NCBI RefSeq assembly: GCF_008274585.1
Contig: NZ_VTRT01000004.1
Span: forward strand, 62,001 to 126,000
Direction of reading: 5' to 3'
Source of the DNA: Pedobacter sp. BS3
GTDB lineage: Bacteria > Bacteroidota > Bacteroidia > Sphingobacteriales > Sphingobacteriaceae
Length of the DNA stretch: 64,000 bases
The notes under the pieces: model-generated
Database searches by the model: none
Seen by the model: only the letters and a program-made list of their open reading frames with translations
What the model was told of the DNA's origin: nothing
Program-made: the position numbers and the translations under genes
In this document: one piece after another, positions 1-64,000 of the stretch
Layout of the letters: every line of letters begins with the position of its first letter
Numbering within the stretch: position 1 is the stretch's first letter

Positions 1-356
1 AGGTGATCAGCTATGAGGAGCTTTTGCTGATATTCTTTAAAACCCATAATCCAACCACGCTTAACCGGCAGGGTAATGATGTGGGTACGCAGTATCGCTC
101 GGTAATATTCTATTATTCCGATGAGCAAAAACAGCAGGCTGAGGATATGATAGCGCAATTAGAACAGGCGCACGTATTCGATCAGCCCATTATGACCCAA
201 ATAGAGCCTGCAAGTATATTTTATAAAGCCGAGGATTATCATCAGAATTATTTTAACGATAATGCCGATAAGCCCTACTGCTCGTTTGTTATCCAGCCTA
301 AGCTTAACAAGTTTGCCCGCGAGTTTGCCGACAAAATAAAGCCGGAATTATTGTAA
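1..356 (+). CDS. msrA: Peptide methionine sulfoxide reductase MsrA, C-terminal part (5' end outside window)
   Basis: MsrA reduces methionine-S-sulfoxide in proteins. The visible 117 residues contain the family block FFKTHNPTTLNRQGNDVGTQ and then YRSVIFY, which belong to the second half of the MsrA fold. The catalytic GCFW motif lies upstream of the window. The GTG at position 3 is best read as an internal valine of the usual V-I-S-Y-E-E-L-L stretch, so no start codon is claimed. The protein ends at a TAA after KPELL. Identification is confident; only the C-terminal half can be judged. Confidence 0.93.
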   Translation, partial: VISYEELLLIFFKTHNPTTLNRQGNDVGTQYRSVIFYYSDEQKQQAEDMIAQLEQAHVFDQPIMTQIEPASIFYKAEDYHQNYFNDNADKPYCSFVIQPKLNKFAREFADKIKPELL

Positions 357-491
357 ATTTCAATCAGGCCGTACCAGTTATAATTTTTGTCTTTGTTTTT
401 GATAATTGTAGCAGAAACTGGTTACAAAATTGTTGAGGAAATTAATACCGGCAGTTTCAATTAACTATGCCAACTGCCGGTTATTTTAGAT

Positions 492-1052
492 TTAAGCATG
501 CTGCTCCGCATGCACGCCTTCGGCGAATTCCTCGCACATCTTTCTGTTAAAAGCCGGTAAGTCTGCCGGAGTTCTGCTGGTAACCAGGCCGTGATCGGTC
601 ACCACTTCCTCATCAGTCCAGGTTGCACCGGCATTAATGAGGTCTGGTTTGATCGATGGATATGAGGTTACACGACGTCCGTGCAATACATCCGCAGTAA
701 TTAACGTTTGCGGGCCATGACAGATGGCTGCAACCGGTTTTCCACTTTCAAAAAACTCACGTACAAAGCGTACAGCATCCTCATTTAGCCGCAACTGATC
801 CGGGTTCATTACTCCTCCCGGAAGCATTAAGCCGTCATATTCGCTGGCGCTAACTTCGGAGATATGCCGGTCTACCGGAACTTCAACAGACCAGTTGTGA
901 TTTTTCATTGCCCTTATTTTATCCCGTTGGGGAGATACCACCTGAACGGTAGCGCCTGCCTGTTCCAGCGCTTCTTTCGGGCTGGTAAGTTCATCTTCTT
1001 CAAATCCGTTTTCAGACAGAATTGCAATTTTCTTTCCACTCAGCTTTTCCAT
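492..1052 (-). CDS. DJ-1/PfpI family protein (type 1 glutamine amidotransferase-like)
   Basis: A 186-residue single-domain protein of the DJ-1/PfpI superfamily (YhbO/PfpI type), a group of cytoplasmic stress proteins described as proteases, glyoxalases or protein deglycases. The nucleophile elbow AICHGPQ puts the catalytic Cys at about residue 111 followed by His112. An acidic GFEEDEL segment near residues 16-22 supplies the usual Glu, and LMLPGG precedes the elbow. ATG at 1052 is preferred over a TTG three codons upstream. It stands alone and is convergent with msrA. Substrate cannot be told from sequence. Confidence 0.9.
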   Translation of the reverse strand: MEKLSGKKIAILSENGFEEDELTSPKEALEQAGATVQVVSPQRDKIRAMKNHNWSVEVPVDRHISEVSASEYDGLMLPGGVMNPDQLRLNEDAVRFVREFFESGKPVAAICHGPQTLITADVLHGRRVTSYPSIKPDLINAGATWTDEEVVTDHGLVTSRTPADLPAFNRKMCEEFAEGVHAEQHA

Positions 1053-1154
1053 GTTTTTCAATTATTAAGGTATATAGAATAATAATACAACTGCATGAAA
1101 TTTGTTTAAGGATTTATAAAATAGGAGCAATTTGGCGGTATTACTGCGCCGGAA

Positions 1155-1196
1155 TTGTACCAATGTAACAAAAACAATATATTTGGACAAAGGAGG
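1155..1196 (+). promoter_or_regulatory. Candidate promoter and strong ribosome-binding site of purN
   Basis: TATATTTG at 1178-1185 matches the Bacteroidota -7 box TAnnTTTG, and TTG at 1155-1157 lies 20 nt upstream as a -33 element. AAAGGAGG at 1189-1196 is an unusually complete Shine-Dalgarno for this phylum. Transcription would begin near 1191, giving a very short leader. Confidence 0.5.
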
Positions 1197-1203
1197 TTAA
1201 AGT

Positions 1204-1782
1204 TTGAAAAAGAGGATAGCCATATTCGCGTCGGGTTCGGGGTCTAATGCCCAAAAAATTATGGAATATTTTAAGCGGCATCATGAAGGTGAGGTTGTTA
1301 TTGTTTTAAGCAACAATCCCGATGCCTATGTATTGCAGCGTGCCGATAATTTTGAGATACCCTCGCATGTGTTCGACCGGCAAGAGTTTTATCATACCGA
1401 TAACATTGTTAACCTCCTTAAAAACCTGCAGGTTGATATTGTAGTGCTGGCCGGATTTTTATGGCTGGTTCCCGATAATCTTTTAAAAGCATATCCAAAT
1501 AAAATCATCAATATTCATCCGGCATTGTTGCCTAAATATGGCGGCAAAGGCATGTATGGCGACCATGTACATAAGGCAGTGCTGGCTAACAATGAAGAAG
1601 AAACAGGCATTACCATTCATTTTGTGAATGAAAATTTTGATGAAGGTGAGTTTATTCATCAGTCGCGATGCAAAATTGATAAAACTGACGACCTGGAAAT
1701 GGTGAAGTTTAAAATTCAGCAGTTGGAACATACGCATTACCCCAAAGTGGTGGAGTCGCTGCTGAAGAAAATGAAGAGTTAG
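1204..1782 (+). CDS. purN: Phosphoribosylglycinamide formyltransferase
   Basis: PurN transfers a formyl group from 10-formyl-tetrahydrofolate to GAR, the third step of de novo purine synthesis in the cytoplasm. The 192-residue length is normal. The N-terminal FASGSGSN binds the substrate phosphate. The catalytic residues are visible as Asn103 and His105 in NIHPALLPKYGG and Asp146 in FDEGEF. Translation starts at TTG 1204, seven bases after a full AGGAGG-type ribosome site; no in-frame ATG would keep the GSGSN loop. It is not in an operon with other pur genes here. Confidence 0.95.
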   Translation: MKKRIAIFASGSGSNAQKIMEYFKRHHEGEVVIVLSNNPDAYVLQRADNFEIPSHVFDRQEFYHTDNIVNLLKNLQVDIVVLAGFLWLVPDNLLKAYPNKIINIHPALLPKYGGKGMYGDHVHKAVLANNEEETGITIHFVNENFDEGEFIHQSRCKIDKTDDLEMVKFKIQQLEHTHYPKVVESLLKKMKS

Positions 1783-1955
1783 AGTCATATCAGAATAATC
1801 TACCCACTCTAAGATTACTTACCTAACAGTTACAAATTATGGAGTATTAGTAACAATAACAGTATATTTTCGTCAAATAGCCATCATAAAACAGTCACGT
1901 TATTTTAAATGTTAATCGTTTGATTAATTTTGTGACGTTAAATTTTTGTTAACAA

Positions 1956-2834
1956 ATGGCTATAAAACTTACCCCCATCGATGTAGTTGATGACATAAGT
2001 CGCGAAGATTTCATAAAAAACTACCTGAACCCACGCAGACCTTTAGTTATCCGGAAAATGGCCCAGAAATGGCCGGCTTTTGAAAAATGGACATTCGATT
2101 ACCTGAAGGAAGTAGTTGGCGACAAAACGGTGCCATTATACGATAGTTCTAAAGCTGACCCGTCTAAACCTATTAACGCATCGGCGGCCGAAATGAAGTT
2201 TGCCGATTACATCGACCTGATACAAAAAGAACCAACTGATCTCCGGATATTTCTATTTGACCCGATAAAACACGCTCCACGGTTACTGGAAGATTACCGG
2301 GCGCCTAAAGAATTGATGGGCGGTTTTTTAGACAGCTATCCGAATATGTTTTTTGGCGGACAGGGGTCGGTAACATTTTTGCACTATGATATTGACCTGG
2401 CGCATATTTTTCACACGCACTTTCATGGGCGCAAGCACATCATGTTGTTTGATTACAAATGGCGTGAACGTTTATACTGCATTCCCTTTGCAACGTATGC
2501 CCTGGAAGATTATGATATTGAAAAACCTGATTTTGATAAATTCCCGGCATTAGATGGTATTGAAGGCGTAGAGGCATTTTTAGAGCATGGCGATACCCTG
2601 TTTATGCCTACCGGGATGTGGCACTGGATGAAATACCTGGATGGTTCGTTCTCTATTTCATTACGGGCCTGGGATAAATCGCTGGCAGTAAAAGCCAAAA
2701 GCCTGTACAACCTTACGGTACAACGCAAGTTCGACGACATCATGAAGAAGAACTTCAGTGTGAAATATATGAACTGGAAAGAACAACTGGCAATAAAGCG
2801 GGCAGAAAAAGCAATGAGATTAGGTAAGCCATAA
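1956..2834 (+). CDS. Cupin-like (cupin_8/JmjC-like) protein, intact copy
   Basis: A 292-residue protein of the cupin_8 family, related to JmjC-type Fe(II)/2-oxoglutarate hydroxylases. The N-terminal part has FIKNYLNPRRPLVIRKMAQKW, typical of the family. The core has HYDIDLAHIFH (a possible His-x-Asp metal pair) and a distal GMWHWMKYLDGS that could give the second metal His. No signal peptide is seen. It is followed at once by a close paralogue in the same orientation, so the pair arose by tandem duplication. The substrate is unknown. Confidence 0.82.
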   Translation: MAIKLTPIDVVDDISREDFIKNYLNPRRPLVIRKMAQKWPAFEKWTFDYLKEVVGDKTVPLYDSSKADPSKPINASAAEMKFADYIDLIQKEPTDLRIFLFDPIKHAPRLLEDYRAPKELMGGFLDSYPNMFFGGQGSVTFLHYDIDLAHIFHTHFHGRKHIMLFDYKWRERLYCIPFATYALEDYDIEKPDFDKFPALDGIEGVEAFLEHGDTLFMPTGMWHWMKYLDGSFSISLRAWDKSLAVKAKSLYNLTVQRKFDDIMKKNFSVKYMNWKEQLAIKRAEKAMRLGKP

Positions 2835-2939
2835 ATAAATATGGCAAAGCATTGTCAATATTTACAAACTTAATATTACCTTGGTGCATTGGTTAAACCA
2901 CACTGAGTGTACAGTATAGTATAATTGCCATAGTAATGC

Positions 2940-3820
2940 ATGGGTTTCAAACTAAGCCCGGTTGATGTAGTAGATACCATCAGCCAGTCAGATTTCATTC
3001 AGAATTATCTTAAACCGCGTCGTCCGGTTGTAATTAAAGGACTAACCCGCAATTGGCCTGCCCGTGAAAAATGGACACCCGACTATCTCAAACAAGTGGT
3101 TGGCGATAAGACCGTCCCATTATATGATAACTCAAAAGCCGATCCGGCAAAGCCCATAAACGCAGCCGCGGCACACATGCTTTTTAGCGAATACATGGAT
3201 CTGATTCGTAAAGAGCCCACCGAACTGCGGATATTTTTCTTTAATATTTTTAAACAGGCTCCCGAACTTTTGAACGATATAATGCTGCCAAAAGATTTGA
3301 TGGGCGGTTTCCTGGAAAGTATGCCGGCTATGTTTTTTGGAGGCTCAAACTCAGTTACGTTTTACATTACGATATCGACCTGCCGCACATTTTTCATACC
3401 CATTTTATTGGCCGTAAACACATCATTCTGTTTGACAATAAGTGGAAAAAACGTCTTTATTGCATTCCAAATGCCACCTATGCGTTAGAAGATTATGATG
3501 TTTCAAAACCCGACATCACCCGTTTTCCTTCGTTGAACGGGATAGAAGGTTATGAAGTATTTCTGGAACATGGCGACACGCTGTTTATGCCTACCGGGAT
3601 GTGGCATTGGATGAAATATCTGGATGGCTCGTTCTCGCTGAGTCTGCGTGCCTGGGATGCATCCTGGAGCCGGAAAGCCCAGTCGTTATACAATCTGGCT
3701 GTAAAAGGAGGAGTAGACAGCATGTTAAAAATGGCATTTAAAAGTAACTATGCACAGTATCGCGAAAAGCTGGCTGTTAAACGTGCAGAGCGAGCGTTTG
3801 CGAAGGGAGAGCCTAGATAG
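2940..3820 (+). pseudogene. Cupin-like (cupin_8) protein, second copy, frameshifted
   Basis: A paralogue of the gene just upstream, aligning along its whole length but broken into two frames. Frame 1 runs from the ATG at 2940 (MGFKLSPVDVVDTIS) to SNSVTF and then becomes unrelated sequence ending at 3488. The second frame resumes the expected H-Y-D-I-D-L-P-H-I-F-H and continues to EPR at 3820. The break is the run of four T at 3360-3363; the intact copy has five T in the corresponding ACATTTTTG. One added T restores a protein of about 293 residues. This is either a recent inactivating deletion or a homopolymer sequencing error. Confidence 0.85.
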
Positions 3821-3830
3821 TTTTTCATAC

Positions 3831-3892
3831 TCGATGGCGCTAAGCTCCGGCTTAGTGCTTTAGCTCTCAAGTCTCCGGCTTGCTAAGTAAAT
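3831..3892 (+). repeat. REP-like direct repeat, left copy, next to RAYT
   Basis: A 62-bp unit beginning TCGATGGCG and holding two hairpins: CTAAGC-TCCG-GCTTAG at 3840-3855 and CAAGTC-TCC-GGCTTG at 3868-3882. A copy in the same orientation lies on the other side of the transposase gene, matching at about 53 of 62 positions. The outer pair of hairpin 2 is C-G here and T-A in the other copy. Confidence 0.8.
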
Positions 3893-3910
3893 TATTTATC
3901 TTTACTTACC

Positions 3911-4444
3911 ATGTCAGAGAAATACAAAATAGCCTCATCAGAAGGGTTATATTTTGTAACCCTAACCGTTGTAGGATGGATAGATCTATTCACCCGGAAA
4001 GAATATGCAGATATCGTTATCCGGAATCTGAACTATTGTACGCAATATAAAAACTTACGGATATATGCTTTTTGTATCATGCCCAGTCATATCCACATGA
4101 TTGCGGATGTATCGACCGGTCATCTTTCAGACGTATTGCGGGATTTTAAAAGTTATTCAGCAAAAGAAATTTATCAGGAAATAAAGGATAATCTGCAAGA
4201 AAGCAGAAAAGATTGGTTGATCTACCAGCTACAGTATTTCGCAAAATATAAAGCAAGTAACAAGGAATTTCAGTTATGGCAGCATCGAAATCACCCGTTA
4301 GAACTTGTGAGTAATAAATGGATAGATCAGAAAATACAATATATTCACAATAATCCTGTAGCTGCCGGTATGGTGACCGAACCAGAGTATGATGTATACA
4401 GTAGTGCTAATCAGTTCACAGCCTTAAAATTGTATGAGTTGTAA
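3911..4444 (+). mobile_element. REP-associated tyrosine transposase (RAYT, Y1/HUH family)
   Basis: A 177-residue Y1 transposase of the IS200-related RAYT group, single-copy enzymes thought to spread REP palindromes by single-strand transfer. The metal-binding HUH motif is HIHMIAD near residues 60-66. The family C-terminal signature YIHNNPVAAGMV follows, with WQHRNHP before it. The N-terminal YFVTLTVVGW is also typical. There are no insertion-sequence ends; instead the gene is flanked on both sides by hairpin repeats, the usual RAYT arrangement. It appears intact. Confidence 0.9.
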
Positions 4445-4557
4445 GCCCCGAGGCTTAATAGTTTCCGGACGAAGCTGGAGCTTCGCCCGATCGATTCGAT
4501 GGCGCTAAGCTCCAGCTTAGTGCTTTTACCCTTAAGCCTCCGGCTTATTAACTAAAT
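4442..4557 (+). repeat. REP-like hairpins and direct repeat, right of RAYT
   Basis: Starting at the transposase stop codon there are four hairpins: TAAGCC-CCGA-GGCTTA (4442-4457), CGAAGC-TGGA-GCTTCG (4470-4485), CTAAGC-TCCA-GCTTAG (4505-4520) and TAAGCC-TCC-GGCTTA (4533-4547). The last two form the second copy of the 62-bp direct repeat (4496-4557). A fragment resembling the second hairpin occurs at 30580-30591. Confidence 0.78.
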
Positions 4558-4590
4558 AATTAAATTTATCTTAATTTTTCCTGATGCTGT

Positions 4591-5532
4591 ATGAATAACT
4601 GTAACACTACTTTAAAACGCCTATTTTTATACCTGATATTAATCATTCCGTTAATGGGATCGGCACAAACCCGCACTGATAAAAAACTGCAAACCGCCCT
4701 GGAAGCACTGGTGAAGAACTTTCATGGTGATGTGGGCATTTACGTAAAAAATTTAAAAACGGGCAGTATTGCTGCTATACATGCCAACACGATTTTCCCA
4801 ACGGCCAGCATGATCAAGGTTCCCATTATGATCGGTATTGCCGATAAGATTGAACGCGGTGAATTGCATTATAACGATAAGCTGCTTTATCGCGATAGCC
4901 TGAGCTATAACAAAGATGATATTATCGGGTGCCTGGCCGACAGCACCTTTATTGATCTGAGCAAGGTACAGTTGCTAAGTATTACCACCAGCGATAATAC
5001 CGCAAGCCTGTGGTTACAACAGTTGGCCGGCAGTGACAATATTAACAACTGGCTGGCAGCGCATGGATATGAACATACACGTGTTAATTCTCATGCTACA
5101 GGAAGAGAGCAATACCGTGAAAAATATGGATGGGGACAGTCTACACCCCGCGAAATGGCCGGCCTGTTTGAACAGATACGCAACGGTCACGTGGTTAGTC
5201 CGGCTGCCAGTGAGCGAATGTACCGTAACCTGATACGTATTTACTGGGATGGCATTGCCCTGTCGCAGATTCCGCCATACATCCAGGCAGCATCGAAGCA
5301 GGGTGCTATCAATGCATCCCGGTCAGAAACGGTATTGGTTAATGCACCTCACGGCGATTATGTGTTTAGTGTCATCACTAAAAACCTTCAGGATCAGTCA
5401 TGGCACGCAGCTAATGAGGGCTGGCAGCTTATTCGTGATGTTTCAGCATTATTATGGCATTATTTTGAACCAGATTCCAACTGGAAACCTTCGGCCGGCA
5501 TGGAGAAATTTTCGGTGTATGATGTGCCGTAA
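4591..5532 (+). CDS. Class A beta-lactamase-like serine hydrolase, exported
   Basis: A 313-residue protein with a signal peptide (hydrophobic stretch ending MGSAQT, about residues 1-26) and a penicillin-binding fold. The active-site motifs are Ser73-x-x-Lys76 (SMIK) and Ser134-Asp-Asn (SDN). The usual Lys-Thr/Ser-Gly triad is Lys236-Gln-Gly (KQG). The omega loop of class A enzymes (ExxLN) is not recognisable; only a Glu in GREQYREKYGWGQSTP is near the right place before the typical TPREMA helix. It could be a divergent beta-lactamase or a peptidase or esterase of the same fold. Antibiotic hydrolysis should not be assumed. Confidence 0.8.
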   Translation: MNNCNTTLKRLFLYLILIIPLMGSAQTRTDKKLQTALEALVKNFHGDVGIYVKNLKTGSIAAIHANTIFPTASMIKVPIMIGIADKIERGELHYNDKLLYRDSLSYNKDDIIGCLADSTFIDLSKVQLLSITTSDNTASLWLQQLAGSDNINNWLAAHGYEHTRVNSHATGREQYREKYGWGQSTPREMAGLFEQIRNGHVVSPAASERMYRNLIRIYWDGIALSQIPPYIQAASKQGAINASRSETVLVNAPHGDYVFSVITKNLQDQSWHAANEGWQLIRDVSALLWHYFEPDSNWKPSAGMEKFSVYDVP

Positions 5533-5560
5533 AAGGATAAAAGTAGAAACTGATAGCGTG

Positions 5561-5890
5561 TTACAAATCCAGCACAATTCTGATATTATTTTTGAGCGTT
5601 TGAATTTGTTCTCTGGTTAACCGGCCCAGTTTCTCTATCAGCCGTTTATTATCAATAGCACGAATCTGGTCAACAAGAATGTCACTTGGTTTATCAAGTT
5701 GATTTTTCTCCAGGTTTACCCGTAATAATTGGATATCGGGGTTTACATTCGATGTAACCGGACATACCAAGGTTGAAGGATGAAATTCATTTAAGAGGTC
5801 GGTTTGGATGATAACCACAGGCCTTGCTTTACCTGGTTCGGTACCTCTGCTTGGGTTCAGGTTGGCAAGCCAGATATCGTGCTGCTTTAA
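5561..5890 (-). CDS. MazF/PemK-type toxin with no canonical start codon (possibly inactive)
   Basis: A MazF-like ribonuclease toxin downstream of a ribbon-helix-helix antitoxin. Homology runs through the full family N-terminus: KQHDIWLANLNPSRGTEPGK, then ARPVVIIQTDLLN, then STLVCPVTSN and QIRAIDNKRL. The frame is closed by a TGA at 5894-5896. Between that stop and KQHDIW the codons are ACA TTA AAG, so there is no ATG, GTG or TTG where MKQ would be expected. The first usable start is GTG at 5818, which would remove 24 or more residues including the first strand. The toxin is therefore either start-less and silent, truncated, or read by an unusual mechanism. Coordinates give the homologous extent. 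Confidence 0.72.
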   Translation of the reverse strand, partial: LKQHDIWLANLNPSRGTEPGKARPVVIIQTDLLNEFHPSTLVCPVTSNVNPDIQLLRVNLEKNQLDKPSDILVDQIRAIDNKRLIEKLGRLTREQIQTLKNNIRIVLDL

Positions 5891-6117
5891 TGTTCATCAA
5901 TTAAACTTTCAAACTCATACAATACATCCATGGCATCTTTGCCGGTCAATTTTGATTCCCTGGCAAGTTGCTTTTTTAAAAGTTTCCGTTTATTAAAAAG
6001 ATTATACATATTAACCGCTTCGTTAATATACCGGTTCCTGGCAAGCTTTAGTTGTGATATAATCTCTTCGGTTTCATCAAAAATCTTATCGTCAAGTTTT
6101 AATGATAGCGTTTTCAT
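5887..6117 (-). CDS. Ribbon-helix-helix antitoxin of the MazF-like toxin
   Basis: A 76-residue protein beginning MKTLSLKLDDKIFDETEEII, the short beta strand followed by helices of CopG/MetJ-type DNA-binding antitoxins. ARNRYINEAVNMYN fits the second helix. The C-terminal half (GKDAMDVLYEFESLIDEH) would be the toxin-binding tail. Its TAA overlaps the region where the toxin should start, the usual translational coupling of such pairs. Such antitoxins normally repress their own promoter. The assignment relies on fold-like features and context. Confidence 0.75.
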   Translation of the reverse strand: MKTLSLKLDDKIFDETEEIISQLKLARNRYINEAVNMYNLFNKRKLLKKQLARESKLTGKDAMDVLYEFESLIDEH

Positions 6118-6170
6118 TATACATCTTTTTTACAAAAGTATATGTAAATAGTATATACCTCAGAGCAGCT

Positions 6171-6833
6171 TTACCGGTGCTCCGTTACACCTACCTGCCG
6201 GCAGTATTCTAACACCGGGCAAACAGAGCACTGTGGTAACCTGCCGGTACAAATATGTTTACCAAAAGGCATAAGCAGGCGGTTAATATCGATCCATCTG
6301 TTTTCAGGAATAATTTGCTCCAATTGTATTAACGTCTGTTCAGGCTGCCGGGTGTGTACCAGTCCCCAGCGGTTTACCACCCGGTGAACGTGGACATCCA
6401 CACTGATGGCCGCCTTGCCCGAAACAATGCCCAGCGCCAGGTTAGCGCATTTAGGGCCAACGCCTCTTAGCGCTGTAAGTTGTGCAAAATCATCCGGTAA
6501 TTTACCATGATAGCGTTCTTCTGCAATACGGGCAATAGTCAGTATTGTATGTGATTTTTGTTCGGCAAAAGTAGAACGGGAGATAATACGCTCTAAATGA
6601 GCCGGTGCAAGTTTAGCAATTGTATCAGGAGTGCGGGCGAGCGAAAATAATTGTTCGGCTACCGGGATAGTTGTTTCATCCAGTGTGCGGATGGAAATAA
6701 TGCATGCAATCAGTTGCTCAAACAGGCTGGTATAACCCCGTTCATAAAGCTCAAACATAGCAGCCCTGGGATAAACGGCCATCGTTTGGGCAATGCGGTT
6801 CAATACGGTAGCGAGGTCGAACGGATATTTCAT
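6171..6833 (-). CDS. Endonuclease III-like DNA glycosylase
   Basis: A base-excision repair glycosylase/AP lyase of the Nth family. The helix-hairpin-helix LRGVGPKCANLALG carries the catalytic Lys, and SVDVHVHRVVNRWG carries the catalytic Asp. The C-terminus has the four-cysteine iron-sulfur loop C-x6-C-x2-C-x5-C (from CTGRLPQCSVC). ATG at 6833 (MKYPFDLATVLNRI) is preferred; 41 extra codons upstream do not match the family. The product is about 220 residues, as usual. It lies alone between the antitoxin and the mechanosensitive channel gene. Confidence 0.87.
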   Translation of the reverse strand: MKYPFDLATVLNRIAQTMAVYPRAAMFELYERGYTSLFEQLIACIISIRTLDETTIPVAEQLFSLARTPDTIAKLAPAHLERIISRSTFAEQKSHTILTIARIAEERYHGKLPDDFAQLTALRGVGPKCANLALGIVSGKAAISVDVHVHRVVNRWGLVHTRQPEQTLIQLEQIIPENRWIDINRLLMPFGKHICTGRLPQCSVCPVLEYCRQVGVTEHR

Positions 6834-6980
6834 CACTATCCGGATAACCTGAAATAACCCGGATATGTTTGATATTACAGAGCGGGGTATAACAATATTT
6901 ATAACCAGAACAGGCAGATCATGTTTAGGAAACAACCGGAAGCTCCCGGTAAGCAAATGAAAAGTTAGGTGTTAATAATT

Positions 6981-8111
6981 TTACTGCTGAATACTAACCT
7001 GCGTTGGGAACGCAAAATCAGAACCGCGTTTTTTAACCGTTTCTATGATCTGGTAATTGATCTCCTCCCTGATCTTCATGTGTTCGGCATAGTCTAAGAT
7101 ATCCGTATGGTAAAGCACCTGCAGGTTTAACGACCAGTCGCCAAAATTATCGAAATTAACCAGGGCATCATTACCCGTTTGGGGATGCTGGTTGATTTTT
7201 TCAACCAACTCACTGCATATTTGCTGGATGGTCTCAGGCGGCGTATCGTACGTTAAGCCGATGAAAAATTTAACCCGGCGGGCATTGCGCAATGTTTGGT
7301 TTTCAAGCGCCGAATCGATCATCCGCTTGTTAGGCAGCGATATAATTGTTTTTTCGGATGTACGAATTTGGGTGCTTCTGAAGCCTACTTTCTCAACTGT
7401 GCCTTCAATGCTGTCAACCTTAATATAATCGCCCACAATAAACGGCTTATCTATAAAAATGGTGAACGAGCCCAGCAGGTTCTCAAGCGTTTCTTTAGCA
7501 GCCAGTGCAATGGCAATACCGCCTATGCCCAGACCGGCAATAAGCGTGGCCACATTCAGGTTAAATACAGAACCCAGGATCACAAATATCCCGATAATGC
7601 AGGTTACGATCTTAACCAGTTCTTTCAGGTATTGTATCAGCTGGCTTTCTGCCCTTGAGCCGGATTGTGCGGCCCTGTTGGCAAATACGTGTGCAATAAA
7701 ATCAATAATGCGCAGAATGATCCAGAACAGCGAAACAATAATGAGAAACAGGAAAAGCTTGTCAATAACATCAATAAGGGTTACCGAGTAGGTGATGGTT
7801 TTCTTATCAACAACCGTGTGCCGGCGGAATATGATTTCGTCCAGCGGATAGCTGAGCTGGTTGATGGCCAGGTAAATAACATCCAGCAGGATAAATAATT
7901 CGATAGGTTTTAGCAGCAGCGATACAAAAGTTTGTGCTTTAACTCCTTCTTTAAAACGCCCGAACAACCGGTAGAGCAGCTTGCTGATGAGCCTTGAGAA
8001 TATGCGTTTAAGAATAATTCCTACCAGGAGGATGCTCAAAAACAGCACGTAGCTTTTCAGGGAGTTCCCCCAGATTTCATGCTGCCAGAATGTGTTGTCT
8101 AAACGGAACAT
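6981..8111 (-). CDS. MscS-family small-conductance mechanosensitive channel
   Basis: A 376-residue inner-membrane channel that opens under membrane tension and releases solutes on osmotic downshock. Several hydrophobic segments (about residues 18-38, 66-86, 115-135 and 163-185) precede the conserved MscS pore and beta domain: GLGIGGIAIALAAKETLENL, then FIDKPFIVGDYIKVD and GTVEKVGFRSTQIRT. A mixed alpha/beta cytoplasmic vestibule follows. ATG at 8111 is chosen over a TTG two codons earlier. A terminator for the upstream rplS overlaps the start, so the channel gene probably has its own promoter or depends on read-through. Confidence 0.92.
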   Translation of the reverse strand: MFRLDNTFWQHEIWGNSLKSYVLFLSILLVGIILKRIFSRLISKLLYRLFGRFKEGVKAQTFVSLLLKPIELFILLDVIYLAINQLSYPLDEIIFRRHTVVDKKTITYSVTLIDVIDKLFLFLIIVSLFWIILRIIDFIAHVFANRAAQSGSRAESQLIQYLKELVKIVTCIIGIFVILGSVFNLNVATLIAGLGIGGIAIALAAKETLENLLGSFTIFIDKPFIVGDYIKVDSIEGTVEKVGFRSTQIRTSEKTIISLPNKRMIDSALENQTLRNARRVKFFIGLTYDTPPETIQQICSELVEKINQHPQTGNDALVNFDNFGDWSLNLQVLYHTDILDYAEHMKIREEINYQIIETVKKRGSDFAFPTQVSIQQ

Positions 8112-8115
8112 AAAC

Positions 8116-8147
8116 AAAAAAACCTCCTACAGGATAACTATAGGAGG
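8116..8147 (-). terminator. Intrinsic terminator after rplS
   Basis: On the minus strand, CCTCCTA (8147-8141) and TAGGAGG (8129-8123) form a 7-bp stem with an 11-nt loop, followed by a run of seven T (8122-8116). It lies 20 bp beyond the rplS stop. Confidence 0.8.
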
Positions 8148-8167
8148 CTGCAATATAAAAAATTATC

Positions 8168-8515
8168 TTATACTCTTTTTGATTTGATACGGGCCGCTTT
8201 ACCGGTAAGGTCACGCAGGTAGAACAGTTTTGCACGACGAACTTTACCGTAGCTGTTCACTTGTATTTTATCAATATTGGGCGAATTTACCGGGAAGATA
8301 CGCTCAACACCAATTCCGTTTGATACTTTGCGCACAGTAAATGTTTCTGTAGCGCCAGCGCCGTTACGTTGAATAACAACACCTTGATATATCTGAATAC
8401 GTTCCTTGTTTCCTTCGCGTATTTTATAATGAACGCTGATCGTATCGCCCGCTTTAAATGCCGGAACTTCCTTTTTTTCGATAGCCTGTTCTTCAACAAA
8501 TTTTACTAAATCCAT
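8168..8515 (-). CDS. rplS: 50S ribosomal protein L19
   Basis: L19 lies at the 30S-50S interface. The 115-residue product has the family blocks [45 protein letters not shown] and [25 protein letters not shown] at 8515 ([10 protein letters not shown]) is preferred to a TTG four codons upstream. It is normally the last gene of rpsP-rimM-trmD-rplS. Here it is separated from trmD by a regulatory module and a 270-bp spacer, so it needs its own promoter, and it is closed by a good terminator. Confidence 0.96.
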
Positions 8516-8764
8516 GATTTTAAGCAATTAAACTGATTTTTAACCCGTAAAAATCGGATTGCAATATTAGGCAATATTTTTGGCAATAAAAAACCTTTTT
8601 TATTTTTTCCGGGGGCGCTTTCTGAGATGCTGTACGCTTTATTGCCGGATTACAATTGCAGGTGTATGTACTGGTTTACATCAAGCCATTTATATCCCGG
8701 ATTGCGGGGGATCCGTCTTGCTCAACTTTCAACCCCGACTGGTCGGAGGGGGGACGCTGTGCTT

Positions 8765-8799
8765 AACTTTCAACTTTAACCTTTTAATTTCAACTTCCT
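8765..8799. repeat. Heptamer-periodic array (5 units)
   Basis: Five 7-nt steps of the form AACTTTC/AACTTTA/ACCTTTT/AATTTCA/ACTTCCT. They overlap the histidine-kinase stop codon and lie upstream of rplS. Part of the dispersed 7-nt repeat family described in the findings. Confidence 0.55.
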
Positions 8800-9494
8800 A
8801 AGGGTAGCATAAAATAAAAAGAAGAACCTTGCTGATCATTGCTTTCGGCCCAGATTTTACCATCGTACTGTTGCAGGCAATTGTGGCACAATAGTAATCC
8901 TAATCCGGCACCTTTACCCATACCGTTTTTTTGCTTGTTTATCGAATTAAACAATTGCTCAATTTCATGAGCAGACATGCCTATGCCATTATCGCTAACG
9001 CAGATGCGGATGGTTTTTTTATGGCAGCTGGCAGAAACTTCTACACGCACAGGCGGCTTATTGAACTTAATGGCATTGAATAATAAATTGCGCAACACAA
9101 ACTCAAAAACCGGTAAGTTCAGCTTAACCCGCATGTTATGATCAATACGGTTCTCAATAACCGATTCATTATCAATGAACAGTTGCTTAACCGAAATAAT
9201 GATCAGATCGGCCTGAAGCTTTAGCAGTACAGATTGGCTAACCTGGGGTAATTTTTGGGTAAGCTGCAGGTTTACCCATCCCAGCATGGTATCTAACAAC
9301 GCACCCGATGAGTTGATGTGCGCATTTAATACCCCCACAATATCCCGGCACGTTTCGTTCAAATCATCAGCCTTTAATGTTTCAAGATAAACAGCAAGCT
9401 GGTTAAGTGGCGCTTTAATATCGTGTGCGATCATGCCAAGCAGCAGCATGTTTATATCGGGCCCTGAAGAACGTTTTTTATGGAAGTTAATCAT
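8790..9494 (-). CDS. Soluble sensor-type histidine kinase without a sensor domain
   Basis: A 234-residue kinase core with all catalytic boxes: H box MIAHDIKAPLNQL near residue 25, N box NLLFNAIKFNK, G1 VSDNGIGMS and G2 GKGAGLGLLLCHNC. There is no membrane segment, PAS or GAF domain before the H box, so input must come from a partner. The ATG at 9494 overlaps the end of the upstream HTH gene (ATGATTAA), implying translational coupling and perhaps a direct complex. No response regulator is nearby. Both genes sit inside the ribosomal rpsP-rplS cluster. Confidence 0.88.
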   Translation of the reverse strand: MINFHKKRSSGPDINMLLLGMIAHDIKAPLNQLAVYLETLKADDLNETCRDIVGVLNAHINSSGALLDTMLGWVNLQLTQKLPQVSQSVLLKLQADLIIISVKQLFIDNESVIENRIDHNMRVKLNLPVFEFVLRNLLFNAIKFNKPPVRVEVSASCHKKTIRICVSDNGIGMSAHEIEQLFNSINKQKNGMGKGAGLGLLLCHNCLQQYDGKIWAESNDQQGSSFYFMLPLGS

Positions 9495-9765
9495 GATTCT
9501 CGTCGTTAAATTCATTAAGAAGCTGGCGCAGCGTTTTATTGCTGGTATCAAAATTGTCCAGCCCGCCCGGCGCCAGGCCGAATATCCGTTCAAGCTGAAC
9601 AACTTTCTGGTGAGGAATGTCGCGGGATTCCGTTATCCTGATATTGCGGTAATTAGCAAATGTATTTGCCGATACCCCGATTACTTTGGGGATTATTTTC
9701 AGTGCTTTATGGTAATCTTTCATGGGAAGATTGGAGAGTAAAGCGTTAATGCGGTATTTATTCAT
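9487..9765 (-). CDS. Small HTH-like protein coupled to the histidine kinase
   Basis: A 92-residue protein starting MNKYRINALLSNLPMKDYHK. The stretch KVIGVSANTFANYRNI looks like a helix-turn-helix recognition region, and the C-terminus is predicted helical (TSNKTLRQLLNEFNDE). It could be a DNA-binding regulator whose activity is set by the kinase, whose start codon it overlaps. The family is not recognised with certainty. A GTG nine codons upstream is possible, but the ATG at 9765 fits better. Divergent from another HTH gene at 9904. Confidence 0.6.
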   Translation of the reverse strand: MNKYRINALLSNLPMKDYHKALKIIPKVIGVSANTFANYRNIRITESRDIPHQKVVQLERIFGLAPGGLDNFDTSNKTLRQLLNEFNDENHD

Positions 9766-9769
9766 AAGC

Positions 9770-9842
9770 ACAAAATTTTGTATTATTACCATAGAATTTT
9801 GGGAAACTACAACAAATTTTTGTAATATAAATACAATTGTAT
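9770..9842. promoter_or_regulatory. Candidate operators between divergent HTH genes
   Basis: The AT-rich spacer holds a perfect 12-bp palindrome ACAAAATTTTGT at 9770-9781 (5 bp upstream of the minus-strand gene), a related ACAAATTTTTGTAA near 9813, and another 12-bp palindrome ATACAATTGTAT at 9831-9842. Similar half-sites (ACAAA, TTTTGT) repeat, suggesting binding by one or both flanking HTH proteins. Confidence 0.45.
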
Positions 9843-9903
9843 GTAAAGTTTACCAACAAAAATAAATATTACAATCATATAAAGAATTTATTTCTATTTA
9901 TTT

Positions 9904-10248
9904 ATGCCGCTCAAGGACCTTATAGACGAAATACTTAAAGAAAAAAACCGCTCGCTAAGCTGGCTTGCATCCGAAATGGGTAAAACTTTTGATGGATTAA
10001 AACGCAGCCTGGTGAGAGAATCTATTAAGTATGCCGACCTGAAACGTATGGCCGAAATATTAGAAATATCGCCCAGAAGCTTCTTCCCGGATGTAACCGA
10101 AACACCCCAGCACGTGGTTGCCGAGGAATATGTACCTTATTCGAATCTGAGGAATGAGTTGGTATCGTACCAGGAGTTGGTAAAAATGTTGAAAAGCCAG
10201 GTTCAGGATAAAGAGCGGATCATAGAGCTGCTTACCCGCTCAAAATAA
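9904..10248 (+). CDS. XRE-like HTH protein with C-terminal coiled coil
   Basis: A 114-residue protein. Residues about 1-60 (LIDEILKEKNRSLSWLASEM, then GKTFDGLKRSLV, then YADLKRMAEILEISPRSFFP) resemble a Cro/C1-type helix-turn-helix in which a short hydrophobic loop precedes the closing helices. Residues about 80-112 (SYQELVKMLKSQVQDKERII) form a coiled coil, probably for dimerisation. It is transcribed divergently from the HTH/kinase pair and convergently with trmD. Possibly the DNA-binding output or repressor of the module. Confidence 0.7.
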   Translation: MPLKDLIDEILKEKNRSLSWLASEMGKTFDGLKRSLVRESIKYADLKRMAEILEISPRSFFPDVTETPQHVVAEEYVPYSNLRNELVSYQELVKMLKSQVQDKERIIELLTRSK

Positions 10249-10275
10249 TTATCCGGCAGGGAAGGCGGGAATTTC

Positions 10276-10950
10276 TCAATCCAGCAAATCCGGACGGCGG
10301 ATGCGGGTGCGTTCAAGCGCCTGTTCATAGCGCCAGTTGTCAATAGCAGCCTGGTTGCCGCTTAGTAAAATATCAGGCACTTTATGTCCGTTCCAATCGG
10401 CAGGACGGGTGTAAACCGGGGCATCCAGCAATTCCCCCTGAAAAGAATCAGATAAGGCGGATGTTTCATCAGATAACACACCGGGGATAAGGCGTACAAC
10501 GGCATCAACCAGAACTGCGGCAGGCAATTCGCCGCCAGAGAGCACATAATCGCCAATAGAAATTTCGCGGGTCACAAATATATCACGTATGCGCTGGTCA
10601 ATGCCCTTGTAATGGCCGCATAAAATGATGATATTTTTCGCAATGGAGAGGCTGTTGGCAATGCTTTGATTCAGCGTTTCGCCATCAGGTGTCATAAAAA
10701 TTACGTCGCTGTAGTTTCTTTCTGCTTTAAGCGATTCTATACACCGGGCAAATGGCTCGATGGCCATCACCATGCCACTGCCGCCACCGTACGGATAATC
10801 GTCCACGCTTTTGTGCTTGTTAAAGGCATAATCGCGAAGGTTATGTACGCAAATCTCAACCAGCCCCTTTTTTTGTGCACGCTGCAAAATAGAATGAGCA
10901 AACGGACTTTCGAGCAGGCCAGGTAAAACGGATATAATGTCAAAACGCAT
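10276..10950 (-). CDS. trmD: tRNA (guanine-N1)-methyltransferase
   Basis: TrmD methylates G37 of tRNAs reading C-starting codons, preventing frameshifts. The 224-residue protein shows [17 protein letters not shown] at the N-terminus, the [12 protein letters not shown] loop, and the trefoil-knot SAM site in two pieces: [12 protein letters not shown] and [16 protein letters not shown]. It is the third gene of the rpsP-rimM-trmD operon. The next gene downstream is on the opposite strand, so the operon ends here instead of continuing to rplS. Confidence 0.97.
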
Positions 10951-10983
10951 AGAAGCGGTTGTTAGTTGGTTTATTTGTTATAC

Positions 10984-11053
10984 TGTTGCGTGTTGTGAGT
11001 TACGGGTTATGGGTCTGGTAATCTCGTAACCCGTAACATATAACTCGTAACTC
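10984..11053. repeat. Heptamer-periodic array in the rimM-trmD spacer
   Basis: Ten 7-nt steps (TGTTGCG, TGTTGTG, AGTTACG, GGTTATG ... GTAACCC, GTAACAT, ATAACTC, GTAACTC). The first half is the reverse complement in style of the second, so the spacer RNA can fold back on itself inside an operon. Confidence 0.65.
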
Positions 11054-11055
11054 AT

Positions 11056-11583
11056 TCAGCTTCCCAAATACACATCCAGTAGGCCATCGGGTAAATTTAC
11101 GTGTAAAATACCGGCTTCTTCATCAATCTCATCGATAAAATCATTGTTTAACGGAAACATGATTTCACGGAACTGGTATGCTACCACAGCTACAAGCTGC
11201 TGCGGATATTCATGTATGGCAATAATTTCGCCTAATTCGCCGTGGTTGGCATCATGTACTATAAAACCTTCCAGATCGGTATAGCGAAACTCATCGGCGT
11301 TACGTTGCGGCTTTTTTGAATTGGGCAGGTAAATGCTTTTTTTTACCAGTTGTGCGGCTTGGTCAATTGTCGTAATATCCTCTAAATATAGATAGGCGGT
11401 TTTATTGGCCTGCATTTTAACGGCTGACGTAAAAAATGGAACGAGCTTGCCATTTATCTCTACAAAAATAGTATCGAGCTCCAACTCTTCCGGCTCGTCA
11501 TATTCAAAGTAAGCTTGTACCTCGCCTTTCAGCCCGCGTGTTTTGGTAATATAACCAATGTAAAAACTGTCTTCTGTTTTCAT
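11056..11583 (-). CDS. rimM: Ribosome maturation factor RimM
   Basis: RimM binds S19 and assists maturation of the 30S head and 16S 3' domain. The 175-residue protein has the N-terminal barrel opening FYIGYITKTRGLKGEVQAYF and the PRC-barrel part DLEGFIVHDANHGELGEI, ending in the family ILHVNLPDGLLDVYL. It lies between rpsP and trmD, with structured spacers of about 100 bp on each side. Confidence 0.95.
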   Translation of the reverse strand: MKTEDSFYIGYITKTRGLKGEVQAYFEYDEPEELELDTIFVEINGKLVPFFTSAVKMQANKTAYLYLEDITTIDQAAQLVKKSIYLPNSKKPQRNADEFRYTDLEGFIVHDANHGELGEIIAIHEYPQQLVAVVAYQFREIMFPLNNDFIDEIDEEAGILHVNLPDGLLDVYLGS

Positions 11584-11624
11584 TCGCTTTTAATCGATGA
11601 AGCCATTATCAATGGCCTTAAACA

Positions 11625-11662
11625 ATAATAGCGAAGGTCTTTTGAAAGAACTTCGCTATTAT
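11625..11662 (-). other. Long hairpin between rpsP and rimM
   Basis: A 12-bp perfect stem, ATAATAGCGAAG (11625-11636) against CTTCGCTATTAT (11651-11662), with a 14-nt loop that can pair further (TCTT/AAGA). It could protect the rpsP mRNA 3' end or attenuate transcription into rimM. There is no strong T-run, so it is not called a terminator. Confidence 0.6.
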
Positions 11663-11680
11663 ATGTAAAAGAATACGCTG

Positions 11681-12253
11681 TTATTCAGCGGTCTCTTCGC
11701 CTGCTTCGGCAGCCGGAGCTTCCTGGGCTTCTGCTGCAGGGGCTTCGCCTTCTGCAACTTCTTCCTCAGCAGGAGCTTCAGCTTCCTCTGCCGGAGGTGT
11801 ATTTTTAGCAGCTATGGCAGCAGCTTTTTCTTCTTTCTTTTTGGCTTCAGCAGCTAAAGCAGCTTTTTTGGTTTCTTCTTTCGATTTAACCAAACCGTCT
11901 TTTTTGCTGTTGATGCGACCTTCTTTAGCAGAAAGCCATTCGTTGAATTTTGCTTCGGCCTGCTCTGCAGTTAAAGCGCCTTTTTTAACGCCGCCTTCTA
12001 AGTGTTTTTTGTATAAAACACCTTTGTATGATAAAATAGCACGGGCTGTATCGGTAGGCTGTGCGCCGTTATTTACCCATTGCAATGCTTTATCAAAGTT
12101 AAGGTCAATGGTAGCCGGATTGGTGTTTGGGTTGTATGAACCTAAGCGCTCAATAAAACGACCATCTCTTGGAGCACGTGAATCTGCTACCACTACATGG
12201 TAAAAAGGCTTCCCTTTTTTACCGAATCTTTGCAATCTGATTTTAGTTGCCAT
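11681..12253 (-). CDS. rpsP: 30S ribosomal protein S16 with long acidic tail
   Basis: S16 is a primary assembly protein of the 30S body. Residues 1-80 carry the conserved core ([20 protein letters not shown], then [13 protein letters not shown], then [17 protein letters not shown]). The protein then extends to 190 residues, against about 80-90 in E. coli. The tail is a Lys-rich helix (about 95-145) followed by a low-complexity Ala/Glu/Pro stretch (about 147-190). Such extensions occur in Bacteroidota S16. First gene of rpsP-rimM-trmD. Confidence 0.96.
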
Positions 12254-12362
12254 TCTTTTTTAATGATTTATGTATCCAACATAGTTCCCGGAGCACATGC
12301 TGCGGGGCTGCAAAGATATAAAAAAATTACTATTAAAAAGCCAATTGCCTATTTTTGCCGGC

Positions 12363-12896
12363 ATGTCTCAGGAGAAGCTCAGAATCGCCATTGATATGGA
12401 CGAGGTAATTGCCGATGTTATCAATAAATTTTTAAGACTTTATAACCGTGATTATAATGTACCGCTGGATATCAAGTTAGTTCCCGGCAAGGAATTTTAC
12501 GAAATATTACCCGAAGAGATCAATCAGAAATACTACGAGTATATTCATGAGAAAGGATTCTTCCGCGATCTTGAACTGTTTCCGGATGCTTATGATGTGA
12601 TTAAGGCGCTTCACGATAAGTACGAGGTGTATATTGTTTCTGCCGCCATGGAATTCAGGAACTCGCTGGAAGATAAATTTGACTGGCTGGCCGAGCATCT
12701 TCCTTTTATTGACTGGAAGCATATTGTGTTTTGCGGCAATAAAATTGTTGATGCCGATATTATGATTGACGACCGTATTAAAAACTTTATTGATTTTAAG
12801 GGCCGGAAGCTATTGTTTACATCACCGCATAACATGCTTATTTCACATTATGAGCGTGTGAATAACTGGAAAGAAGTGGCTGCGAAATTGCTGTAA
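12363..12896 (+). CDS. 5'(3')-deoxyribonucleotidase-like HAD phosphatase
   Basis: A 177-residue cytoplasmic HAD-superfamily protein of the NT5C / YorS group, which removes phosphate from deoxyribonucleotides. Motif I is IDMDEVIAD (Asp nucleophile and Asp+2), motif II is the IVSAAMEF region, and motif IV is VDADIMIDDRIKNF. The cap contains KGFFRDLELFPDA. ATG at 12363 is chosen; 22 upstream in-frame codons have no family match and run into the rpsP promoter region. Divergent from rpsP. Confidence 0.88.
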   Translation: MSQEKLRIAIDMDEVIADVINKFLRLYNRDYNVPLDIKLVPGKEFYEILPEEINQKYYEYIHEKGFFRDLELFPDAYDVIKALHDKYEVYIVSAAMEFRNSLEDKFDWLAEHLPFIDWKHIVFCGNKIVDADIMIDDRIKNFIDFKGRKLLFTSPHNMLISHYERVNNWKEVAAKLL

Positions 12897-13024
12897 AGCT
12901 GTTCGTTTAGCGTATCGCCAGCAACATAATCGACATAAATTCGATTACCTTATTAGTATCCATATTAAGATTGCTTCACTCTACCACGATCCTATACTTC
13001 AGTTCGCAACGGCGAAAATAGCGG

Positions 13025-13055
13025 CGTCATTGCGAGCGCAGCGAAGCAATCTTTA
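13025..13055. repeat. Dispersed repeat CGTCATTGCGAG...CGAAGCAATC, copy 1
   Basis: CGTCATTGCGAGCGCAGCGA followed by AGCAATCTTTA. It has imperfect dyad symmetry (ATTGC-n-GCAAT). A second copy lies at 35336-35370. I recognise this as a common interspersed repeat in this group of bacteria. The rest of the 12897-13086 spacer shows nothing else. Confidence 0.65.
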
Positions 13056-13086
13056 TATTGTTTATCGAATCCGTATTAATCAGCAA

Positions 13087-13296
13087 TTAACGCTTTTTTG
13101 CGGTAGCAACAACGGCAATGCCGGCTATTAAAACCACAGCGCCGGCGTAAGGCGGCCAGTTTACTGTTTTCTGCTTATCAGCCGAAACTTCGAGCGGGCC
13201 GGCATCAATCACTTTTTCTTTTTTGGTATAGGTAAATCCACCCCAGATCAGCATGACTATGCCAATTACAATTAATACAACTCCAAATGTTCTCAT
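13087..13296 (-). CDS. Small two-span membrane protein
   Basis: A 69-residue protein with two hydrophobic segments (about residues 3-22, GVVLIVIGIVMLIWGGFTY, and 47-63, PYAGAVVLIAGIAVVA) separated by a charged loop (TKKEKVIDAGPLEVSADKQK). It ends in a Lys-Lys-Arg tail, so both ends probably face the cytoplasm. It resembles DUF3185-type small membrane proteins. No function can be given. It is a single gene with its own start ATG. Confidence 0.7.
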   Translation of the reverse strand: MRTFGVVLIVIGIVMLIWGGFTYTKKEKVIDAGPLEVSADKQKTVNWPPYAGAVVLIAGIAVVATAKKR

Positions 13297-13401
13297 AATT
13301 TTCAGGTTTATTGTAACTATTAAGCACGCAAAGCGAAGTTTTGTTTGATTTAATATAAAACCAGCATCAATTAGAAATCAAATTGTACTGTTTCCTGAAC
13401 G

Positions 13402-14187
13402 TTATTGTTTCAACTTTCCGGATTGATAAACGGCCTCACCATTCACAATCTTCCAGGTCAGGTATAGCTTTTCGCCCCGGTATTTGTTGGGATTACCTGC
13501 AATTTCGCGAATCAGGTCATCGTCGTCAGGTATCAGAACCGGTGCCCGGTAAGCGTTAATTTCTTTCCGGCTTAATATCAGGTAGCGGGCTTTGGGATAT
13601 TCTGTAATTCCTTCGAAAAATAAATCGAATTTTCCGCGTTGGTTCAGGGCATCCTCATAGCGTGCAAGCCTGGTTTGCGATTGAGCTGTCGCGACGTTGG
13701 TTTCTGTAAAAGGCAGCGAAGCGATATCCTGTTCTGTACCTTGCTTCTCCTCGGCATAAAACATGACATCATTCCGGTAATATTCTTTTATGATGCGGTA
13801 TGGCTTGTCAGATGGGGTTGCCTTGCTGTTTTCTGAGTAAAATATTACCCGGTTATCTTTTAAATAATAACGCCTTTTGCTATAACCGAGCTCTGCTTTA
13901 TCACATGTTTCCTCGTATAAAACAGGCGCATTATTGTAGGTATAACGCGTAACGTAAAACGACGAATCTCCTAATGTGTACACTAAACTGGAAGTTTTTT
14001 CGGCCTGGTTTAATGTAGCGTTTACAGAATCTACATAGGTATTTATAGTTGCTTCGTTAAGGCTTTCGTTGGCTTGTAACTCTGCCTGCGGATGATTAGG
14101 CTTAAAGTACTTGCAGGATAGCCCCAAAAACAAAACGATACATCCTGTTAACCATTTTATAGTAATATGCGTAGAGTGTTGCTTCAT
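13402..14187 (-). CDS. Hypothetical lipoprotein
   Basis: About 261 residues from the ATG at 14187 (MKQHSTHITIKWLTGCIVLF). A lipobox-like LFLGLSC places a lipidated Cys near residue 26, so it is probably anchored to the outer membrane. The mature part is hydrophilic and beta-rich, with no recognised domain. Sixty in-frame codons upstream of the ATG read through heptamer-repeat DNA and are excluded. Confidence 0.7.
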   Translation of the reverse strand: MKQHSTHITIKWLTGCIVLFLGLSCKYFKPNHPQAELQANESLNEATINTYVDSVNATLNQAEKTSSLVYTLGDSSFYVTRYTYNNAPVLYEETCDKAELGYSKRRYYLKDNRVIFYSENSKATPSDKPYRIIKEYYRNDVMFYAEEKQGTEQDIASLPFTETNVATAQSQTRLARYEDALNQRGKFDLFFEGITEYPKARYLILSRKEINAYRAPVLIPDDDDLIREIAGNPNKYRGEKLYLTWKIVNGEAVYQSGKLKQ

Positions 14188-14290
14188 TGCCAAATATATT
14201 TCTAACAATAAAATATAAGAAAAAGTTATGCCATTTTTTAGGGTGGAAGGCGGAGGGCGTGAAGGTGTAAGGTTTTTAGGGGCGAAGCAG

Positions 14291-14374
14291 GTTATAAGTT
14301 GTAGGTTATACATTTTACATTGTAGGCTGATAACAAGCGACAATATAACAATGCAACAATCAGACAATCTTAAT
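14291..14374. repeat. Heptamer-periodic array (12 units) between lipoprotein and Rrf2 genes
   Basis: Steps of 7 nt: GTTATAA, GTTGTAG, GTTATAC, ATTTTAC, ATTGTAG, GCTGATA, ACAAGCG, ACAATAT, AACAATG, CAACAAT and so on. It ends beside the Rrf2 stop codon. Style switches from GTT-type to AAC-type, the other strand's form. Confidence 0.6.
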
Positions 14375-14382
14375 ACTTGATT

Positions 14383-14877
14383 CTACAAATCCACAATATC
14401 AGATACCTTGCCTTTTGTGCCAGAGCTTTGCGTTGGCGGGAGCGCCTTTTCCGGGCTAAGCTCATCTTCCTTTTTCATCATATCCCAGATACTGGTATCG
14501 CCTAAAATTTTAAGGGTAGCATCACGAACTTCACGCATTACATCGCGTATGCCGCAATAATCTTCGGTGCATTCCTCGCAACGTTCATAAAAGTTTAAGC
14601 TTACACAGGGTAGCAGGGCAATGGGCCCGTCAATAACGCGGATAATGGCCGACATTTTAATTTCCTGCGCAGGTTTCATCAGGTAATATCCGCCGCCGGC
14701 GCCTTTTTTACTTCCTAAAAAACCACTGCGTTTTAGCTCAAGCAATATGGCTTCAAGGAATTTTTTAGGCAGCTGCTCCTGTTCTGCTATATCTGATATC
14801 AGCATGGGCCGGTTACCTTCGTTCCGGGCCAATGCTATGAGGGCCTTAAATGCGTATTTTGCTTTCTTGGTTAACAA
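14383..14877 (-). CDS. Rrf2-family transcriptional regulator
   Basis: A 164-residue winged-helix regulator. The N-terminus KKAKYAFKALIALARNEG and the helix ISDIAEQEQLPKKFLEAILL are classic Rrf2, followed by KKGAGGGYYLMKP. A four-cysteine set (LPC, then ERCEECTEDYCG) could hold an iron-sulfur cluster, as in IscR and NsrR; CymR types lack it. It is transcribed with the siroheme and sulfite-reductase genes, so it probably senses sulfur or redox state for that operon. The start is TTG at 14877. Confidence 0.88.
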   Translation of the reverse strand: MLTKKAKYAFKALIALARNEGNRPMLISDIAEQEQLPKKFLEAILLELKRSGFLGSKKGAGGGYYLMKPAQEIKMSAIIRVIDGPIALLPCVSLNFYERCEECTEDYCGIRDVMREVRDATLKILGDTSIWDMMKKEDELSPEKALPPTQSSGTKGKVSDIVDL

Positions 14878-14938
14878 CTTTCAAACGGTTTAATAGTTAA
14901 AATTAGGAAATAAACGTGAAATAAAAATACCGGGAGTG

Positions 14939-15565
14939 TCAGAAATCTGATGAGGAGCGGTTGACCTCGCTGTTTTTTGAGGCAACCAGCACTTCTGTGA
15001 TCTTGTTAAGCTGCTGTACTTTTTGTTGAAAATCGCCTGATAATTGTTCGCGGATGGCGGCGAGGTTAGCTAAAACATCGTCAATTTCATCGGGAAAAGC
15101 TTTGGTTAACACCTCTTTAACGCGTTTTGCTATGGTGGGTGATTTCCCATTGGTTGAAATGGCAATTTTTAAATCACCTTTCTGAACTACCGAGCTTAAA
15201 TAAAAATCGCATAGATCGGGAGTGTCGGCAACATTGGTAAGAATGTTATGATGCCGGCAGCATATTTTTATCTGCCGGCTTGCATTTTTATCATTCACGG
15301 CTACAATAACCAGGTTCACATCCTGCAGATCCTGTTCTGAAAATGATTTTTCAGCGTATGGGATCTGCCTTGACCGGAGAAACTGCAAGGTTGCCGGTGC
15401 TATTTTTCCGGCCACCAGCTTTACGGTTGCTGCCGGCGAATTGCTGAATATGGCTTGTAATTTTTCCAGTGCCACATTGCCTCCGCCCACAATTAAAAAC
15501 CGGATATTTTCCGGCTTTAAAAAAACGGGGAACAGCGTATTTTTATGCAGGGCGTCTTTGTTCAT
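14939..15565 (-). CDS. Precorrin-2 dehydrogenase / sirohydrochlorin ferrochelatase (siroheme synthase)
   Basis: About 208 residues, matching the CysG N-terminal (Met8p-like) module that oxidises precorrin-2 and inserts iron to make siroheme. It has the NAD-binding RFLIVGGGNVALEKLQAI, VIVAVNDKNASRQI, NVADTPDLCDFYLSSVVQKG and the conserved ISTNGKSPTIAKRVKE. There is no SUMT methyltransferase domain. It lies 14 bp downstream of the sulfite reductase, which needs siroheme. ATG at 15565 is chosen over a GTG one codon earlier. Confidence 0.9.
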   Translation of the reverse strand: MNKDALHKNTLFPVFLKPENIRFLIVGGGNVALEKLQAIFSNSPAATVKLVAGKIAPATLQFLRSRQIPYAEKSFSEQDLQDVNLVIVAVNDKNASRQIKICCRHHNILTNVADTPDLCDFYLSSVVQKGDLKIAISTNGKSPTIAKRVKEVLTKAFPDEIDDVLANLAAIREQLSGDFQQKVQQLNKITEVLVASKNSEVNRSSSDF

Positions 15566-15579
15566 CACCCTTTGTATGT

Positions 15580-17679
15580 TTAGCTTACTGCCAATTGTGC
15601 CTGCCGGTATTCAACAGCCTGTTTCTTAAACAGCCCGGCTTGTTCCAGGTAATATGTTGCAAACTCTTTAGAGGGTTCATTTTCATTGATCTGGTAAACC
15701 ATCTTGCTGAATGAAACGGGCGAAGATATCTTGCCGGTGGCTATCAGTTGTTCATCGTAATCTTTAATAATACCGGCCTGTGTATTGGTTTTAATGCCTT
15801 CGGCAGTTAATATGGCTTTAGCGCAATGAATAAATGCGGCATAGCTGTAGTAAATGGAATCGGCATAATCTCCAGCCTCAAGACTTTCTTTGGCGTTAGT
15901 TAATTTGTCTTCAGCGTCGTAAAGCAGGGTAGCAATCAGGTCGATCATTACACCGGCACATTCTCCTACACCAATTTCGGGTTTGTAGGCTTCGGTATGG
16001 CCCCAGTCAATAAAATCGTCGGCTGTAACGGTTTCCTGGTTTGCCAGCGGGGTCAACAAATCGTAAAAATAAATTTTGCCCTGCCGCTGATAGTATTGAT
16101 TGAATAATTCGTTTTCGTAAGCGTTAGCCTGGTAATCGTCTAAAATAGTACGCAATGCATGAGGCCCGCGTTTACTTGGTAATTTGATCACTTTATCGGC
16201 AGCTACACCATGTCCGTCGCCGGTAGAGCCGCCGCCCAGCAAAACCTGTAAGGCCGGCGCTATCATTTTACCTATTTTCATGCTCGAACCATGAAACCCG
16301 ATGGAGGCCAGGGCATGCTGTCCGCAAGCATTGATACAGCCGCTTATCTTAATGGTAATATCCCTGTTATAGATCAGGTCGGGATATTCTTCGAGAATAA
16401 CCCGCTCAAGCTCACGGGTAATGCCGGTACTGTTTGAAATACCCAGGTTACAGGTATCGGTTCCGGGGCATGAAGTAACATCGGCTACGCTTTCAAAGCC
16501 CGGATTTGCCAATCCCAGCTTATTCAGCTCTTCAAACACATACAGCAGGTTTTCTGTGCGTACATATTTCAGTAAAATGCCCTGCGAGTGTGTAAAGCGT
16601 ATATCGTCTGCCGCTACATGACGTACCAGGTTGCCCAATTTGCGTGCAATAGGGGTTTTGATGTCACCGTTTTGGATCTTTAATCCAATGGCGTGATAAC
16701 CTTCCTGCTTTTGTGCAAAAACATTGGTTTTTAGCCACAATTCATATTTCAGCGGATCGCTGCATTGGGCTTCGTATATAGTTTCCGGCGGAAGTTTTAC
16801 AGGCGCTGTTTCACGGTTAATTTTGTAAACTTTACTTTTTAATGCCAGGCGCTCGCCTTCGGCCAGGCGTAACAGCTCTTCTATGCCAATATCCTGTATA
16901 AGGTATTTTAAACGGGCTTTATTACGTTTGGTACGCTCGCCATAACGGTCAAATACACGGATAATAGATTCTGCGAACGGAATGATCAGGTCTTCGTGCA
17001 TAAACTCGCTCACCAGGTTGGCAATGTACGGCTGTGCGCCCAAGCTTCCGCCCACAAAAACTTTAAAGCCGCGTACTTCCTGACCGTTTTCTATCTTAAC
17101 TTTCGGGATGAAACCGATATCGTTGGCATAAACAAACGAAGTATCTTTAGAAGACGATGAGAATGTAATTTTAAATTTACGTCCCATTTCCTGGCATATC
17201 GGGTTACGCACCAGGTACTCGAAAAAGCCCTGGGCGTAAGGGGTTACATCAAACGGCTCGTCGGGGTCAATACCAGCCATCGGCGATGCCGTAATATTTC
17301 TAACGGTATTGCCGCAGGCTTCCCGTAAGGTAATACCATCCTGTGCCAATTCTGCCCATAATTGTGGTGTACGGGCTAAGCTTACAAAGTGTATCTGTAT
17401 ATCCTGGCGGGTAGTGATGTGCAGATTTCCGGTAGCATAGCTATCAGAAACATCACATATACGACCCAATTGATTAACATTAACCTGGCCATGTGGTAAT
17501 TTGATGCGAACCATTTGTACGCCGGGTTGGCGCTGACCATAAATACCACGGGCTAAACGTAAACTGCGGAATTTGTCATTATCTATCTTGCCATCCTGGA
17601 AGAGACGTATATTTCTTTCAAGGGCAATGATCTCTTTTTCAACTATCGGGTTTTCTAATTCCGTTCTGAAACTTTGCAT
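15580..17679 (-). CDS. Ferredoxin-type nitrite/sulfite reductase with C-terminal HEPN domain
   Basis: A 699-residue siroheme enzyme that reduces sulfite to sulfide (or nitrite to ammonia) in six electron steps. The two half-domain repeats are visible (RGIYGQRQPGVQMVRIKLP, then NLHITTRQDIQIHFV). The 4Fe-4S/siroheme cysteines are in SCPGTDTCNLGIS and SGCINACGQHALASIGFHG. Residues about 565-695 form an all-helical HEPN-like tail (DAEDKLTNAKESLEAGDYAD, later SIYYSYAAFIHCAKAIL), absent from the classical enzyme. The siroheme-synthase and Rrf2 neighbours favour sulfite as substrate. Confidence 0.92.
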   Translation of the reverse strand: MQSFRTELENPIVEKEIIALERNIRLFQDGKIDNDKFRSLRLARGIYGQRQPGVQMVRIKLPHGQVNVNQLGRICDVSDSYATGNLHITTRQDIQIHFVSLARTPQLWAELAQDGITLREACGNTVRNITASPMAGIDPDEPFDVTPYAQGFFEYLVRNPICQEMGRKFKITFSSSSKDTSFVYANDIGFIPKVKIENGQEVRGFKVFVGGSLGAQPYIANLVSEFMHEDLIIPFAESIIRVFDRYGERTKRNKARLKYLIQDIGIEELLRLAEGERLALKSKVYKINRETAPVKLPPETIYEAQCSDPLKYELWLKTNVFAQKQEGYHAIGLKIQNGDIKTPIARKLGNLVRHVAADDIRFTHSQGILLKYVRTENLLYVFEELNKLGLANPGFESVADVTSCPGTDTCNLGISNSTGITRELERVILEEYPDLIYNRDITIKISGCINACGQHALASIGFHGSSMKIGKMIAPALQVLLGGGSTGDGHGVAADKVIKLPSKRGPHALRTILDDYQANAYENELFNQYYQRQGKIYFYDLLTPLANQETVTADDFIDWGHTEAYKPEIGVGECAGVMIDLIATLLYDAEDKLTNAKESLEAGDYADSIYYSYAAFIHCAKAILTAEGIKTNTQAGIIKDYDEQLIATGKISSPVSFSKMVYQINENEPSKEFATYYLEQAGLFKKQAVEYRQAQLAVS

Positions 17680-17709
17680 TTTCTATAGAATTACTATTGT
17701 AATAGGATG

Positions 17710-17717
17710 CAAAGCTA
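17710..17717 (-). promoter_or_regulatory. Candidate -7 box upstream of the sulfite-reductase operon
   Basis: TAGCTTTG on the minus strand fits TAnnTTTG and lies about 30 bp upstream of the reductase ATG. No TTTG -33 box is seen at the right distance; the preceding 60 bp are AT-rich with partial inverted repeats, which may be where a regulator binds. Confidence 0.4.
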
Positions 17718-17887
17718 CATATTAATCATATTTTATGAAAATATAATCTGCTATTTTAAAATAAAATGATCGTGGTCACTATAAATATAAGTGGCTGTAA
17801 ATCAATGGTTAATATTCATTTTTTGACCGGGTAAATATTTTTTTGACAAAATATTGTAGATTCGGTTGAAATTAAATTGACTGAACA

Positions 17888-18853
17888 ATGGCGGCATCTG
17901 TAAACATTCCACGTCTTAACCTGGACGATTATATTAAAGGCACTCCGGCGCAGAAGAAGCAGTTTTCTGACGATATTGGCAAGGCATTTACCGAAATAGG
18001 GTTTGTAACCATTGCTAATCATGGGTTGCCTCAGCAGTTGCTGGATGATCTATACGATCAGGTGAAGAAGTTTTTTGCGTTACCGGATGAGGTAAAGCGT
18101 TCGTACGAAAAACCTGAATTGGCCGGTCAGCGAGGGTATACCAGCAAAGGACGGGAAAAAGCAAAGGATGCCAAAATACCGGATCTGAAAGAATTCTGGC
18201 AACGGGGACAAACAGTTAAAGATAACGACCCGGTTAAAGATGAATATCCAGATAACATTCTTGTTGCCGAGCTGCCGCGTTTTAACGAGGTTACCCAGGA
18301 AGTTTATGAGCGTTTGGAATATGCCGGTATCCATTTGCTGCGGGCTATTGCGGTTTACCTGGGACTTGATGAGCATTATTTTGACGATAAGGTACATAAC
18401 GGGAACTCTATTTTGCGGGGTATCCATTACTTCCCGATAGAAGATCCGGATGCTTTACCTCCGGATGCGGTGCGTGCCGGTGCGCATGAAGATATCAACC
18501 TGATTACACTGCTTATTGGTGCAAGCGCTGATGGTTTGGAGGTGCTTACGGTTGACGGGCAATGGTATCCCGTTAAGGCTAAGGTAGAGGATATTGTGGT
18601 TAATGTGGGTGATATGTTGCAGCGTCTTACCAATAACAAGCTGAAGTCCACCACGCACCGGGTGGTAAATCCGCCGCGTGATCTGATGAAAACTTCCCGT
18701 TATTCCGTTCCGTTCTTTCTGCATCCCAAAGCCAAGATGGAGCTAACTTCGTTAAGCTCGTGCATTGATGAACAGCATCCTAAATTATACACCGATATGA
18801 CTGCCGGAGAATACCTGGATGAACGATTAAGAGAGATTGGGTTGAAGATGTAG
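17888..18853 (+). CDS. 2-oxoglutarate/Fe(II)-dependent dioxygenase (isopenicillin N synthase family)
   Basis: A 321-residue oxygenase with the N-terminal DIOX_N domain (FTEIGFVTIANHGLPQQLLD) and a C-terminal 2OG-FeII_Oxy domain. Iron ligands are visible as His-x-Asp in GAHEDINLITLLIG and the distal His in STTHRVVNPP. The 2-oxoglutarate Arg is in RYSVPFFLHP (RxS). Such proteins in bacteria hydroxylate or desaturate small molecules; the substrate is unknown. It stands alone, divergent from the sulfite-reductase operon. Confidence 0.9.
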   Translation: MAASVNIPRLNLDDYIKGTPAQKKQFSDDIGKAFTEIGFVTIANHGLPQQLLDDLYDQVKKFFALPDEVKRSYEKPELAGQRGYTSKGREKAKDAKIPDLKEFWQRGQTVKDNDPVKDEYPDNILVAELPRFNEVTQEVYERLEYAGIHLLRAIAVYLGLDEHYFDDKVHNGNSILRGIHYFPIEDPDALPPDAVRAGAHEDINLITLLIGASADGLEVLTVDGQWYPVKAKVEDIVVNVGDMLQRLTNNKLKSTTHRVVNPPRDLMKTSRYSVPFFLHPKAKMELTSLSSCIDEQHPKLYTDMTAGEYLDERLREIGLKM

Positions 18854-19026
18854 TGTTCTGAGTTGAAAGTGGTAATGGGTTGAAAATGCTTGCCGAAGAT
18901 GGTAAAATATGTTTTACCGATATAGCTGCCACCGAGCAGCTTTTTCGCTTGAACAATGGTGATAAAACAGGTAAAGAAGTAAAACAGTCCTGGTGTATAT
19001 TTGTAGAAATTAAATATATCATAAAG

Positions 19027-19227
19027 ATGGAGACACTTTTGTTGCAGACAGAATCAAAAAAAGACCTGAAGGTATTGGCTGACCTTGCAAAAAAAATTGG
19101 TATTAAAACCAAAGTGCTCACTAATGAGGATTTAGAGGATATTGGCTTAGCTAATGCGATGAAGCAAGGACGCACAAAGCAATATATTGATACAGAAGAA
19201 TACCTGAAAAAGCTTAAATCTAAATGA
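19027..19227 (+). CDS. Antitoxin of a RelE/ParE-type system
   Basis: A 66-residue protein (METLLLQTESKKDLKVLADL...). It has a hydrophobic N-terminal strand, two helices, then an acidic/basic tail with LANAMKQGRTKQYIDTEEYL, matching small antitoxins that precede RelE toxins in Bacteroidota. Its TGA overlaps the toxin ATG (ATGA). A TATATTTG at 18996-19003 could be the -7 box. In-frame codons further upstream are not family-like. Confidence 0.8.
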   Translation: METLLLQTESKKDLKVLADLAKKIGIKTKVLTNEDLEDIGLANAMKQGRTKQYIDTEEYLKKLKSK

Positions 19228-19490
19228 ATCTGAAGATTGACAGACGCTTTGAAAAGGATACGGATAAAATAAAAGATTCTAAAATTTTAAGCAGGATTGC
19301 TGTATGTATTGAGCAGGTGTCTCAAGCTAGTTCTATAAGTGATATTCCGAGCGTTAAAAAACTGACAGGTTTTAAAAATCATTATCGAATAAAAATTGGT
19401 GATTATCGTGCGGGTATTTTAATCAGCGATGACGAAGTATTGTTTGAGCGCTTTCTTCATAGAAAAGATATTTACAAATATTATCCATAG
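19224..19490 (+). CDS. RelE/ParE-family toxin
   Basis: An 88-residue RelE-fold protein (MNLKIDRRFEKDTDKIKDSK). The core KLTGFKNHYRIKIGDYRAGI and the C-terminal FERFLHRKDIYKYYP are characteristic of the family, whose members cut mRNA on the ribosome or poison gyrase. The basic residues Lys, Arg and terminal Tyr expected of an active RelE-type nuclease are present. Coupled by an ATGA overlap to its antitoxin. Confidence 0.88.
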   Translation: MNLKIDRRFEKDTDKIKDSKILSRIAVCIEQVSQASSISDIPSVKKLTGFKNHYRIKIGDYRAGILISDDEVLFERFLHRKDIYKYYP

Positions 19491-19520
19491 TTTTAGTTGC
19501 TCTTTTTAATATGCTAAACC

Positions 19521-20570
19521 ATGAAGCTCTCAGTACTGGTACTCATTAATGCGCTTACAGTAGCCATATCGCTGGCTATTGTGAATTTTTATTTTCAGCA
19601 TAGCTGGTATTACCTGCTTATTACGTTCTCGATAAGCCTGGTGAGCAGCTTCATTGTGTTCTACTATTTAATAGAACGGTACATTTATAGTAAAATAAAG
19701 CTGATCTACAAGCTGATACATAATCTTAAACTGGGCAAAGACCTGAAAGATGCGCTGGGCGATTATGTGGCGGGAAGCACTGATCCGCTGAATGATGTAC
19801 AGCAGGAAGTAAAGGAATGGGCCAGGGATAAAAAATCTGAAATTGAGGCACTCAAAAACCAGGAGCAGTTCAGGCGTGAGTTCTTGTCTAACATATCGCA
19901 CGAATTTAAAACGCCTTTGTTTGCTATCCAGGGCTATATTGAGGCCTTGCAGGAAGATGGTTTTGCAGACGAGGAACAATCAAAGCAGTTTCTGGAGAAG
20001 GCTTCCCGTAACCTGGATCGCTTGAGCTTCCTGATCAAAGACCTGGATGCTATCTCGAAGCTGGAAAGCGGTGAGATCCCGATCAATTACGAAAAATTTG
20101 ACCTGGTGGTTCTCATTAAGGAAGTCATTGAATCAATGGAGAGAAGCGCCAGCGAGCATAAGATCTCACTTGTTTTTAAGGATAAGTATCAATATCCTAC
20201 GCTGGTTCATGCCGACAGGGAAAAAATACGCCAGGTGCTGGTAAATCTTATAGATAATTCGTTTAAATACGGTAAGGAGAATGGCTCAACATTCATAAAA
20301 ATTTTTGAGCTGCATGATCAGATCCTGGTTGAGGTTACCGATAACGGCTCGGGAATTGAAGAGAAATATTTGCCCCGTTTATTTGAACGTTTTTACCGTA
20401 CCGAGAAAAGCCGCTCGCGGCAAATTGGCGGCTCAGGACTTGGCTTAGCCATTGTTAAACATATCATTGAAGCGCATCAGCAAACTATTTCGGTTAGAAG
20501 CACCGAAGGTGTAGGTTCTACATTTGGTTTTACGCTTGAGCGTGTTATGCAGCCGTTTCCTATTAACTAA
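19521..20570 (+). CDS. Membrane sensor histidine kinase, PhoR-like
   Basis: A 349-residue kinase with two N-terminal membrane spans (about residues 4-22 and 30-52) and almost no periplasmic loop. A HAMP-like linker follows, with H box FLSNISHEFKTPLFAIQGYI, N box NLIDNSFKYGK, G1 VTDNGSGIEEKYLPRLFERF and G2 GGSGLGLAIVKHI. The kinase core matches PhoR-type enzymes. The next operon is phosphate uptake (DUF47-Pit), which makes phosphate sensing plausible. No response regulator gene is in this window. Confidence 0.88.
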   Translation: MKLSVLVLINALTVAISLAIVNFYFQHSWYYLLITFSISLVSSFIVFYYLIERYIYSKIKLIYKLIHNLKLGKDLKDALGDYVAGSTDPLNDVQQEVKEWARDKKSEIEALKNQEQFRREFLSNISHEFKTPLFAIQGYIEALQEDGFADEEQSKQFLEKASRNLDRLSFLIKDLDAISKLESGEIPINYEKFDLVVLIKEVIESMERSASEHKISLVFKDKYQYPTLVHADREKIRQVLVNLIDNSFKYGKENGSTFIKIFELHDQILVEVTDNGSGIEEKYLPRLFERFYRTEKSRSRQIGGSGLGLAIVKHIIEAHQQTISVRSTEGVGSTFGFTLERVMQPFPIN

Positions 20571-20575
20571 GAAAC

Positions 20576-20696
20576 GTGTTTAAATTTCATGTATGTGGTT
20601 ATTGTGGATGGACGGTGGAGACACCGTCCATGGCCTCAGCCGGGGCTGGTGTCCCCACCAGCAGCAATAAAACATTGATTTATGAAATTTAAACAC
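20576..20696. repeat. 121-bp element with 15-bp perfect terminal inverted repeats
   Basis: GTGTTTAAATTTCAT at 20576-20590 and its exact reverse complement at 20682-20696 enclose two GC-rich hairpins: TGGACGGTG-GAGA-CACCGTCCA (20609-20630) and GCTGGTG-TCCC-CACCAGC (20645-20662). The two hairpins are roughly reverse complements of each other. It begins just after the histidine-kinase stop. It resembles a miniature inverted-repeat element; no flanking target duplication is evident. Confidence 0.7.
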
Positions 20697-20796
20697 AATA
20701 AGCATCTGTTGAGAGTTTTTAAAGCTAAAAAAAACAGATTTCCATTCTGCCAACAGTTGGACAAAATATGATTTTTATATATTTATGGTCGAACGC

Positions 20797-20838
20797 ATGT
20801 TAAGTTAATATTAACTTAACATTGGGATTGTACTTTTG
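20797..20838 (+). promoter_or_regulatory. 26-bp perfect palindrome and -7 box before the phosphate operon
   Basis: ATGTTAAGTTAAT meets its exact reverse complement at 20797-20822. TACTTTTG at 20831-20838 fits the -7 box TAnnTTTG, with the start of transcription expected near 20844. No TTTG -33 box exists; the palindrome is centred at about -35, the position of a class II activator site. A PhoB-type regulator is the natural candidate. Confidence 0.6.
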
Positions 20839-20861
20839 TCCGGATAGATTAATCAGATATT

Positions 20862-21509
20862 ATGTCGTTAAATAGCATCTTTCAATATTTTGTTCCTAAG
20901 GACAGGGTATTTTTCCCCTTATTTGAGCAGGCCAGCAGCAATCTTATTCGTTTAGGCGAAACATTGCAGGAAGCCGTTACTGCAAAAGACCATGCACATC
21001 GTATCGAGTGCATCAGGCGTATTGAAGATCTGGAGCATAAAGGCGATGATATCACCCACCAGATACACCTGGAATTAGGTAAAAATTTTATTACTCCTTT
21101 TGACCGTGAGGATATTCATGCCCTGGCCTCGGCTATAGATGATGTTGCTGATTATATCCACGGTTCGGCCAACCGCATTGAGCTGTACAACGTCACGGAG
21201 ATGACCGAGCCGATCATTAAAATTGCAGAGCTGATTTTACAGGGCTGTGTTGATATTGACAAGGCTGTACGTGAGCTGAAGAATTTTAAAAATATACGCA
21301 TAATTACCGATTCATGCGTCCGTATAAACAGTATGGAAAACCAGGCGGATTATATTTTTGATCGTGCAGTGGCTCAATTGTTTGATTACGAGGAGGATGC
21401 TAAGGTTATCATTAAATATAAAGAGTTGCTGGCTGCCATGGAAACAGCTACCGATAAATGCGAAGATGCCGCGAATGTACTGGAATCTATCCTGGTTAAA
21501 AACGCATAA
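20862..21509 (+). CDS. DUF47 (PhoU-like) regulator of phosphate transport
   Basis: A 215-residue all-helical protein of the DUF47/PhoU_div group, found next to Pit transporters and thought to control them at the cytoplasmic face. Metal-binding style motifs are RIEDLEHKGDDITHQI near residues 50-65 and DREDIHALASAIDDVADYIH. The second repeat is INSMENQADYIFDRAVAQLF. It lies 13 bp upstream of the permease, clearly one operon, and downstream of a strong palindrome. Confidence 0.92.
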   Translation: MSLNSIFQYFVPKDRVFFPLFEQASSNLIRLGETLQEAVTAKDHAHRIECIRRIEDLEHKGDDITHQIHLELGKNFITPFDREDIHALASAIDDVADYIHGSANRIELYNVTEMTEPIIKIAELILQGCVDIDKAVRELKNFKNIRIITDSCVRINSMENQADYIFDRAVAQLFDYEEDAKVIIKYKELLAAMETATDKCEDAANVLESILVKNA

Positions 21510-21522
21510 CCCTCGTTAACGT

Positions 21523-22533
21523 ATGGTCACTTCTTTACTGGTAATTGTTATTATACTGGCTGTTGCATTTGATTATATTAACGGCTTTCACGATGCGGCA
21601 AACTCCATAGCAACCATTGTTTCTACCAAGGTTTTAACACCGTTTCAGGCTGTTTTGTGGGCAGCCGTTTTCAATTTCGCCGCTTATTTTTATTTCACCG
21701 ATCATAAGGTAGCCAATACCATTGCTAAAACCGTTATAGAGCATTACATCACGCTTCACGTTATACTGGCCGGATTAATTGCTGCCATAACTTGGAACCT
21801 GTTTACCTGGTATTATGGCATTCCGTCCAGCTCATCGCATACGCTTATTGGCGGTTTTGGCGGAGCAGGTATTGCCCATGCTATTATATTGGGCGATAGT
21901 GGCCTGGATGCTGTAAATATGGGCTATGTAGTGAAGATCGTATCGTTTATTGTGCTGGCGCCCTTTATCGGGATGTTTATATCGGTAATTATTACACTTA
22001 TTATCATTAACATTTCTAAAAATGCCCGCCCGGCAACGGCCGAAAAATGGTTCAGGCGCCTGCAGCTGCTTTCTTCGGCAGCATTAAGCTTTACCCACGG
22101 TGGTAACGATGCCCAGAAGGTAATGGGTATTATTTATGTATCGATGATAGCCTCTAAAGTTATTACGGCTAATGCCCCTATGCCTGAGTGGATACCGATA
22201 GTGTGTTACGGAGCTATAGCAGCAGGAACGATGACCGGCGGATGGCGTATTGTGAAAACTATGGGTTCGCGTATTACCAAGGTTACCCCACTGGAAGGAG
22301 TGAGCGCCGAAACGGCCGGAGCTATAACCCTGGGTATTACCGAACACTTTGCTATACCCGTATCCACTACACACACCATAACCGGTTCTATTATCGGGGT
22401 AGGTTTAACCAAAAGGGTTTCGGCAGTGCGATGGGGAGTTACCATAAACCTGTTGTGGGCCTGGGTGCTTACTATACCGGTGTCCGCTTTGCTGGCAGGT
22501 ATTATGTATTTCTTTATGAACCTGTTTATCTGA
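21523..22533 (+). CDS. Low-affinity inorganic phosphate transporter (Pit family)
   Basis: A 336-residue membrane permease using a proton or sodium gradient to import metal-phosphate. Both inverted signature repeats are present: DYINGFHDAANSIATIVSTK near residue 20 and SLTHGGNDAQ (here ALSFTHGGNDAQKVMGII) in the second half. PSSSSHTLIGG and VSTTHTITGSI are the paired pore loops. Around ten hydrophobic segments are visible. Second gene of the DUF47-Pit operon. Confidence 0.95.
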   Translation: MVTSLLVIVIILAVAFDYINGFHDAANSIATIVSTKVLTPFQAVLWAAVFNFAAYFYFTDHKVANTIAKTVIEHYITLHVILAGLIAAITWNLFTWYYGIPSSSSHTLIGGFGGAGIAHAIILGDSGLDAVNMGYVVKIVSFIVLAPFIGMFISVIITLIIINISKNARPATAEKWFRRLQLLSSAALSFTHGGNDAQKVMGIIYVSMIASKVITANAPMPEWIPIVCYGAIAAGTMTGGWRIVKTMGSRITKVTPLEGVSAETAGAITLGITEHFAIPVSTTHTITGSIIGVGLTKRVSAVRWGVTINLLWAWVLTIPVSALLAGIMYFFMNLFI

Positions 22534-22544
22534 GAGATTACTAC

Positions 22545-22949
22545 GGGGCTGACCAAAAATCAAAAAGCAGCGTCATTTCGGCGATCCCGAAGTCTCGTAT
22601 TCGCGTCAATTTAAGGGTAAATCCTCCCCCTGCCCCTTCCGCCAACTGGCGGAGGGATATACAAGCGCCTTAACCTGCCTAACTTTTGTAAAATTAGTAT
22701 CGAACTGTGCCTGTCCTCCGCCAGTTGGCGGAGGGCGTGTTAGCAATGTGCGCAGGAAGGGGGAGGTACTTTTGCCATTATTGAACGTGTTTCTTTCTTA
22801 ACTTAACGCCTATGCGAAGTCTCGGGAGAGGAGACCACGAAGTAGCTGCGAAGCAAAATCTTCTTCCTAAGCGCTTCTGGCAGAGATCCCTCTCCCCGAT
22901 CCCGTATGTACGGGAGGGGTCGGGATGACGAGAGCTCTTGGTCAGCCCC
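22545..22949. repeat. 405-bp intergenic block bounded by 12-bp inverted repeats
   Basis: This fills the 427-bp gap between the phosphate permease and a small exported protein; no gene is seen. The ends are GGGGCTGACCAA (22545-22556) and its reverse complement (22938-22949). Inside are two mirrored palindromes, TCCGCCA-AC-TGGCGGA (22638-22653) and CCTCCGCCA-GT-TGGCGGAGG (22715-22734). Fragments such as CGAAGTCTCG (near 22589 and 22816) and GTCAT...GGGATGAC suggest a composite of dispersed repeats. Confidence 0.6.
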
Positions 22950-22960
22950 GCCTTGAATAC

Positions 22961-23290
22961 TTACTTCTTAGCTGCAGCCTTATTGGCTTTATAGCGCATA
23001 TCTGGTGTTCCGTCTTTTTTAGCCGGGCCGGTTGTCGCAGCCTGTTTGTTTGCTTTGTAGCGTTTGTCTGGCGTGCCATCTTTTTTTAGCGGGCCTGCTG
23101 CGGTTGTTTTGGTTGTAGTGGTAGTTGTTGTTTTAACCGCGGTAGCAGGGGCCTTTTTGCTGGCAGTTGTTGTTGATTTTTTAGTAGTTGTTACCTTTTT
23201 TACTTCCTTTTTGGCAGTTGGTGCTGTTTGTGCAAATGTTGTAGAAAATGCAATAGCCGTAACAGCAATTAAGCTTAATAACTTTTTCAT
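22961..23290 (-). CDS. Exported Lys/Thr/Ala-rich protein with C-terminal tandem motif
   Basis: A 109-residue protein with a signal peptide (MKKLLSLIAVTAIAFSTTFA, cleaved before QTAP). The mature part is very basic and low in complexity (KKEVKKVTTTKKSTTTASKK). It ends in two copies of GPxKKDGTPDxRYKANK about 21 residues apart. The second motif copy is followed by AAAKK. The motif could bind a polyanion such as surface polysaccharide or nucleic acid, but this is inference. No known domain. Confidence 0.78.
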   Translation of the reverse strand: MKKLLSLIAVTAIAFSTTFAQTAPTAKKEVKKVTTTKKSTTTASKKAPATAVKTTTTTTTKTTAAGPLKKDGTPDKRYKANKQAATTGPAKKDGTPDMRYKANKAAAKK

Positions 23291-23375
23291 ATTGATTTTA
23301 TTTAAATAGTTGATCCAATTTAAGCTGCTTATATGAAGAATGTATGAATTTTATAAACCGCTCCCTGACTTTGAG

Positions 23376-24638
23376 TTAAATGGTAAATCCGTTGGGAATG
23401 ACCGCCATTTTTTTAACAACCACAATTCCGTCCTGGACTACGTATTTTTCGTAGTCGCCGTTTGCTAAATGAGGGCCTCCTTTAATGGTTACATCGTTGC
23501 CGATAGCGCAATTTTTATCCAGGAGGGCATTTTCAATATAACACCGTTCTCCCACACCAATAATGGGCACATTATCGTGCTGCGCTTGTTGTAGCTGCTC
23601 TAAAGTTTGATAATAATCGCTTCCCATAACATAGCTGGCAATAATAGTGCTTTCTTTACCAATGCGTGTGCGAATACCGATCACGCTGCGTTCTACCCGG
23701 CTGGCATTGATAATACAACCATCGGCTATTAAGGCCTTATCTACAATAGTGCCCGATATTTTAGAGGGCGGAAGCATGCGTGCCCTTGAAAATATGGTAT
23801 GTTTATCAAACAGGTTAAAGCTGGGGATATCATCGGTTAAACCGATATTGGCCTCGTAAAACGATGGGATCGTTCCAATATCCGTCCAGTAACCATCGTA
23901 CTGGTAGCTGATTACCTTATGGGTATTAATGGCCGATGGGATGATCTCCTTGCCAAAATCGGTATGCGGATCGTTAGTGAGCATATCATACAATACATCG
24001 CGGTTAAAGATGTATATTCCCATTGAAGCCTGGTAAATGCGTCCCTGTGCCTGAAGCTCTTCATTTACTTCCGAAGCCAGGTATTCGAATCCGGATTTTG
24101 GCTTCTCTACAAAAGCGGTAATAATATGGTTCTCATCACTTTTCATGATGCCGAATCCCGGAACGTCGCGTGCTGTAACAGGAATGGTGGCTACCGAAAC
24201 ATCGGCTTTATTCTGCTCGTGGAAATTCATCATATCGGTAAAATCCATCTGGTACAGCTGGTCTCCCGAAAGGATAAGCACATATTCAAAATCAAAGGGC
24301 GCCAGGTGATGCAGCGATCGTCGCACGGCATCGGCTGTTCCCTGGAACCAGTTGGTGCTTTGCGGTGTTTGCTCGGCGGCAAGGATATCTACAAAGGCGC
24401 TGCCAAAAATGCTGAAATGATAGGTGTTTTTTATGTGCTTGTTTAATGATGCCGAATTGAACTGTGTAAGCACAAATATGCGGTCTATGCCCGAATTTAA
24501 GCAGTTGGATATCGGTATATCTACCAGGCGGTATTTTCCCGCTATAGATACGGCTGGTTTTGAACGGGTAGCGGTTAGCGGATAAAGGCGGGTTCCCTGG
24601 CCTCCGCCCAGGATTACTGAAATTACCTTTGACGTCAT
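23376..24638 (-). CDS. glgC: Glucose-1-phosphate adenylyltransferase
   Basis: GlgC makes ADP-glucose from glucose-1-phosphate and ATP, the committed step of bacterial glycogen synthesis. The 420-residue length is usual. It shows the nucleotide-binding ILGGGQGTRLYPLTATRSKP, the substrate block GTADAVRRSLHHL, LILSGDQLYQMDF, and the sugar-phosphate site FVEKPKSG, then a C-terminal left-handed beta helix (VIGIRTRIGKESTIIASYVM). It starts 1 bp after the glgA stop, so the two are one operon. Confidence 0.96.
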   Translation of the reverse strand: MTSKVISVILGGGQGTRLYPLTATRSKPAVSIAGKYRLVDIPISNCLNSGIDRIFVLTQFNSASLNKHIKNTYHFSIFGSAFVDILAAEQTPQSTNWFQGTADAVRRSLHHLAPFDFEYVLILSGDQLYQMDFTDMMNFHEQNKADVSVATIPVTARDVPGFGIMKSDENHIITAFVEKPKSGFEYLASEVNEELQAQGRIYQASMGIYIFNRDVLYDMLTNDPHTDFGKEIIPSAINTHKVISYQYDGYWTDIGTIPSFYEANIGLTDDIPSFNLFDKHTIFSRARMLPPSKISGTIVDKALIADGCIINASRVERSVIGIRTRIGKESTIIASYVMGSDYYQTLEQLQQAQHDNVPIIGVGERCYIENALLDKNCAIGNDVTIKGGPHLANGDYEKYVVQDGIVVVKKMAVIPNGFTI

Positions 24639-24639
24639 A

Positions 24640-26061
24640 CTATTTAGATTTAAAAGATTGATATAATTGGATATATTGGTTTGCAGAGCGTTTCCACGAA
24701 TAATCTAAGCCCATCATTTTACGACGAAGCAATTGCATTTTAGGATGGTCGGCATGCACTACAACCGCACGGTCTATGGCATAGCATACGCTTTGTACCG
24801 AAGCATCGTCAAAACAAATTCCGTAGCCATCATCCAGCTGCATATCAATAACGGTATCTTTCAGGCCGCCGGTGCTCCGTACTACCGGCACGGTTCCGTA
24901 CCGGAGGGCATATAACTGGTTTAGTCCGCAGGGCTCAACCCGCGAGGGCATCAGTAAAAAATCGGCGCCGGCATATATCTGATGCGAAAGCGCTTCGTTA
25001 TAACCAATGTAGACGTTATAATGTTTGGTGAACTTTTGGGCCAGCTGCAGCAGGTTGTGCTCAATGTGTTGCTCGCCGGAACCCAATACCAAGAAATTAA
25101 CTTCGCCGGGGTATTTTGTCAGGCTGCTGAAGATGATCTCGGGCAGCAGATCGGCGCCTTTTTCACCAACCAGCCGGCCTATAAAGGTTATTAACGGTTT
25201 ATCGGCATCCAGGTTAAACTGGCTGCATAAAGCTTGCTTGTTTGCCGTTTTGCCGCTTAAAACGGTTCGCTGATTATATTTTTTTACAATCATGGTATCC
25301 GTTTGCGGATTCCATACATCGGTATCAATACCATTAAGGATACCGTAGCCCTTCTGACCTTCGAGCTCGAATAAAAATTCCAGGCCGTTAGAATGATGAT
25401 GAAGCTCCTGCAAATAACTTTCGGATACTGTTGTATATGCCCAGCAGCATTTTATAGATGCCGCAAGCGGATTGATGCAGCCGCCCCAATCTAATAAGCC
25501 GGTTTTGCTCAGATCGATATCGGGCAGGTAATGTAATTTATCCCAACCCATCCAGCCCTGGTATTGTCCGTTGTGGATGGTGCAAATGGTGGGAATGGTT
25601 TTTAGGCGTTCGTATGGCTTCGAGTAGCTTGCCAGAAAGGGAATAAGTCCGCTATGATGGTCGTGGCAGTGGAGTATGTCCGGCAGTTCCTGGCGCTTGC
25701 TAAGCCATTGAAGCGCTGCCAACTGGAAGGCGACAAATTGCTCCGTTTCATCGGGATAACCATATACTTCGGTACGGTCTAATAAGCCTGGAATATGTAC
25801 CACGTATAATTCAAAGCCCAATTTGTTTTCGCGTTCTTTTAGAATGTGAAAAGTGTAAGGCGTATTACCGAGGGATATCTGATCTTCATAAGCAACATCA
25901 AATGTTCCGGATTGCACAAAGCTGCGTTCGTAATAGGGCATTACCACGCGGGCATCAATGCCGAGTAAACATTGGTATTTGGGCAGTGCGCCTACCACAT
26001 CACCTAATCCGCCTACTTTTGCCACCGGGTAGCACTCTGCGCTAAAATGAATAACCTCCAT
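24640..26061 (-). CDS. glgA: Glycogen synthase (ADP-glucose type, GT5)
   Basis: GlgA extends alpha-1,4-glucan from ADP-glucose. Residues about 1-240 form the GT5 domain with HFSAECYPVAKVGGLGDVVG (Lys-x-Gly-Gly ADP site) and HCHDHHSGLIPFL. Residues about 290-460 form the GT1 domain with FIGRLVGEKGADLL, LMPSRVEPCGLNQLYALRYG and the RSTGGLKDTV loop. At 473 residues it is normal. First gene of glgA-glgC; no branching enzyme or phosphorylase is in the window. Confidence 0.96.
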   Translation of the reverse strand: MEVIHFSAECYPVAKVGGLGDVVGALPKYQCLLGIDARVVMPYYERSFVQSGTFDVAYEDQISLGNTPYTFHILKERENKLGFELYVVHIPGLLDRTEVYGYPDETEQFVAFQLAALQWLSKRQELPDILHCHDHHSGLIPFLASYSKPYERLKTIPTICTIHNGQYQGWMGWDKLHYLPDIDLSKTGLLDWGGCINPLAASIKCCWAYTTVSESYLQELHHHSNGLEFLFELEGQKGYGILNGIDTDVWNPQTDTMIVKKYNQRTVLSGKTANKQALCSQFNLDADKPLITFIGRLVGEKGADLLPEIIFSSLTKYPGEVNFLVLGSGEQHIEHNLLQLAQKFTKHYNVYIGYNEALSHQIYAGADFLLMPSRVEPCGLNQLYALRYGTVPVVRSTGGLKDTVIDMQLDDGYGICFDDASVQSVCYAIDRAVVVHADHPKMQLLRRKMMGLDYSWKRSANQYIQLYQSFKSK

Positions 26062-26151
26062 AATTATTGGAACATGCTTATTGGCGTATAAGTTAGTAAC
26101 AATTAAAACTAAATGGCAAATTATTCGGTGGTTTTTTTAACTATAGAGCTT

Positions 26152-26550
26152 TTACATCAACCGCTTTATAATGTAGCCGTTATCAATTTTTTGAAATCCA
26201 ACTTTTGGATAATAATCTATAGCTGATGGTGCGGCAAGCAAAATAAGCGTAGTTTGATCGCCGATTTTTTTTCTTGTTATAGCGATCAATTGTTTACCGA
26301 TACCTTCTTTCTGGTATTCTTTTCTCACTGCAAGATCAGAGAGATAGCAGCAATAACAATAATCGGTTAATGAGCGTGATATGCCCACAAGCATATTATT
26401 ATGCCAGGCTGTTACAACCAGGTTTGAGTTTTCATACATGCGGGCTATCCGTTTTTTGTCATCGGTAGGCCGGTTAATACCTGAGCTGTTGTACACGTCA
26501 ATGATTTCGTTGATATCGGGTGTTATATCGGTTTTATAAGTTATCTCCAT
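26152..26550 (-). CDS. GNAT-family N-acetyltransferase
   Basis: A 132-residue acetyltransferase. The acetyl-CoA loop is QKEGIGKQLI following LSDLAVRKEY; the strand LVVTAWHNNMLVGISRS and the C-terminal YYPKVGFQKI are also family features. The acceptor substrate is unknown. It is the last gene of a run polA, DUF985 cupin, HEAT protein, GNAT, with 1 bp between it and the HEAT gene. Confidence 0.88.
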   Translation of the reverse strand: MEITYKTDITPDINEIIDVYNSSGINRPTDDKKRIARMYENSNLVVTAWHNNMLVGISRSLTDYCYCCYLSDLAVRKEYQKEGIGKQLIAITRKKIGDQTTLILLAAPSAIDYYPKVGFQKIDNGYIIKRLM

Positions 26551-26551
26551 G

Positions 26552-27148
26552 TTATTTTTCTATCAGTTTTTTAACAGATAGCGTATGCTTATCGGTCAGA
26601 TCCCATCGCTGGATTTCCTGGTTTACCAGTGCGGGATATTTTTTGCGGATATCACGCAATGCATTTCCAACCGTCTTACGCAGATATTCACTATTGCTGG
26701 TTTTATGCGGACTGATCAGCGCAATAGCTACTTGGGGATTATCTTTAAAATACGGGCGATTGGTCCAGATACGCAAGCCTTCAATTACAGCCCGGTTCGT
26801 GTTTGGATTTGGGGGAGCAAGCCAGTGCTTGATTACCGGCAGGGATTTTTCATAACCTGTAACACGGCAATAATGGTCGATAGCTTTGGCCAGCATTTCC
26901 TGTACCCGCCAGTTTTCGTCTTTGCTTACCGTATGGTACAATATATCTAAAGCTTTTGTATGCTGTACAGAAAGTTGTCCCAGGAGATAAGTGCCCAGCA
27001 TACGGGTTTGATAACTTTCATCCTGTAAGAAGGTTTTGGCCAGGTCAAAGTGACTGAGGCTCTGATCTGCCAATAACTGGTTGCCGGCCTCAACAATGTG
27101 TTTAAAGCCATGCTCAGTTTGTTTTAACCGGTCAAGAAGCTGCTTCAT
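26552..27148 (-). CDS. HEAT-repeat protein, DNA alkylation repair (AlkD)-like
   Basis: A 198-residue all-helical protein. Repeating helix pairs such as TRMLGTYLLGQLS, WRVQEMLAKAIDHYC and EYLRKTVGNALRDIRKKYPAL resemble the HEAT-like repeats of AlkD/AlkC proteins and their relatives. A conserved catalytic Asp cannot be assigned by eye. It abuts the DUF985 gene directly (27148/27149) and lies in the polA transcription unit, which supports a role in DNA repair or maintenance. Confidence 0.65.
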   Translation of the reverse strand: MKQLLDRLKQTEHGFKHIVEAGNQLLADQSLSHFDLAKTFLQDESYQTRMLGTYLLGQLSVQHTKALDILYHTVSKDENWRVQEMLAKAIDHYCRVTGYEKSLPVIKHWLAPPNPNTNRAVIEGLRIWTNRPYFKDNPQVAIALISPHKTSNSEYLRKTVGNALRDIRKKYPALVNQEIQRWDLTDKHTLSVKKLIEK

Positions 27149-27628
27149 TTACGGCAGGGTAAGATCGTCAATAAGAATTTTCGAATGAGGATATTGCTGT
27201 AATAAACTTTCCTTTCCGGCCAGTTCAAAATCTGCAAAGTCAAATCCCGGCGCTACGGTACAGCTTACCAACGCATAACCGTTGGCGTGTTTTAACCGTG
27301 CGGCAAACCAGGTATTGGCAGGTATTATGACTTGTGGAACCTCGCCTTGTTCCAGGTTGTTGCCTAATAATATGCTTGTTGACTGACCATCCGTCAACAT
27401 GATAATTTCCACTGTTGCACCCTGGTGGAAAAACCATAATTCATCGGATTGAATGCGATGAAAGTGTGATCTGTCAGCATTCTCAAGCAAGTAGTAAATG
27501 GCGGTACTTACGTTCCGTGTTTTGTTACTACTGGTCAATGTATCGCTACATCGATAAGTTTCCCGGTAGAAACCACCCTCGGGATGTTTTTGAAGCTGTA
27601 ACTGTTGGATTAGGGTTTGGGCGCTCAT
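27149..27628 (-). CDS. DUF985-family cupin protein
   Basis: A 159-residue single cupin of the DUF985 family (RmlC-like). It shows HPEGGFYRETYR at the N-terminus, SHFHRIQSDELWFFHQGA (metal-type His cluster), NTWFAARL and SCTVAPGFDFADFELA. The function is unknown across the family, although the fold often binds metals or sugars. It lies 18 bp after polA and runs directly into the HEAT gene. Confidence 0.9.
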   Translation of the reverse strand: MSAQTLIQQLQLQKHPEGGFYRETYRCSDTLTSSNKTRNVSTAIYYLLENADRSHFHRIQSDELWFFHQGATVEIIMLTDGQSTSILLGNNLEQGEVPQVIIPANTWFAARLKHANGYALVSCTVAPGFDFADFELAGKESLLQQYPHSKILIDDLTLP

Positions 27629-27646
27629 TGGTTGAGTTTTATTGAT

Positions 27647-30442
27647 TTAATGCGCTTCCAGCCAGTTGTTTCCCTGGCCAATTTCAACCAGTATGGGTAC
27701 TGTAGTTTCAATGGCCGTTTTCATACGGTATTCAATAATTACCTTCATGATCTCAATTTCACTTTCAGGAACATCGAAAACCAACTCGTCATGCACCTGC
27801 ATGGTCATACGCGAATCGAGCTTTTTATCGGCAATGTCCTGGTGAATTTTAATCATGGCAATTTTAATCATATCAGCAGCCGAACCCTGTATCGGTGCAT
27901 TAATGGCATTTCGTTCCGCAAACCCACGGACTGTTGCATTGGCCGAATTGATATCCCGCACATAGCGGCGACGTCCACGAATGGTTTCTACATAGCCGTT
28001 CTCCCGGGCAAAGTTCATCGTATCAGACATATATTGCTTAATGCCGGCGTACTGGGCAAAATAGCTTTCTATGATCTCGGCGGCTTCCTTGCGGGGTATG
28101 CCCAGGTTTTGCGAAAGTCCGAACGCCGATTGTCCGTAAATGATACCGAAGTTCACTGCTTTGGCGTTACGGCGCATTTCAGGAGTCACCTCCTCTAAAG
28201 GGATATTGTAAACCCGTGCGGCGGTGGCTGTATGGATATCCAGGTTTTTCATGAAGGCATCCATCATGTTCTCATCGCGGCTTATTTCGGCGATCAGGCG
28301 AAGCTCAATCTGCGAATAATCTGCCGAAAGAATAACATGCCTTTCATCGCGGGGAATAAAGGCTTTGCGCACTTCGCGTCCGCGGGCTGTACGTATCGGG
28401 ATATTTTGCAGGTTGGGATTATTGGAGCTTAACCGCCCGGTTGAGGCTACCGCCTGGTTGTACGAGGTATGTACCCGCCCGGTTTTCCGGTTGATCATCG
28501 CCGGAAGGGCATCTACATACGTGGATTTTAATTTTTGCAGCTGCCTGAATTCAAGAATATCCTGAACAATATCGCTTTTATGAGCCAGCGCCAGCAATAC
28601 ATCTTCGCCGGTTTGGTACTGGCCAGTCTTGGTCTTGCGGGCGTTCGGGTTTAGCTTTAGTTTATCGAATAGCACTTCGCCCAATTGTCGTGGCGATGCA
28701 ATGTTGAACCGGACGCCGGCCTTTTCGTAAATGGTTTGTTCCAGCTGGGCGCTGTCGCGTTCCAGCTCTTTGGATAGATCCCGTAAGGTTGGCTCATCTA
28801 TTTTTACACCTTCGTATTCCATATCGGCCAGCACATAGATCAGCGGATTTTCTATTTCTTCAGCCAGCTTATCGGCTTTTGCAGCTTGCAGCATAGGGAC
28901 GAATACCTGGTGCAATTGTAGGGTGATATCTGCATCTTCGGCGGCGTACTCCTTTATTTTTTCCAGCTCCACATCACGCATGTTGCCCTGGTTCTTGCCT
29001 TTGGCTCCAATCAATTCAGTGATAGAAACCGGCGTATAGCCCAGGTAGTTTTCAGACAGGATATCCATGTTATGCCGGGTATCGGGGTCGATGAGATAAT
29101 GTGCCAGCATGGTATCAAACAGCTGGCCCTGAACTTCAATACCGTACCATTTCAGCGCCAAAATATCAAACTTGAGATTTTGCCCTATTTTTTTGATAGC
29201 CGGATTTTCGAACAAGGCTTTAAATTCTTTCACGATGTCGCTGCATTGCTGCTGGTCGGCCGGAGTGGGCACGTACCATCCTTCACCCGGACGGATGGAA
29301 AAGGATAAGCCCACCAATTCGCAGTCGTTGACATCGGTTCCTGTAGTTTCGGTGTCAAAACAGAAGGATGGTTGTGCGCTCAGTAGATCTATCAGCACCT
29401 TACGTTTTTCAGCAGTATCAACCAGCGAATAATTATGCGGTGTGTTGTTTATGTTTTTGCCGGCAACGGGCTCGGCAACAATGGTTTCTGTTTGTATGGT
29501 AACTTCGGCCGGACTGCCAAACAAATCCATCTGGCCGGTAACCTGGTTTACCCTGACCTCGGTAACGTTAAATTCTTCGCCAAATACCCTGCGGCCAATA
29601 GTTCTGAATTCCAGCTCGGCAAATAAGGGTTCCAGCAGTTCACGGCTGGGCTCTTTCAGACTTAGCAGGTCTTCATCGAACATTACTGGTACATCCAGTA
29701 AAATGGTGGCCAGCTTTTTTGAAACTAATCCCTGTTCGGCGTACGTTTCTACGTTTTCACGCATTTTACCTTTCAGTTCATGGCTGTTGGCTATTACATT
29801 CTCTACCGAGCCATAGGTTTTTATGAGTTGCTTAGCGGTTTTTTCGCCAATGCCGGGTATTCCGGGAATGTTGTCTACCGCATCGCCCCAAAGGCCGAGG
29901 ATGTCAATAACCTGGTCTACGCGTTCAATCTCCCATTTGGTCAGCACTTCGGGTACGCCGAGAATTTCAACGCCGTTGCCCATACGTGCGGGTTTATAGA
30001 TAAAGATATTGTCTGAAACCAGTTGTGCAAAATCCTTATCGGGAGTCATGCAATAAACGGTATAACCGGCTTGTTCCGCTTTCTTTGCCAATGTACCGAT
30101 GATATCGTCGGCCTCGTAACCATCAGAAACGATAACCGGTATCTGGAAGCCTTCAATAAGTCGCACCACGTAAGGTAAGGCTTTGGAGAGGTCTTCGGGC
30201 ATGGCCTCGCGGTGGGCTTTATAACCGGTAAAATCAGTATGGCGTTCGGTAGGCGCTTCGGTGTCAAACACTACCGCCATGTGGGTTGGTTTTTCTTTGC
30301 GGATGACTTCAAGCAGGGTATTGGTAAAGCCCATCACGGCAGAAGTATTTAATCCGCCTGATGTAAAGCGTGGATTTTTACTTAATGCAAAATGCGCCCG
30401 GTAAATCAGCGCCATTCCATCTAACAAAAAAAGTTTCTTCAT
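27647..30442 (-). CDS. polA: DNA polymerase I
   Basis: A 931-residue polymerase that removes RNA primers and fills repair gaps. The 5'-3' exonuclease domain spans about 1-290 (LFLLDGMALIYRAHFAL, then GYEADDIIGTLAKKAE, then GIPGIGEKTAKQLI). The 3'-5' exonuclease spans about 340-520 with an intact first motif, FDTETTGTDV. Polymerase motifs follow: A ILSADYSQIELRLIAEIS, B RRNAKAVNFGIIYGQSAFGL, C MQVHDELVFDVPE. First gene of a four-gene run. TACCTTTG at 30517-30510 on the minus strand may be its -7 box. Confidence 0.97.
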   Translation of the reverse strand: MKKLFLLDGMALIYRAHFALSKNPRFTSGGLNTSAVMGFTNTLLEVIRKEKPTHMAVVFDTEAPTERHTDFTGYKAHREAMPEDLSKALPYVVRLIEGFQIPVIVSDGYEADDIIGTLAKKAEQAGYTVYCMTPDKDFAQLVSDNIFIYKPARMGNGVEILGVPEVLTKWEIERVDQVIDILGLWGDAVDNIPGIPGIGEKTAKQLIKTYGSVENVIANSHELKGKMRENVETYAEQGLVSKKLATILLDVPVMFDEDLLSLKEPSRELLEPLFAELEFRTIGRRVFGEEFNVTEVRVNQVTGQMDLFGSPAEVTIQTETIVAEPVAGKNINNTPHNYSLVDTAEKRKVLIDLLSAQPSFCFDTETTGTDVNDCELVGLSFSIRPGEGWYVPTPADQQQCSDIVKEFKALFENPAIKKIGQNLKFDILALKWYGIEVQGQLFDTMLAHYLIDPDTRHNMDILSENYLGYTPVSITELIGAKGKNQGNMRDVELEKIKEYAAEDADITLQLHQVFVPMLQAAKADKLAEEIENPLIYVLADMEYEGVKIDEPTLRDLSKELERDSAQLEQTIYEKAGVRFNIASPRQLGEVLFDKLKLNPNARKTKTGQYQTGEDVLLALAHKSDIVQDILEFRQLQKLKSTYVDALPAMINRKTGRVHTSYNQAVASTGRLSSNNPNLQNIPIRTARGREVRKAFIPRDERHVILSADYSQIELRLIAEISRDENMMDAFMKNLDIHTATAARVYNIPLEEVTPEMRRNAKAVNFGIIYGQSAFGLSQNLGIPRKEAAEIIESYFAQYAGIKQYMSDTMNFARENGYVETIRGRRRYVRDINSANATVRGFAERNAINAPIQGSAADMIKIAMIKIHQDIADKKLDSRMTMQVHDELVFDVPESEIEIMKVIIEYRMKTAIETTVPILVEIGQGNNWLEAH

Positions 30443-30669
30443 GTGTTTTCGTTGCTTGCAGCAGAATGGATAGGGGATAAGCCCTTATATTCCCTGCTTA
30501 CTGTATTTTCAAAGGTAATTAAATCAGTTTACCGGGAAAATCTTCTTTTGAAGATTTTAGCTGTGAGGTATGAGATACGAAGCCGGAGCTTAGCTCAATT
30601 AGGTCTAAAAAGCCAGGAAACATTGTCAGGGGCTGACTAAAGTCTTTTTAAACAGCCCGTTGATTGTTC

Positions 30670-31206
30670 TTAATGGAACCTTCCTGTAATCTGGTATCTC
30701 CCTTCGCCAATCACCCTCACATCCTGTTCTTTTTGTATGCTATACAACGAATCAGGGTAATAATCCAATGTTTCGTTTGAGGAATACAACAGGTTTTTTA
30801 CTACATTCCGGATGGATATGTGTGTGATTTTGCCGCTGTTTCTGGAAATAATAACTTTCCGGGTACTGAGATCATCATTTAAGGCAGTGTATGTAACCTG
30901 GTGGTCGGCTGAATCAACACGGTACTCACCCCGCCAGGCCGGTTTGTTAATGTCAGACTGGCTGAATAATTCCAGCTCTGTTGCCCAGTTGCGAATATGC
31001 AGTTCCTTTTGTTCCGCTTCTTCGTTACGTAAAACGCTTTTGGTTACTAACGGATTGGCCGCGTTTAGTCGTGTTACTTCCTTATCGAAATAATCTTTCA
31101 GGCTGAAATATAGATCAGGCATCGTGCCGGCCTGCTTTTCTTCAGGCTGGCACGATGCAGCTATAAAAATCAGTATACTGGTTATAAACTGCGGAACGTA
31201 TTTCAT
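30670..31206 (-). CDS. Hypothetical lipoprotein downstream of gpmI
   Basis: A 178-residue protein with a short signal and lipobox-like FIAASC (Cys about residue 19). The mature part is hydrophilic (YFSLKDYFDKEVTRLNAANP at its start) and ends in a beta-rich region (DVRVIGEGRYQITGRFH). Its ATG overlaps the gpmI stop by one base (TAATG), so it is translated in the same unit, though nothing links the functions. No recognised domain. Confidence 0.75.
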   Translation of the reverse strand: MKYVPQFITSILIFIAASCQPEEKQAGTMPDLYFSLKDYFDKEVTRLNAANPLVTKSVLRNEEAEQKELHIRNWATELELFSQSDINKPAWRGEYRVDSADHQVTYTALNDDLSTRKVIISRNSGKITHISIRNVVKNLLYSSNETLDYYPDSLYSIQKEQDVRVIGEGRYQITGRFH

Positions 31207-32726
31207 TAAACTAAGACATTACCCGACATTTTTTCGGGTACAGGTACATGAAGCAACTTTAGAACGGTTGGTGCAATATCACCTAATTTCCCGTCTTTTA
31301 TAGCGTGGTATTCGCTGTCAATCAAAATACAGGGAACCAGGTTGGTAGTGTGCGCCGTGTTTGGCGAACCGTCGTCATTAATCATATAATCAGCGTTGCC
31401 GTGGTCGGCCAGGATTATAAATGAATATCCCTGCTCTATACCGCATTCTACCACCTGTTGTGCGCAACGGTCAACTTTTTCTACCGCTTTAACCACAGCG
31501 TCGAACACGCCGGTGTGCCCTACCATATCCGGGTTGGCAAAGTTCAGGCAGACAAAATCCGGTTTCCCTGTTTTAAGCTCTTCACAAATCGCATCAGCAA
31601 TTCCCTGGGCGCTCATTTCCGGCTGTAAATCGTAGGTAGCTACTTTAGGAGACGGTATCAGGATGCGTTTTTCGCCGTTAAACTCTTTTTCGCGGCCACC
31701 CGAAAAGAAGAAAGTAACATGCGGATATTTTTCAGTCTCGGCAATACGAACCTGAGTTTTGTTGTTTTTCTCTAATACTTCTCCTAAAGTTTCGGTAAGG
31801 TCGTCCTTGGTAAATACTACCTGCACGTTTTTGAAGGTTTCATCGTAGGTAGTCATGGTAATATAGTGCAGATCCAGCGGCTCCATCTGGTATTCGGGAA
31901 ATGCCTTTTGGGTAAGCGCTATGGTGATTTCCCGGCCACGGTCTGTACGGAAGTTGAAGCAGATCACTACATCGCCCGGCTGTATCACGGCTACTGGTTT
32001 ACCATCGGTACCGGTTTTTACAATAGGTTTCACAAACTCGTCTGTAACGCCTTCCTCGTAAGATTGCTGAATAGCTAACGCGATATTTTGGGTGGGCTTT
32101 CCTGTGCCGTGAACCAATAGATCATAAGCCTGCTTAACGCGTTCCCAGCGGTTATCGCGATCCATGGCATAATAACGGCCAATGGCCGATGCCAGTGTGC
32201 CGGTAGCATGTTGCAGATGTTCTTCCAGCGAATTGATATAACCTAAACCAGAGTTGGGATCCGTGTCACGACCATCTAAAAAGGCATGGATAAAAAGCTT
32301 ATCAACGCCTTTTGCTTTAGCGGCATCGCATAAGCCGAATATGTGTTTAATGTGCGAGTGTACACCCCCATCAGACACGAGGCCGATCAGGTGCACCTGC
32401 TTATTATTCGCTTTAGCGTAATCAAAGGCATCATTCAATGTTTTGTTGGCAACCAGCTCGCCGTCGTCTACGGCTTTATGTATACGGCCCAATTCCTGGT
32501 AAACCACCCTGCCGGCGCCCAGGTTCATGTGGCCGACCTCAGAATTGCCCATTTGTCCGGCCGGAAGCCCCACGGCTTCGCCCGATGCTTCGAGTTTTGA
32601 GTTGGGATATGTTTTTAGTAAATGTTCAAAAAAAGGAGTATTTGCTTTTTGTATAGCGTTTGAGTTATCGTTTTTGCCATATCCCCAGCCATCGAGGATC
32701 ATGAGCATGACTTTCTTATTTTCCAC
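31206..32726 (-). CDS. gpmI: 2,3-bisphosphoglycerate-independent phosphoglycerate mutase
   Basis: GpmI interconverts 3- and 2-phosphoglycerate in glycolysis using two Mn ions. The alkaline-phosphatase-fold metal sites are LMILDGWGYG and LADHGNADYMI, and the phosphorylated Ser lies in GQMGNSEVGHMNLGAGRVV. Substrate residues include LDGRDTDPNSG and GRYYAMDRDNRWER. The 506-residue length is usual. Start is GTG 32726, reading MENKKVMLMILDG. Confidence 0.96.
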   Translation of the reverse strand: MENKKVMLMILDGWGYGKNDNSNAIQKANTPFFEHLLKTYPNSKLEASGEAVGLPAGQMGNSEVGHMNLGAGRVVYQELGRIHKAVDDGELVANKTLNDAFDYAKANNKQVHLIGLVSDGGVHSHIKHIFGLCDAAKAKGVDKLFIHAFLDGRDTDPNSGLGYINSLEEHLQHATGTLASAIGRYYAMDRDNRWERVKQAYDLLVHGTGKPTQNIALAIQQSYEEGVTDEFVKPIVKTGTDGKPVAVIQPGDVVICFNFRTDRGREITIALTQKAFPEYQMEPLDLHYITMTTYDETFKNVQVVFTKDDLTETLGEVLEKNNKTQVRIAETEKYPHVTFFFSGGREKEFNGEKRILIPSPKVATYDLQPEMSAQGIADAICEELKTGKPDFVCLNFANPDMVGHTGVFDAVVKAVEKVDRCAQQVVECGIEQGYSFIILADHGNADYMINDDGSPNTAHTTNLVPCILIDSEYHAIKDGKLGDIAPTVLKLLHVPVPEKMSGNVLV

Positions 32727-32809
32727 AGCGCAAATATAACATCTATTTGGCAGATGCTGATAGCCGGGCCAGGTTATGGTGCCGATGCGAAACGGATCAC
32801 AACCGAATT

Positions 32810-33277
32810 TTACTTATTCGGTACAATAAGCACTGGGCATTTGGCATGGCGTGAAACGCTTTCGGATACGCTGCCGGTAATAAAATGATCGAACCCGGTA
32901 CGCCCGTGAGTGCCTAAGATGATCAGGTCGGCGTTACACTCATCGGCCATATTCAGTATCTCATCCCTGGTATTACCCAGCTTTCGGAACGTTGATATCT
33001 GCAAATTTTCATCCCTGTATTTTTCGGCCATTCTATCCAGCAGTTTCTGACTGCTTTCTTCCTGTGCAGTGATCAGCTCAGGCATGATCATGCCTGGCTC
33101 ATTCAGAAGCGGATCGCCTACATTCATCACCGGTGTCTGCACCTCGTTTACGTGTAATAAAACCACATCGGCATGTACCATTGTGGCCAGTGCAAAGCCA
33201 TACGCGGCTGCTTTTTCTGAATAGGGGCTGTCTTCAACCGCTATCAGAATTTTTTTGATATGCAATCTATTATCCAT
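32810..33277 (-). CDS. Universal stress protein (UspA family)
   Basis: A single-domain 155-residue Usp. The ATP-binding signature G-2x-G-9x-G-S is seen in GTHGRTGFDHFITGSVSE, followed by SRHAKCPVLIVP; the N-terminal strand is IKKILIAVEDSPYSEKAAAYG. ATP-binding Usps are induced by starvation and stress. It stands alone between gpmI and a divergent peptidase gene. Confidence 0.92.
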   Translation of the reverse strand: MDNRLHIKKILIAVEDSPYSEKAAAYGFALATMVHADVVLLHVNEVQTPVMNVGDPLLNEPGMIMPELITAQEESSQKLLDRMAEKYRDENLQISTFRKLGNTRDEILNMADECNADLIILGTHGRTGFDHFITGSVSESVSRHAKCPVLIVPNK

Positions 33278-33366
33278 GATCAGGAAACAATTAATCAGAT
33301 AATTAAGTTTTTAAAGAACGCGTAAACTGCGTTTTTTTCTGTTTTTTTGTAATTCAGGCTTATTCA

Positions 33367-34137
33367 ATGGAAACAGTATATGGTGTATGCAACCTGGCCG
33401 TAGTTCCGGTGCGGGCACAACCTTCTGACCGCAGTGAAATGACTACTCAATTACTTTTTGGCGATTGCTTCCAGGTTATTGAACAAACGGATAAATGGGC
33501 ATATATTCAGCATGCGTATGACGATTATACCGGCTGGATAGACCGGAAACAGTTTGTTACCGTTAATTTACATGAATATATGCAATGGAAAACCTGTGAA
33601 TCTGTTACCGGCCTGTTCCGGGAACAACATCTTCAAACGGTAAAAGGCCGGTTACAACTTGTGCCCGGATGTACGTTGCCGTATGATGATTTTAAACTGG
33701 GTGAGCAATCTTACAGCTACAGCCGGGAACTGGTTTTGCCATCAACGGAATTATTTGCTGAAAAGATAGAAGAATATTCTGCCTTTTACCTGAACTCGCC
33801 TTATTTGTGGGGTGGTCGCTCGCCTTTTGGTATTGATTGTTCCGGGTTTACGCAGGTAATATTTAAGCTGTTAGGTATCAGGGTAAAACGTGATGCAAGC
33901 CAACAAGCGGAGCAAGGTGAAACAGTAGATTTTCTTTCGGCTGCCCGAACCGGAGACCTCGCCTTTTTTGATAACGATGAAGGCCGCATTGTTCATGTAG
34001 GCATCATGTTAGGTAATTCAGCCATCATACATGCGTCGGGCAGGGTGAGAATAGACGCCATTGATAACCAGGGAATCTATAACGATGAGTTAAACCGGCA
34101 TACGCATAAATTACGGATTATTAAACGGTTTTGCTAA
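33367..34137 (+). CDS. NlpC/P60 (C40) peptidase with N-terminal SH3 domain
   Basis: A 256-residue cell-wall peptide hydrolase resembling gamma-D-glutamyl-L-diamino acid endopeptidase (YkfC type). An SH3-like domain (about 15-80, SEMTTQLLFGDCFQVIEQTD, then KWAYIQHAYDDYTGWI) is followed by a second linker. The catalytic Cys is in PYLWGGRSPFGIDCSGFTQV and the His in GRIVHVGIMLG, with the third polar residue in IHASGRVRID. No signal peptide is present, consistent with recycling of murein peptides in the cytoplasm. Confidence 0.92.
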   Translation: METVYGVCNLAVVPVRAQPSDRSEMTTQLLFGDCFQVIEQTDKWAYIQHAYDDYTGWIDRKQFVTVNLHEYMQWKTCESVTGLFREQHLQTVKGRLQLVPGCTLPYDDFKLGEQSYSYSRELVLPSTELFAEKIEEYSAFYLNSPYLWGGRSPFGIDCSGFTQVIFKLLGIRVKRDASQQAEQGETVDFLSAARTGDLAFFDNDEGRIVHVGIMLGNSAIIHASGRVRIDAIDNQGIYNDELNRHTHKLRIIKRFC

Positions 34138-34143
34138 CAGATA

Positions 34144-34316
34144 ATTGACAATTGACAATTGATAATTGACAGTTGATAGTGGAGAGTTGACAATGGACAA
34201 TGGATAATGCTTGGATGGTTATAGCTTATAGCAACTCCGGGGCAGTTTAACAATATAACAATTTTAGCCATTTAACAATCTTACATCTAAAATCTCATGT
34301 CTCACATCTCAATGTC
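34144..34316. repeat. Heptamer-periodic arrays (9 + about 10 units)
   Basis: Units at 34144-34206: ATTGACA, ATTGACA, ATTGATA, ATTGACA, GTTGATA, GTGGAGA, GTTGACA, ATGGACA, ATGGATA. A second run near 34247-34316 is in the opposite style: ACAATCT, TACATCT, AAAATCT, CATGTCT, CACATCT, CAATGTC. Fills the peptidase-esterase spacer. Confidence 0.85.
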
Positions 34317-34354
34317 AATTAAACGTTTTTTCCCGCAGGACGTCTTATGTAAAA

Positions 34355-35158
34355 ATGCAATTGATTATGAATTTGAAAGGCTTACTTATCGTTCTGTTTA
34401 CTTTTGGGGGATTACTTGCTGAAGCACAGCAAACCATATCGCCGGTAAAAATGCAGTGGAAAGTGGGAGATACTACCCGCGAAGCGCTGGTCTATCTTCC
34501 TCCTGATGCTAAAACAAAGCCTTCCGCGTTAATTTTTGATTTTCATGGTCATGGCGGGACAATGGCGTTCGCCTACAGGAAATTTAGCATACAAAAAGTG
34601 TGGCCTGAAGCTATTCTGGTTTGTCCGCAGGGGTTAAATACACCGGGACAGTTAACCGATAAAGAAGGGGAAAAGCCAGGCTGGCAGAAAGGGAAAGGCG
34701 ACATGGGCGATCGTGACCTGAAATTTTTTGATGTAATGCTGGCTTCGCTTAAAAAGGATTATAAGGTTGATGATAAACGTATTTATGTAACCGGACACTC
34801 GAACGGCGGTCACTTTACATATTTGCTCTGGGCCGAACGTGGCGATGTATTCGCTGCTGTAGCTCCCTGTGCTGCCGCCGCTATGGGGTTGGTTCGTAGC
34901 CTGAAACCTAAACCCTGTTTTCATCTGATGGGTGAAAAAGATCCTCTGGTAAAACCGGAGTGGCAAAAAATTACCATTAACGCCGTTTTGAGGCTAAATA
35001 GTTGTGCCGATAAAGGTGTACCGACCGGAAAATATACTACCTGGTATAAGTCGGCTACGGGTAATCCCGTGGTTTTATATGTTCATCCCGGTGGCCATGA
35101 ATACCCGGTTGGCGCCAGCCAGGCCATTACTGATTTCTTTAAACAGTGCAGTAAATAG
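34355..35158 (+). CDS. Secreted alpha/beta-hydrolase esterase (LpqC/PHB-depolymerase-like)
   Basis: A 267-residue exported hydrolase. A signal peptide is seen (LKGLLIVLFTFGGLLAEAQQ). The nucleophile elbow GHSNGGHFTYLL puts Ser near residue 150. The acid is probably in GEKDPLVKPEWQ and the His in VHPGGHEYPVGA. The oxyanion part FDFHGHGGTM is typical of the LpqC/feruloyl-esterase-like group. Possible substrates are acetylated or feruloylated polysaccharides or polyesters. ATG at 34355 or the one four codons later could be used. Confidence 0.85.
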   Translation: MQLIMNLKGLLIVLFTFGGLLAEAQQTISPVKMQWKVGDTTREALVYLPPDAKTKPSALIFDFHGHGGTMAFAYRKFSIQKVWPEAILVCPQGLNTPGQLTDKEGEKPGWQKGKGDMGDRDLKFFDVMLASLKKDYKVDDKRIYVTGHSNGGHFTYLLWAERGDVFAAVAPCAAAAMGLVRSLKPKPCFHLMGEKDPLVKPEWQKITINAVLRLNSCADKGVPTGKYTTWYKSATGNPVVLYVHPGGHEYPVGASQAITDFFKQCSK

Positions 35159-35457
35159 AAAATAAAAGAACACAGGATATCAAAGCCATCGATTCATAGT
35201 CACGCTGACCCTTGAGGTTAGCGCTGTAGCCACAAAGAGCCAATTCTTCGACAAGCTACCATTGACGCTTTTTGTAACATTCTGATTATAAGATTTCTGC
35301 ACTCGTTCCGAGAGCTCGAGAACGAAAAACAGAAGCGTCATTGCGAGGAGGTACGACGAAGCAATCTTTTCTGTAATGTCATTTCATAGTGATTTATATG
35401 AAATATATTACTCTTAAGAATGGCTATAGCAGACTTTTCAGATACCCTGCTTGCTGT
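35159..35457. other. Gene-free spacer of about 300 bp with a dispersed repeat
   Basis: No gene is supported. It holds copy 2 of the dispersed repeat at 35336-35370 (CGTCATTGCGAGGAGGTACG then ACGAAGCAATC), also found at 13025-13055, and a short dyad TCGTTCCGAGAGCTCGAGAACGA near 35304-35326. Confidence 0.6.
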
Positions 35458-35778
35458 TTAATTACTGCTACCGCTATTATGGATATTTATAATCTGTGCG
35501 GCTTTAGCATTCTGGCAGGCAGTTACAAAATCATTCCGTTCTTTATAATCAACCACCACCCGGTTATTGTTTGTCAGGTAAGTAGCAAAATTACTTTCGG
35601 TACGGTTAATGGGTTCGATAGAAGTGCCGTCGTCAAATTTGATGATTGTGCCGCAGCCGGCTGAGTTATTGATGACCATAACGGTTCCCTGCTTACCCGT
35701 AAAGGTTTCGCCGGTTTTCTTACAGGTAGAAAATGCCAGGAGGACGGCTGCGCCCAAAAAATAAACTGATGTTTTCAT
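35458..35778 (-). CDS. Small hypothetical lipoprotein
   Basis: A 106-residue protein with signal and lipobox-like AFSTC (Cys about residue 19). The mature part has TVMVINNSAGCGTIIKFDDG with a Cys and then DYKERNDFVTACQNAKAAQI with a second Cys that may form a disulfide. This pattern resembles small secreted proteins common in Sphingobacteriaceae, of unknown function. Confidence 0.72.
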   Translation of the reverse strand: MKTSVYFLGAAVLLAFSTCKKTGETFTGKQGTVMVINNSAGCGTIIKFDDGTSIEPINRTESNFATYLTNNNRVVVDYKERNDFVTACQNAKAAQIINIHNSGSSN

Positions 35779-35791
35779 AATAGTGCATGTT

Positions 35792-35833
35792 AAAAATTAA
35801 AAAGTTAAAATTCAAAATTCAAAAATCCCAAAA
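35792..35833. repeat. AT-rich heptamer-periodic array (6 units)
   Basis: AAAAATT, AAAAAGT, TAAAATT, CAAAATT, CAAAAAT, CCCAAAA. Same 7-nt period as the other spacers, in an AT-rich variant also seen at 37445, 56851 and 61008. Confidence 0.6.
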
Positions 35834-35922
35834 AGGACTTATGAAATTTCAAACCGGGAAATTGCCAGTTTGTGTTATGTCAACAAATGAAGGTGTCAAT
35901 AACCTCTTGTAGTTTTTTAATT

Positions 35923-36843
35923 TTAACCTAACACTGCCTGGACTTCCCAGATGATTACTTTTTTATCATCACTAACGGAAACAAGCTGGGTTTTATTGGA
36001 TGTCCACAGCAATTTATTTACAGAGTGGGTATGCGAAGGGTATCCTTTTTCTATGCTGATCACTTTTTTCAGCCTTAATTCGGTATCCCATATTTTGATG
36101 GATTTATCGCGGCTGGCTGTGGCAAACAGGGGCAGGGCGGGGTGAAATTTAATATCGTAAATGGCAAACAGGTGTGCCGGTATGTCTTGTAAAAGCGAAA
36201 AGCTGGCTGTATCCCACAGCTTGAGGTGCGCATCGCGGCTGCCTGAGATCAGGGTTGTACCGTCGGGAGAAAATGCAAGTGACGTTACTGGTAAGGTATG
36301 TTCTTTCAGCTCGCAAACCAGGCTGTAATCTTCGGTCTGGTAAATGCGGATATAATTATCCTTACAGCCTAAGGCAATCCACTTTTCATCAGAACTTATG
36401 GCGATGGTGCGGATAGTATCGGAGCTTGCAGCAAACTGATACAGCAATTGGTAGTTTTCCAGGCTCCATACAGTTACTGTTCCGTCCTCAGAAGCTGCCA
36501 GAAATTCGTTTTTGTAATTGATAGACCGGATATCGAATACCGGGAGAGCATGCCGTTTTAAGGTCATGCCGGGTTTGCTATCTTCAAAATTATAAATCTG
36601 TATGCTTCCGCTGCGTTCTCCTACCAGAAGAACAGGTTTATTTGCCGGTGCATGGAGCGCATATACTGAACTTTGAACGGGCATCAGTACCCTGGAGAAA
36701 CCCGGTGTGTCCAGGTTCCACTCTACAATACCTTTATCGTTGCCCGCGGTATAAAAAACATGCTGATTGTGTGCCTGTTCCACAGTATAAACCGGGTTCT
36801 GATGTCCCGGCAACGTAGCGATACAGTTTACATCAACAATCAT
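35923..36843 (-). CDS. WD40 beta-propeller protein at the end of the his operon
   Basis: A 306-residue protein made of about seven WD40 repeats with the GH...WD pattern, for example LPGHQNPVYTVEQAHNQHVF, LKEHTLPVTSLAFSPDGTTL, LISGSRDAHLKLWDT and LFATASRDKSIKIWDTE. A single cytoplasmic propeller used as a binding scaffold. Its ATG follows the hisIE stop with no gap (36844/36843), so it should be the last gene of the histidine transcript. A histidine-related role is not known. Confidence 0.88.
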   Translation of the reverse strand: MIVDVNCIATLPGHQNPVYTVEQAHNQHVFYTAGNDKGIVEWNLDTPGFSRVLMPVQSSVYALHAPANKPVLLVGERSGSIQIYNFEDSKPGMTLKRHALPVFDIRSINYKNEFLAASEDGTVTVWSLENYQLLYQFAASSDTIRTIAISSDEKWIALGCKDNYIRIYQTEDYSLVCELKEHTLPVTSLAFSPDGTTLISGSRDAHLKLWDTASFSLLQDIPAHLFAIYDIKFHPALPLFATASRDKSIKIWDTELRLKKVISIEKGYPSHTHSVNKLLWTSNKTQLVSVSDDKKVIIWEVQAVLG

Positions 36844-37434
36844 TTAACGGTGACGTTTTTCGAGATTTTCGGCAATGGTTCTCAGGCTGATATTTTTTTC
36901 GCGGAGCAAAACAATCAGGTGAAAAACCAGGTCTGAGGCTTCATTGATAAAATCGGTCTCGGTTTCGTTAAGCGCTGCAATAACCGTTTCAACACCTTCT
37001 TCGCCAACTTTCTGGGCTATTTTATTGAGGCCTTTTGTGCGAAGCTTATTGACATACGAGCCTTCCTGCGGATGCTCATATCGACTGTTGACAATCTGCT
37101 CAAGCTCGAAAATAAAGTTCTGGTTATACTCTGTTTTGAAACAGCTGCGTGAGCCCGTGTGGCAAGTCGGCCCGATTGGGTCAACTTTAATGAGCAGCGT
37201 ATCGTTGTCGCAATCAATGCTGATACTTTTTACGTAAAGAAAATTGCCGCTTTCTTCGCCCTTTGTCCACAAACGGTTTTTAGTACGTGAAAAGAACGTT
37301 ACCTTGCTTTCTGCCCTGGTTTTTTCGTAAGCCTCGCTGTTCATATAACCCAGCATCAGCACTTCAAGGGTTTGCTCGTTTTGTATGATTACCGGAACAA
37401 GTCCGTCGTTATTTTTGTTGAAATCAATTTTCAT
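36844..37434 (-). CDS. hisIE: Bifunctional phosphoribosyl-AMP cyclohydrolase / phosphoribosyl-ATP pyrophosphatase
   Basis: Catalyses steps 2 and 3 of histidine synthesis. The N-terminal HisI domain (about 1-110) has the zinc-site motifs [10 protein letters not shown] and [12 protein letters not shown]. The C-terminal HisE domain (about 115-196) has [11 protein letters not shown] and [20 protein letters not shown] at 37434 ([12 protein letters not shown]) is chosen over a TTG five codons upstream. Eighth enzyme gene of the operon. Confidence 0.95.
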
Positions 37435-37444
37435 GAATGGTAAA

Positions 37445-37515
37445 TTCAAAAGTAAAAATTAAAAATTCAAAAGTCGGGCAAAGCGGAATTTCGGCTACTT
37501 AAAGTTCAAAAGTTA
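37445..37515. repeat. AT-rich heptamer-periodic array between hisF and hisIE
   Basis: TTCAAAA, GTAAAAA, TTAAAAA, TTCAAAA at 37445-37472; then, after a GC-richer insert, GTTCAAA and AGTTAAA near 37503-37516. It forms the only real gap between hisF and hisIE. Confidence 0.55.
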
Positions 37516-37520
37516 AAAAC

Positions 37521-38276
37521 CTAAATCCGCACCTGTATGCCATTCGCTTTTAATTCTGCTTTCAGGTCGGGAATTAATATTTCGCCATAGTGAAACACAG
37601 AAGCTGCCAGTGCCGCATCTACATTTGTTTCGCGGAACACGTCTGTAAAATGCTGGCTATTACCGGCTCCGCCGGATGCAATAAGCGGAATGGATATTGC
37701 ATCATTTATTTTTTTTAATAGTGGATTGTCAAACCCCGCTTTTGTGCCATCATGGTCCATCGAAGTGAGCAAGATTTCCCCGGCTCCGCGTTCTTCGGCT
37801 TCTTTTATCCAATGCTCTGTTTCAAGTTCGGTGGCAATTCGTCCGCCGTTAAGGTGAACAAGATTTTTTCCATCCACGTGTTTCGTATCCACCGCAACTA
37901 CAACAAATTGCTTACCGAATGCCGCAGCCAGTTCGTTAATCAGGTTGGGATTACGTACCGCTGCGGAATTGATGGAAATTTTATCAGCACCTGAATTAAG
38001 CAGGACATCGGCATCACTTATTTCGTTAATGCCGCCTCCAATAGTAAACGGGATATTAACATTGCGGGCTACTGCCTTTACCAGCTCCACCATCGTCTTG
38101 CGGCGTTCGTGGGTGGCGGTGATGTCCAGAAAAACCAGCTCGTCGGCGCCTTGCTGCGAATACTGCCAGGCCAGTTCAACCGGGTCGCCGGCATCACGCA
38201 ACTCCACAAAGTTCACTCCTTTAACAGTACGGCCTTCTTTAACATCCAGGCAGGGGATGATACGTTTTGCGAGCAT
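37521..38276 (-). CDS. hisF: Imidazole glycerol phosphate synthase, cyclase subunit
   Basis: HisF takes ammonia from HisH and closes the imidazole ring, giving IGP and AICAR. The (beta/alpha)8 barrel shows [20 protein letters not shown], with the catalytic Asp in the CLDV segment, then [31 protein letters not shown] and [12 protein letters not shown] at 38276 is chosen; 20 codons upstream do not match. About 251 residues. Confidence 0.96.
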
Positions 38277-38345
38277 CTTTTTATAGCTTGTGATTAGACC
38301 AGCTTCCGACACGCTCAGCCATCGGCCCAAAATCACAAATTTATG

Positions 38346-39095
38346 TTAGAAACTGATCAATGATTTCAGGTTCCAGTCTTTAATTTCCTCAATGGTTATG
38401 CGGTTCTCGTAAATGGCTTTGCCAACCACACAGGCTTCTACTTTTATTTTTTGCAGGGCCTTAATATCTTTCATGGAGCTGATACCACCAGACGCAATCA
38501 GCTTGATAAACGGAGAATGGTCTAACAGCTTCTGGTACAGCTCAACGCCTGCACCGCCCAGCTTTCCATCTTTATTGATGTCGGTGCACAGGAACCTGAA
38601 AAAGCCCAGGTTCAGGCAGCGGTCAACATAATCCATCAACTTAATAGGCGAGCTTTCCATCCATCCGGAATATTTGATGACTTCGTCGAGCACATCGATA
38701 GCAATAACCACACGGTCAGAGCATTTGTATTCATCGCAAACCGCGTCGCTCAGCTCATCCAGGAAAGCAGGATTGGTAATGGCCTGTGTGCCTACAATTA
38801 CGCGGTGTATGCCCGAATCAATCAGCTCTTTTACCTTGTCAATACTTCTCACGCCACCGCCATATTGTACCTTCATTTCGGTTTTATGGATGATATCAAA
38901 CAGGTAATCCTGGTTGCTGAAATCGCCTTTGGCGCCGTTCAGGTCAATGATGTGTACAAATTCAGTCCCGTTAGACTGGTACTTTTCAATCATTTCTTCC
39001 AGGGTTACATCGTAAAATGTAACCTGGTCATAATCTCCTTCACGAAGCCGTACGACTTTTTTGTCAAGGATGTCAATTGCTGGAATGATATACAT
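38346..39095 (-). CDS. hisA: ProFAR isomerase
   Basis: HisA is the Amadori isomerase of step 4. The barrel repeats the HisF pattern: MYIIPAIDILDKKVVRLREG with the catalytic Asp, VQYGGGVRSIDKVKELID, HRVIVGTQAITNP, FLCTDINKDGKLGGAG and KLIASGGISSM. A 249-residue protein, 8 bp after hisH, in line with translational coupling. Confidence 0.96.
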   Translation of the reverse strand: MYIIPAIDILDKKVVRLREGDYDQVTFYDVTLEEMIEKYQSNGTEFVHIIDLNGAKGDFSNQDYLFDIIHKTEMKVQYGGGVRSIDKVKELIDSGIHRVIVGTQAITNPAFLDELSDAVCDEYKCSDRVVIAIDVLDEVIKYSGWMESSPIKLMDYVDRCLNLGFFRFLCTDINKDGKLGGAGVELYQKLLDHSPFIKLIASGGISSMKDIKALQKIKVEACVVGKAIYENRITIEEIKDWNLKSLISF

Positions 39096-39103
39096 AATTG
39101 CCT

Positions 39104-39694
39104 TTATATGTTTTCAAAATTTTTAAGCAGCGTTTCTCCGGCCTCGCCCGATTTCTCCGGGTGAAACTGAACGCCGTAAAAGTTATCTTTTTGTATTGCT
39201 GCAGAAAATGGTATCCCATAATCTGCATCTGCAATAGTAAAATTAGGATTAAATTCTATAAAATAGGAATGCACGAAATAAAAGTACGTTCCGGGTGCAA
39301 TATTACTAAATAAAGCGCTTGCTTTTGGATAATGCACCTTATTCCAACCCATGTGTGGCACTTTTAGTTTTATTTTTTCGCTGAAATGCAGTGTGTTAAG
39401 CGGTATAATTCCGGTGAGCCTGGAGTTACCTTCTTCCGAAAAATCGGTAAGTAACTGCATACCCACGCAAATACCAAGTACCGGCTTATCAAGCTGTTTG
39501 ATATATGGAATAATGCCGGTTGTTTCCAGCTTGTGCATCGCGGCTCCGGCATGACCTACTCCGGGAATAATGTAACGATCATATCCCTGTAATTCTTCGG
39601 GACGGTTAATCATGCCATACGCAATGCCCAACCGTTGCAATGCCGCGGTTAATGAGAAAATATTCCCGGCTCCGTAATTGATAATGCCTGTCAT
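39104..39694 (-). CDS. hisH: Imidazole glycerol phosphate synthase, glutaminase subunit
   Basis: HisH is the class I glutamine amidotransferase partner of HisF. The nucleophile Cys is in LGICVGMQLL, and the His-Glu pair is in VQFHPEKSGEAG near the C-terminus. IINYGAGNIFSLTAALQRLG begins the protein. 196 residues. Between it and hisB lies a 216-bp heptamer array, an unusually long gap for this operon. Confidence 0.96.
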   Translation of the reverse strand: MTGIINYGAGNIFSLTAALQRLGIAYGMINRPEELQGYDRYIIPGVGHAGAAMHKLETTGIIPYIKQLDKPVLGICVGMQLLTDFSEEGNSRLTGIIPLNTLHFSEKIKLKVPHMGWNKVHYPKASALFSNIAPGTYFYFVHSYFIEFNPNFTIADADYGIPFSAAIQKDNFYGVQFHPEKSGEAGETLLKNFENI

Positions 39695-39715
39695 TTCTTT
39701 TTAAGTATTGCGTAT

Positions 39716-39900
39716 TGAGATGTGAGACATGAGATTTTAGATGTGAGATTGTTGAATTAATTCAGGTTGCTATTAGCTATCAGCCATTAACCATTAACCA
39801 TTAACCATTAACCATTAACCTTTAGCCATAAACTATAACCATCCAAAGATTGTCCATTATCCATTTTCAACTATCCATTGTCCACTGTCAATTATCAAAG
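39716..39900. repeat. Long heptamer-periodic array inside the his operon
   Basis: Fills the hisB-hisH gap. It begins TGAGATG, TGAGACA, TGAGATT, TTAGATG, TGAGATT (39716-39750), then five exact CCATTAA units (39784-39818), then TCCATTATCCA-type units to about 39900. Nearly every step is 7 nt. No terminator-like T-run was seen in it. Confidence 0.85.
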
Positions 39901-39910
39901 CTTCCACCTT

Positions 39911-41041
39911 TTACAAAACTCCCTTCGTACTGGGTAACTGCATGTTATTTACATCACGCTTTACCGACATTTTTATTGCTTTGGCGAAGGCTTTAAATAT
40001 GGCTTCAATTTTATGATGCTCATTCTGTCCTTCGGCCTTGATGTTCAGGTTTGAACGCGATGCGTCTGAAAATGATTTAAAAAAGTGAAAAAACATTTCA
40101 GTGGGCATTTCGCCGATTTTTTCGCGTTTAAATTCGGCATCCCACACTATCCAGTTGCGCCCGCCGAAGTCGATAGCTACCTGCGCCAGGCAATCGTCCA
40201 TGGGCAGGCAGAAGCCGTAACGCTCTATGCCACGTTTATCGCCCAATGCCAGAGAGAACGCTTCGCCTAAAGCAATGCCGGTATCTTCAATGGTGTGGTG
40301 CTCATCGATGTGTAAATCACCGTTTACACGGATATCTAAATCAATACTACCGTGACGGGCAATCTGGTCGAGCATGTGGTCAAAGAAATGAATACCGGTA
40401 GAAATATTGGCTTTCCCTGAACCGTCCAGGTTGAGCTTAATGGCAATCTGGGTTTCTTTGGTGTTCCGCTGGTGCTCAACAGAGCGGTTGCCGCCCTTTA
40501 AAAACTCGTAAATCTTTTTCCAGTCGGTGGTTTCTAACGCGATAATATCTTCGGTAATGTCCTGACCTGTAAACTCATAGGCGCCCAAATCGCTTTGTTT
40601 GAGCCAGATAGCTTTTGCACCTAAATTTTTAGCCAGTATCACATCATTCATGCGGTCGCCAAGCACAAATGAGTTGGCGAGGTCGTAAGCCTCGTTGTCC
40701 AAATAGTTGGTCAGAAGCGCTGTGCCCGGTTTGCGGGTAGGCGCTTGTTCGTGCGCAAACGTCCGGTCGATAATGATATCCGAGAATATTGCACCTTCGT
40801 TCTCAAACGTTTTTACGATGAAGTTGTGCACCGGCCAGAAATTCTCTTCGGGATGCGAGTCGGTGCCCAGGCCATCCTGGTTGGTAACCATCACCAGCGT
40901 AAAATCAAGCTCGTGTGCAATTTTTGGCAAATACTGTAAGGCGCCGGGATAAAATTCCAGCTTGGCGAACGAGTCGACCTGCTCGTCTTCCGGTTCTTTT
41001 ACCAGCGTGCCGTCGCGGTCTATGAATAGTACTTTTTGCAT
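39911..41041 (-). CDS. hisB: Bifunctional histidinol-phosphatase / imidazoleglycerol-phosphate dehydratase
   Basis: A 376-residue fusion for steps 6 and 8. The N-terminal HAD phosphatase (about 1-170) has [14 protein letters not shown] and [20 protein letters not shown]. The C-terminal IGPD domain (about 185-376) has the metal clusters [29 protein letters not shown] and [16 protein letters not shown]. The fusion is shared with enterobacteria and common in Bacteroidota. Confidence 0.96.
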
Positions 41042-41051
41042 TGCTTTTCTT

Positions 41052-42104
41052 TTAAAGCGACAGGTTTTTTAGTGTATTAATGAGCGTGTCGTTTTCTGCC
41101 GGAGTGCCCACGGTAATCCGCAGACTTCCTTCGCATAGCGTTACTTTAGACCTGTCGCGTACAATAATGCCGTTACTCACCAGGTAATCATAAATTGCCT
41201 TTGCATCGGTGGTTTTTACAAGTATAAAGTTAGCATCCGATGGGTAAATATGCTGCACTATATTCAATTTTGACAATTCTAAAGCTAATCGCTCACGCTC
41301 GCTCACCGTTGTTTTTATCCATTGGTTCACCTGCTCAATATTGTCTAAGGCTTCGAGTGCGAGTTTTTGCGATGCCAGGTTAATGTTATACGGTGGTTTT
41401 ACCTTATTGAAAACTTCAATGATTTCTTCGCTGGCGAAGGCCATTCCCAGGCGCAATCCAGCCAGTCCCCATGCTTTGGATAAGGTTTGTAATACCACCA
41501 GATTGGCATATTCGGTGAGTTCCTGGATGAAGGTTTTTTGCCGGGAATAATTGATGTATGCTTCATCAATTACTACGATACCATTGAAGTTGGCCAGTAT
41601 GGTTTCAATATCTTCACGGTCTATTGAATTTCCGGTGGGATTATTGGGCGAGCAAATAAATATCAGTTTAGTATTAGCATCGATAGTCTCCGCAATGGCT
41701 TCTAAGTTGAGCTGGTAATCGGCCGTAAGGCTTACTTTCCTAACCTCAACATCGTTAATGTTGGCCGAAACTTCGTACATACCGTAAGTGGGTGGTACGG
41801 TTATCACATTGTCAATTCCCGGACGGCAAAAGGCTCTGAACAGGATGTCGATGGCTTCATCGCTGCCGTTGCCCAGGAAAATATTACGGGGCGGAACACC
41901 TTTTATCTTGCTGATTTTTTGCTTTACTTCCAGTTGCAATGGATCGGGATAACGGTTATAGGCATCCGGCAGGGGAGAGCCAAAGCTGTTTTCGTTGGCA
42001 TCGAGATAAACGGATGCCTCGCCCTGGAACTCGTCGCGGGCGGATGAATACGGGACAAGCTTTTTGATGTTGTCTCGTAAAATGTTATTTATATCGAATG
42101 ACAT
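41052..42104 (-). CDS. hisC: Histidinol-phosphate aminotransferase
   Basis: A 350-residue fold-type I PLP enzyme for step 7. It shows [43 protein letters not shown] and the PLP lysine in [19 protein letters not shown]. The C-terminal Arg is in [14 protein letters not shown]. It lies 10 bp upstream of hisB and 21 bp after hisD. Confidence 0.96.
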
Positions 42105-42125
42105 TTTTTCTTTTTTAATGGGTTC

Positions 42126-43418
42126 TTATGATTCCGGCGTGGACAGACGGATGCTTACCGCGTTTTTATGCGCCTGCAAGCCTTCCAGCCCGGCCAGGAT
42201 TTCTACGGTTGGCCCGATGTTCTTAATGCCATCGGCGGTAATGTGCTGAAACGTAATCTTTTTCAGGAATGAATCAACCGAAACGCCTGAATAGGAGCGG
42301 GCATAAGCGCTTGTGGGCAAGGTATGGTTTGTGCCCGAGGCGTAATCACCGGCGCTTTCCGGCGTAAGATGTCCTAAAAATACAGAGCCGGCATTGGTGA
42401 TTTTTCCGGTAAGCTGCTGCCACTTGTCGGTTGCCAGAATGAGGTGTTCGGGAGCATAGGCATTACTGAAATCCATTGCTTCATCCAACGTAGCGGTAAT
42501 TACAGCATACGAATTTTGAATTGCTTTAGCGGCCACATCCCGGCGGGGAAGCGTTTGCAATTGCTTCTCCAATTCCGGTTGTACCCGGTCTAAAAGCTGT
42601 TGCGATGTAGTGACCAGCACAGCCTGGCTATCGACACCGTGTTCGGCTTGTGCCAGCAAGTCGGCAGCTACGTAAGCCGGATTGGCCTGTTCATCGGCTA
42701 AAACCAATACTTCTGACGGGCCGGCTGGCATATCAATAGCGGTATGCGTTTGAATAATGGTTTTGGCCATGGTAACGTACTGGTTTCCGGGGCCGAAAAC
42801 CTTATCCACTTTGGGAATGCTTTGCGTTCCGTAAGCCATCGCGGCCACGGCTTGCGCTCCGCCAGCCAGGTAAATGCGTTCAATGTCAAGCAACTGTGCG
42901 CAGTAGGCGATAAATCCGTTTACCAAACCATCTTTTTGCGGCGGCGAGCACACGATGATTTCCCTGCATCCTGCAATGCGTGCCGGAATGCCGAGCATTA
43001 AGAAGGTGCTGGGCAGTACGGCGCTACCGCCGGGAATGTATAAACCTACCCGCTCTATGGCCCGGGTTTCACGCCAGCAGGTTACACCGGGCATTGTTTC
43101 TACCGGATTTTCCCTAAGCAACTGGCTTTGGTGAAATTTCAGGATATTCGAATAAGCGATTTTCAGCGCTTGTTTCTGCTGTTCTGAAACCGTGGCGGCC
43201 AAACGGTCAAGCGTATCCCGGTCAAGGTATAATTGCTGTAATTCGATGCCGTCAAACTGCCGGGCGAAGTCTTTTAGCGCATTATCGCCCTGTTGTTTTA
43301 CAGTAGCAATAATCTGTTCTACGCGGCTGCGGATATCATTATTTTCGTCCGTATTGCGTGCGGTAAGCTGTTGTATATCCTGCGCAGACAGGTTGTTATA
43401 TAAATAGCTTGTCAGCAT
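42126..43418 (-). CDS. hisD: Histidinol dehydrogenase
   Basis: A 430-residue zinc enzyme that oxidises histidinol to histidine in two NAD-dependent steps. Conserved blocks include RVGLYIPGGSAVLPSTFLML, VFGPGNQYVTMAKTII, MPAGPSEVLVLADE, LLAQAEHGVDSQAVL and NAYAPEHLILA; the Gln/His in QAEHG and the later His residues are the zinc ligands. It begins 4 bp after the hisG stop. Confidence 0.96.
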   Translation of the reverse strand: MLTSYLYNNLSAQDIQQLTARNTDENNDIRSRVEQIIATVKQQGDNALKDFARQFDGIELQQLYLDRDTLDRLAATVSEQQKQALKIAYSNILKFHQSQLLRENPVETMPGVTCWRETRAIERVGLYIPGGSAVLPSTFLMLGIPARIAGCREIIVCSPPQKDGLVNGFIAYCAQLLDIERIYLAGGAQAVAAMAYGTQSIPKVDKVFGPGNQYVTMAKTIIQTHTAIDMPAGPSEVLVLADEQANPAYVAADLLAQAEHGVDSQAVLVTTSQQLLDRVQPELEKQLQTLPRRDVAAKAIQNSYAVITATLDEAMDFSNAYAPEHLILATDKWQQLTGKITNAGSVFLGHLTPESAGDYASGTNHTLPTSAYARSYSGVSVDSFLKKITFQHITADGIKNIGPTVEILAGLEGLQAHKNAVSIRLSTPES

Positions 43419-43422
43419 GGCT

Positions 43423-44274
43423 TTACAGGATTATTTTTTCGATGGGCATTACCACGATGCCTTGTGCCCCGGCATTTTTCAGGCTGCTGATGCGCTCCCA
43501 GAAATCCTTTTCGGGAATAACGGTGTGCACGGCGCTCCAGCCTTCTTCGGCCAGTGGGACAACTGTTGGACTTTTAATGCCGGGCAACAGCGTTTTAATG
43601 GTATCCAGGTTTTTATTTTCGGCATTGAGTACCACGTACTTGGTTTCTTTGGCCCGTAATACCGATTGTACACGCTGGATAAGCTCCTGCGTAAGCGGAT
43701 TATTTTCTTCGCCTTTACGGCCAATCAGTATGGCTTCTGATTTCAGTACATCCGCAAAGGCTTGTAATCCGTTGCTTTTTAACGTGCCGCCAGTTGATAC
43801 CAAATCGCAAATGGCGTTGCTCATGCCTAATCCGGGAGCAATTTCTACCGAGCCGGAAATGGTACGGATATCGGCTGTTATGTTATTCTTCGCCAGGAAT
43901 CTTTTAAGTATCGATGGGTACGAGGTGGCAATGGCCTTACCGTTCAGGTCGGCTATGGTTTTGATATCGCTGTTAACCGGTATCGCCAGCTTTAATGAGC
44001 ATTTGCCGTAGCCCAGCCGTTGCAGGTAGGCTACATCCACTTCGGTTTCTTCAATAACGTTTTCGCCTACGATTCCCAAATCGGCAATGCCATCCTGAAC
44101 GTATTCCGGGATATCGTCATCGCGAAGAAAAAGAATTTCTAACGGGAAATTAGATACAGGAGATATCAGCGAGCTTTTATAGTTTTCAAAGCTAAGACCG
44201 CAGTTTTTTAGAAGTTCCACCGATTTTTCATTTAATCTGCCGGACTTCTGAATAGCTATTTTTAATGTTTTCAA
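43423..44274 (-). CDS. hisG: ATP phosphoribosyltransferase (long form)
   Basis: HisG joins ATP and PRPP, the first and feedback-controlled step. The 283-residue long form has the two-domain catalytic part (IAIQKSGRLNEKSVELLKNC, DIPEYVQDGIADLGIVGENV, the PRPP loop ISGSVEIAPGLGMSNAICDL) and a C-terminal ACT-like domain (about 210-283) that binds histidine. So it can be regulated by end product without HisZ. Start is TTG 44274, 65 nt after a His-rich leader reading frame. Confidence 0.95.
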   Translation of the reverse strand: MKTLKIAIQKSGRLNEKSVELLKNCGLSFENYKSSLISPVSNFPLEILFLRDDDIPEYVQDGIADLGIVGENVIEETEVDVAYLQRLGYGKCSLKLAIPVNSDIKTIADLNGKAIATSYPSILKRFLAKNNITADIRTISGSVEIAPGLGMSNAICDLVSTGGTLKSNGLQAFADVLKSEAILIGRKGEENNPLTQELIQRVQSVLRAKETKYVVLNAENKNLDTIKTLLPGIKSPTVVPLAEEGWSAVHTVIPEKDFWERISSLKNAGAQGIVVMPIEKIIL

Positions 44275-44319
44275 TGTGTTTTATTTAATCAGACCAATAA
44301 TTTATTACATACTCTTGCT

Positions 44320-44379
44320 TCACGTAGAAACATACAATTTTACCTATCGCCCACCGGGCGATGATGAAAATGTACGTGA
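44320..44379 (-). promoter_or_regulatory. Mutually structured leader RNA of the his operon
   Basis: On the minus strand a 7-bp hairpin ATCGCCC-GGT-GGGCGAT (44362-44346) starts within the last His codon of the leader peptide. A second 7-bp pairing joins TCACGTA (44379-44373, covering His-Val codons) to TACGTGA (44326-44320). A ribosome waiting at the His codons would break the outer stem. No T-run follows, so this is not a standard terminator-type attenuator. Confidence 0.55.
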
Positions 44380-44399
44380 TGTGTGAACAGTACTGGCAT
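44340..44399 (-). CDS. Histidine-rich leader peptide of the his operon
   Basis: A 19-codon reading frame, MPVLFTHHVHFHHRPVGDR, then TAA. Five of residues 7-13 are His (codons CAT CAC GTA CAT TTT CAT CAT). It lies between a consensus promoter (about 25 nt upstream) and hisG (65 nt downstream), where attenuator leader peptides sit. Translation speed through the His codons would report charged tRNA-His. This is a sequence-based call by analogy with enterobacterial his leaders; no homologue was looked up. Confidence 0.8.
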   Translation of the reverse strand: MPVLFTHHVHFHHRPVGDR

Positions 44400-44431
44400 G
44401 TTATTTGGTTCCTGATTCAATGTCGGGAGCG

Positions 44432-44462
44432 CAAATATACGCCCACGCCATCCAAAAACAAA
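44432..44462 (-). promoter_or_regulatory. Promoter of the histidine operon
   Basis: TATATTTG at 44439-44432 matches the -7 box TAnnTTTG, and TTTG at 44462-44459 is the -33 box, 19 nt apart, inside the usual Bacteroidota range. Transcription should start near 44425, about 25 nt before the leader ATG. Confidence 0.75.
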
Positions 44463-44504
44463 ATTAATTTTAGAATAACCCTGTACAAAACACAAAAAGT
44501 GTCC

Positions 44505-45980
44505 ATGAAAAAGAACATCCTGATTTTATTTGCCGCCTTTGCCTTGCTGGCAATAGTAGCTTCCTGTAAAAAGCCCAAATCTGATATTGGCGGTATTTTG
44601 TTCAAAGAAAGCCGAAATAAGATTTTTAAACGTGTTGATTTGGATGATTATGCTGCTGTGTTCGACAGCGTGTTAAAAGCGGAGAAAAAAAATCTTACCA
44701 ATCCAGTTACTATCCGTAAGTTCTACCAGGATAATGAGAACGATGCGTATTTTATTGCGCATTTTGCTCCGAAAGAGCATTTAAAAACTTTGCTGGATTA
44801 TTATGCGAAGGCTCCCGAACATGGTTTGAGCCCGGATTATTTCAATTACACTGAATTGAAACCCCTGATAGACAAATTGTATGATAAGCATGCTATTAAA
44901 ACCGTGAATGAAGCTTACCGGGTTATTGCCCACACGGAATTATTGGTAGCTAACTCGCTGCTCAATTACTCATCGGCAATACAATTTGGTGTGGTAAACC
45001 CGCGAAAAACGTTTTCACGATATTATATGAAGACCGCCCGTCCCGACAGTGCGTTTTATCAGCAGGTATTTACCGTTCAGGATGTAAAATCATACCTGGA
45101 TAGTATTCAGCCGAAAAGCTCAGCGTATATAAAAATACAGGACGCGTTGAAGAATAATACCGTTTATCAGGGGCTTACTGCTGAAGAAACACGTAAAACG
45201 TTCGAATTGGCGCTTGAGCGGTTGCGTTGGCGTAATAAACCTTCGGCCAAACGTTATGTGTGGGTAAATATTGCCGATTTTACCCTGCACTATTTTGAAA
45301 ACGGTGCGGAGAAATTATCGATGAAAGTATGCGCAGGCAAAGGGCCTGACCAGGAAGACGGTCCGCATAATCACCAAACCCCGCAACTAAGCAGCGAAAT
45401 TTATAATGCGCAGGTAAACCCGGTATGGAATATTCCGCAAAGTATTGCCAAGAATGAAATCCTGGAGCATGTGAAGGCCGACCCGTATTACCTGGTAAAC
45501 AACGGCATTAATGTGTATGCTAAAAGCGGCGAAAAACTGGATGCGGAATCGATAGACTGGTCGTCGGTCTCAGCTTCGGATATGCCATACAAGTTTAAGC
45601 AGGCGCCGGGCAATGAAAATTCGCTGGGACGAATTAAGTTTCAGTTTCCTAACGGAAGCAGCGTTTACCTGCACGATACTCCGGCGCAGGAACCGTTTAA
45701 AATGCAGGTACGGGCGGTAAGTCATGGGTGTGTGCGGGTTGAAAAACCGCTGGAGCTGGCACGGGCATTATACGGTGATGGTAAGAAATTTCAACTTATT
45801 GAGAAGGAAATGAACGAAGATATTCCTACCGTTAACGATATCGCTTTAACGCCCAAAGTCCCGGTTTACCTGGATTATATGCCGTGTTTTGTGGATAGCC
45901 GGGGAAATATCAGGATTGTGCCTGATGTGTACAAGCTGGATGCCATTTTATATAACCGAATGAAGCAAGTGCTTTATTAG
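44505..45980 (+). CDS. L,D-transpeptidase (YkuD domain), lipoprotein
   Basis: A 491-residue murein cross-linking enzyme of the YcbB/LdtD-like group. The signal ends in LLAIVASC (lipobox, Cys about residue 21). A helical N-terminal part (about 90-250) precedes the YkuD domain (about 265-450), with WVNIADFTLHYFENG, the capping loop, and the active site VSHGCVRVEKPLELARAL with Cys409. ATG 44505 is chosen; codons upstream of it cross the divergent his promoter. It stands alone. Confidence 0.9.
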   Translation: MKKNILILFAAFALLAIVASCKKPKSDIGGILFKESRNKIFKRVDLDDYAAVFDSVLKAEKKNLTNPVTIRKFYQDNENDAYFIAHFAPKEHLKTLLDYYAKAPEHGLSPDYFNYTELKPLIDKLYDKHAIKTVNEAYRVIAHTELLVANSLLNYSSAIQFGVVNPRKTFSRYYMKTARPDSAFYQQVFTVQDVKSYLDSIQPKSSAYIKIQDALKNNTVYQGLTAEETRKTFELALERLRWRNKPSAKRYVWVNIADFTLHYFENGAEKLSMKVCAGKGPDQEDGPHNHQTPQLSSEIYNAQVNPVWNIPQSIAKNEILEHVKADPYYLVNNGINVYAKSGEKLDAESIDWSSVSASDMPYKFKQAPGNENSLGRIKFQFPNGSSVYLHDTPAQEPFKMQVRAVSHGCVRVEKPLELARALYGDGKKFQLIEKEMNEDIPTVNDIALTPKVPVYLDYMPCFVDSRGNIRIVPDVYKLDAILYNRMKQVLY

Positions 45981-45996
45981 TCAGTATTAAATAGTG

Positions 45997-46052
45997 AAAT
46001 TTGCGAATGGAATCGCAAAATTTATATTAAATTTGCGAATGGAATCGCAAAT
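45997..46052 (+). promoter_or_regulatory. Two tandem palindromic operators before the ATPase gene
   Basis: The 23-bp sequence AAATTTGCGA-ATGGAA-TCGCAAA occurs at 45997 and again at 46029, a 32-bp period. Each has TTTGCGA/TCGCAAA arms around a 6-nt spacer. The second copy includes TAAATTTG (46028-46035), a -7 box, so a bound protein would block the promoter. A half-copy (ATTTGCGAAT) lies after the gene near 47248. Confidence 0.65.
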
Positions 46053-46055
46053 GTT

Positions 46056-47189
46056 ATGATAAAGAGAACGCTTGAAGCTAGCCTGACAGAAAGACTGAAC
46101 GATGAAAAAGCCATTATTATACTTGGCGCACGGCAGGTAGGCAAAAGTACCCTGGTTAATGATTTTCGTGATAAAATGGCTTCTCCGGTAATGTATTGGA
46201 CGGGTGATGATGCCGACATTCGTCAAATGCTGAAGGAGCCGACATCTGCCCGGCTGAAACAACTGATTGGAAAAGCCGCGACTTTAATCATTGACGAGGC
46301 TCAGCGAATAGAAAATATCGGGGTATGTATTAAGTTGATTATAGATAATATCAAAAATATTAAGGTAATTGCTACCGGCTCATCCTCGTTTGATTTGGCT
46401 AACAGGATTAATGAACCATTAACCGGAAGGAAATGGGAATACCGATTGTATCCCTTATCATTTTCAGAGATGGTTAATCATCACGGTTTATTGGAAGAAA
46501 GAAGAATGTTAAATCATCGTTTGGTTTACGGCTATTATCCTGAAATTGTGAATAATCCCGGCGATGAGATGCCCCGGCTGAGACAGTTGGCAGACAGCTA
46601 CCTGTATAAGGATATTCTTACCTGGGAGCGGCTGCTTAAGCCGGAAAAGCTGGAGCGTTTGATACAGGCGTTGGCCTATCAATTGGGTAGTGAGGTATCT
46701 TATAATGAGCTCGGCCAGCTTTGCGGCCTGGACAACCAAACCGTTGAGAAATATATCCAGCTGCTGGAAAAAGCCTATATTATTTATCGTTTACCTTCAT
46801 TTAACCGGAATTTACGTAATGAACTGAAAAAGAGCCGGAAAATATATTTTTATGATAACGGTATCAGAAACGCAGTTATAAACCAGTTTAGTGCGATAGA
46901 AACCCGTCAGGACACCGGCGTTTTGTGGGAAAACTTTATAATGAACGAACGATTAAAGTATATTGATTATCATGCTGTTTATTGCAACCGGTATTTCTGG
47001 CGTACGCATGCCCAGCAGGAAATAGATTATGTTGAAGACCGGAACGGAAAGCTGTACGCTTATGAGTTTAAATGGAATGCCGGGGCAAAAACGAAGTTTC
47101 CGGGTTCTTTCATGTCAGCATACCAGCCTGCTGAAGCATTAGTAATCACTCCCGATAATTTTGTTGACTTTGTAAGCAATGGAGGTTGA
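46056..47189 (+). CDS. AAA-type ATPase with DUF4143 domain
   Basis: A 377-residue cytoplasmic ATPase of the AAA_14/DUF4143 family. The Walker A is LGARQVGKSTLVND near residue 25 and the Walker B is LIIDEAQRI near 75, followed by sensor-type VIATGSSSFDLA. The C-terminal DUF4143 region (about 190-360) has FYDNGIRNAVI, LWENFIMNER and a nuclease-like EIDYVEDRNGKLYAYEFKW. Cellular role is unknown; these genes are sporadically distributed and often mobile. Repeated palindromes cover its promoter. Confidence 0.88.
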   Translation: MIKRTLEASLTERLNDEKAIIILGARQVGKSTLVNDFRDKMASPVMYWTGDDADIRQMLKEPTSARLKQLIGKAATLIIDEAQRIENIGVCIKLIIDNIKNIKVIATGSSSFDLANRINEPLTGRKWEYRLYPLSFSEMVNHHGLLEERRMLNHRLVYGYYPEIVNNPGDEMPRLRQLADSYLYKDILTWERLLKPEKLERLIQALAYQLGSEVSYNELGQLCGLDNQTVEKYIQLLEKAYIIYRLPSFNRNLRNELKKSRKIYFYDNGIRNAVINQFSAIETRQDTGVLWENFIMNERLKYIDYHAVYCNRYFWRTHAQQEIDYVEDRNGKLYAYEFKWNAGAKTKFPGSFMSAYQPAEALVITPDNFVDFVSNGG

Positions 47190-47364
47190 GAATTGTATTT
47201 TCTTTATTAATATAATGATAACATCAACTTTATCTGATGGTAGCTAATTTGCGAATATTTGAAGTTGATAAGTTTTCTACCTGTAATTTTAATATTTTTG
47301 AATTGCCTGTTTTTAATAACGCTGAGTAGTTGACGCTTTTCACTGGAATGGCAGCAAAAAATAT

Positions 47365-47955
47365 ATGGAATCAAAAGCACACACAGATTTGTGGAATTTA
47401 TTCATCGATGGCGATGATAAGGCTTACTCACAGCTATATCTGCATTTTGCTGACGTATTATTTGCTTTTGGTTCAAGATACAGCTTTGATAAGGAACTGG
47501 TGAAAGATAGCATTCATGATGTATTTGTTGATTTATACAGATACCGGAAAAATCTGTCGATAAATGTTAATGTAAAATCGTACCTTCTTACATCGTTAAA
47601 GCGGAAAATCGCTTACCTGTTAAAGAAGCAGGCAGGCAGCGATTATAACGAAAATGCGTTTTTAATTACTTTCTCTGTAGAGGATAAAATTATTGACAAC
47701 GAAAGACAGCGTGAAATACTCTTGAAAGTGAAAAAAGAACTGGATCAACTTCCCGACAGGCAAAAGGAAGCGCTTTACCTTCGATATAATACAGAACTGG
47801 AGTATGAAGAAATAGCCGGAATCATGGATATATCGGTTGCAACCTGCCGCACCATGGTATACCGGGCATTGAAACAACTTCGCGAACGTATGGAAAACGT
47901 TGGAGGTTATCACATGTTGCTGTTTTTATTGAGAACCTGTTGTCCTAAGAATTAA
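47365..47955 (+). CDS. ECF RNA polymerase sigma factor (FecI-like)
   Basis: A 196-residue sigma-70 family protein. Region 2 is LVKDSIHDVFVDLYRYRKN and region 4 is LPDRQKEALYLRYNTELEYE then EIAGIMDISVATCRTMVYRA, with a normal short linker. It is followed by a FecR anti-sigma factor and a SusC receptor with an STN domain, the trans-envelope signalling triad in which ligand binding at the surface frees the sigma factor to transcribe susC/susD. Confidence 0.93.
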   Translation: MESKAHTDLWNLFIDGDDKAYSQLYLHFADVLFAFGSRYSFDKELVKDSIHDVFVDLYRYRKNLSINVNVKSYLLTSLKRKIAYLLKKQAGSDYNENAFLITFSVEDKIIDNERQREILLKVKKELDQLPDRQKEALYLRYNTELEYEEIAGIMDISVATCRTMVYRALKQLRERMENVGGYHMLLFLLRTCCPKN

Positions 47956-48055
47956 TCTTCCGTCTGCCGGACAGCTACGTCAAGTAATTCTCTCCCAATT
48001 AATATATTTTCAATTCACTGAAGGCGCTCTGCCTGGAGAATTGCAGGTATTAGCA

Positions 48056-48083
48056 TTAAATTTCAAATTATTTTGAAATTTAA
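48056..48083 (+). other. Strong hairpin between sigma and anti-sigma genes
   Basis: TTAAATTTCAAA-TTAT-TTTGAAATTTAA, a 12-bp perfect stem with a 4-nt loop. GCGCTCT occurs on both sides (48025-48031 and 48084-48090). It could uncouple expression of FecR from the sigma factor; there is no T-run. Confidence 0.55.
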
Positions 48084-48139
48084 GCGCTCTAAAGTCTATA
48101 AATTACAATCCCGGTACTTTGTGAGGTTAAAATAGATGT

Positions 48140-49276
48140 ATGAAGTCAGGCGAGAAGAAGGCAGAAGATATACTAACAGGTAATATTACTCCCGGCGATC
48201 AGGTTTCACCACGTCAGCAGGAAATAGCATCCGGTATTCAAACCGTATTAAAATACGCCGGTACAGAGAAATTAACATCTCAGGAAAAGCAGCTTTTATG
48301 GAACAGTATAGAACGTAGAACCCAAGGTTTGAGCAAGTCGCTATATACTGTTTGGGTAAAAGTGGCAGCCGTGGTTTTACTGGTTTTAGGTATAGGATTA
48401 TGGCAGTACGCTGAACGCTCCGGCAATAAACAACATGTGGTTCAAACGGCAGATACTATAAAACCAGGTGGCAATAGAGCCCTGCTCACACTTTCTGACG
48501 GAACCCGGATTGCCCTGAATGACCTGAAGGATGGCGTTGTAAAGCATGAAAAAGGAGTAAGGATTATAAAAGTTAAAGGCCAGGTGAAGTATGAAATTAT
48601 TCCCGAAGAAATAAATGAACCAGCTACCTATAATACAATAACTACACCGCTTGGAGGACAATTTAGCGTAAAGCTACCGGATGGTACTCAGGTATGGCTT
48701 AATGCGTCGTCGTCTTTACGTTACCCCACACGGTTTAGTGCAAATAATCGTACAGTAAACTTGCAGGGCGAAGGATATTTCGAGGTAGCAAAAGATAAAT
48801 TTCGCCCATTCAGGGTAGAAACATCGAGACAGACGATAGAAGTACTGGGTACGCATTTTAATGTACAGGCTTATACCAACGAGGAAATAACCAGAACTAC
48901 CTTAATAGAAGGCTCTGTAAAAGTTTTAGTTACAGAGGCCGGAAATCATTCTTCATTTCTCTTAAAACCAGGCCAACAGGCAAACCTTGGTAAAACAATG
49001 TCAATTGCGGCAACAGATACAGTTGAAGCTATTTCCTGGAAAAATGGCCGGTTTTATTTTAATAGCAGCACTTTACCGGAGGTGATGCGGCAACTTGAAC
49101 GCTGGTATAATGTTGAGGTTGATTACACACAGGCGCCTGCCATACACTTTAACGGCGTGATATCACGTTATGCCGACCTGGGTAGTGTATTAAATATGCT
49201 GGAATTTACCGGCGGGATAAAGTTTGAGGTGCATAACAGAAAAATCAGGATAATAAACCCAATTAATAACCCTTAA
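48140..49276 (+). CDS. FecR-family anti-sigma factor
   Basis: A 378-residue inner-membrane protein with an N-terminal cytoplasmic segment that binds the sigma factor, one membrane span (about 75-92, VWVKVAAVVLLVLGIGLW), a periplasmic FecR domain (about 120-280, YNTITTPLGGQFSVKLPDGT, QVWLNASSSLRYP, VEVLGTHFNVQAY-like) and a DUF4974 C-terminal domain (about 300-370). It passes the signal from the STN domain of the adjacent SusC. Confidence 0.93.
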   Translation: MKSGEKKAEDILTGNITPGDQVSPRQQEIASGIQTVLKYAGTEKLTSQEKQLLWNSIERRTQGLSKSLYTVWVKVAAVVLLVLGIGLWQYAERSGNKQHVVQTADTIKPGGNRALLTLSDGTRIALNDLKDGVVKHEKGVRIIKVKGQVKYEIIPEEINEPATYNTITTPLGGQFSVKLPDGTQVWLNASSSLRYPTRFSANNRTVNLQGEGYFEVAKDKFRPFRVETSRQTIEVLGTHFNVQAYTNEEITRTTLIEGSVKVLVTEAGNHSSFLLKPGQQANLGKTMSIAATDTVEAISWKNGRFYFNSSTLPEVMRQLERWYNVEVDYTQAPAIHFNGVISRYADLGSVLNMLEFTGGIKFEVHNRKIRIINPINNP

Positions 49277-49287
49277 AAATAGCAGCT

Positions 49288-49351
49288 ATGGAAGAAAAAT
49301 ACATGTAAGTCTATGATGCCAATAAGCCGGAAGTGTCGCATACTTCCGGCT
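49288..49351 (+). promoter_or_regulatory. Mini-ORF and hairpin between FecR and SusC genes
   Basis: A 6-codon frame MEEKYM (49288-49308) is followed by a 10-bp stem AGCCGGAAGT-GTCGCAT-ACTTCCGGCT (49325-49351). The receptor gene begins 73 bp later. The arrangement could tune transcript passing from the regulator pair into susC. A hairpin at this place is familiar from other FecR-SusC junctions in this family. Confidence 0.5.
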
Positions 49352-49423
49352 CTGTAAGGCCCTGACGATAATAAACGATTAGAGTTAATTAACAAATTCA
49401 ATAACCTTAATTCTTACAAATCT

Positions 49424-52400
49424 ATGCATTTTGATGTTCACTGTCAAAGCAGGAACCGACTTCCTGTTTGTGAAAGAACACGTGGAATTTCTGTAAAAAC
49501 CAAAGTGTTTTTAATTATGAAATTAACAGTTATCTATTTAACCATTCTGGGTTTGCAGGTTAGTGCCGCAGCTTATTCGCAAAAAATAACCATCAACGCA
49601 GAAAACGCATCGTTAGAATCTGTATTAAAGGATGTAAAGCGACAGAGCGGCTACTTTCTACTGTACAAAATGGAGCTGATGCAGCATACCAGGCCAGTAT
49701 CAGTGTCGTTTAAAGATCTGCCGGTAGAGCAGGCATTAAAGCAAATATTTTCCGGACAGCCATTAGAATTTTCTGTGAGCCAAAAGACCATATTGGTAAA
49801 ATCAGCGGAGGCTAACCTGGCGGAATCTCTGCAAAAAAGTATTCGGGGAAAAGTAACTGATGAAAAAGGTGATCCTCTGGTTGGGGTATCGGTAAAACAG
49901 AAAAGCGCCAATCGGAGTACTTACACGAATGCTAATGGTGAGTTTCAGCTCAGTAATATTAATGATGATGCCATACTTATTTTTACGATGATTGGCTATA
50001 AAGCCCGTGAAGTTACAGTAGGAGCACAGCAAATGCTGAATGTTGTTCTGGCTGCCGAATCGCAGGCACTTGAACAGGTAGTTGTAGTAGGTTACGGTGA
50101 AGTAAAACGCCGAGATCTTACTGGTGCTGTAAGTATTATCAAACCTGAAGATTTTGCCGATTTGCCAGGAGTGCGGGTTGATAACTTATTGCAGGGTAAA
50201 ATAGCTGGTGCCGATATTATTTCGTCAGACGGCGAGCCCGGTTCCGGTACAACAGTGCGCATCCGCGGGACCCGCTCTATTAATGCTGATAATGAACCCT
50301 TGTACGTAATAGACGGTATTATTGATGCTGGTGATCTGAATGACCTTAACCCGGATGATATCGCATCAATTGAGGTATTAAAAGACGCTTCATCTACTGC
50401 CATTTATGGTTCAAGAGGGGCCAATGGCGTGATACTGATAACAACTAAACAAGGAAAGGTTGGTAAGGATGTGGTAACATTCAGGACAGACGTGGGTATG
50501 GCGCAACTACCCAAATTCCTGGATGTAATGAATGCCTGGCAATGGGCAGATATGGTGAACGAAAATGCCCGTCTGGCTAACCCAACAAACCCTAACCTGC
50601 GTTATGATCTGGACACCATTCAAAATACAAACTGGGTAAAAGAGATTACACGTACGGCTGTATATAATACCAATACAGTTACAGCGTCTGGTGGCAGCGA
50701 TAAACTTCGTTATTACTTTTCGGGTAACTATGCCAACCAGCAGGGTATTATCAAATCATCGGGATTAGAGCGTTACCAGGTCCGTTTAAATCTGGATAAG
50801 GATTTTTCCAAGCGTTTTCGTGGCGGATTGCGCATCAATTATTCAAATATTGCACGGGCGCTCAACTCCATTGATATTGGCTCAAACTCGGGTTATAGTT
50901 TGTCTGCATTGACCATGCCTCCGGTTATGACAGTATATAATGATGATGGCGATTTTGAAGCCTGGAATCCGGCATATGGAAATTACGTTAACTCACCGGT
51001 ATCTATTGTAGATATGGTGAAAAATCAGTTGAAGCAAAAAAGCTTCTGGGGTAATATGTTCCTGGAATATGATATTGCAAAAAATCTGAAACTCAGAACA
51101 GCGTTCAGCGCAACTTCTGCTGATACACGCATTAATAAATATGAGCCGGGAGCATTGCCCGCCCGTAATGCTACCAATAGTGGTGGCCGGGCTACAAAAA
51201 CCTCAACCGGCGATCAGCAGATACTTAGCGAAACCACACTTACCTTTGATAAACGCTGGCAACAACACCATGTAAATCTGATGGGAGGATGGACTTATCA
51301 AAGTCGCGTTACTGAGCGCATGTATGCCCAGGGACAGGGATATTTTGTAGATGCCCTTGAAGATAATAGTTTACAATCGGCCGATAAAGCCAATACATCC
51401 ATTACTTCAGATCTGGTAGATCGCAAAATGCTGTCAGCCATAGGACGGATTAACTATGACTTTAACCGGAAATATTATATCACAGTTACCGGGCGGGCCG
51501 ATGGAGCCTCAAACTTTGCTGCCGAGCATAAATGGGCATTTTTCCCTTCTGCCGCAGTAAAATGGAATATGGCAGAAGAACCCTGGATGCGGAATCTTAA
51601 AAATGTACTCAGCCAAACATCTTTCAGGTTAAGCTACGGAGCCTCAGGTAATCAGGGAATAGCCCCTTATCAGTCATTGGCAAGTCTGAATGTAGAAAAT
51701 AACGGCTACATTTTTGATGGCTCGCTACCTATTGCTTACCAGTTTGGTAACCTGACCAACAGCGGTCTTACCTGGGAAACTTCGAGGGAATGGAATGCCG
51801 GACTGGATTTAAGTTTTTTAAATAATCGCATTAATCTTACTGCCGATGCGTATCGTACCACCACTAAAAATCTGCTGCTTGAAGTTCAAATGCCTCAGCA
51901 AACTGGTTATACATCGCGGCTGGTAAACATCGGTAAAACTCAAAATAAAGGTCTTGAGTTTTTACTTAATACGGTAAATCTTAACAAAGGAGTGTTCCGA
52001 TGGGAAACTACCATAACTACTGCCTTTAATCAACAGAAAGTACTTGATTTAGGTCCTTTGGTGCGGGTAACCACGCTGGTTAACTATACCGCTAAACAAT
52101 GGCCAATGTATGCTTACCAGGTTGGTATGCCGGTATCGTCATTATTTGGGGCTGTATATGCCGGTGTATGGCATTCGCAGGACGAAATTGAGCAAAATAA
52201 AACGGATAAACAGTATGTTTCTGCCACTACGGCTTATTATGCGCTGGGTCGTCAACGGTATGTGGACCAGAACCATAACGGGCAGCTAGATGATGGTGAC
52301 ATGGTGTACCTGGGACATGCTGAACCAACCATGTATGGTGGGTTTAATAACAGCTTCAGCTATAAAGGTGTATCGTTGGATGTTTATTTTACTTATCAAA

Positions 52401-52843
52401 CAGGGGCTAAAATGTACAATGCCACCGAATTCAATATGGGTACGGGCACTATTCTTACCAATCAGTATACCTACATGCTTAACCGTTGGCATCCGGAGAA
52501 TAATCCGAATTCAGATCTGCCGCGTGTAAACTCAAAAGATCATATACCCAACAGCCGTTTTGTGCACGATGCATCATATTTGCGCTTTAAATCCTTCAGG
52601 GTGGGATATACCTTTAATACTAAAAATATGCCTGTTAAAGGATTTAAGGGACTAAGTTGCTATCTGACGGGTACTAACCTGTTATTATGGACAAAATATA
52701 ATGGTTATGACCCGGATGTAAGCGCTACAGTTAAATCCAGCGCAGCAACTACAGCAACCAATAATTCTACCGTGCGGCGTAATGATGACGGGGCTTATCC
52801 CAACAATCGCACACTGGCATTAACTGTATCGGTAAAACTCTAA
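49424..52843 (+). CDS. SusC/RagA-type TonB-dependent outer-membrane transporter with STN domain
   Basis: A 1139-residue receptor. After an extended N-terminus and signal (LTVIYLTILGLQVSAAAYSQ) come an STN signalling domain (about 55-125, NASLESVLKDVKRQSGYFLL), a carboxypeptidase-like beta domain (about 140-215, IRGKVTDEKGDPLVGVSVKQ), a plug (about 225-340, GYGEVKRRDLTGAVSIIKPE, RIRGTRSINADNEPLYVIDG, ASSTAIYGSRGANGVILITT) and a 22-strand barrel. The STN domain ties it to the FecI/FecR pair upstream. Substrate unknown. ATG 49424 is used; an internal ATG at 49517 is possible. Confidence 0.95.
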   Translation: MHFDVHCQSRNRLPVCERTRGISVKTKVFLIMKLTVIYLTILGLQVSAAAYSQKITINAENASLESVLKDVKRQSGYFLLYKMELMQHTRPVSVSFKDLPVEQALKQIFSGQPLEFSVSQKTILVKSAEANLAESLQKSIRGKVTDEKGDPLVGVSVKQKSANRSTYTNANGEFQLSNINDDAILIFTMIGYKAREVTVGAQQMLNVVLAAESQALEQVVVVGYGEVKRRDLTGAVSIIKPEDFADLPGVRVDNLLQGKIAGADIISSDGEPGSGTTVRIRGTRSINADNEPLYVIDGIIDAGDLNDLNPDDIASIEVLKDASSTAIYGSRGANGVILITTKQGKVGKDVVTFRTDVGMAQLPKFLDVMNAWQWADMVNENARLANPTNPNLRYDLDTIQNTNWVKEITRTAVYNTNTVTASGGSDKLRYYFSGNYANQQGIIKSSGLERYQVRLNLDKDFSKRFRGGLRINYSNIARALNSIDIGSNSGYSLSALTMPPVMTVYNDDGDFEAWNPAYGNYVNSPVSIVDMVKNQLKQKSFWGNMFLEYDIAKNLKLRTAFSATSADTRINKYEPGALPARNATNSGGRATKTSTGDQQILSETTLTFDKRWQQHHVNLMGGWTYQSRVTERMYAQGQGYFVDALEDNSLQSADKANTSITSDLVDRKMLSAIGRINYDFNRKYYITVTGRADGASNFAAEHKWAFFPSAAVKWNMAEEPWMRNLKNVLSQTSFRLSYGASGNQGIAPYQSLASLNVENNGYIFDGSLPIAYQFGNLTNSGLTWETSREWNAGLDLSFLNNRINLTADAYRTTTKNLLLEVQMPQQTGYTSRLVNIGKTQNKGLEFLLNTVNLNKGVFRWETTITTAFNQQKVLDLGPLVRVTTLVNYTAKQWPMYAYQVGMPVSSLFGAVYAGVWHSQDEIEQNKTDKQYVSATTAYYALGRQRYVDQNHNGQLDDGDMVYLGHAEPTMYGGFNNSFSYKGVSLDVYFTYQTGAKMYNATEFNMGTGTILTNQYTYMLNRWHPENNPNSDLPRVNSKDHIPNSRFVHDASYLRFKSFRVGYTFNTKNMPVKGFKGLSCYLTGTNLLLWTKYNGYDPDVSATVKSSAATTATNNSTVRRNDDGAYPNNRTLALTVSVKL

Positions 52844-52853
52844 TGCAACAATC

Positions 52854-54338
52854 ATGAAAAAGATATTTTATGTATTCATATCCATCCTTACAACAGGTTT
52901 GATCTCATGTAAAAATACGCTGATAGAAAATCCCAAGGGCTTTGTGTCGCCTGTTAATTTCTTTAACAGCGAAAAAGAATGTCAGGCTGCCGTTAACGGT
53001 ATATATGACCGGCTTTATGATATTTATGGCAATCTGGCTGTATTTACAGCCCTGGAAGTAGCTTCGGATTTAAGTGTGAGAAAAGTTTCAACCAATAACG
53101 AGGACGGAACTTTCACTTATACACCTAATGTACCCGGTGCCGGTGCTATTGTATGGCAGTATGCCTATAACGGTATCATGTATGCTAATAATACCATTTC
53201 CGGAATAAAGCGGGCACCCATATCAGATCAGGCTAAAAGCAGATATATTGGCGAGGCTATATTTCTACGGAGTTTGTACTATTATACATTAACCAGCATG
53301 TTTAGTGATGTGCCGTATATTGATTTTGCGTTAGAATCTGAAGAACTGGTAAGTAAAGCCGGGACTATGAAACGTACAAATGCTGATTCTATCCGCACGG
53401 CTCTCATGGCTGACTTAGAGCATTATGCTCCGTCGCTTCTGCCAACAGTTTCAGGTGCCGATCTGGGCCGTGCGACACAGGGAGCCGCCTATACTTTATT
53501 AAGTCATATAGCGTTGTTCAATAGAAATTGGAAAAAGGCAGAATGGGCTTGTCAGCAGGTAATAGATAGCAAAAAATATAAATTGGTAAATAACTGGGGA
53601 GATATTGATTCCATAGCCAATAATCCGGAGTCAATTTTCGAAATACAATTTACCTATAGCGCTACAGGGCTTAAACGTACGCACAGCATTTACAACTCAT
53701 TCATGCCTTATCCACGTAGCGGTAGTACCAGTAAATACGACGGTGTTGATATGGGAAGCAATACACCTACAACCTATGGTCACATTGTGCCCACCCAACG
53801 CCTGATATCCTATTATTCTGCTAACGATAAACGTAAAGACCATATATTGGCCTATAAGTATAAAGGTGTAGAGTTTAACCGTTCGAAAAGCAGTGCTCAC
53901 CTTCCCTGGTTTGGTCCAAGATTTTGGGATTTTAAGGCTGTAGCCAGTGTTGGCGGACGCAATATGATTATGTTCCGTTATGCCGATGTACTGTTAATGC
54001 AGGCCGAGGCACAGATTGAACTGGATGAGTTTGATGATGCTAAGAAGAACCTGAAACTGATTCAGGATAGGGCAAATATCAGCGATATTACAGCGTCGGA
54101 TAAGCCGGGTTTGAGAGAGCAGTTACGCAGGGAACGTGCCCGTGAACTGGTTGGCGAATATGGCCGGAGGATAGATTTAGTGCGTTGGGATATCTTTTTA
54201 GAATCTATTAAGTCCGTAAAAGATGATTATGCCGATCCGGCCAATTATGTAGAACAATACAAGCAATATTATCCCATACCGGCCCAGGAAGTTGTTAAAA
54301 ATCCTAACTTAGAGCAGTACGGGCCTTATAAACAATAG
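52854..54338 (+). CDS. SusD/RagB-type surface binding lipoprotein
   Basis: A 494-residue lid protein for the SusC channel. A lipobox-like TGLISC (Cys about 19) anchors it. The helical TPR-like body shows GIYDRLYDIYGNLAVFTALE, FLRSLYYYTLTSMFSDVPYI, LLSHIALFNRNWKKAEWACQ and the C-terminal family signature RYADVLLMQAEAQIELDEFD plus RRERARELVGEYGRRIDLVRW. It lies 10 bp after susC, one operon. Confidence 0.95.
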   Translation: MKKIFYVFISILTTGLISCKNTLIENPKGFVSPVNFFNSEKECQAAVNGIYDRLYDIYGNLAVFTALEVASDLSVRKVSTNNEDGTFTYTPNVPGAGAIVWQYAYNGIMYANNTISGIKRAPISDQAKSRYIGEAIFLRSLYYYTLTSMFSDVPYIDFALESEELVSKAGTMKRTNADSIRTALMADLEHYAPSLLPTVSGADLGRATQGAAYTLLSHIALFNRNWKKAEWACQQVIDSKKYKLVNNWGDIDSIANNPESIFEIQFTYSATGLKRTHSIYNSFMPYPRSGSTSKYDGVDMGSNTPTTYGHIVPTQRLISYYSANDKRKDHILAYKYKGVEFNRSKSSAHLPWFGPRFWDFKAVASVGGRNMIMFRYADVLLMQAEAQIELDEFDDAKKNLKLIQDRANISDITASDKPGLREQLRRERARELVGEYGRRIDLVRWDIFLESIKSVKDDYADPANYVEQYKQYYPIPAQEVVKNPNLEQYGPYKQ

Positions 54339-54340
54339 TT

Positions 54341-55150
54341 ATGATTAGAATCCTTCGTGTATTTATTCTTTTAACGGGTTTATTGTTCTTTGGTACCGTT
54401 AACGTAAGCGCACAACAAAAACCTCTTAAAATAGTAGATTATAACGTATTAACCGGGTTCCAGAAAAATCCCGCCCAGGCAGCAGTTTTTGTTGCCTGGG
54501 TAAAGACCATACAGCCGGATATTGTTGCTATGGAAGAGCTGAGTACGTTTACCCAGGATTCGCTGGAACGGATGGCAAACCGATACGGGCATCCGTATGC
54601 CGTTTTACTGGCCAAAGAAAAAGCCGCTCCGATAGGCATTACCTCTAAATATCCGATTGTGAATGTGCAGAAAGTTACCGATAACATGCATCACGGGTAT
54701 ATTTATGCGCAGGTAAAAGATTATCATCTGTTGGTTACGCATCTTTCGCCGTTCTCTTATGAGAAATGTAAACAGGAAATCAGTACTATCATCGTGAAAG
54801 CAAACGCATTGCCTCAGAAAGATAAGATCCTGATTATGGGCGACCTGAACTCATTTGCGGCAACAGACAGCGTTGCCTATAAGGAGAAAGGTTATAAACG
54901 CAGGTATGGTGTAATACAGCTACTCTTAGAGGCCGGTTACACCGATGCGTATCATGCGAAGCATCCGGCTACGGCGTTCAGCTATCCCACTAAAAAATAT
55001 ACCGGCGGCAAAAAGCAATTTTGCCGTATCGATTATATCTTCTTAAATAAAGCTGCCCGAAAAAAGTGCCTGGATATTCAGATTGTTAAAGATGCCGTTA
55101 CCGATAGCCTGTCAGACCATTATCCTTTGCTGATGGATATGAAACCCTAA
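54341..55150 (+). CDS. Secreted endonuclease/exonuclease/phosphatase-family enzyme
   Basis: A 269-residue metal-dependent phosphodiesterase fold (DNase I-like) with a signal peptide (ending VSAQQ). Catalytic motifs: DYNVLTG (Asn), AMEELST (Glu metal ligand), MGDLNSFAATDS (Asp-x-Asn), CRIDYIFLN (Asp) and SLSDHYPLLM (Asp-His). It starts 2 bp after susD, so its product probably acts on what SusCD imports, such as a phosphodiester lipid headgroup, sugar phosphate or nucleic acid. Nuclease activity itself is not proved by the motifs. Confidence 0.9.
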   Translation: MIRILRVFILLTGLLFFGTVNVSAQQKPLKIVDYNVLTGFQKNPAQAAVFVAWVKTIQPDIVAMEELSTFTQDSLERMANRYGHPYAVLLAKEKAAPIGITSKYPIVNVQKVTDNMHHGYIYAQVKDYHLLVTHLSPFSYEKCKQEISTIIVKANALPQKDKILIMGDLNSFAATDSVAYKEKGYKRRYGVIQLLLEAGYTDAYHAKHPATAFSYPTKKYTGGKKQFCRIDYIFLNKAARKKCLDIQIVKDAVTDSLSDHYPLLMDMKP

Positions 55151-55163
55151 CGAAACCGCTGAA

Positions 55164-55610
55164 CTAATGCGGCAGCTTTTCCCTGATTAGACCATATACC
55201 CAGGTTCCGGCAATGGCACTTAACAGCGTAACAATAACTACTGTTGCGCCTGTGCCAATCTGGGCGAAGATCGGCCCGGGACAGGCCCCGGTAAGTGCCC
55301 AGCCAAAGCCGAACAGCAGTCCGCCATATACCTGACCTTTATCAAATTTTTTGGGATGAAAGGTTACCGGCTCGCCATAGATGGTTTTGACCTTAAATTT
55401 TTTGATCAGCCACACGGAGATCATCCCGGTAATTACAGCGCTGCCAATTACGCCGTACATGTGGAACGACTGTAGCCGGAACATTTCCTGTATGCGGAAC
55501 CAACTGATCACTTCGGCTTTGACGAGTATAATGCCGAAAAAAATTCCGGCAATCAGATATTTCAGGAGGTGATACCATTTGTGTTCCAACTGGCTTTCGT
55601 TGATACACAT
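55164..55610 (-). CDS. YeeE/YedE-family transporter, half-size protein 1
   Basis: About 148 residues from ATG 55610, with four hydrophobic segments. The family Cys motif is seen in GFGWALTGACPGPIFAQIGTG. YeeE/YedE proteins import thiosulfate or other sulfur compounds using conserved Cys residues. A sister half-protein lies 670 bp upstream; together they make a full-length transporter. Thirty-eight further in-frame codons upstream come from heptamer repeats (encoding NSQLSSV units) and are probably not translated. Confidence 0.85.
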   Translation of the reverse strand: MCINESQLEHKWYHLLKYLIAGIFFGIILVKAEVISWFRIQEMFRLQSFHMYGVIGSAVITGMISVWLIKKFKVKTIYGEPVTFHPKKFDKGQVYGGLLFGFGWALTGACPGPIFAQIGTGATVVIVTLLSAIAGTWVYGLIREKLPH

Positions 55611-55638
55611 GGCATCCAATGAGCGCACGTCTTTTTCA

Positions 55639-55715
55639 GATGACAGCTGAGAGTTGACAGATGACAATTGAGAGTTGACAGATGACAGTTGAGAATTGAT
55701 AGTGGATAACGATTG
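55639..55715. repeat. Heptamer-periodic array (11 units) beside the YedE gene
   Basis: GATGACA, GCTGAGA, GTTGACA, GATGACA, ATTGAGA, GTTGACA, GATGACA, GTTGAGA, ATTGATA, GTGGATA, ACGATTG. Since 21 nt is 7 codons, the array stays open in the yedE frame and makes a false N-terminal extension. Confidence 0.88.
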
Positions 55716-55766
55716 ATTTCTCATAATTATTTACTTTTATTATTTCGTTACTAAATTTTTAATGTC

Positions 55767-56126
55767 GTGTCTAAAGGTGTCTTAAATTCAAAATCTTATG
55801 CTTTTGCTTTAGATGTAATCAGGTTTTATAAGTTTTTAACTTCTGAAAAGAGAGAGTTTGTTCTGTCCAGGCAATTGCTGCGTAGCGGCACTGCTATCGG
55901 GGCATTGATCCGTGAGGCTGAACATGCCCAAAGCAGAAAAGATTTTCTCAATAAAATAAACATCTCTTTGAAAGAAGCTAATGAAACTGAATATTGGATT
56001 GACTTACTAAAAGACTCAGAACTTATATTATTAGAAGAATATGCCGACATTTCTCAAAAAATTAAAGAGATACTTAGATTATTAATCAGTACGGTAAAAA
56101 CCACAAAGCAAAACTTAGACAGGTGA
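55767..56126 (+). CDS. Four-helix bundle protein (S23/IVS-encoded family)
   Basis: A 119-residue helical protein related to proteins encoded in 23S rRNA intervening sequences. It shows KSYAFALDVIRFYKFLTSEK, the central QLLRSGTAIGALIREAEHAQSRKDFL and SLKEANETEYWIDLLKDSEL. It forms a pentameric bundle in known members; role unknown. Here it lies in a protein-coding context between the two yedE halves, on the opposite strand. Its stop codon is inside the next heptamer array. Confidence 0.9.
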   Translation: MSKGVLNSKSYAFALDVIRFYKFLTSEKREFVLSRQLLRSGTAIGALIREAEHAQSRKDFLNKINISLKEANETEYWIDLLKDSELILLEEYADISQKIKEILRLLISTVKTTKQNLDR

Positions 56127-56274
56127 CAGATGACAGTTGACAGATGATAGATGACAGTTGACAGATGATAGATGACAGTTGACAGGTGACAGTTATCCAT
56201 TGTCCATTATCAGTTGTCCTCTGTCCATTATCCATTATCCATTATCCTCTGTCAGTTGTCCACTCTCCACTCTC
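56121..56274. repeat. Heptamer-periodic array, 22 consecutive units with strand switch
   Basis: AGGTGAC, AGATGAC, AGTTGAC, AGATGAT, AGATGAC ... up to 56190, then AGTTATC, CATTGTC, CATTATC, AGTTGTC, CTCTGTC, CATTATC (x3) ... CACTCTC. Units before about 56191 are in GAC form, those after in GTC form, so the two halves can pair as a long imperfect hairpin. It runs from one gene's stop codon to the next gene's stop codon. Confidence 0.92.
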
Positions 56275-56277
56275 CAC

Positions 56278-56841
56278 TCAAAGAGAAAGTATTAACGGCA
56301 AGATCAGATTGGCCACGATGAAGCCACCGATCATAAAGCAGCAGGTGGCAATGAACGAAGGCCATTGAAGCATCGATAATCCTATAATAGAATGACCGCT
56401 GGTGCACCCACCTGCGTAACGTGTTCCAAAGCCTACCAGGAAACCGCCTGCTATCATCAGCAGAAAGCCTTTTAATGTAAAAATGGTCTGCCAATTCATA
56501 AGATCCAATGGCACCAGGTTACTATGATTGGTAATGCCGTAACCGGAAAGCTCGGCGTTTAGCTTAGGGTTTATCCTGACAGGATCCGGATCATTGAGAT
56601 AATGTGCAGCCAGAAATCCGCCGACCAGGACACCGCTCACAAAAAACAGGTTCCAAGCCTCTTTTTTCCAATCGTATTTAAAAAAAGGGATGTTGGCAGG
56701 CAGACAAGCCGCACAGATATGCCGGAGCGATGAGCTGATACCGAACGCTTTATTCCCAAGAATTAATAAGGCAGGAACTATTAAGCCAATTAGCGGGCCG
56801 GCAATATACCAGGGCCAGGGTTGTTTGATGATGTCTAACAT
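56278..56841 (-). CDS. YeeE/YedE-family transporter, half-size protein 2
   Basis: About 187 residues from ATG 56841, with five or so hydrophobic segments. It carries the second family Cys motif, GFGTRYAGGCTSGHSIIGLS, while the other half-protein carries GACPGP. Paired half-transporters of this type are common in Bacteroidota and are linked to sulfide/thiosulfate handling. A Crp/Fnr regulator lies upstream in the same direction. TTG at 56862 would add seven residues. Confidence 0.88.
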   Translation of the reverse strand: MLDIIKQPWPWYIAGPLIGLIVPALLILGNKAFGISSSLRHICAACLPANIPFFKYDWKKEAWNLFFVSGVLVGGFLAAHYLNDPDPVRINPKLNAELSGYGITNHSNLVPLDLMNWQTIFTLKGFLLMIAGGFLVGFGTRYAGGCTSGHSIIGLSMLQWPSFIATCCFMIGGFIVANLILPLILSL

Positions 56842-56850
56842 TTTTAGGAA

Positions 56851-56878
56851 GTCAAAATTCAAAATTCAAAAGTTAAAA
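56851..56878. repeat. AT-rich heptamer-periodic array (4 units)
   Basis: GTCAAAA, TTCAAAA, TTCAAAA, GTTAAAA immediately upstream of the second yedE start. The rest of the 235-bp spacer to the Crp gene shows a further short run (TTCAAAACTTTCAACC near 57027) and nothing else. Confidence 0.6.
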
Positions 56879-57076
56879 GGCTGTACGCGAAGCCAGTCTG
56901 TAACTGAATAATTAAAAAGATAAAATTAAAAAATAAAAAACCATTTTAGCTTGACGGTCTTTATAACCCGTAATATATAGCCTGACGGAAAGCTAAGCAG
57001 CTTTTTAGTTTGTGTGACTTCACTTCATTCAAAACTTTCAACCTTCTGGTAAGGCACACACCCGGTATCTGTACAG

Positions 57077-57703
57077 CTACTTTAGTAAGGTAATTTTATT
57101 CCTGCCGAGTTTGGTTACACCGGTTTCTTCCAGTTGTTTCAGCAGGCGTGAAACTACTACACGTGCCGTACCCAGCTCGTTGGCCAGCTGTTCGTGGGTA
57201 ATGTAAATGGTTGTGCTTCCTGTAAGCTCTTCTTTCTTCTTCAATAGAGTAAGCAGGCGTTCGTCAACCTTTTTAAAGGCAATGGCATTGACAATATCCA
57301 GCAATTCTTCAAACCGTTTATGGTACAGCCTGAAAATGTAATCCAGCCATTGCGGGTATTCGCGGATAAATAACGTTACTTTTTCTATGGGCAGGAAAAG
57401 GATCTCGGCATCTTCCTCCACTTCGGCCTTTACTTTACTGGTCTCGTTATGTAACCCGCCCAGGAAAGACATGATGCAGCTTTCGCCGGCTTTAATATAA
57501 TAGAGCAGTATTTCTCGGCCGTCTTCTTCGGTACGGATTACGCGGATAATACCCCTGGTTACAATGGGAATGGAGCGAATGTGCGCATGCTCGTTCAGGA
57601 TGACATCACCTGCCTTATAATTTTTACGGATGCCGTTGGCATATAGTTTTTCAATCAGCTCAGGTGAGAATTGCGCTCCGGGAATATCGTTTAAATATGC
57701 CAT
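57077..57703 (-). CDS. Crp/Fnr-family transcriptional regulator
   Basis: A 208-residue regulator. The cyclic-nucleotide-like beta barrel spans about 15-125 (YKAGDVILNEHAHIRSIPIV, GREILLYYIKAGESCIMSFL). A long helix follows, then an HTH (ITHEQLANELGTARVVVSRLLKQLEETG). No N-terminal Cys cluster is present, so it is not an oxygen-sensing Fnr. It lies upstream of the sulfur-transporter gene in the same direction and may control it. Confidence 0.92.
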   Translation of the reverse strand: MAYLNDIPGAQFSPELIEKLYANGIRKNYKAGDVILNEHAHIRSIPIVTRGIIRVIRTEEDGREILLYYIKAGESCIMSFLGGLHNETSKVKAEVEEDAEILFLPIEKVTLFIREYPQWLDYIFRLYHKRFEELLDIVNAIAFKKVDERLLTLLKKKEELTGSTTIYITHEQLANELGTARVVVSRLLKQLEETGVTKLGRNKITLLK

Positions 57704-57707
57704 TTTA

Positions 57708-57762
57708 CAAAGTTAGCACATATTGTCTTGCGAAGTGTTGACTTATTCTACACAAAGTAGAA
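57708..57762 (-). promoter_or_regulatory. Promoter and candidate operator of the Crp/Fnr gene
   Basis: TAACTTTG (57715-57708, minus strand) fits the -7 box and lies only 4 bp before the ATG, so the transcript may be leaderless. TTCTAC-ACAAA-GTAGAA (57746-57762) is a 6+6 inverted repeat about 50 bp upstream, a candidate site for the regulator itself. No TTTG -33 box. Confidence 0.45.
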
Positions 57763-57894
57763 GTTGTCCGCATGCATTACAATGCGATTTGTTTTTATAT
57801 GGTTGATTTGTAGTTGTTTATGTTGGTTTTCTCTTTTTGGTACGGTTATTTAACAATGTAGGATAATTATTAAGTACATAAAAATCCTATTAAG

Positions 57895-58311
57895 ATGAAA
57901 AAAGTAATTTTAGCGGCTATCGCATTGACATTTGCAGGGTTAACAACCACATACGCACAAACACCGGATAATCCGGCAACAGATAACGGAACCATGCAGC
58001 AGCCCCCTGCTGACCAGCAGCCAACCACACAACCGCCAACTCTTCCCCCTGCTGATACAGCTCAACCGCCTGCCGGTCAACAGGCAACACCTCCGGCTAC
58101 CCAGCAGGATGTAAGAACACCGGTTGACCTGGCTGCCCTGCCCGATGGTGTGAAAAAGACCCTGACCAACGACCTGTTCAAGGAATGGGTTCCTTCGGCC
58201 GCCTATAACGTTAAAACAGCCGATGGTAAAGAGTACTATTATATTGAGGTTAAAAAAGGTAACGATACCAAGAGCATTAACCTGGATAAAGATGGTAAAG
58301 TTGTAAAATAA
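57895..58311 (+). CDS. Exported Pro/Gln/Thr-rich protein with PepSY-like tail
   Basis: A 138-residue protein with a clear signal peptide (ending TTTYAQ). Residues about 23-75 are a disordered Pro/Gln/Thr linker (QQPPADQQPTTQPPTLPPAD). The C-terminal 55 residues (LAALPDGVKKTLTNDLFKEW, then AYNVKTADGKEYYYIEVKKG) resemble a PepSY/beta-lactamase-inhibitor-like small domain. Found often in this family as periplasmic or surface proteins of unknown function. Confidence 0.82.
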   Translation: MKKVILAAIALTFAGLTTTYAQTPDNPATDNGTMQQPPADQQPTTQPPTLPPADTAQPPAGQQATPPATQQDVRTPVDLAALPDGVKKTLTNDLFKEWVPSAAYNVKTADGKEYYYIEVKKGNDTKSINLDKDGKVVK

Positions 58312-58376
58312 GCCCAGCAAAAAGCCGTTGTGATATAAATATAAACGGCAATTGTATTAAATAAAATACACGATAT

Positions 58377-58408
58377 AAAAGCCGGAGATATCTCCGGCTT
58401 TTATATTT
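58377..58408 (+). terminator. Bidirectional-looking intrinsic terminator
   Basis: AAAAGCCGGAGAT meets its exact reverse complement (58377-58402), a 13-bp perfect stem, and is followed by TTATATTTTT. It closes the exported-protein gene 66 bp after its stop. Confidence 0.85.
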
Positions 58409-58431
58409 TTGTACTCTTACCCTGAAACGCT

Positions 58432-59763
58432 ATGGCAAACATCCTGCTGGTTGAAGACGATACTACTTTTGTTAAAATACTGGAAGGTTTTTTGCAAAAG
58501 CACGGCCATAGCGTACACACGCAAACAACGGTTAAAGGGGCGTTGGCTTCGCTCTCATCTGCCGATTACCAGTTGCTGTTATTAGATTACCGCCTTACGG
58601 ACGGTACGGGTCTCGACGTGCTTCATGCGGCACAGGAAAAGGCGCTTCATTTGCCCGCTATTATCATGACCAGCTTTAACGATGTGCGTATAGCTGTAAA
58701 AGCAATGCGGTCGGGTGCTTTTGATTACATCACCAAACCGGTAAATCCGGATGAACTGCTAATGGTGCTTAATGATGCATTGAACAAGAAAGAATCCAGC
58801 ATTGTTAAGAGAGCTCAGGCAAAAGGCCCTGATTTTATTGAAGGCGAGAGCCGGGCATCGAAGAAATTCTACGAATACATACGTTTGGTGGCGCCCACCA
58901 ATATGTCTGTGCTGCTTCAGGGCGAAAGCGGAACCGGTAAGGAGTACGCGGCATCGTGTATCCATCGCTTCAGCGAGCGGGCTTCGGGGCCATTTGTTGC
59001 TATAGATTGTGGGGCTTTATCAAAAGAGCTTGGCGGAAGCGGGCTTTTCGGCCATGCCAAAGGTGCTTTTACCGGTGCTATAAGCGATAAAAAAGGTCAG
59101 TTTGAAGCCGCAAATGGCGGAACATTGTTCCTGGATGAAATTGGAAACCTGTCGTACGATGTGCAGGTAAAGCTGCTGCGGGCCTTGCAGGAAAAGGTAA
59201 TACAACCTATCGGCAGCCTCAGGCAGGTTAAGGTAGATGTTCGCATTATAGCCGCTACTAATGATGATTTGCTCAGCAGCGTAGCTGCCGGGAGCTTCAG
59301 GGAGGATCTATACCATCGCTTAAATGAATTTAAAATACAGGTTCCGCCACTGCGAAACCGTGAAAGCGACCTGATGCTTTTTTGCGAACATTTTATCAGG
59401 CAGGCTAATGCCGAACTGAAACGTCATATCAAGCGGCTTTCGCCGGAAGTTATTAACGTATTCAAAAATTACGACTGGCCGGGCAATCTCCGTGAGCTGC
59501 GTAACGTAATTAAACGCATGGTGCTGCTGTCGCCCGGAGACGAAGCCGGTATAGAAAGCCTTCCGGATGAGATGATACTCGCTTTAAAAAAGGAGCCAAA
59601 ACCCGACGGCTCTGACCTGAAAGCCATTAATGAAGCTAATGAGAAGGAATTAATTCTGAAAGTACTGCACGAAGTGCGGTATAATAAAAGCAAGGCTGCC
59701 CAGAAACTGAACATCGACCGCAAAACGCTTTACAGTAAAATGGCTAAATATGAAATAGAGTAA
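58432..59763 (+). CDS. Sigma-54-dependent response regulator (NtrC type)
   Basis: A 443-residue three-domain activator. The receiver (about 1-120) has the acidic pair LLVEDDTTF, phospho-Asp in LLLDYRLTDG and Lys in ITKPVNP. The AAA+ domain (about 135-370) has Walker A GESGTGKE, the sigma-54 contact loop GAFTGAISDKKG and Walker B LFLDEIGNL. The Fis-type HTH is at the end (KSKAAQKLNIDRKTLYSKM). No partner kinase is adjacent, so it is an orphan regulator here. Confidence 0.95.
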   Translation: MANILLVEDDTTFVKILEGFLQKHGHSVHTQTTVKGALASLSSADYQLLLLDYRLTDGTGLDVLHAAQEKALHLPAIIMTSFNDVRIAVKAMRSGAFDYITKPVNPDELLMVLNDALNKKESSIVKRAQAKGPDFIEGESRASKKFYEYIRLVAPTNMSVLLQGESGTGKEYAASCIHRFSERASGPFVAIDCGALSKELGGSGLFGHAKGAFTGAISDKKGQFEAANGGTLFLDEIGNLSYDVQVKLLRALQEKVIQPIGSLRQVKVDVRIIAATNDDLLSSVAAGSFREDLYHRLNEFKIQVPPLRNRESDLMLFCEHFIRQANAELKRHIKRLSPEVINVFKNYDWPGNLRELRNVIKRMVLLSPGDEAGIESLPDEMILALKKEPKPDGSDLKAINEANEKELILKVLHEVRYNKSKAAQKLNIDRKTLYSKMAKYEIE

Positions 59764-60069
59764 GCAAATTGCCAATCTGTTGATCTCTTTTCCCCGGCCT
59801 GTCCCCCGACAGGCCGGAACGAATAAATGTTGGTCTGTCGGGGGACAGACCAAGGGGCAAGATGTCTTCCCCGTCTATTAATTAAACTGTTATTAAAAAG
59901 AACAGAAGCTAACTGTTTTCAGCTTAGCTTTGTAACGCTTACTCTGGCAAGCTCTTTCATGCCAAATCTGCTTACTATTTAGCCGTTATTCCTGATACTT
60001 TGTACAACGGAAGCAGCTATCTTCAATCTGAAAAACAACCGGTTGCGTAAACCCCTTTAACTAACCTTT
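59764..60069. repeat. 306-bp gene-free spacer with two mirrored hairpins
   Basis: No gene is supported. CCGGCCTGTC-CCCC-GACAGGCCGG (59794-59817) and TTGGTCTGTC-GGGG-GACAGACCAA (59830-59853) are 10-bp perfect stems in opposite orientation, with complementary CCCC and GGGG loops. The remainder (59860-60069) probably carries the promoter of the lyase-like gene, but no consensus box was found. Confidence 0.75.
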
Positions 60070-60861
60070 ATGAATAAAAAAATGAACCGAATCAAACATT
60101 TTGCGACCTGTGGCATTGCTTGCCTCGTCGCGTTAGCATTATCTAACTGTAAAAAAGGAAATGATGCTTCAACTGCCGAAATTGTCAATCCATCGCTGAA
60201 AAGCGGTAACGAAACCAAATCCGTTTTATTTAATGGCGATGCTGCTAACGGATCAAGCAATGTCTGGAAGGATATCAATATTGAAGGAACAGGATCTGTA
60301 ACTACCATTAATGATGAGACCGGAACATTGTGCTGGAAATTTCTGAAACCAGCCGATTCACACCGGACAGAAGGCCACGGCGCTAAAAATTACCAGGCTG
60401 ATGAGGACGATGTGATCTATATTGGCTGGACAAGTAAATTATACATGCCGCTAACATTGCAAACAGACGCTGTGTTTCAATGGAAATCGTACCCTACGGC
60501 TGGTGCGCAGGCCAATCACCCCATCATGCTGCGAACCAAGAACGGCAATCTGGAGCTACAGTATTTTGATATTAATCATAATGCAACAGTGCTTTGGTCA
60601 ACATCGCTATCAACAAGTACCTGGCTGAAATTTGTTATCCGGATGAAAATCTCATACGATGATTCAGTCGGTTACGTAGAATTCTGGTATAATGGAGTGA
60701 AACAAACGCTGTCTAACGGTAATCAGCGGGTGTACTGCCGTACACTTGACAGCGATTATTGCGATCCCAAATGGGGTGTTTATGGTGGCGACGCATCGCA
60801 GGTAACTAACATTGTAAAGAAAATACGCATTGGCACATCGTATTCCGACGTAGCGCAATAA
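60070..60861 (+). CDS. Polysaccharide-lyase-like lipoprotein (jelly-roll fold)
   Basis: A 263-residue lipoprotein: the signal ends in LALSNC (Cys about 27). The mature part resembles the heparin-lyase I-like / Polysacc_lyase group: DVIYIGWTSKLYMPLTL, AVFQWKSYPTAGAQANHPIM, STSTWLKFVIRMKISYDDSV, GYVEFWYNGVKQTL and DPKWGVYGGD. Family members cleave uronic-acid polymers by beta-elimination; activity here is inferred. It precedes a GH3 glycosidase and a LacI regulator in the same direction. Confidence 0.75.
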   Translation: MNKKMNRIKHFATCGIACLVALALSNCKKGNDASTAEIVNPSLKSGNETKSVLFNGDAANGSSNVWKDINIEGTGSVTTINDETGTLCWKFLKPADSHRTEGHGAKNYQADEDDVIYIGWTSKLYMPLTLQTDAVFQWKSYPTAGAQANHPIMLRTKNGNLELQYFDINHNATVLWSTSLSTSTWLKFVIRMKISYDDSVGYVEFWYNGVKQTLSNGNQRVYCRTLDSDYCDPKWGVYGGDASQVTNIVKKIRIGTSYSDVAQ

Positions 60862-61007
60862 AAATTTCAATGCAAACCGGTTGGCAATAACTATCCCGCA
60901 AGGGCTTCTTATTAAAAGAACAAACGGTTGGAACAGGTATAGATAGCCTTTCCAGCCGTTTTGTGTTATCTTCGGGCGCTCAAAATGCAGACCGGTCTGC
61001 GTGTAGC

Positions 61008-61034
61008 TTTTGAATTTTTACTTTTGAATTCTCT
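61008..61034. repeat. AT-rich heptamer-periodic array (3-4 units)
   Basis: TTTTGAA, TTTTTAC, TTTTGAA, TTCTCTG upstream of the GH3 gene. The rest of the 60862-61092 spacer shows CCGTTTTGTGTTATCTTCGG-like sequence and no gene. Confidence 0.5.
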
Positions 61035-61119
61035 GTTTTTTTACTTAGTAAAATGCCAATAGAAGATGCATTTTGTTGATTACTTTTGACTATTGTTGCA
61101 CTTTATACTGTTTTCTTTA

Positions 61120-63546
61120 ATGAATATTACTGTTTTTTCGGGCCTGAGAATATTTTTTATTTTGATTATCGTTGTCTGCTCGCAGCAATTACATGCACAA
61201 ACCCGTTCTATTTATCACAAAGGCTGGATAGACTTTAACAAGAATGGCAGGAAAGATGCTTTTGAAGATCCAACGCTGCCTGTTGACCGGCGGGTAGATG
61301 ATCTTCTCTCGCAAATGACACTGGAAGAGAAAACCTGTCAGATGGCTACCTTGTACGGTTACGGACGGGTGCTAAAAGATGAAATGCCTGCCGCCGATTG
61401 GAAAAATGCCGTTTGGAAGGATGGCATAGCCAATATTGATGAAGAATTAAACAGTGTTCCCAACAATAAAAAAGCGGCTACAGCTTACTCCTATCCTTTT
61501 AGTAAACACGCTGCGGCTATCAATACCGTGCAAAAATGGTTTGTAGAGCAAACCCGTTTAGGCATCCCGGTAGATTTTACTAACGAAGGTATTCATGGCC
61601 TGTGCCATGAAAAAGCCACGCCGCTTTGCGCCCCCATTGGCATTGGCAGTACCTGGAATAAAAGCCTGGTGAACCAGGCCGGGATTATTGTGGGGCGTGA
61701 GGCAAAGGCGTTGGGTTATACCAATGTGTATACACCTATACTCGATCCTGCCCGCGATCCGCGTTGGGGAAGGGTGGTAGAGTGCTATGGCGAAGACCCT
61801 TTCCTGGTTGCCGAGTTAGGTAAACAGATGGTATTGGGTGTTCAAAGCCAGGGCGTGGCGTCCACCCTAAAACATTATGCCGTGTACAGTGTGCCCAAAG
61901 GTGGTCGCGATGGTAATGCCCGTACCGATCCGCATGTGGCTCCGCGAGAGATGCACCAGATCTATCTCTATCCGTTCAAACGGGTTGTACAGGAGGCGCA
62001 TCCATTGGGTGTAATGAGCAGCTATAACGATTGGGATGGCATTCCCATAACAGGAAGTCATTATTTTCTTACGGATTTGCTGCGTAACCAGTTTGGATTT
62101 AATGGTTATGTCGTTTCAGATAGCAAAGCCGTAGAATTTATCGCTTCCAAGCATCACGTGGCTGCCGATTTTAAAGGCGCTATTGAACAGGCTGTCAATG
62201 CGGGATTAGATGTATGGACGAATTTCAGGCAGCCCGAAGATTATATTCTTCCCTTACGGGAGCTGGTTAAAGAAGGTAAAGTATCCCAGGAAACGCTTAA
62301 CAAACGGGTAAAAGAAGTATTAACGGTTAAATTCAAATTGGGATTGTTTGATCGTCCTTTTGTTGAAGATCCGCAGCAGGCTGATAAAACAGTTCACACC
62401 AAAGCCGATGATGATTTTGCCTTGCAGCTGAACCGGGAATCGCTGGTATTGCTGAAAAACGAAAAGAATATATTACCTCTTAACAAGCAGCAAACCCGGA
62501 AAATACTGGTAACAGGTCCGTTGGCGGCAGAAACCAGCTACATGGTTAGCCGGTACGGTCCGGGTAATAATCCGTCTACGTCCATATTAGAAGGTATAAA
62601 ACAATATGGAGGAAATCATATCAGGGTAGATTATGCCAAAGGTTGCGATATTGTAAACCCCGGCTGGCCCGGAACGGAAATTATACCAACTGCATTGACA
62701 ACTTCGGAACAAGCTTCCATAAACGAGGCGGTAGCCAAAGCCAAACAATCAGATATCGTGATCGCTGTGGTAGGTGAGGATGAAAAGCGGGTGGGAGAAA
62801 GCCTTTCGCGTACCAGCCTTGATCTGCCTGGCAGGCAACAACAGCTTTTACAGGCGCTTTACGAAACCGGTAAACCGGTAATTCTCGTACTGGTAAACGG
62901 CAGGCCTCTAACTATAAACTGGGCAAACCAGTACTTGCCGGCTATCCTCGAATCCTGGTTTTTAGGCCCGTCGGGAGGAAAGGCTGTTGCCGAAGCGATT
63001 TTTGGCGATTACAATCCCGGCGGAAAACTTCCGGTTACCTTTCCCAAAACTACGGGAGAACTGGAGTTTAATTTCCCGTTTAAGCCTGGTTCGCATGCCG
63101 ATCAGCCATCATCTGGCGAAGACGGATATGGCTCAACACGGGTTAACGGGGCGCTTTATCCCTTTGGCTACGGCCTGAGCTATACCACATTTCAGTACAA
63201 AAACCTGAAAGTGACTCCCGAAAAACAAACCCCAACCGGCAATGTACAGGTTTCGGTTGAGGTAACCAATACCGGCAGCCGTAAAGGCGATGAAGTAGTG
63301 CAGCTATACATTCGCGATAAGCTGAGCAGCGTAATTGTCTACGATTCACAGTTACGCGGCTTTGAACGCATCACGCTGCAACCCGGCGAAACCAAAACCG
63401 TAACGTTTACCATTCATCCCGAACACCTGATGCTGCTTAACCGCGATATGCAATGGGTAGTAGAACCGGGCGAATTTGAAGCGTTAATAGGAAGCTCTTC
63501 CGAGGATATCCGGCAGAAGCAAACTTTTGTTATTACAGGTAAATAA
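61120..63546 (+). CDS. Glycoside hydrolase family 3 beta-glycosidase, exported
   Basis: An 808-residue retaining exo-glycosidase (beta-glucosidase or beta-xylosidase type). A signal peptide (RIFFILIIVVCSQQLHAQ) is followed by the GH3 barrel (about 60-390, nucleophile Asp334 in GYVVSDSKAVEF, with FTNEGIHGL and RDPRWGRVVECYGEDP), the alpha/beta sandwich (about 430-640, VGEDEKRVGESLSRTSLDLP with the likely acid/base Glu) and a fibronectin-III-like domain (about 700-800). ATG 61120 is preferred to TTG 61093, since it keeps the signal peptide intact. Substrate is a plant or algal oligosaccharide by inference. Confidence 0.94.
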   Translation: MNITVFSGLRIFFILIIVVCSQQLHAQTRSIYHKGWIDFNKNGRKDAFEDPTLPVDRRVDDLLSQMTLEEKTCQMATLYGYGRVLKDEMPAADWKNAVWKDGIANIDEELNSVPNNKKAATAYSYPFSKHAAAINTVQKWFVEQTRLGIPVDFTNEGIHGLCHEKATPLCAPIGIGSTWNKSLVNQAGIIVGREAKALGYTNVYTPILDPARDPRWGRVVECYGEDPFLVAELGKQMVLGVQSQGVASTLKHYAVYSVPKGGRDGNARTDPHVAPREMHQIYLYPFKRVVQEAHPLGVMSSYNDWDGIPITGSHYFLTDLLRNQFGFNGYVVSDSKAVEFIASKHHVAADFKGAIEQAVNAGLDVWTNFRQPEDYILPLRELVKEGKVSQETLNKRVKEVLTVKFKLGLFDRPFVEDPQQADKTVHTKADDDFALQLNRESLVLLKNEKNILPLNKQQTRKILVTGPLAAETSYMVSRYGPGNNPSTSILEGIKQYGGNHIRVDYAKGCDIVNPGWPGTEIIPTALTTSEQASINEAVAKAKQSDIVIAVVGEDEKRVGESLSRTSLDLPGRQQQLLQALYETGKPVILVLVNGRPLTINWANQYLPAILESWFLGPSGGKAVAEAIFGDYNPGGKLPVTFPKTTGELEFNFPFKPGSHADQPSSGEDGYGSTRVNGALYPFGYGLSYTTFQYKNLKVTPEKQTPTGNVQVSVEVTNTGSRKGDEVVQLYIRDKLSSVIVYDSQLRGFERITLQPGETKTVTFTIHPEHLMLLNRDMQWVVEPGEFEALIGSSSEDIRQKQTFVITGK

Positions 63547-63593
63547 ACAGTAATGCATCAGGTTGTGTATATTTAAATTTCTTTGCAAATGCG

Positions 63594-64000
63594 ATGAAGA
63601 AGTATGCTGGTAATAAGGTAATTACAATAAGCGATATCGCTAAAGAGCTGTCTGTGTCCAAATCAACGGTATCCCGGGCATTGCAGGATCATCATTCTAT
63701 CAGCGATGCAACGAAACAGGCGGTAAAGCGGCTTGCGAAGCAATACAATTACCACCCTAATGCCATTGCATCAAGCCTGTTTAAAAAATCAACCAAAACC
63801 ATTGGTGTTATCGTTCCTATTATATCGCATTACTTTTTTTCCACAGTTATATCGGGTATCGAAGATGTGGCGTACAAAGCCGGGTACAAGGTTATTATCT
63901 GCCAGTCCAATGAATCGTATAAACGTGAGGTTGATTTAGTAAAGACATTGTTGTCTGCTCATGTTGACGGTCTGATTGTTTCGGTTTCCCGCGAAACAAA
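63594..64000 (+). CDS. LacI-family transcriptional regulator, N-terminal part (cut by window end)
   Basis: The first 135 residues of a LacI/GalR regulator running off the window. The N-terminal HTH is ISDIAKELSVSKSTVSRALQ and the hinge is KQYNYHPNAIASSLFKKSTK. The periplasmic-binding-protein-like sensor begins with IGVIVPIISHYFF. ATG 63594 fits the family. It lies 47 bp after the GH3 gene and probably regulates it in response to sugar. Confidence 0.95.
   Translation, partial: MKKYAGNKVITISDIAKELSVSKSTVSRALQDHHSISDATKQAVKRLAKQYNYHPNAIASSLFKKSTKTIGVIVPIISHYFFSTVISGIEDVAYKAGYKVIICQSNESYKREVDLVKTLLSAHVDGLIVSVSRET

Follow-up and report, generated by a model that had tools for sequence, protein, structure and literature searches.

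A conserved His-codon leader without a terminator upstream of hisG in Sphingobacteriaceae: a candidate for attenuation at translation initiation

The histidine operon of Pedobacter sp. BS3, located in a 64,000-nt stretch of genomic DNA that was analysed as a whole (hereafter, the window), is preceded by a His-rich leader frame and by RNA pairings that recur across the Sphingobacteriaceae. Drawing on comparative sequence analysis, we favour, with moderate confidence, the reading that this region would be a His-codon leader-peptide attenuator acting on the initiation of hisG translation—not on a terminator. The family leader thus appears to be a variant of leader-peptide control, the new part of which would be a long-range pairing (termed P0) combined with a weak hisG start, in place of a terminator.

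The leader, its promoter and hisG all lie on the minus strand of the window, in the following arrangement:

44432..44463, minus strand: promoter, with TTTTG (44463-44459), a 19-nt spacer and TATATTTG (44439-44432)
44340..44399, minus strand: leader ORF MPVLFTHHVHFHHRPVGDR, 19 codons, ATG at 44399, TAA stop, His codons at positions 7, 8, 10, 12 and 13
43423..44274, minus strand: hisG, start codon TTG at 44274, NCBIfam match above cut-off
43418-42126, minus strand: hisD, downstream of hisG, NCBIfam match above cut-off
42104-41052, minus strand: hisC, downstream of hisD, NCBIfam match above cut-off

The frames following hisC in the same direction were read by eye, and we take them to be hisB, H, A, F and IE. 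By HisG, the named close relatives of this strain are Daejeonella, Paradesertivirga, Desertivirga, Arcticibacter, Mucilaginibacter and Pedobacter, which agrees with Sphingobacteriaceae, the family in the lineage of Mucilaginibacter. A first-pass annotation, which named no strand, had proposed a promoter (TTTG, 19 nt, TATATTTG) ahead of a TTG-started hisG, and both were confirmed (TTTG ending at 44459, TTG at 44274); the 19-codon leader that it described, with five His in residues 7-13, likewise stands as written. The promoter upstream of the leader is of the Bacteroidota type, and transcription was assumed in our folds to start about 5 nt downstream of TATATTTG; in Flavobacterium psychrophilum, TAnnTTTG is reported as the -7 box in the accessible text of the transcriptome study (PMC9723704). 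For the leader RNA (44426-44265), the predicted folding energy is -38 kcal/mol (z -2.5), with 3 of 200 dinucleotide shuffles equally stable. On the plus strand, the mechanical ORF of a divergent gene (44361-45980) extends into the leader; that gene probably starts at the ATG at 44505, and its C-terminal part is L,D-transpeptidase-like with a score below the curated cut-off.

We found hisG in 282 of the 301 Sphingobacteriaceae genomes searched and assembled a family set of 110 hisG upstream regions covering 20 genera (30 from searches and 80 fetched for genus spread), alongside 58 hisG upstream regions from elsewhere in the class, here the class of the genome collection, which comprises many other families (58/59 other-family genomes with a hisG match; a match was absent in 76 of 139 genomes). 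The His-rich leader is present at 107 of the 110 family loci—106 detected by an ORF scan within 300 nt, plus L070, whose leader at -347 was recovered by a covariance model and by eye. The three loci left without a leader (L051, L058 and L060) belong to genomes of 1.5-2.3 Mb. A chance frame could be rejected on two counts, namely this recurrence and the fact that MPVLFTHHVHFHHRPVGDR is the only one among the window's 1395 ATG frames with lengths of 5-45 aa (771 on the plus and 624 on the minus strand) to have at least four His in nine residues. His occupies codon 7 in 79, codon 8 in 78, codon 10 in 90, codon 12 in 91 and codon 13 in 98 of the 106 scanned leaders (74-92% at each position), with both His codons in use. 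Moreover, the leader core measures 29, 32, 35 or 38 in 70 of 70 aligned leaders, and because these lengths differ by multiples of 3, the frame is kept. Judged from these comparisons, the leader frame and its His positions appear clearly to be under coding constraint. Elsewhere in the class, a frame with at least four His in nine residues occurs at 42 of the 58 hisG loci.

Within and just beyond the leader frame, two hairpins and an alternative pairing can be drawn:

44346..44362, minus strand: P2, hairpin ATCGCCC-GGT-GGGCGAT, beginning in the last His codon, where the leader ORF nears its end
44331-44317, minus strand: P3, hairpin GTTTC-TACGT-GAAGC, downstream of the leader stop
44371..44388, minus strand: His-codon strand of H1/H2 (GTTCAC and ACGTACA), alternative to P3
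44317..44336, minus strand: post-stop strand of H1/H2 (TGTATGT and GTGAAGC), within which P3 also folds

These hairpins were evaluated in an alignment (A1) of 70 of 104 leaders, the 34 omitted by hand being mostly near relatives but including the three divergent loci of genus g2. The 7-bp hairpin said by the first-pass annotation to start in the last His codon corresponds to P2, which covaries in the 70 leaders: 97.1% of its cells are paired, and a G-C pair becomes A-U in 10. The expectation that relatives would carry a His-rich frame together with a covarying stem is therefore borne out. Behind P2, the family displays GTTTC-TACGT-GAAAC and variants of it as P3, with 99.1% of cells paired and a loop-adjacent pair that 55 of the 70 leaders have as C-G and 14 as G-C. 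Taken together, 754 of 769 cells in P2 and P3 (98.0%) are standard pairs and 45 are double-change cells (vs 8.6 in shuffles); structures slid along the alignment were only 33-56% paired. P3 and P0, neither of which figured in the first-pass annotation, are the best-supported features besides P2. A second ORF read by eye downstream of the leader stop, MFLRE(T/I), was rejected because its ATGTTTC occurs in only 41 of 106 leaders while the P3 hairpin persists. L006 (genus g22) is an exception in that no stop follows P2, so that its leader frame of 33 codons extends to 26 nt before hisG.

The covariance model built on P2 and P3 from A1 recovered 35 of the 40 family loci outside the alignment at E 0.01, many of them near relatives of its rows, and missed L051, L058, L060, L061 and L078. 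With 150 candidates scored at E up to 10, the genome of strain BS3 yielded a single match, at hisG, and hence no further copy of the element. In a class sample run with the stricter filters of Infernal, 5 of 149 genomes matched, all five of them Sphingobacteriaceae, while among the 144 that did not match, the family was known for 20; on the other-family hisG loci, the model gave 2 weak matches in 58 (L161 and L163). A known Rfam element was rejected as well: neither the window nor ten his-leader loci (five from the family and five of the terminator type from other families) matched Rfam at the gathering score, and raising E up to 5 added nothing beyond four snoRNA models that scored far under threshold. 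The U, A and C of the P3 loop (window 44326-44324, minus strand) are each kept in at least 90% of the 70 leaders, pairing itself needing the stem alone. A protein or another ligand that binds the conserved P2/P3 element, with the leader peptide in a secondary role, might account for these loop letters, for which no structural reason was found; it would leave the clear coding constraint on the frame and His positions unexplained, and we hold it to be the most improbable of the readings considered.

The His-codon strand of the leader could also pair downstream. Across 104 loci in 17 genera (L006 and L078 omitted), H1/H2 partners pair better with their own strand than across genera (-11.3 vs -9.3), and 0 of 5000 permutations were as low. 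Treated as fixed columns, H1 and H2 have 79% and 70% of their cells paired, so that the support is for a flexible pairing, next to a P3 that covaries strongly; P3 and H1 use the same letters and would exclude each other. The first-pass annotation had drawn a 7-bp pairing of the first His-Val codons with a segment after the leader stop. This pairing does exist in the window (TCACGTA with TACGTGA) but is complete in 11 of the 70 leaders only, with at least 5 pairs in 42 of the 70, and was discarded as the core of the element; what covaries between genera is a looser pairing of the His strand. That earlier interpretation is partly supported: it holds for the leader, for P2 and for the missing terminator, and lacks support in detail for the exact 7-bp pairing.

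The absence of a terminator sets the family leaders apart from those of other families. Scanning for hairpins at or below -8 kcal/mol with a T-run behind them (loops of 3-9 nt at hisG and 3-12 nt at trpE) called a terminator between leader and hisG at 1 of 110 Sphingobacteriaceae loci, the sole call being P2 itself, against 46 of 58 other-family loci, with 0.2 and 0.1 expected from shuffles, respectively. The scan was negative in the window, where the first-pass annotation had already remarked on the lack of a T-run, and a general terminator tool found no terminator-like site at 44200-44520. His leaders followed by classical terminators are widespread before hisG in the other families (L112-L169, e.g., L116, L122 and L128). 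As a control, we examined 16 full-length trpE loci from 19 Sphingobacteriaceae genomes searched: all 16 have a terminator and an ATG start, and 15 have an upstream frame with at least two Trp. Trp-rich leader frames and intrinsic terminators lie before trpE across the family (L250-L268), the genome of strain BS3 included, in which the frame MSTTIHTKSWWWQGNHTFAGQLYAY is followed by GCCCGACG...CGTCGGGCTTTTT (L263). The Sphingobacteriaceae have lost the his terminator, not attenuation terminators in general. The ilvD operon proved uninformative as a test, with one terminator and three Ile/Leu/Val-rich frames at 13 loci (11 of them from Sphingobacteriaceae). Classical transcription attenuation through an undetected or unusual intrinsic terminator, evidently the mechanism of the other-family his leaders and of trpE in this family, could find some further support in a T7 seen by eye after P3 in some species of genus g13; given a scan that passes a single family locus, and none in the window, we regard it as highly improbable.

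Rho-dependent attenuation would dispense with an intrinsic terminator altogether: translation of the leader would decide on Rho loading onto leader or early hisG RNA, and the hairpins and P0 would set Rho access. A CCCC stretch follows the leader in 32 of 106 family leaders, and Rho has been proposed for some terminator-less leaders of Actinobacteria, as far as the accessible text goes (PMC1262725). However, this stretch is missing from most leaders, including that of the window, and Rho alone would explain neither the TTG and GTG starts of hisG nor the targeting of the pre-hisG stretch by P0; we therefore consider this route unlikely, albeit with some standing.

The hisG start itself is unusual in the family. 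The codon aligned with it is TTG at 73 and GTG at 25 of the 110 loci (98 together) and ATG at 12, ten of which fall in genera g15 and g3; an in-frame ATG at any position up to +30 was found at 13 of 110 family loci vs 55 of 58 in other families. At L109, an ATG lies 72 nt upstream of the aligned start. In 95 of 106 loci, 53-88 nt separate the leader stop from the hisG start; in g15 and most of g3, the ATG-started hisG follows the stop at 100-170 nt (in one case about 287). In g3, inspection by eye of L069, L070, L072, L073 and L074 suggests that P0 and a TTGAA resembling the old start are kept in the usual place, with the ATG-started hisG about 70-240 nt further downstream. The start-codon change and the loss of the terminator may represent one ancestral event, which is why their association should not be counted as independent in each species.

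The second distinctive component is P0, which joins the 5' UTR to the stretch in front of hisG:

44404..44418, minus strand: 5' arm of P0 (arm A), GAATCAGGAACCAAA, just upstream of the leader ATG, in a predicted duplex
44286..44298, minus strand: 3' arm of P0 (arm A'), ATTGGTCTGATTA, ending 11 nt upstream of the TTG of hisG
5' UTR 44431-44400, minus strand: P1, a weak local 5' hairpin (TCC..GGA) in the fold, sharing part of the 5' arm of P0

The sequence of P0 varies between lineages and its complementarity is kept within them, as exemplified by TTTAATCAGgaACC/GGTCTGATTAAA, TACTATA/TATAGTA, ATTATTAATAA/TTATTAATAAT and TTATTAAAAAGAC/GTCTTTTAATAA. Since L067 and L078 lack a promoter match, 104 of the 106 loci with a leader entered the test, in which own pairing averaged -10.9 kcal/mol over 18 genera vs -8.2 (sd 0.43) in permuted pairs, with 0 of 5000 permutations as low. 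Composition makes up part of this signal but not all of its z of -6.3, because control partners reach only -0.9 (hisG codons 2-16), -2.8 (the P2 region) and -1.6 (DNA upstream of the promoter). Per locus, the effect is modest—18% (5' side) or 28% (3' side) of the 104 outdo 95% of cross-genus partners—and neither in g14 nor in g3 was own pairing better than cross pairing. No clear P0 emerged in 35 other-family loci (-4.7 vs -4.3 kcal/mol, fraction 0.06). In many loci P0 ends about 7-16 nt before hisG; it overlaps the start codon of 8 of the 19 g13 loci, ends 14-31 nt before hisG in g16 (14 loci) and lies farther off also in g15 and most of g3. P1 is on average more stable than shuffles (-3.9 vs -2.2; among the best tenth in 40 of 88) and, by eye, overlaps arm A in many lineages. 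Most of 12 minimum-energy folds are a single extended rod, capped by P2 and closed at its base by P0, whereas that of L028 is branched and forms P3; the leader in the window also folds as a rod.

Because weak hisG start codons coincide with pairing in front of hisG, control at the level of translation, which the first-pass annotation had raised as an alternative to the classical terminator, is favoured, and the output step probably lies there. In the accessible part of a study of F. johnsoniae, pairing around -20 to +20 helps to tune initiation (PMC6847099), which makes start-region pairing a plausible handle for control.

Folding with ribosome masks lends mixed support to such a mechanism. 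Expected P0 pairs over the 104 loci amount to 12.5 in the free RNA and to 10.1, 11.3 and 12.3 with a ribosome at His7, His12 or the stop, and fall to 2.2 with a ribosome at the leader start and to 1.2 when two ribosomes are queued. From about -20 to +11 of hisG, the mean unpaired fraction remained at 0.57-0.58 in these 104 loci, no mask changing the value. The mean energy for opening hisG in 96 loci (8 of the 104 were dropped for long spacing) is 7.9 kcal/mol in free RNA, 7.1 with a ribosome at His7, 7.7 at His12 and 7.8 at the stop, compared to 5.5 with a ribosome at the leader start or a queue and 5.0 for the post-leader RNA on its own. A drop of at least 2 kcal/mol occurs in 23 of 96 loci with the His7 ribosome and in 51 of 96 with the queued pair. 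For the window, the corresponding energies are 10.2 (free), 7.4 (His7), 8.6 (His12), 9.4 (stop), 4.3 (leader start), 4.8 (queued pair) and 5.2 kcal/mol (RNA after the leader alone). When the 5' UTR was swapped for those of other genera, the opening cost came down to 6.2, the native UTR giving the higher value in 67 of 96 loci; in g16 (14 loci), the closing effect of P0 is absent, at 4.4 kcal/mol free. A simple scheme in which a stall opens P0 by thermodynamics alone is thus weak, as the mean opening energy barely changes when one ribosome is placed at His7 or His12; a ribosome near the leader start keeping P0 open fits the masked folds better. That stalling opens hisG is what we infer, with weak support from folding.

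Under translational attenuation as favoured here, enough histidine would let ribosomes clear the leader, and arm A would pair with arm A' in P0, a helix that in many cases runs on into H1/H2 and P2, closing the hisG initiation region so that its weak start would rarely be used; the loss of hisG translation could possibly expose the message to Rho. When His-tRNA runs short, ribosomes would remain on the leader, the His-codon strand would be occupied and P3 would replace H1/H2. Ribosomes on the leader would keep arm A from A'—most strongly with a following ribosome at the leader start behind the stalled one—and hisG would stay open to translation. Alternatively, the leader could mainly boost hisG translation or couple it to its own, by reinitiation or by ribosome hand-over via P0, with no histidine sensing involved. 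The spacing of 53-88 nt between leader stop and weak start, and a P0 that brings the two starts together, are compatible with coupling, and leader genes have been argued to act in reinitiation (PMC4833913, accessible text); yet the Bacteroidetes peak given there is 11-14 bp, far shorter than the his leader spacing. The five fixed His codon positions, the His-rich leaders before hisG across the class and the Trp-rich frame before trpE in the same genome speak against coupling as well, and we deem it improbable.

The leader resembles the enterobacterial his attenuator (hisL; Rfam His_leader) in its short ORF with a His codon cluster before hisG, and in E. coli hisL the His codons occupy similar codon positions. 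It differs in having neither a terminator nor a U-run and in its lack of an Rfam match, and we know of no counterpart to P0 and the weak hisG start in the enterobacterial system. With the other-family leaders of the class it shares the His leader before hisG; their terminators, ATG starts and near-complete lack of P2+P3 matches set them apart. As in the translational attenuation systems ermC/cat and secM-secA, translating the leader is proposed to make the start of the following gene accessible; the his signal would be a shortage of His-tRNA, not a drug or secretion. The nearest precedent found for a leader base stem covering a start region is the LEU element upstream of leuA in Actinobacteria, which, in the accessible text, likewise comprises an amino-acid leader ORF in a conserved RNA, a base stem over the start region of the structural gene and no classical attenuator (PMC1262725). 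In LEU, it is the codon run itself that binds the Shine-Dalgarno box, a pseudoknot is involved, and mutating the codons had no or inconsistent effect (PMC1262725). In contrast, the base stem of the family leader uses the 5' UTR, in a host phylum without Shine-Dalgarno sequences, and no pairing of the codon run with the downstream start region was found: the His-codon strand pairs with the post-stop strand, and the 5' UTR with the pre-hisG stretch.

Related elements have been glimpsed elsewhere in the phylum. The accessible text of the F. psychrophilum transcriptome study mentions strong clues that amino-acid operons are preceded by leader-peptide attenuators, and lists a structured 5' element upstream of hisG that is kept in other Flavobacteriaceae and has no Rfam match (PMC9723704), and a map of B. 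thetaiotaomicron mentions leader-like sORFs in general (PMC7366714, accessible text). In the accessible text of a study of Bacteroidota his genes, the word leader does not occur and attenuation is mentioned once, for enterobacteria (PMC8305728). We found no description of the Sphingobacteriaceae his-leader architecture in the accessible portions of the open-licence literature.

Bacteroidota are a phylum lacking Shine-Dalgarno sequences. It is conceivable, though we put this forward tentatively, that the Sphingobacteriaceae rebuilt an ancestral transcription-terminating his attenuator as a translational one without a Shine-Dalgarno sequence, in which the 5' end and the hisG start region would hold each other shut and queued leader ribosomes would serve as a wedge at low histidine. 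A single class would then show the output stage of an attenuator being swapped—the terminator lost, start-region pairing and a weak start gained, and the His-codon sensor kept—with the trp attenuators of the Sphingobacteriaceae as an unchanged control. If true, this would provide a natural, testable case of amino-acid control at the level of translation in a phylum of this kind.
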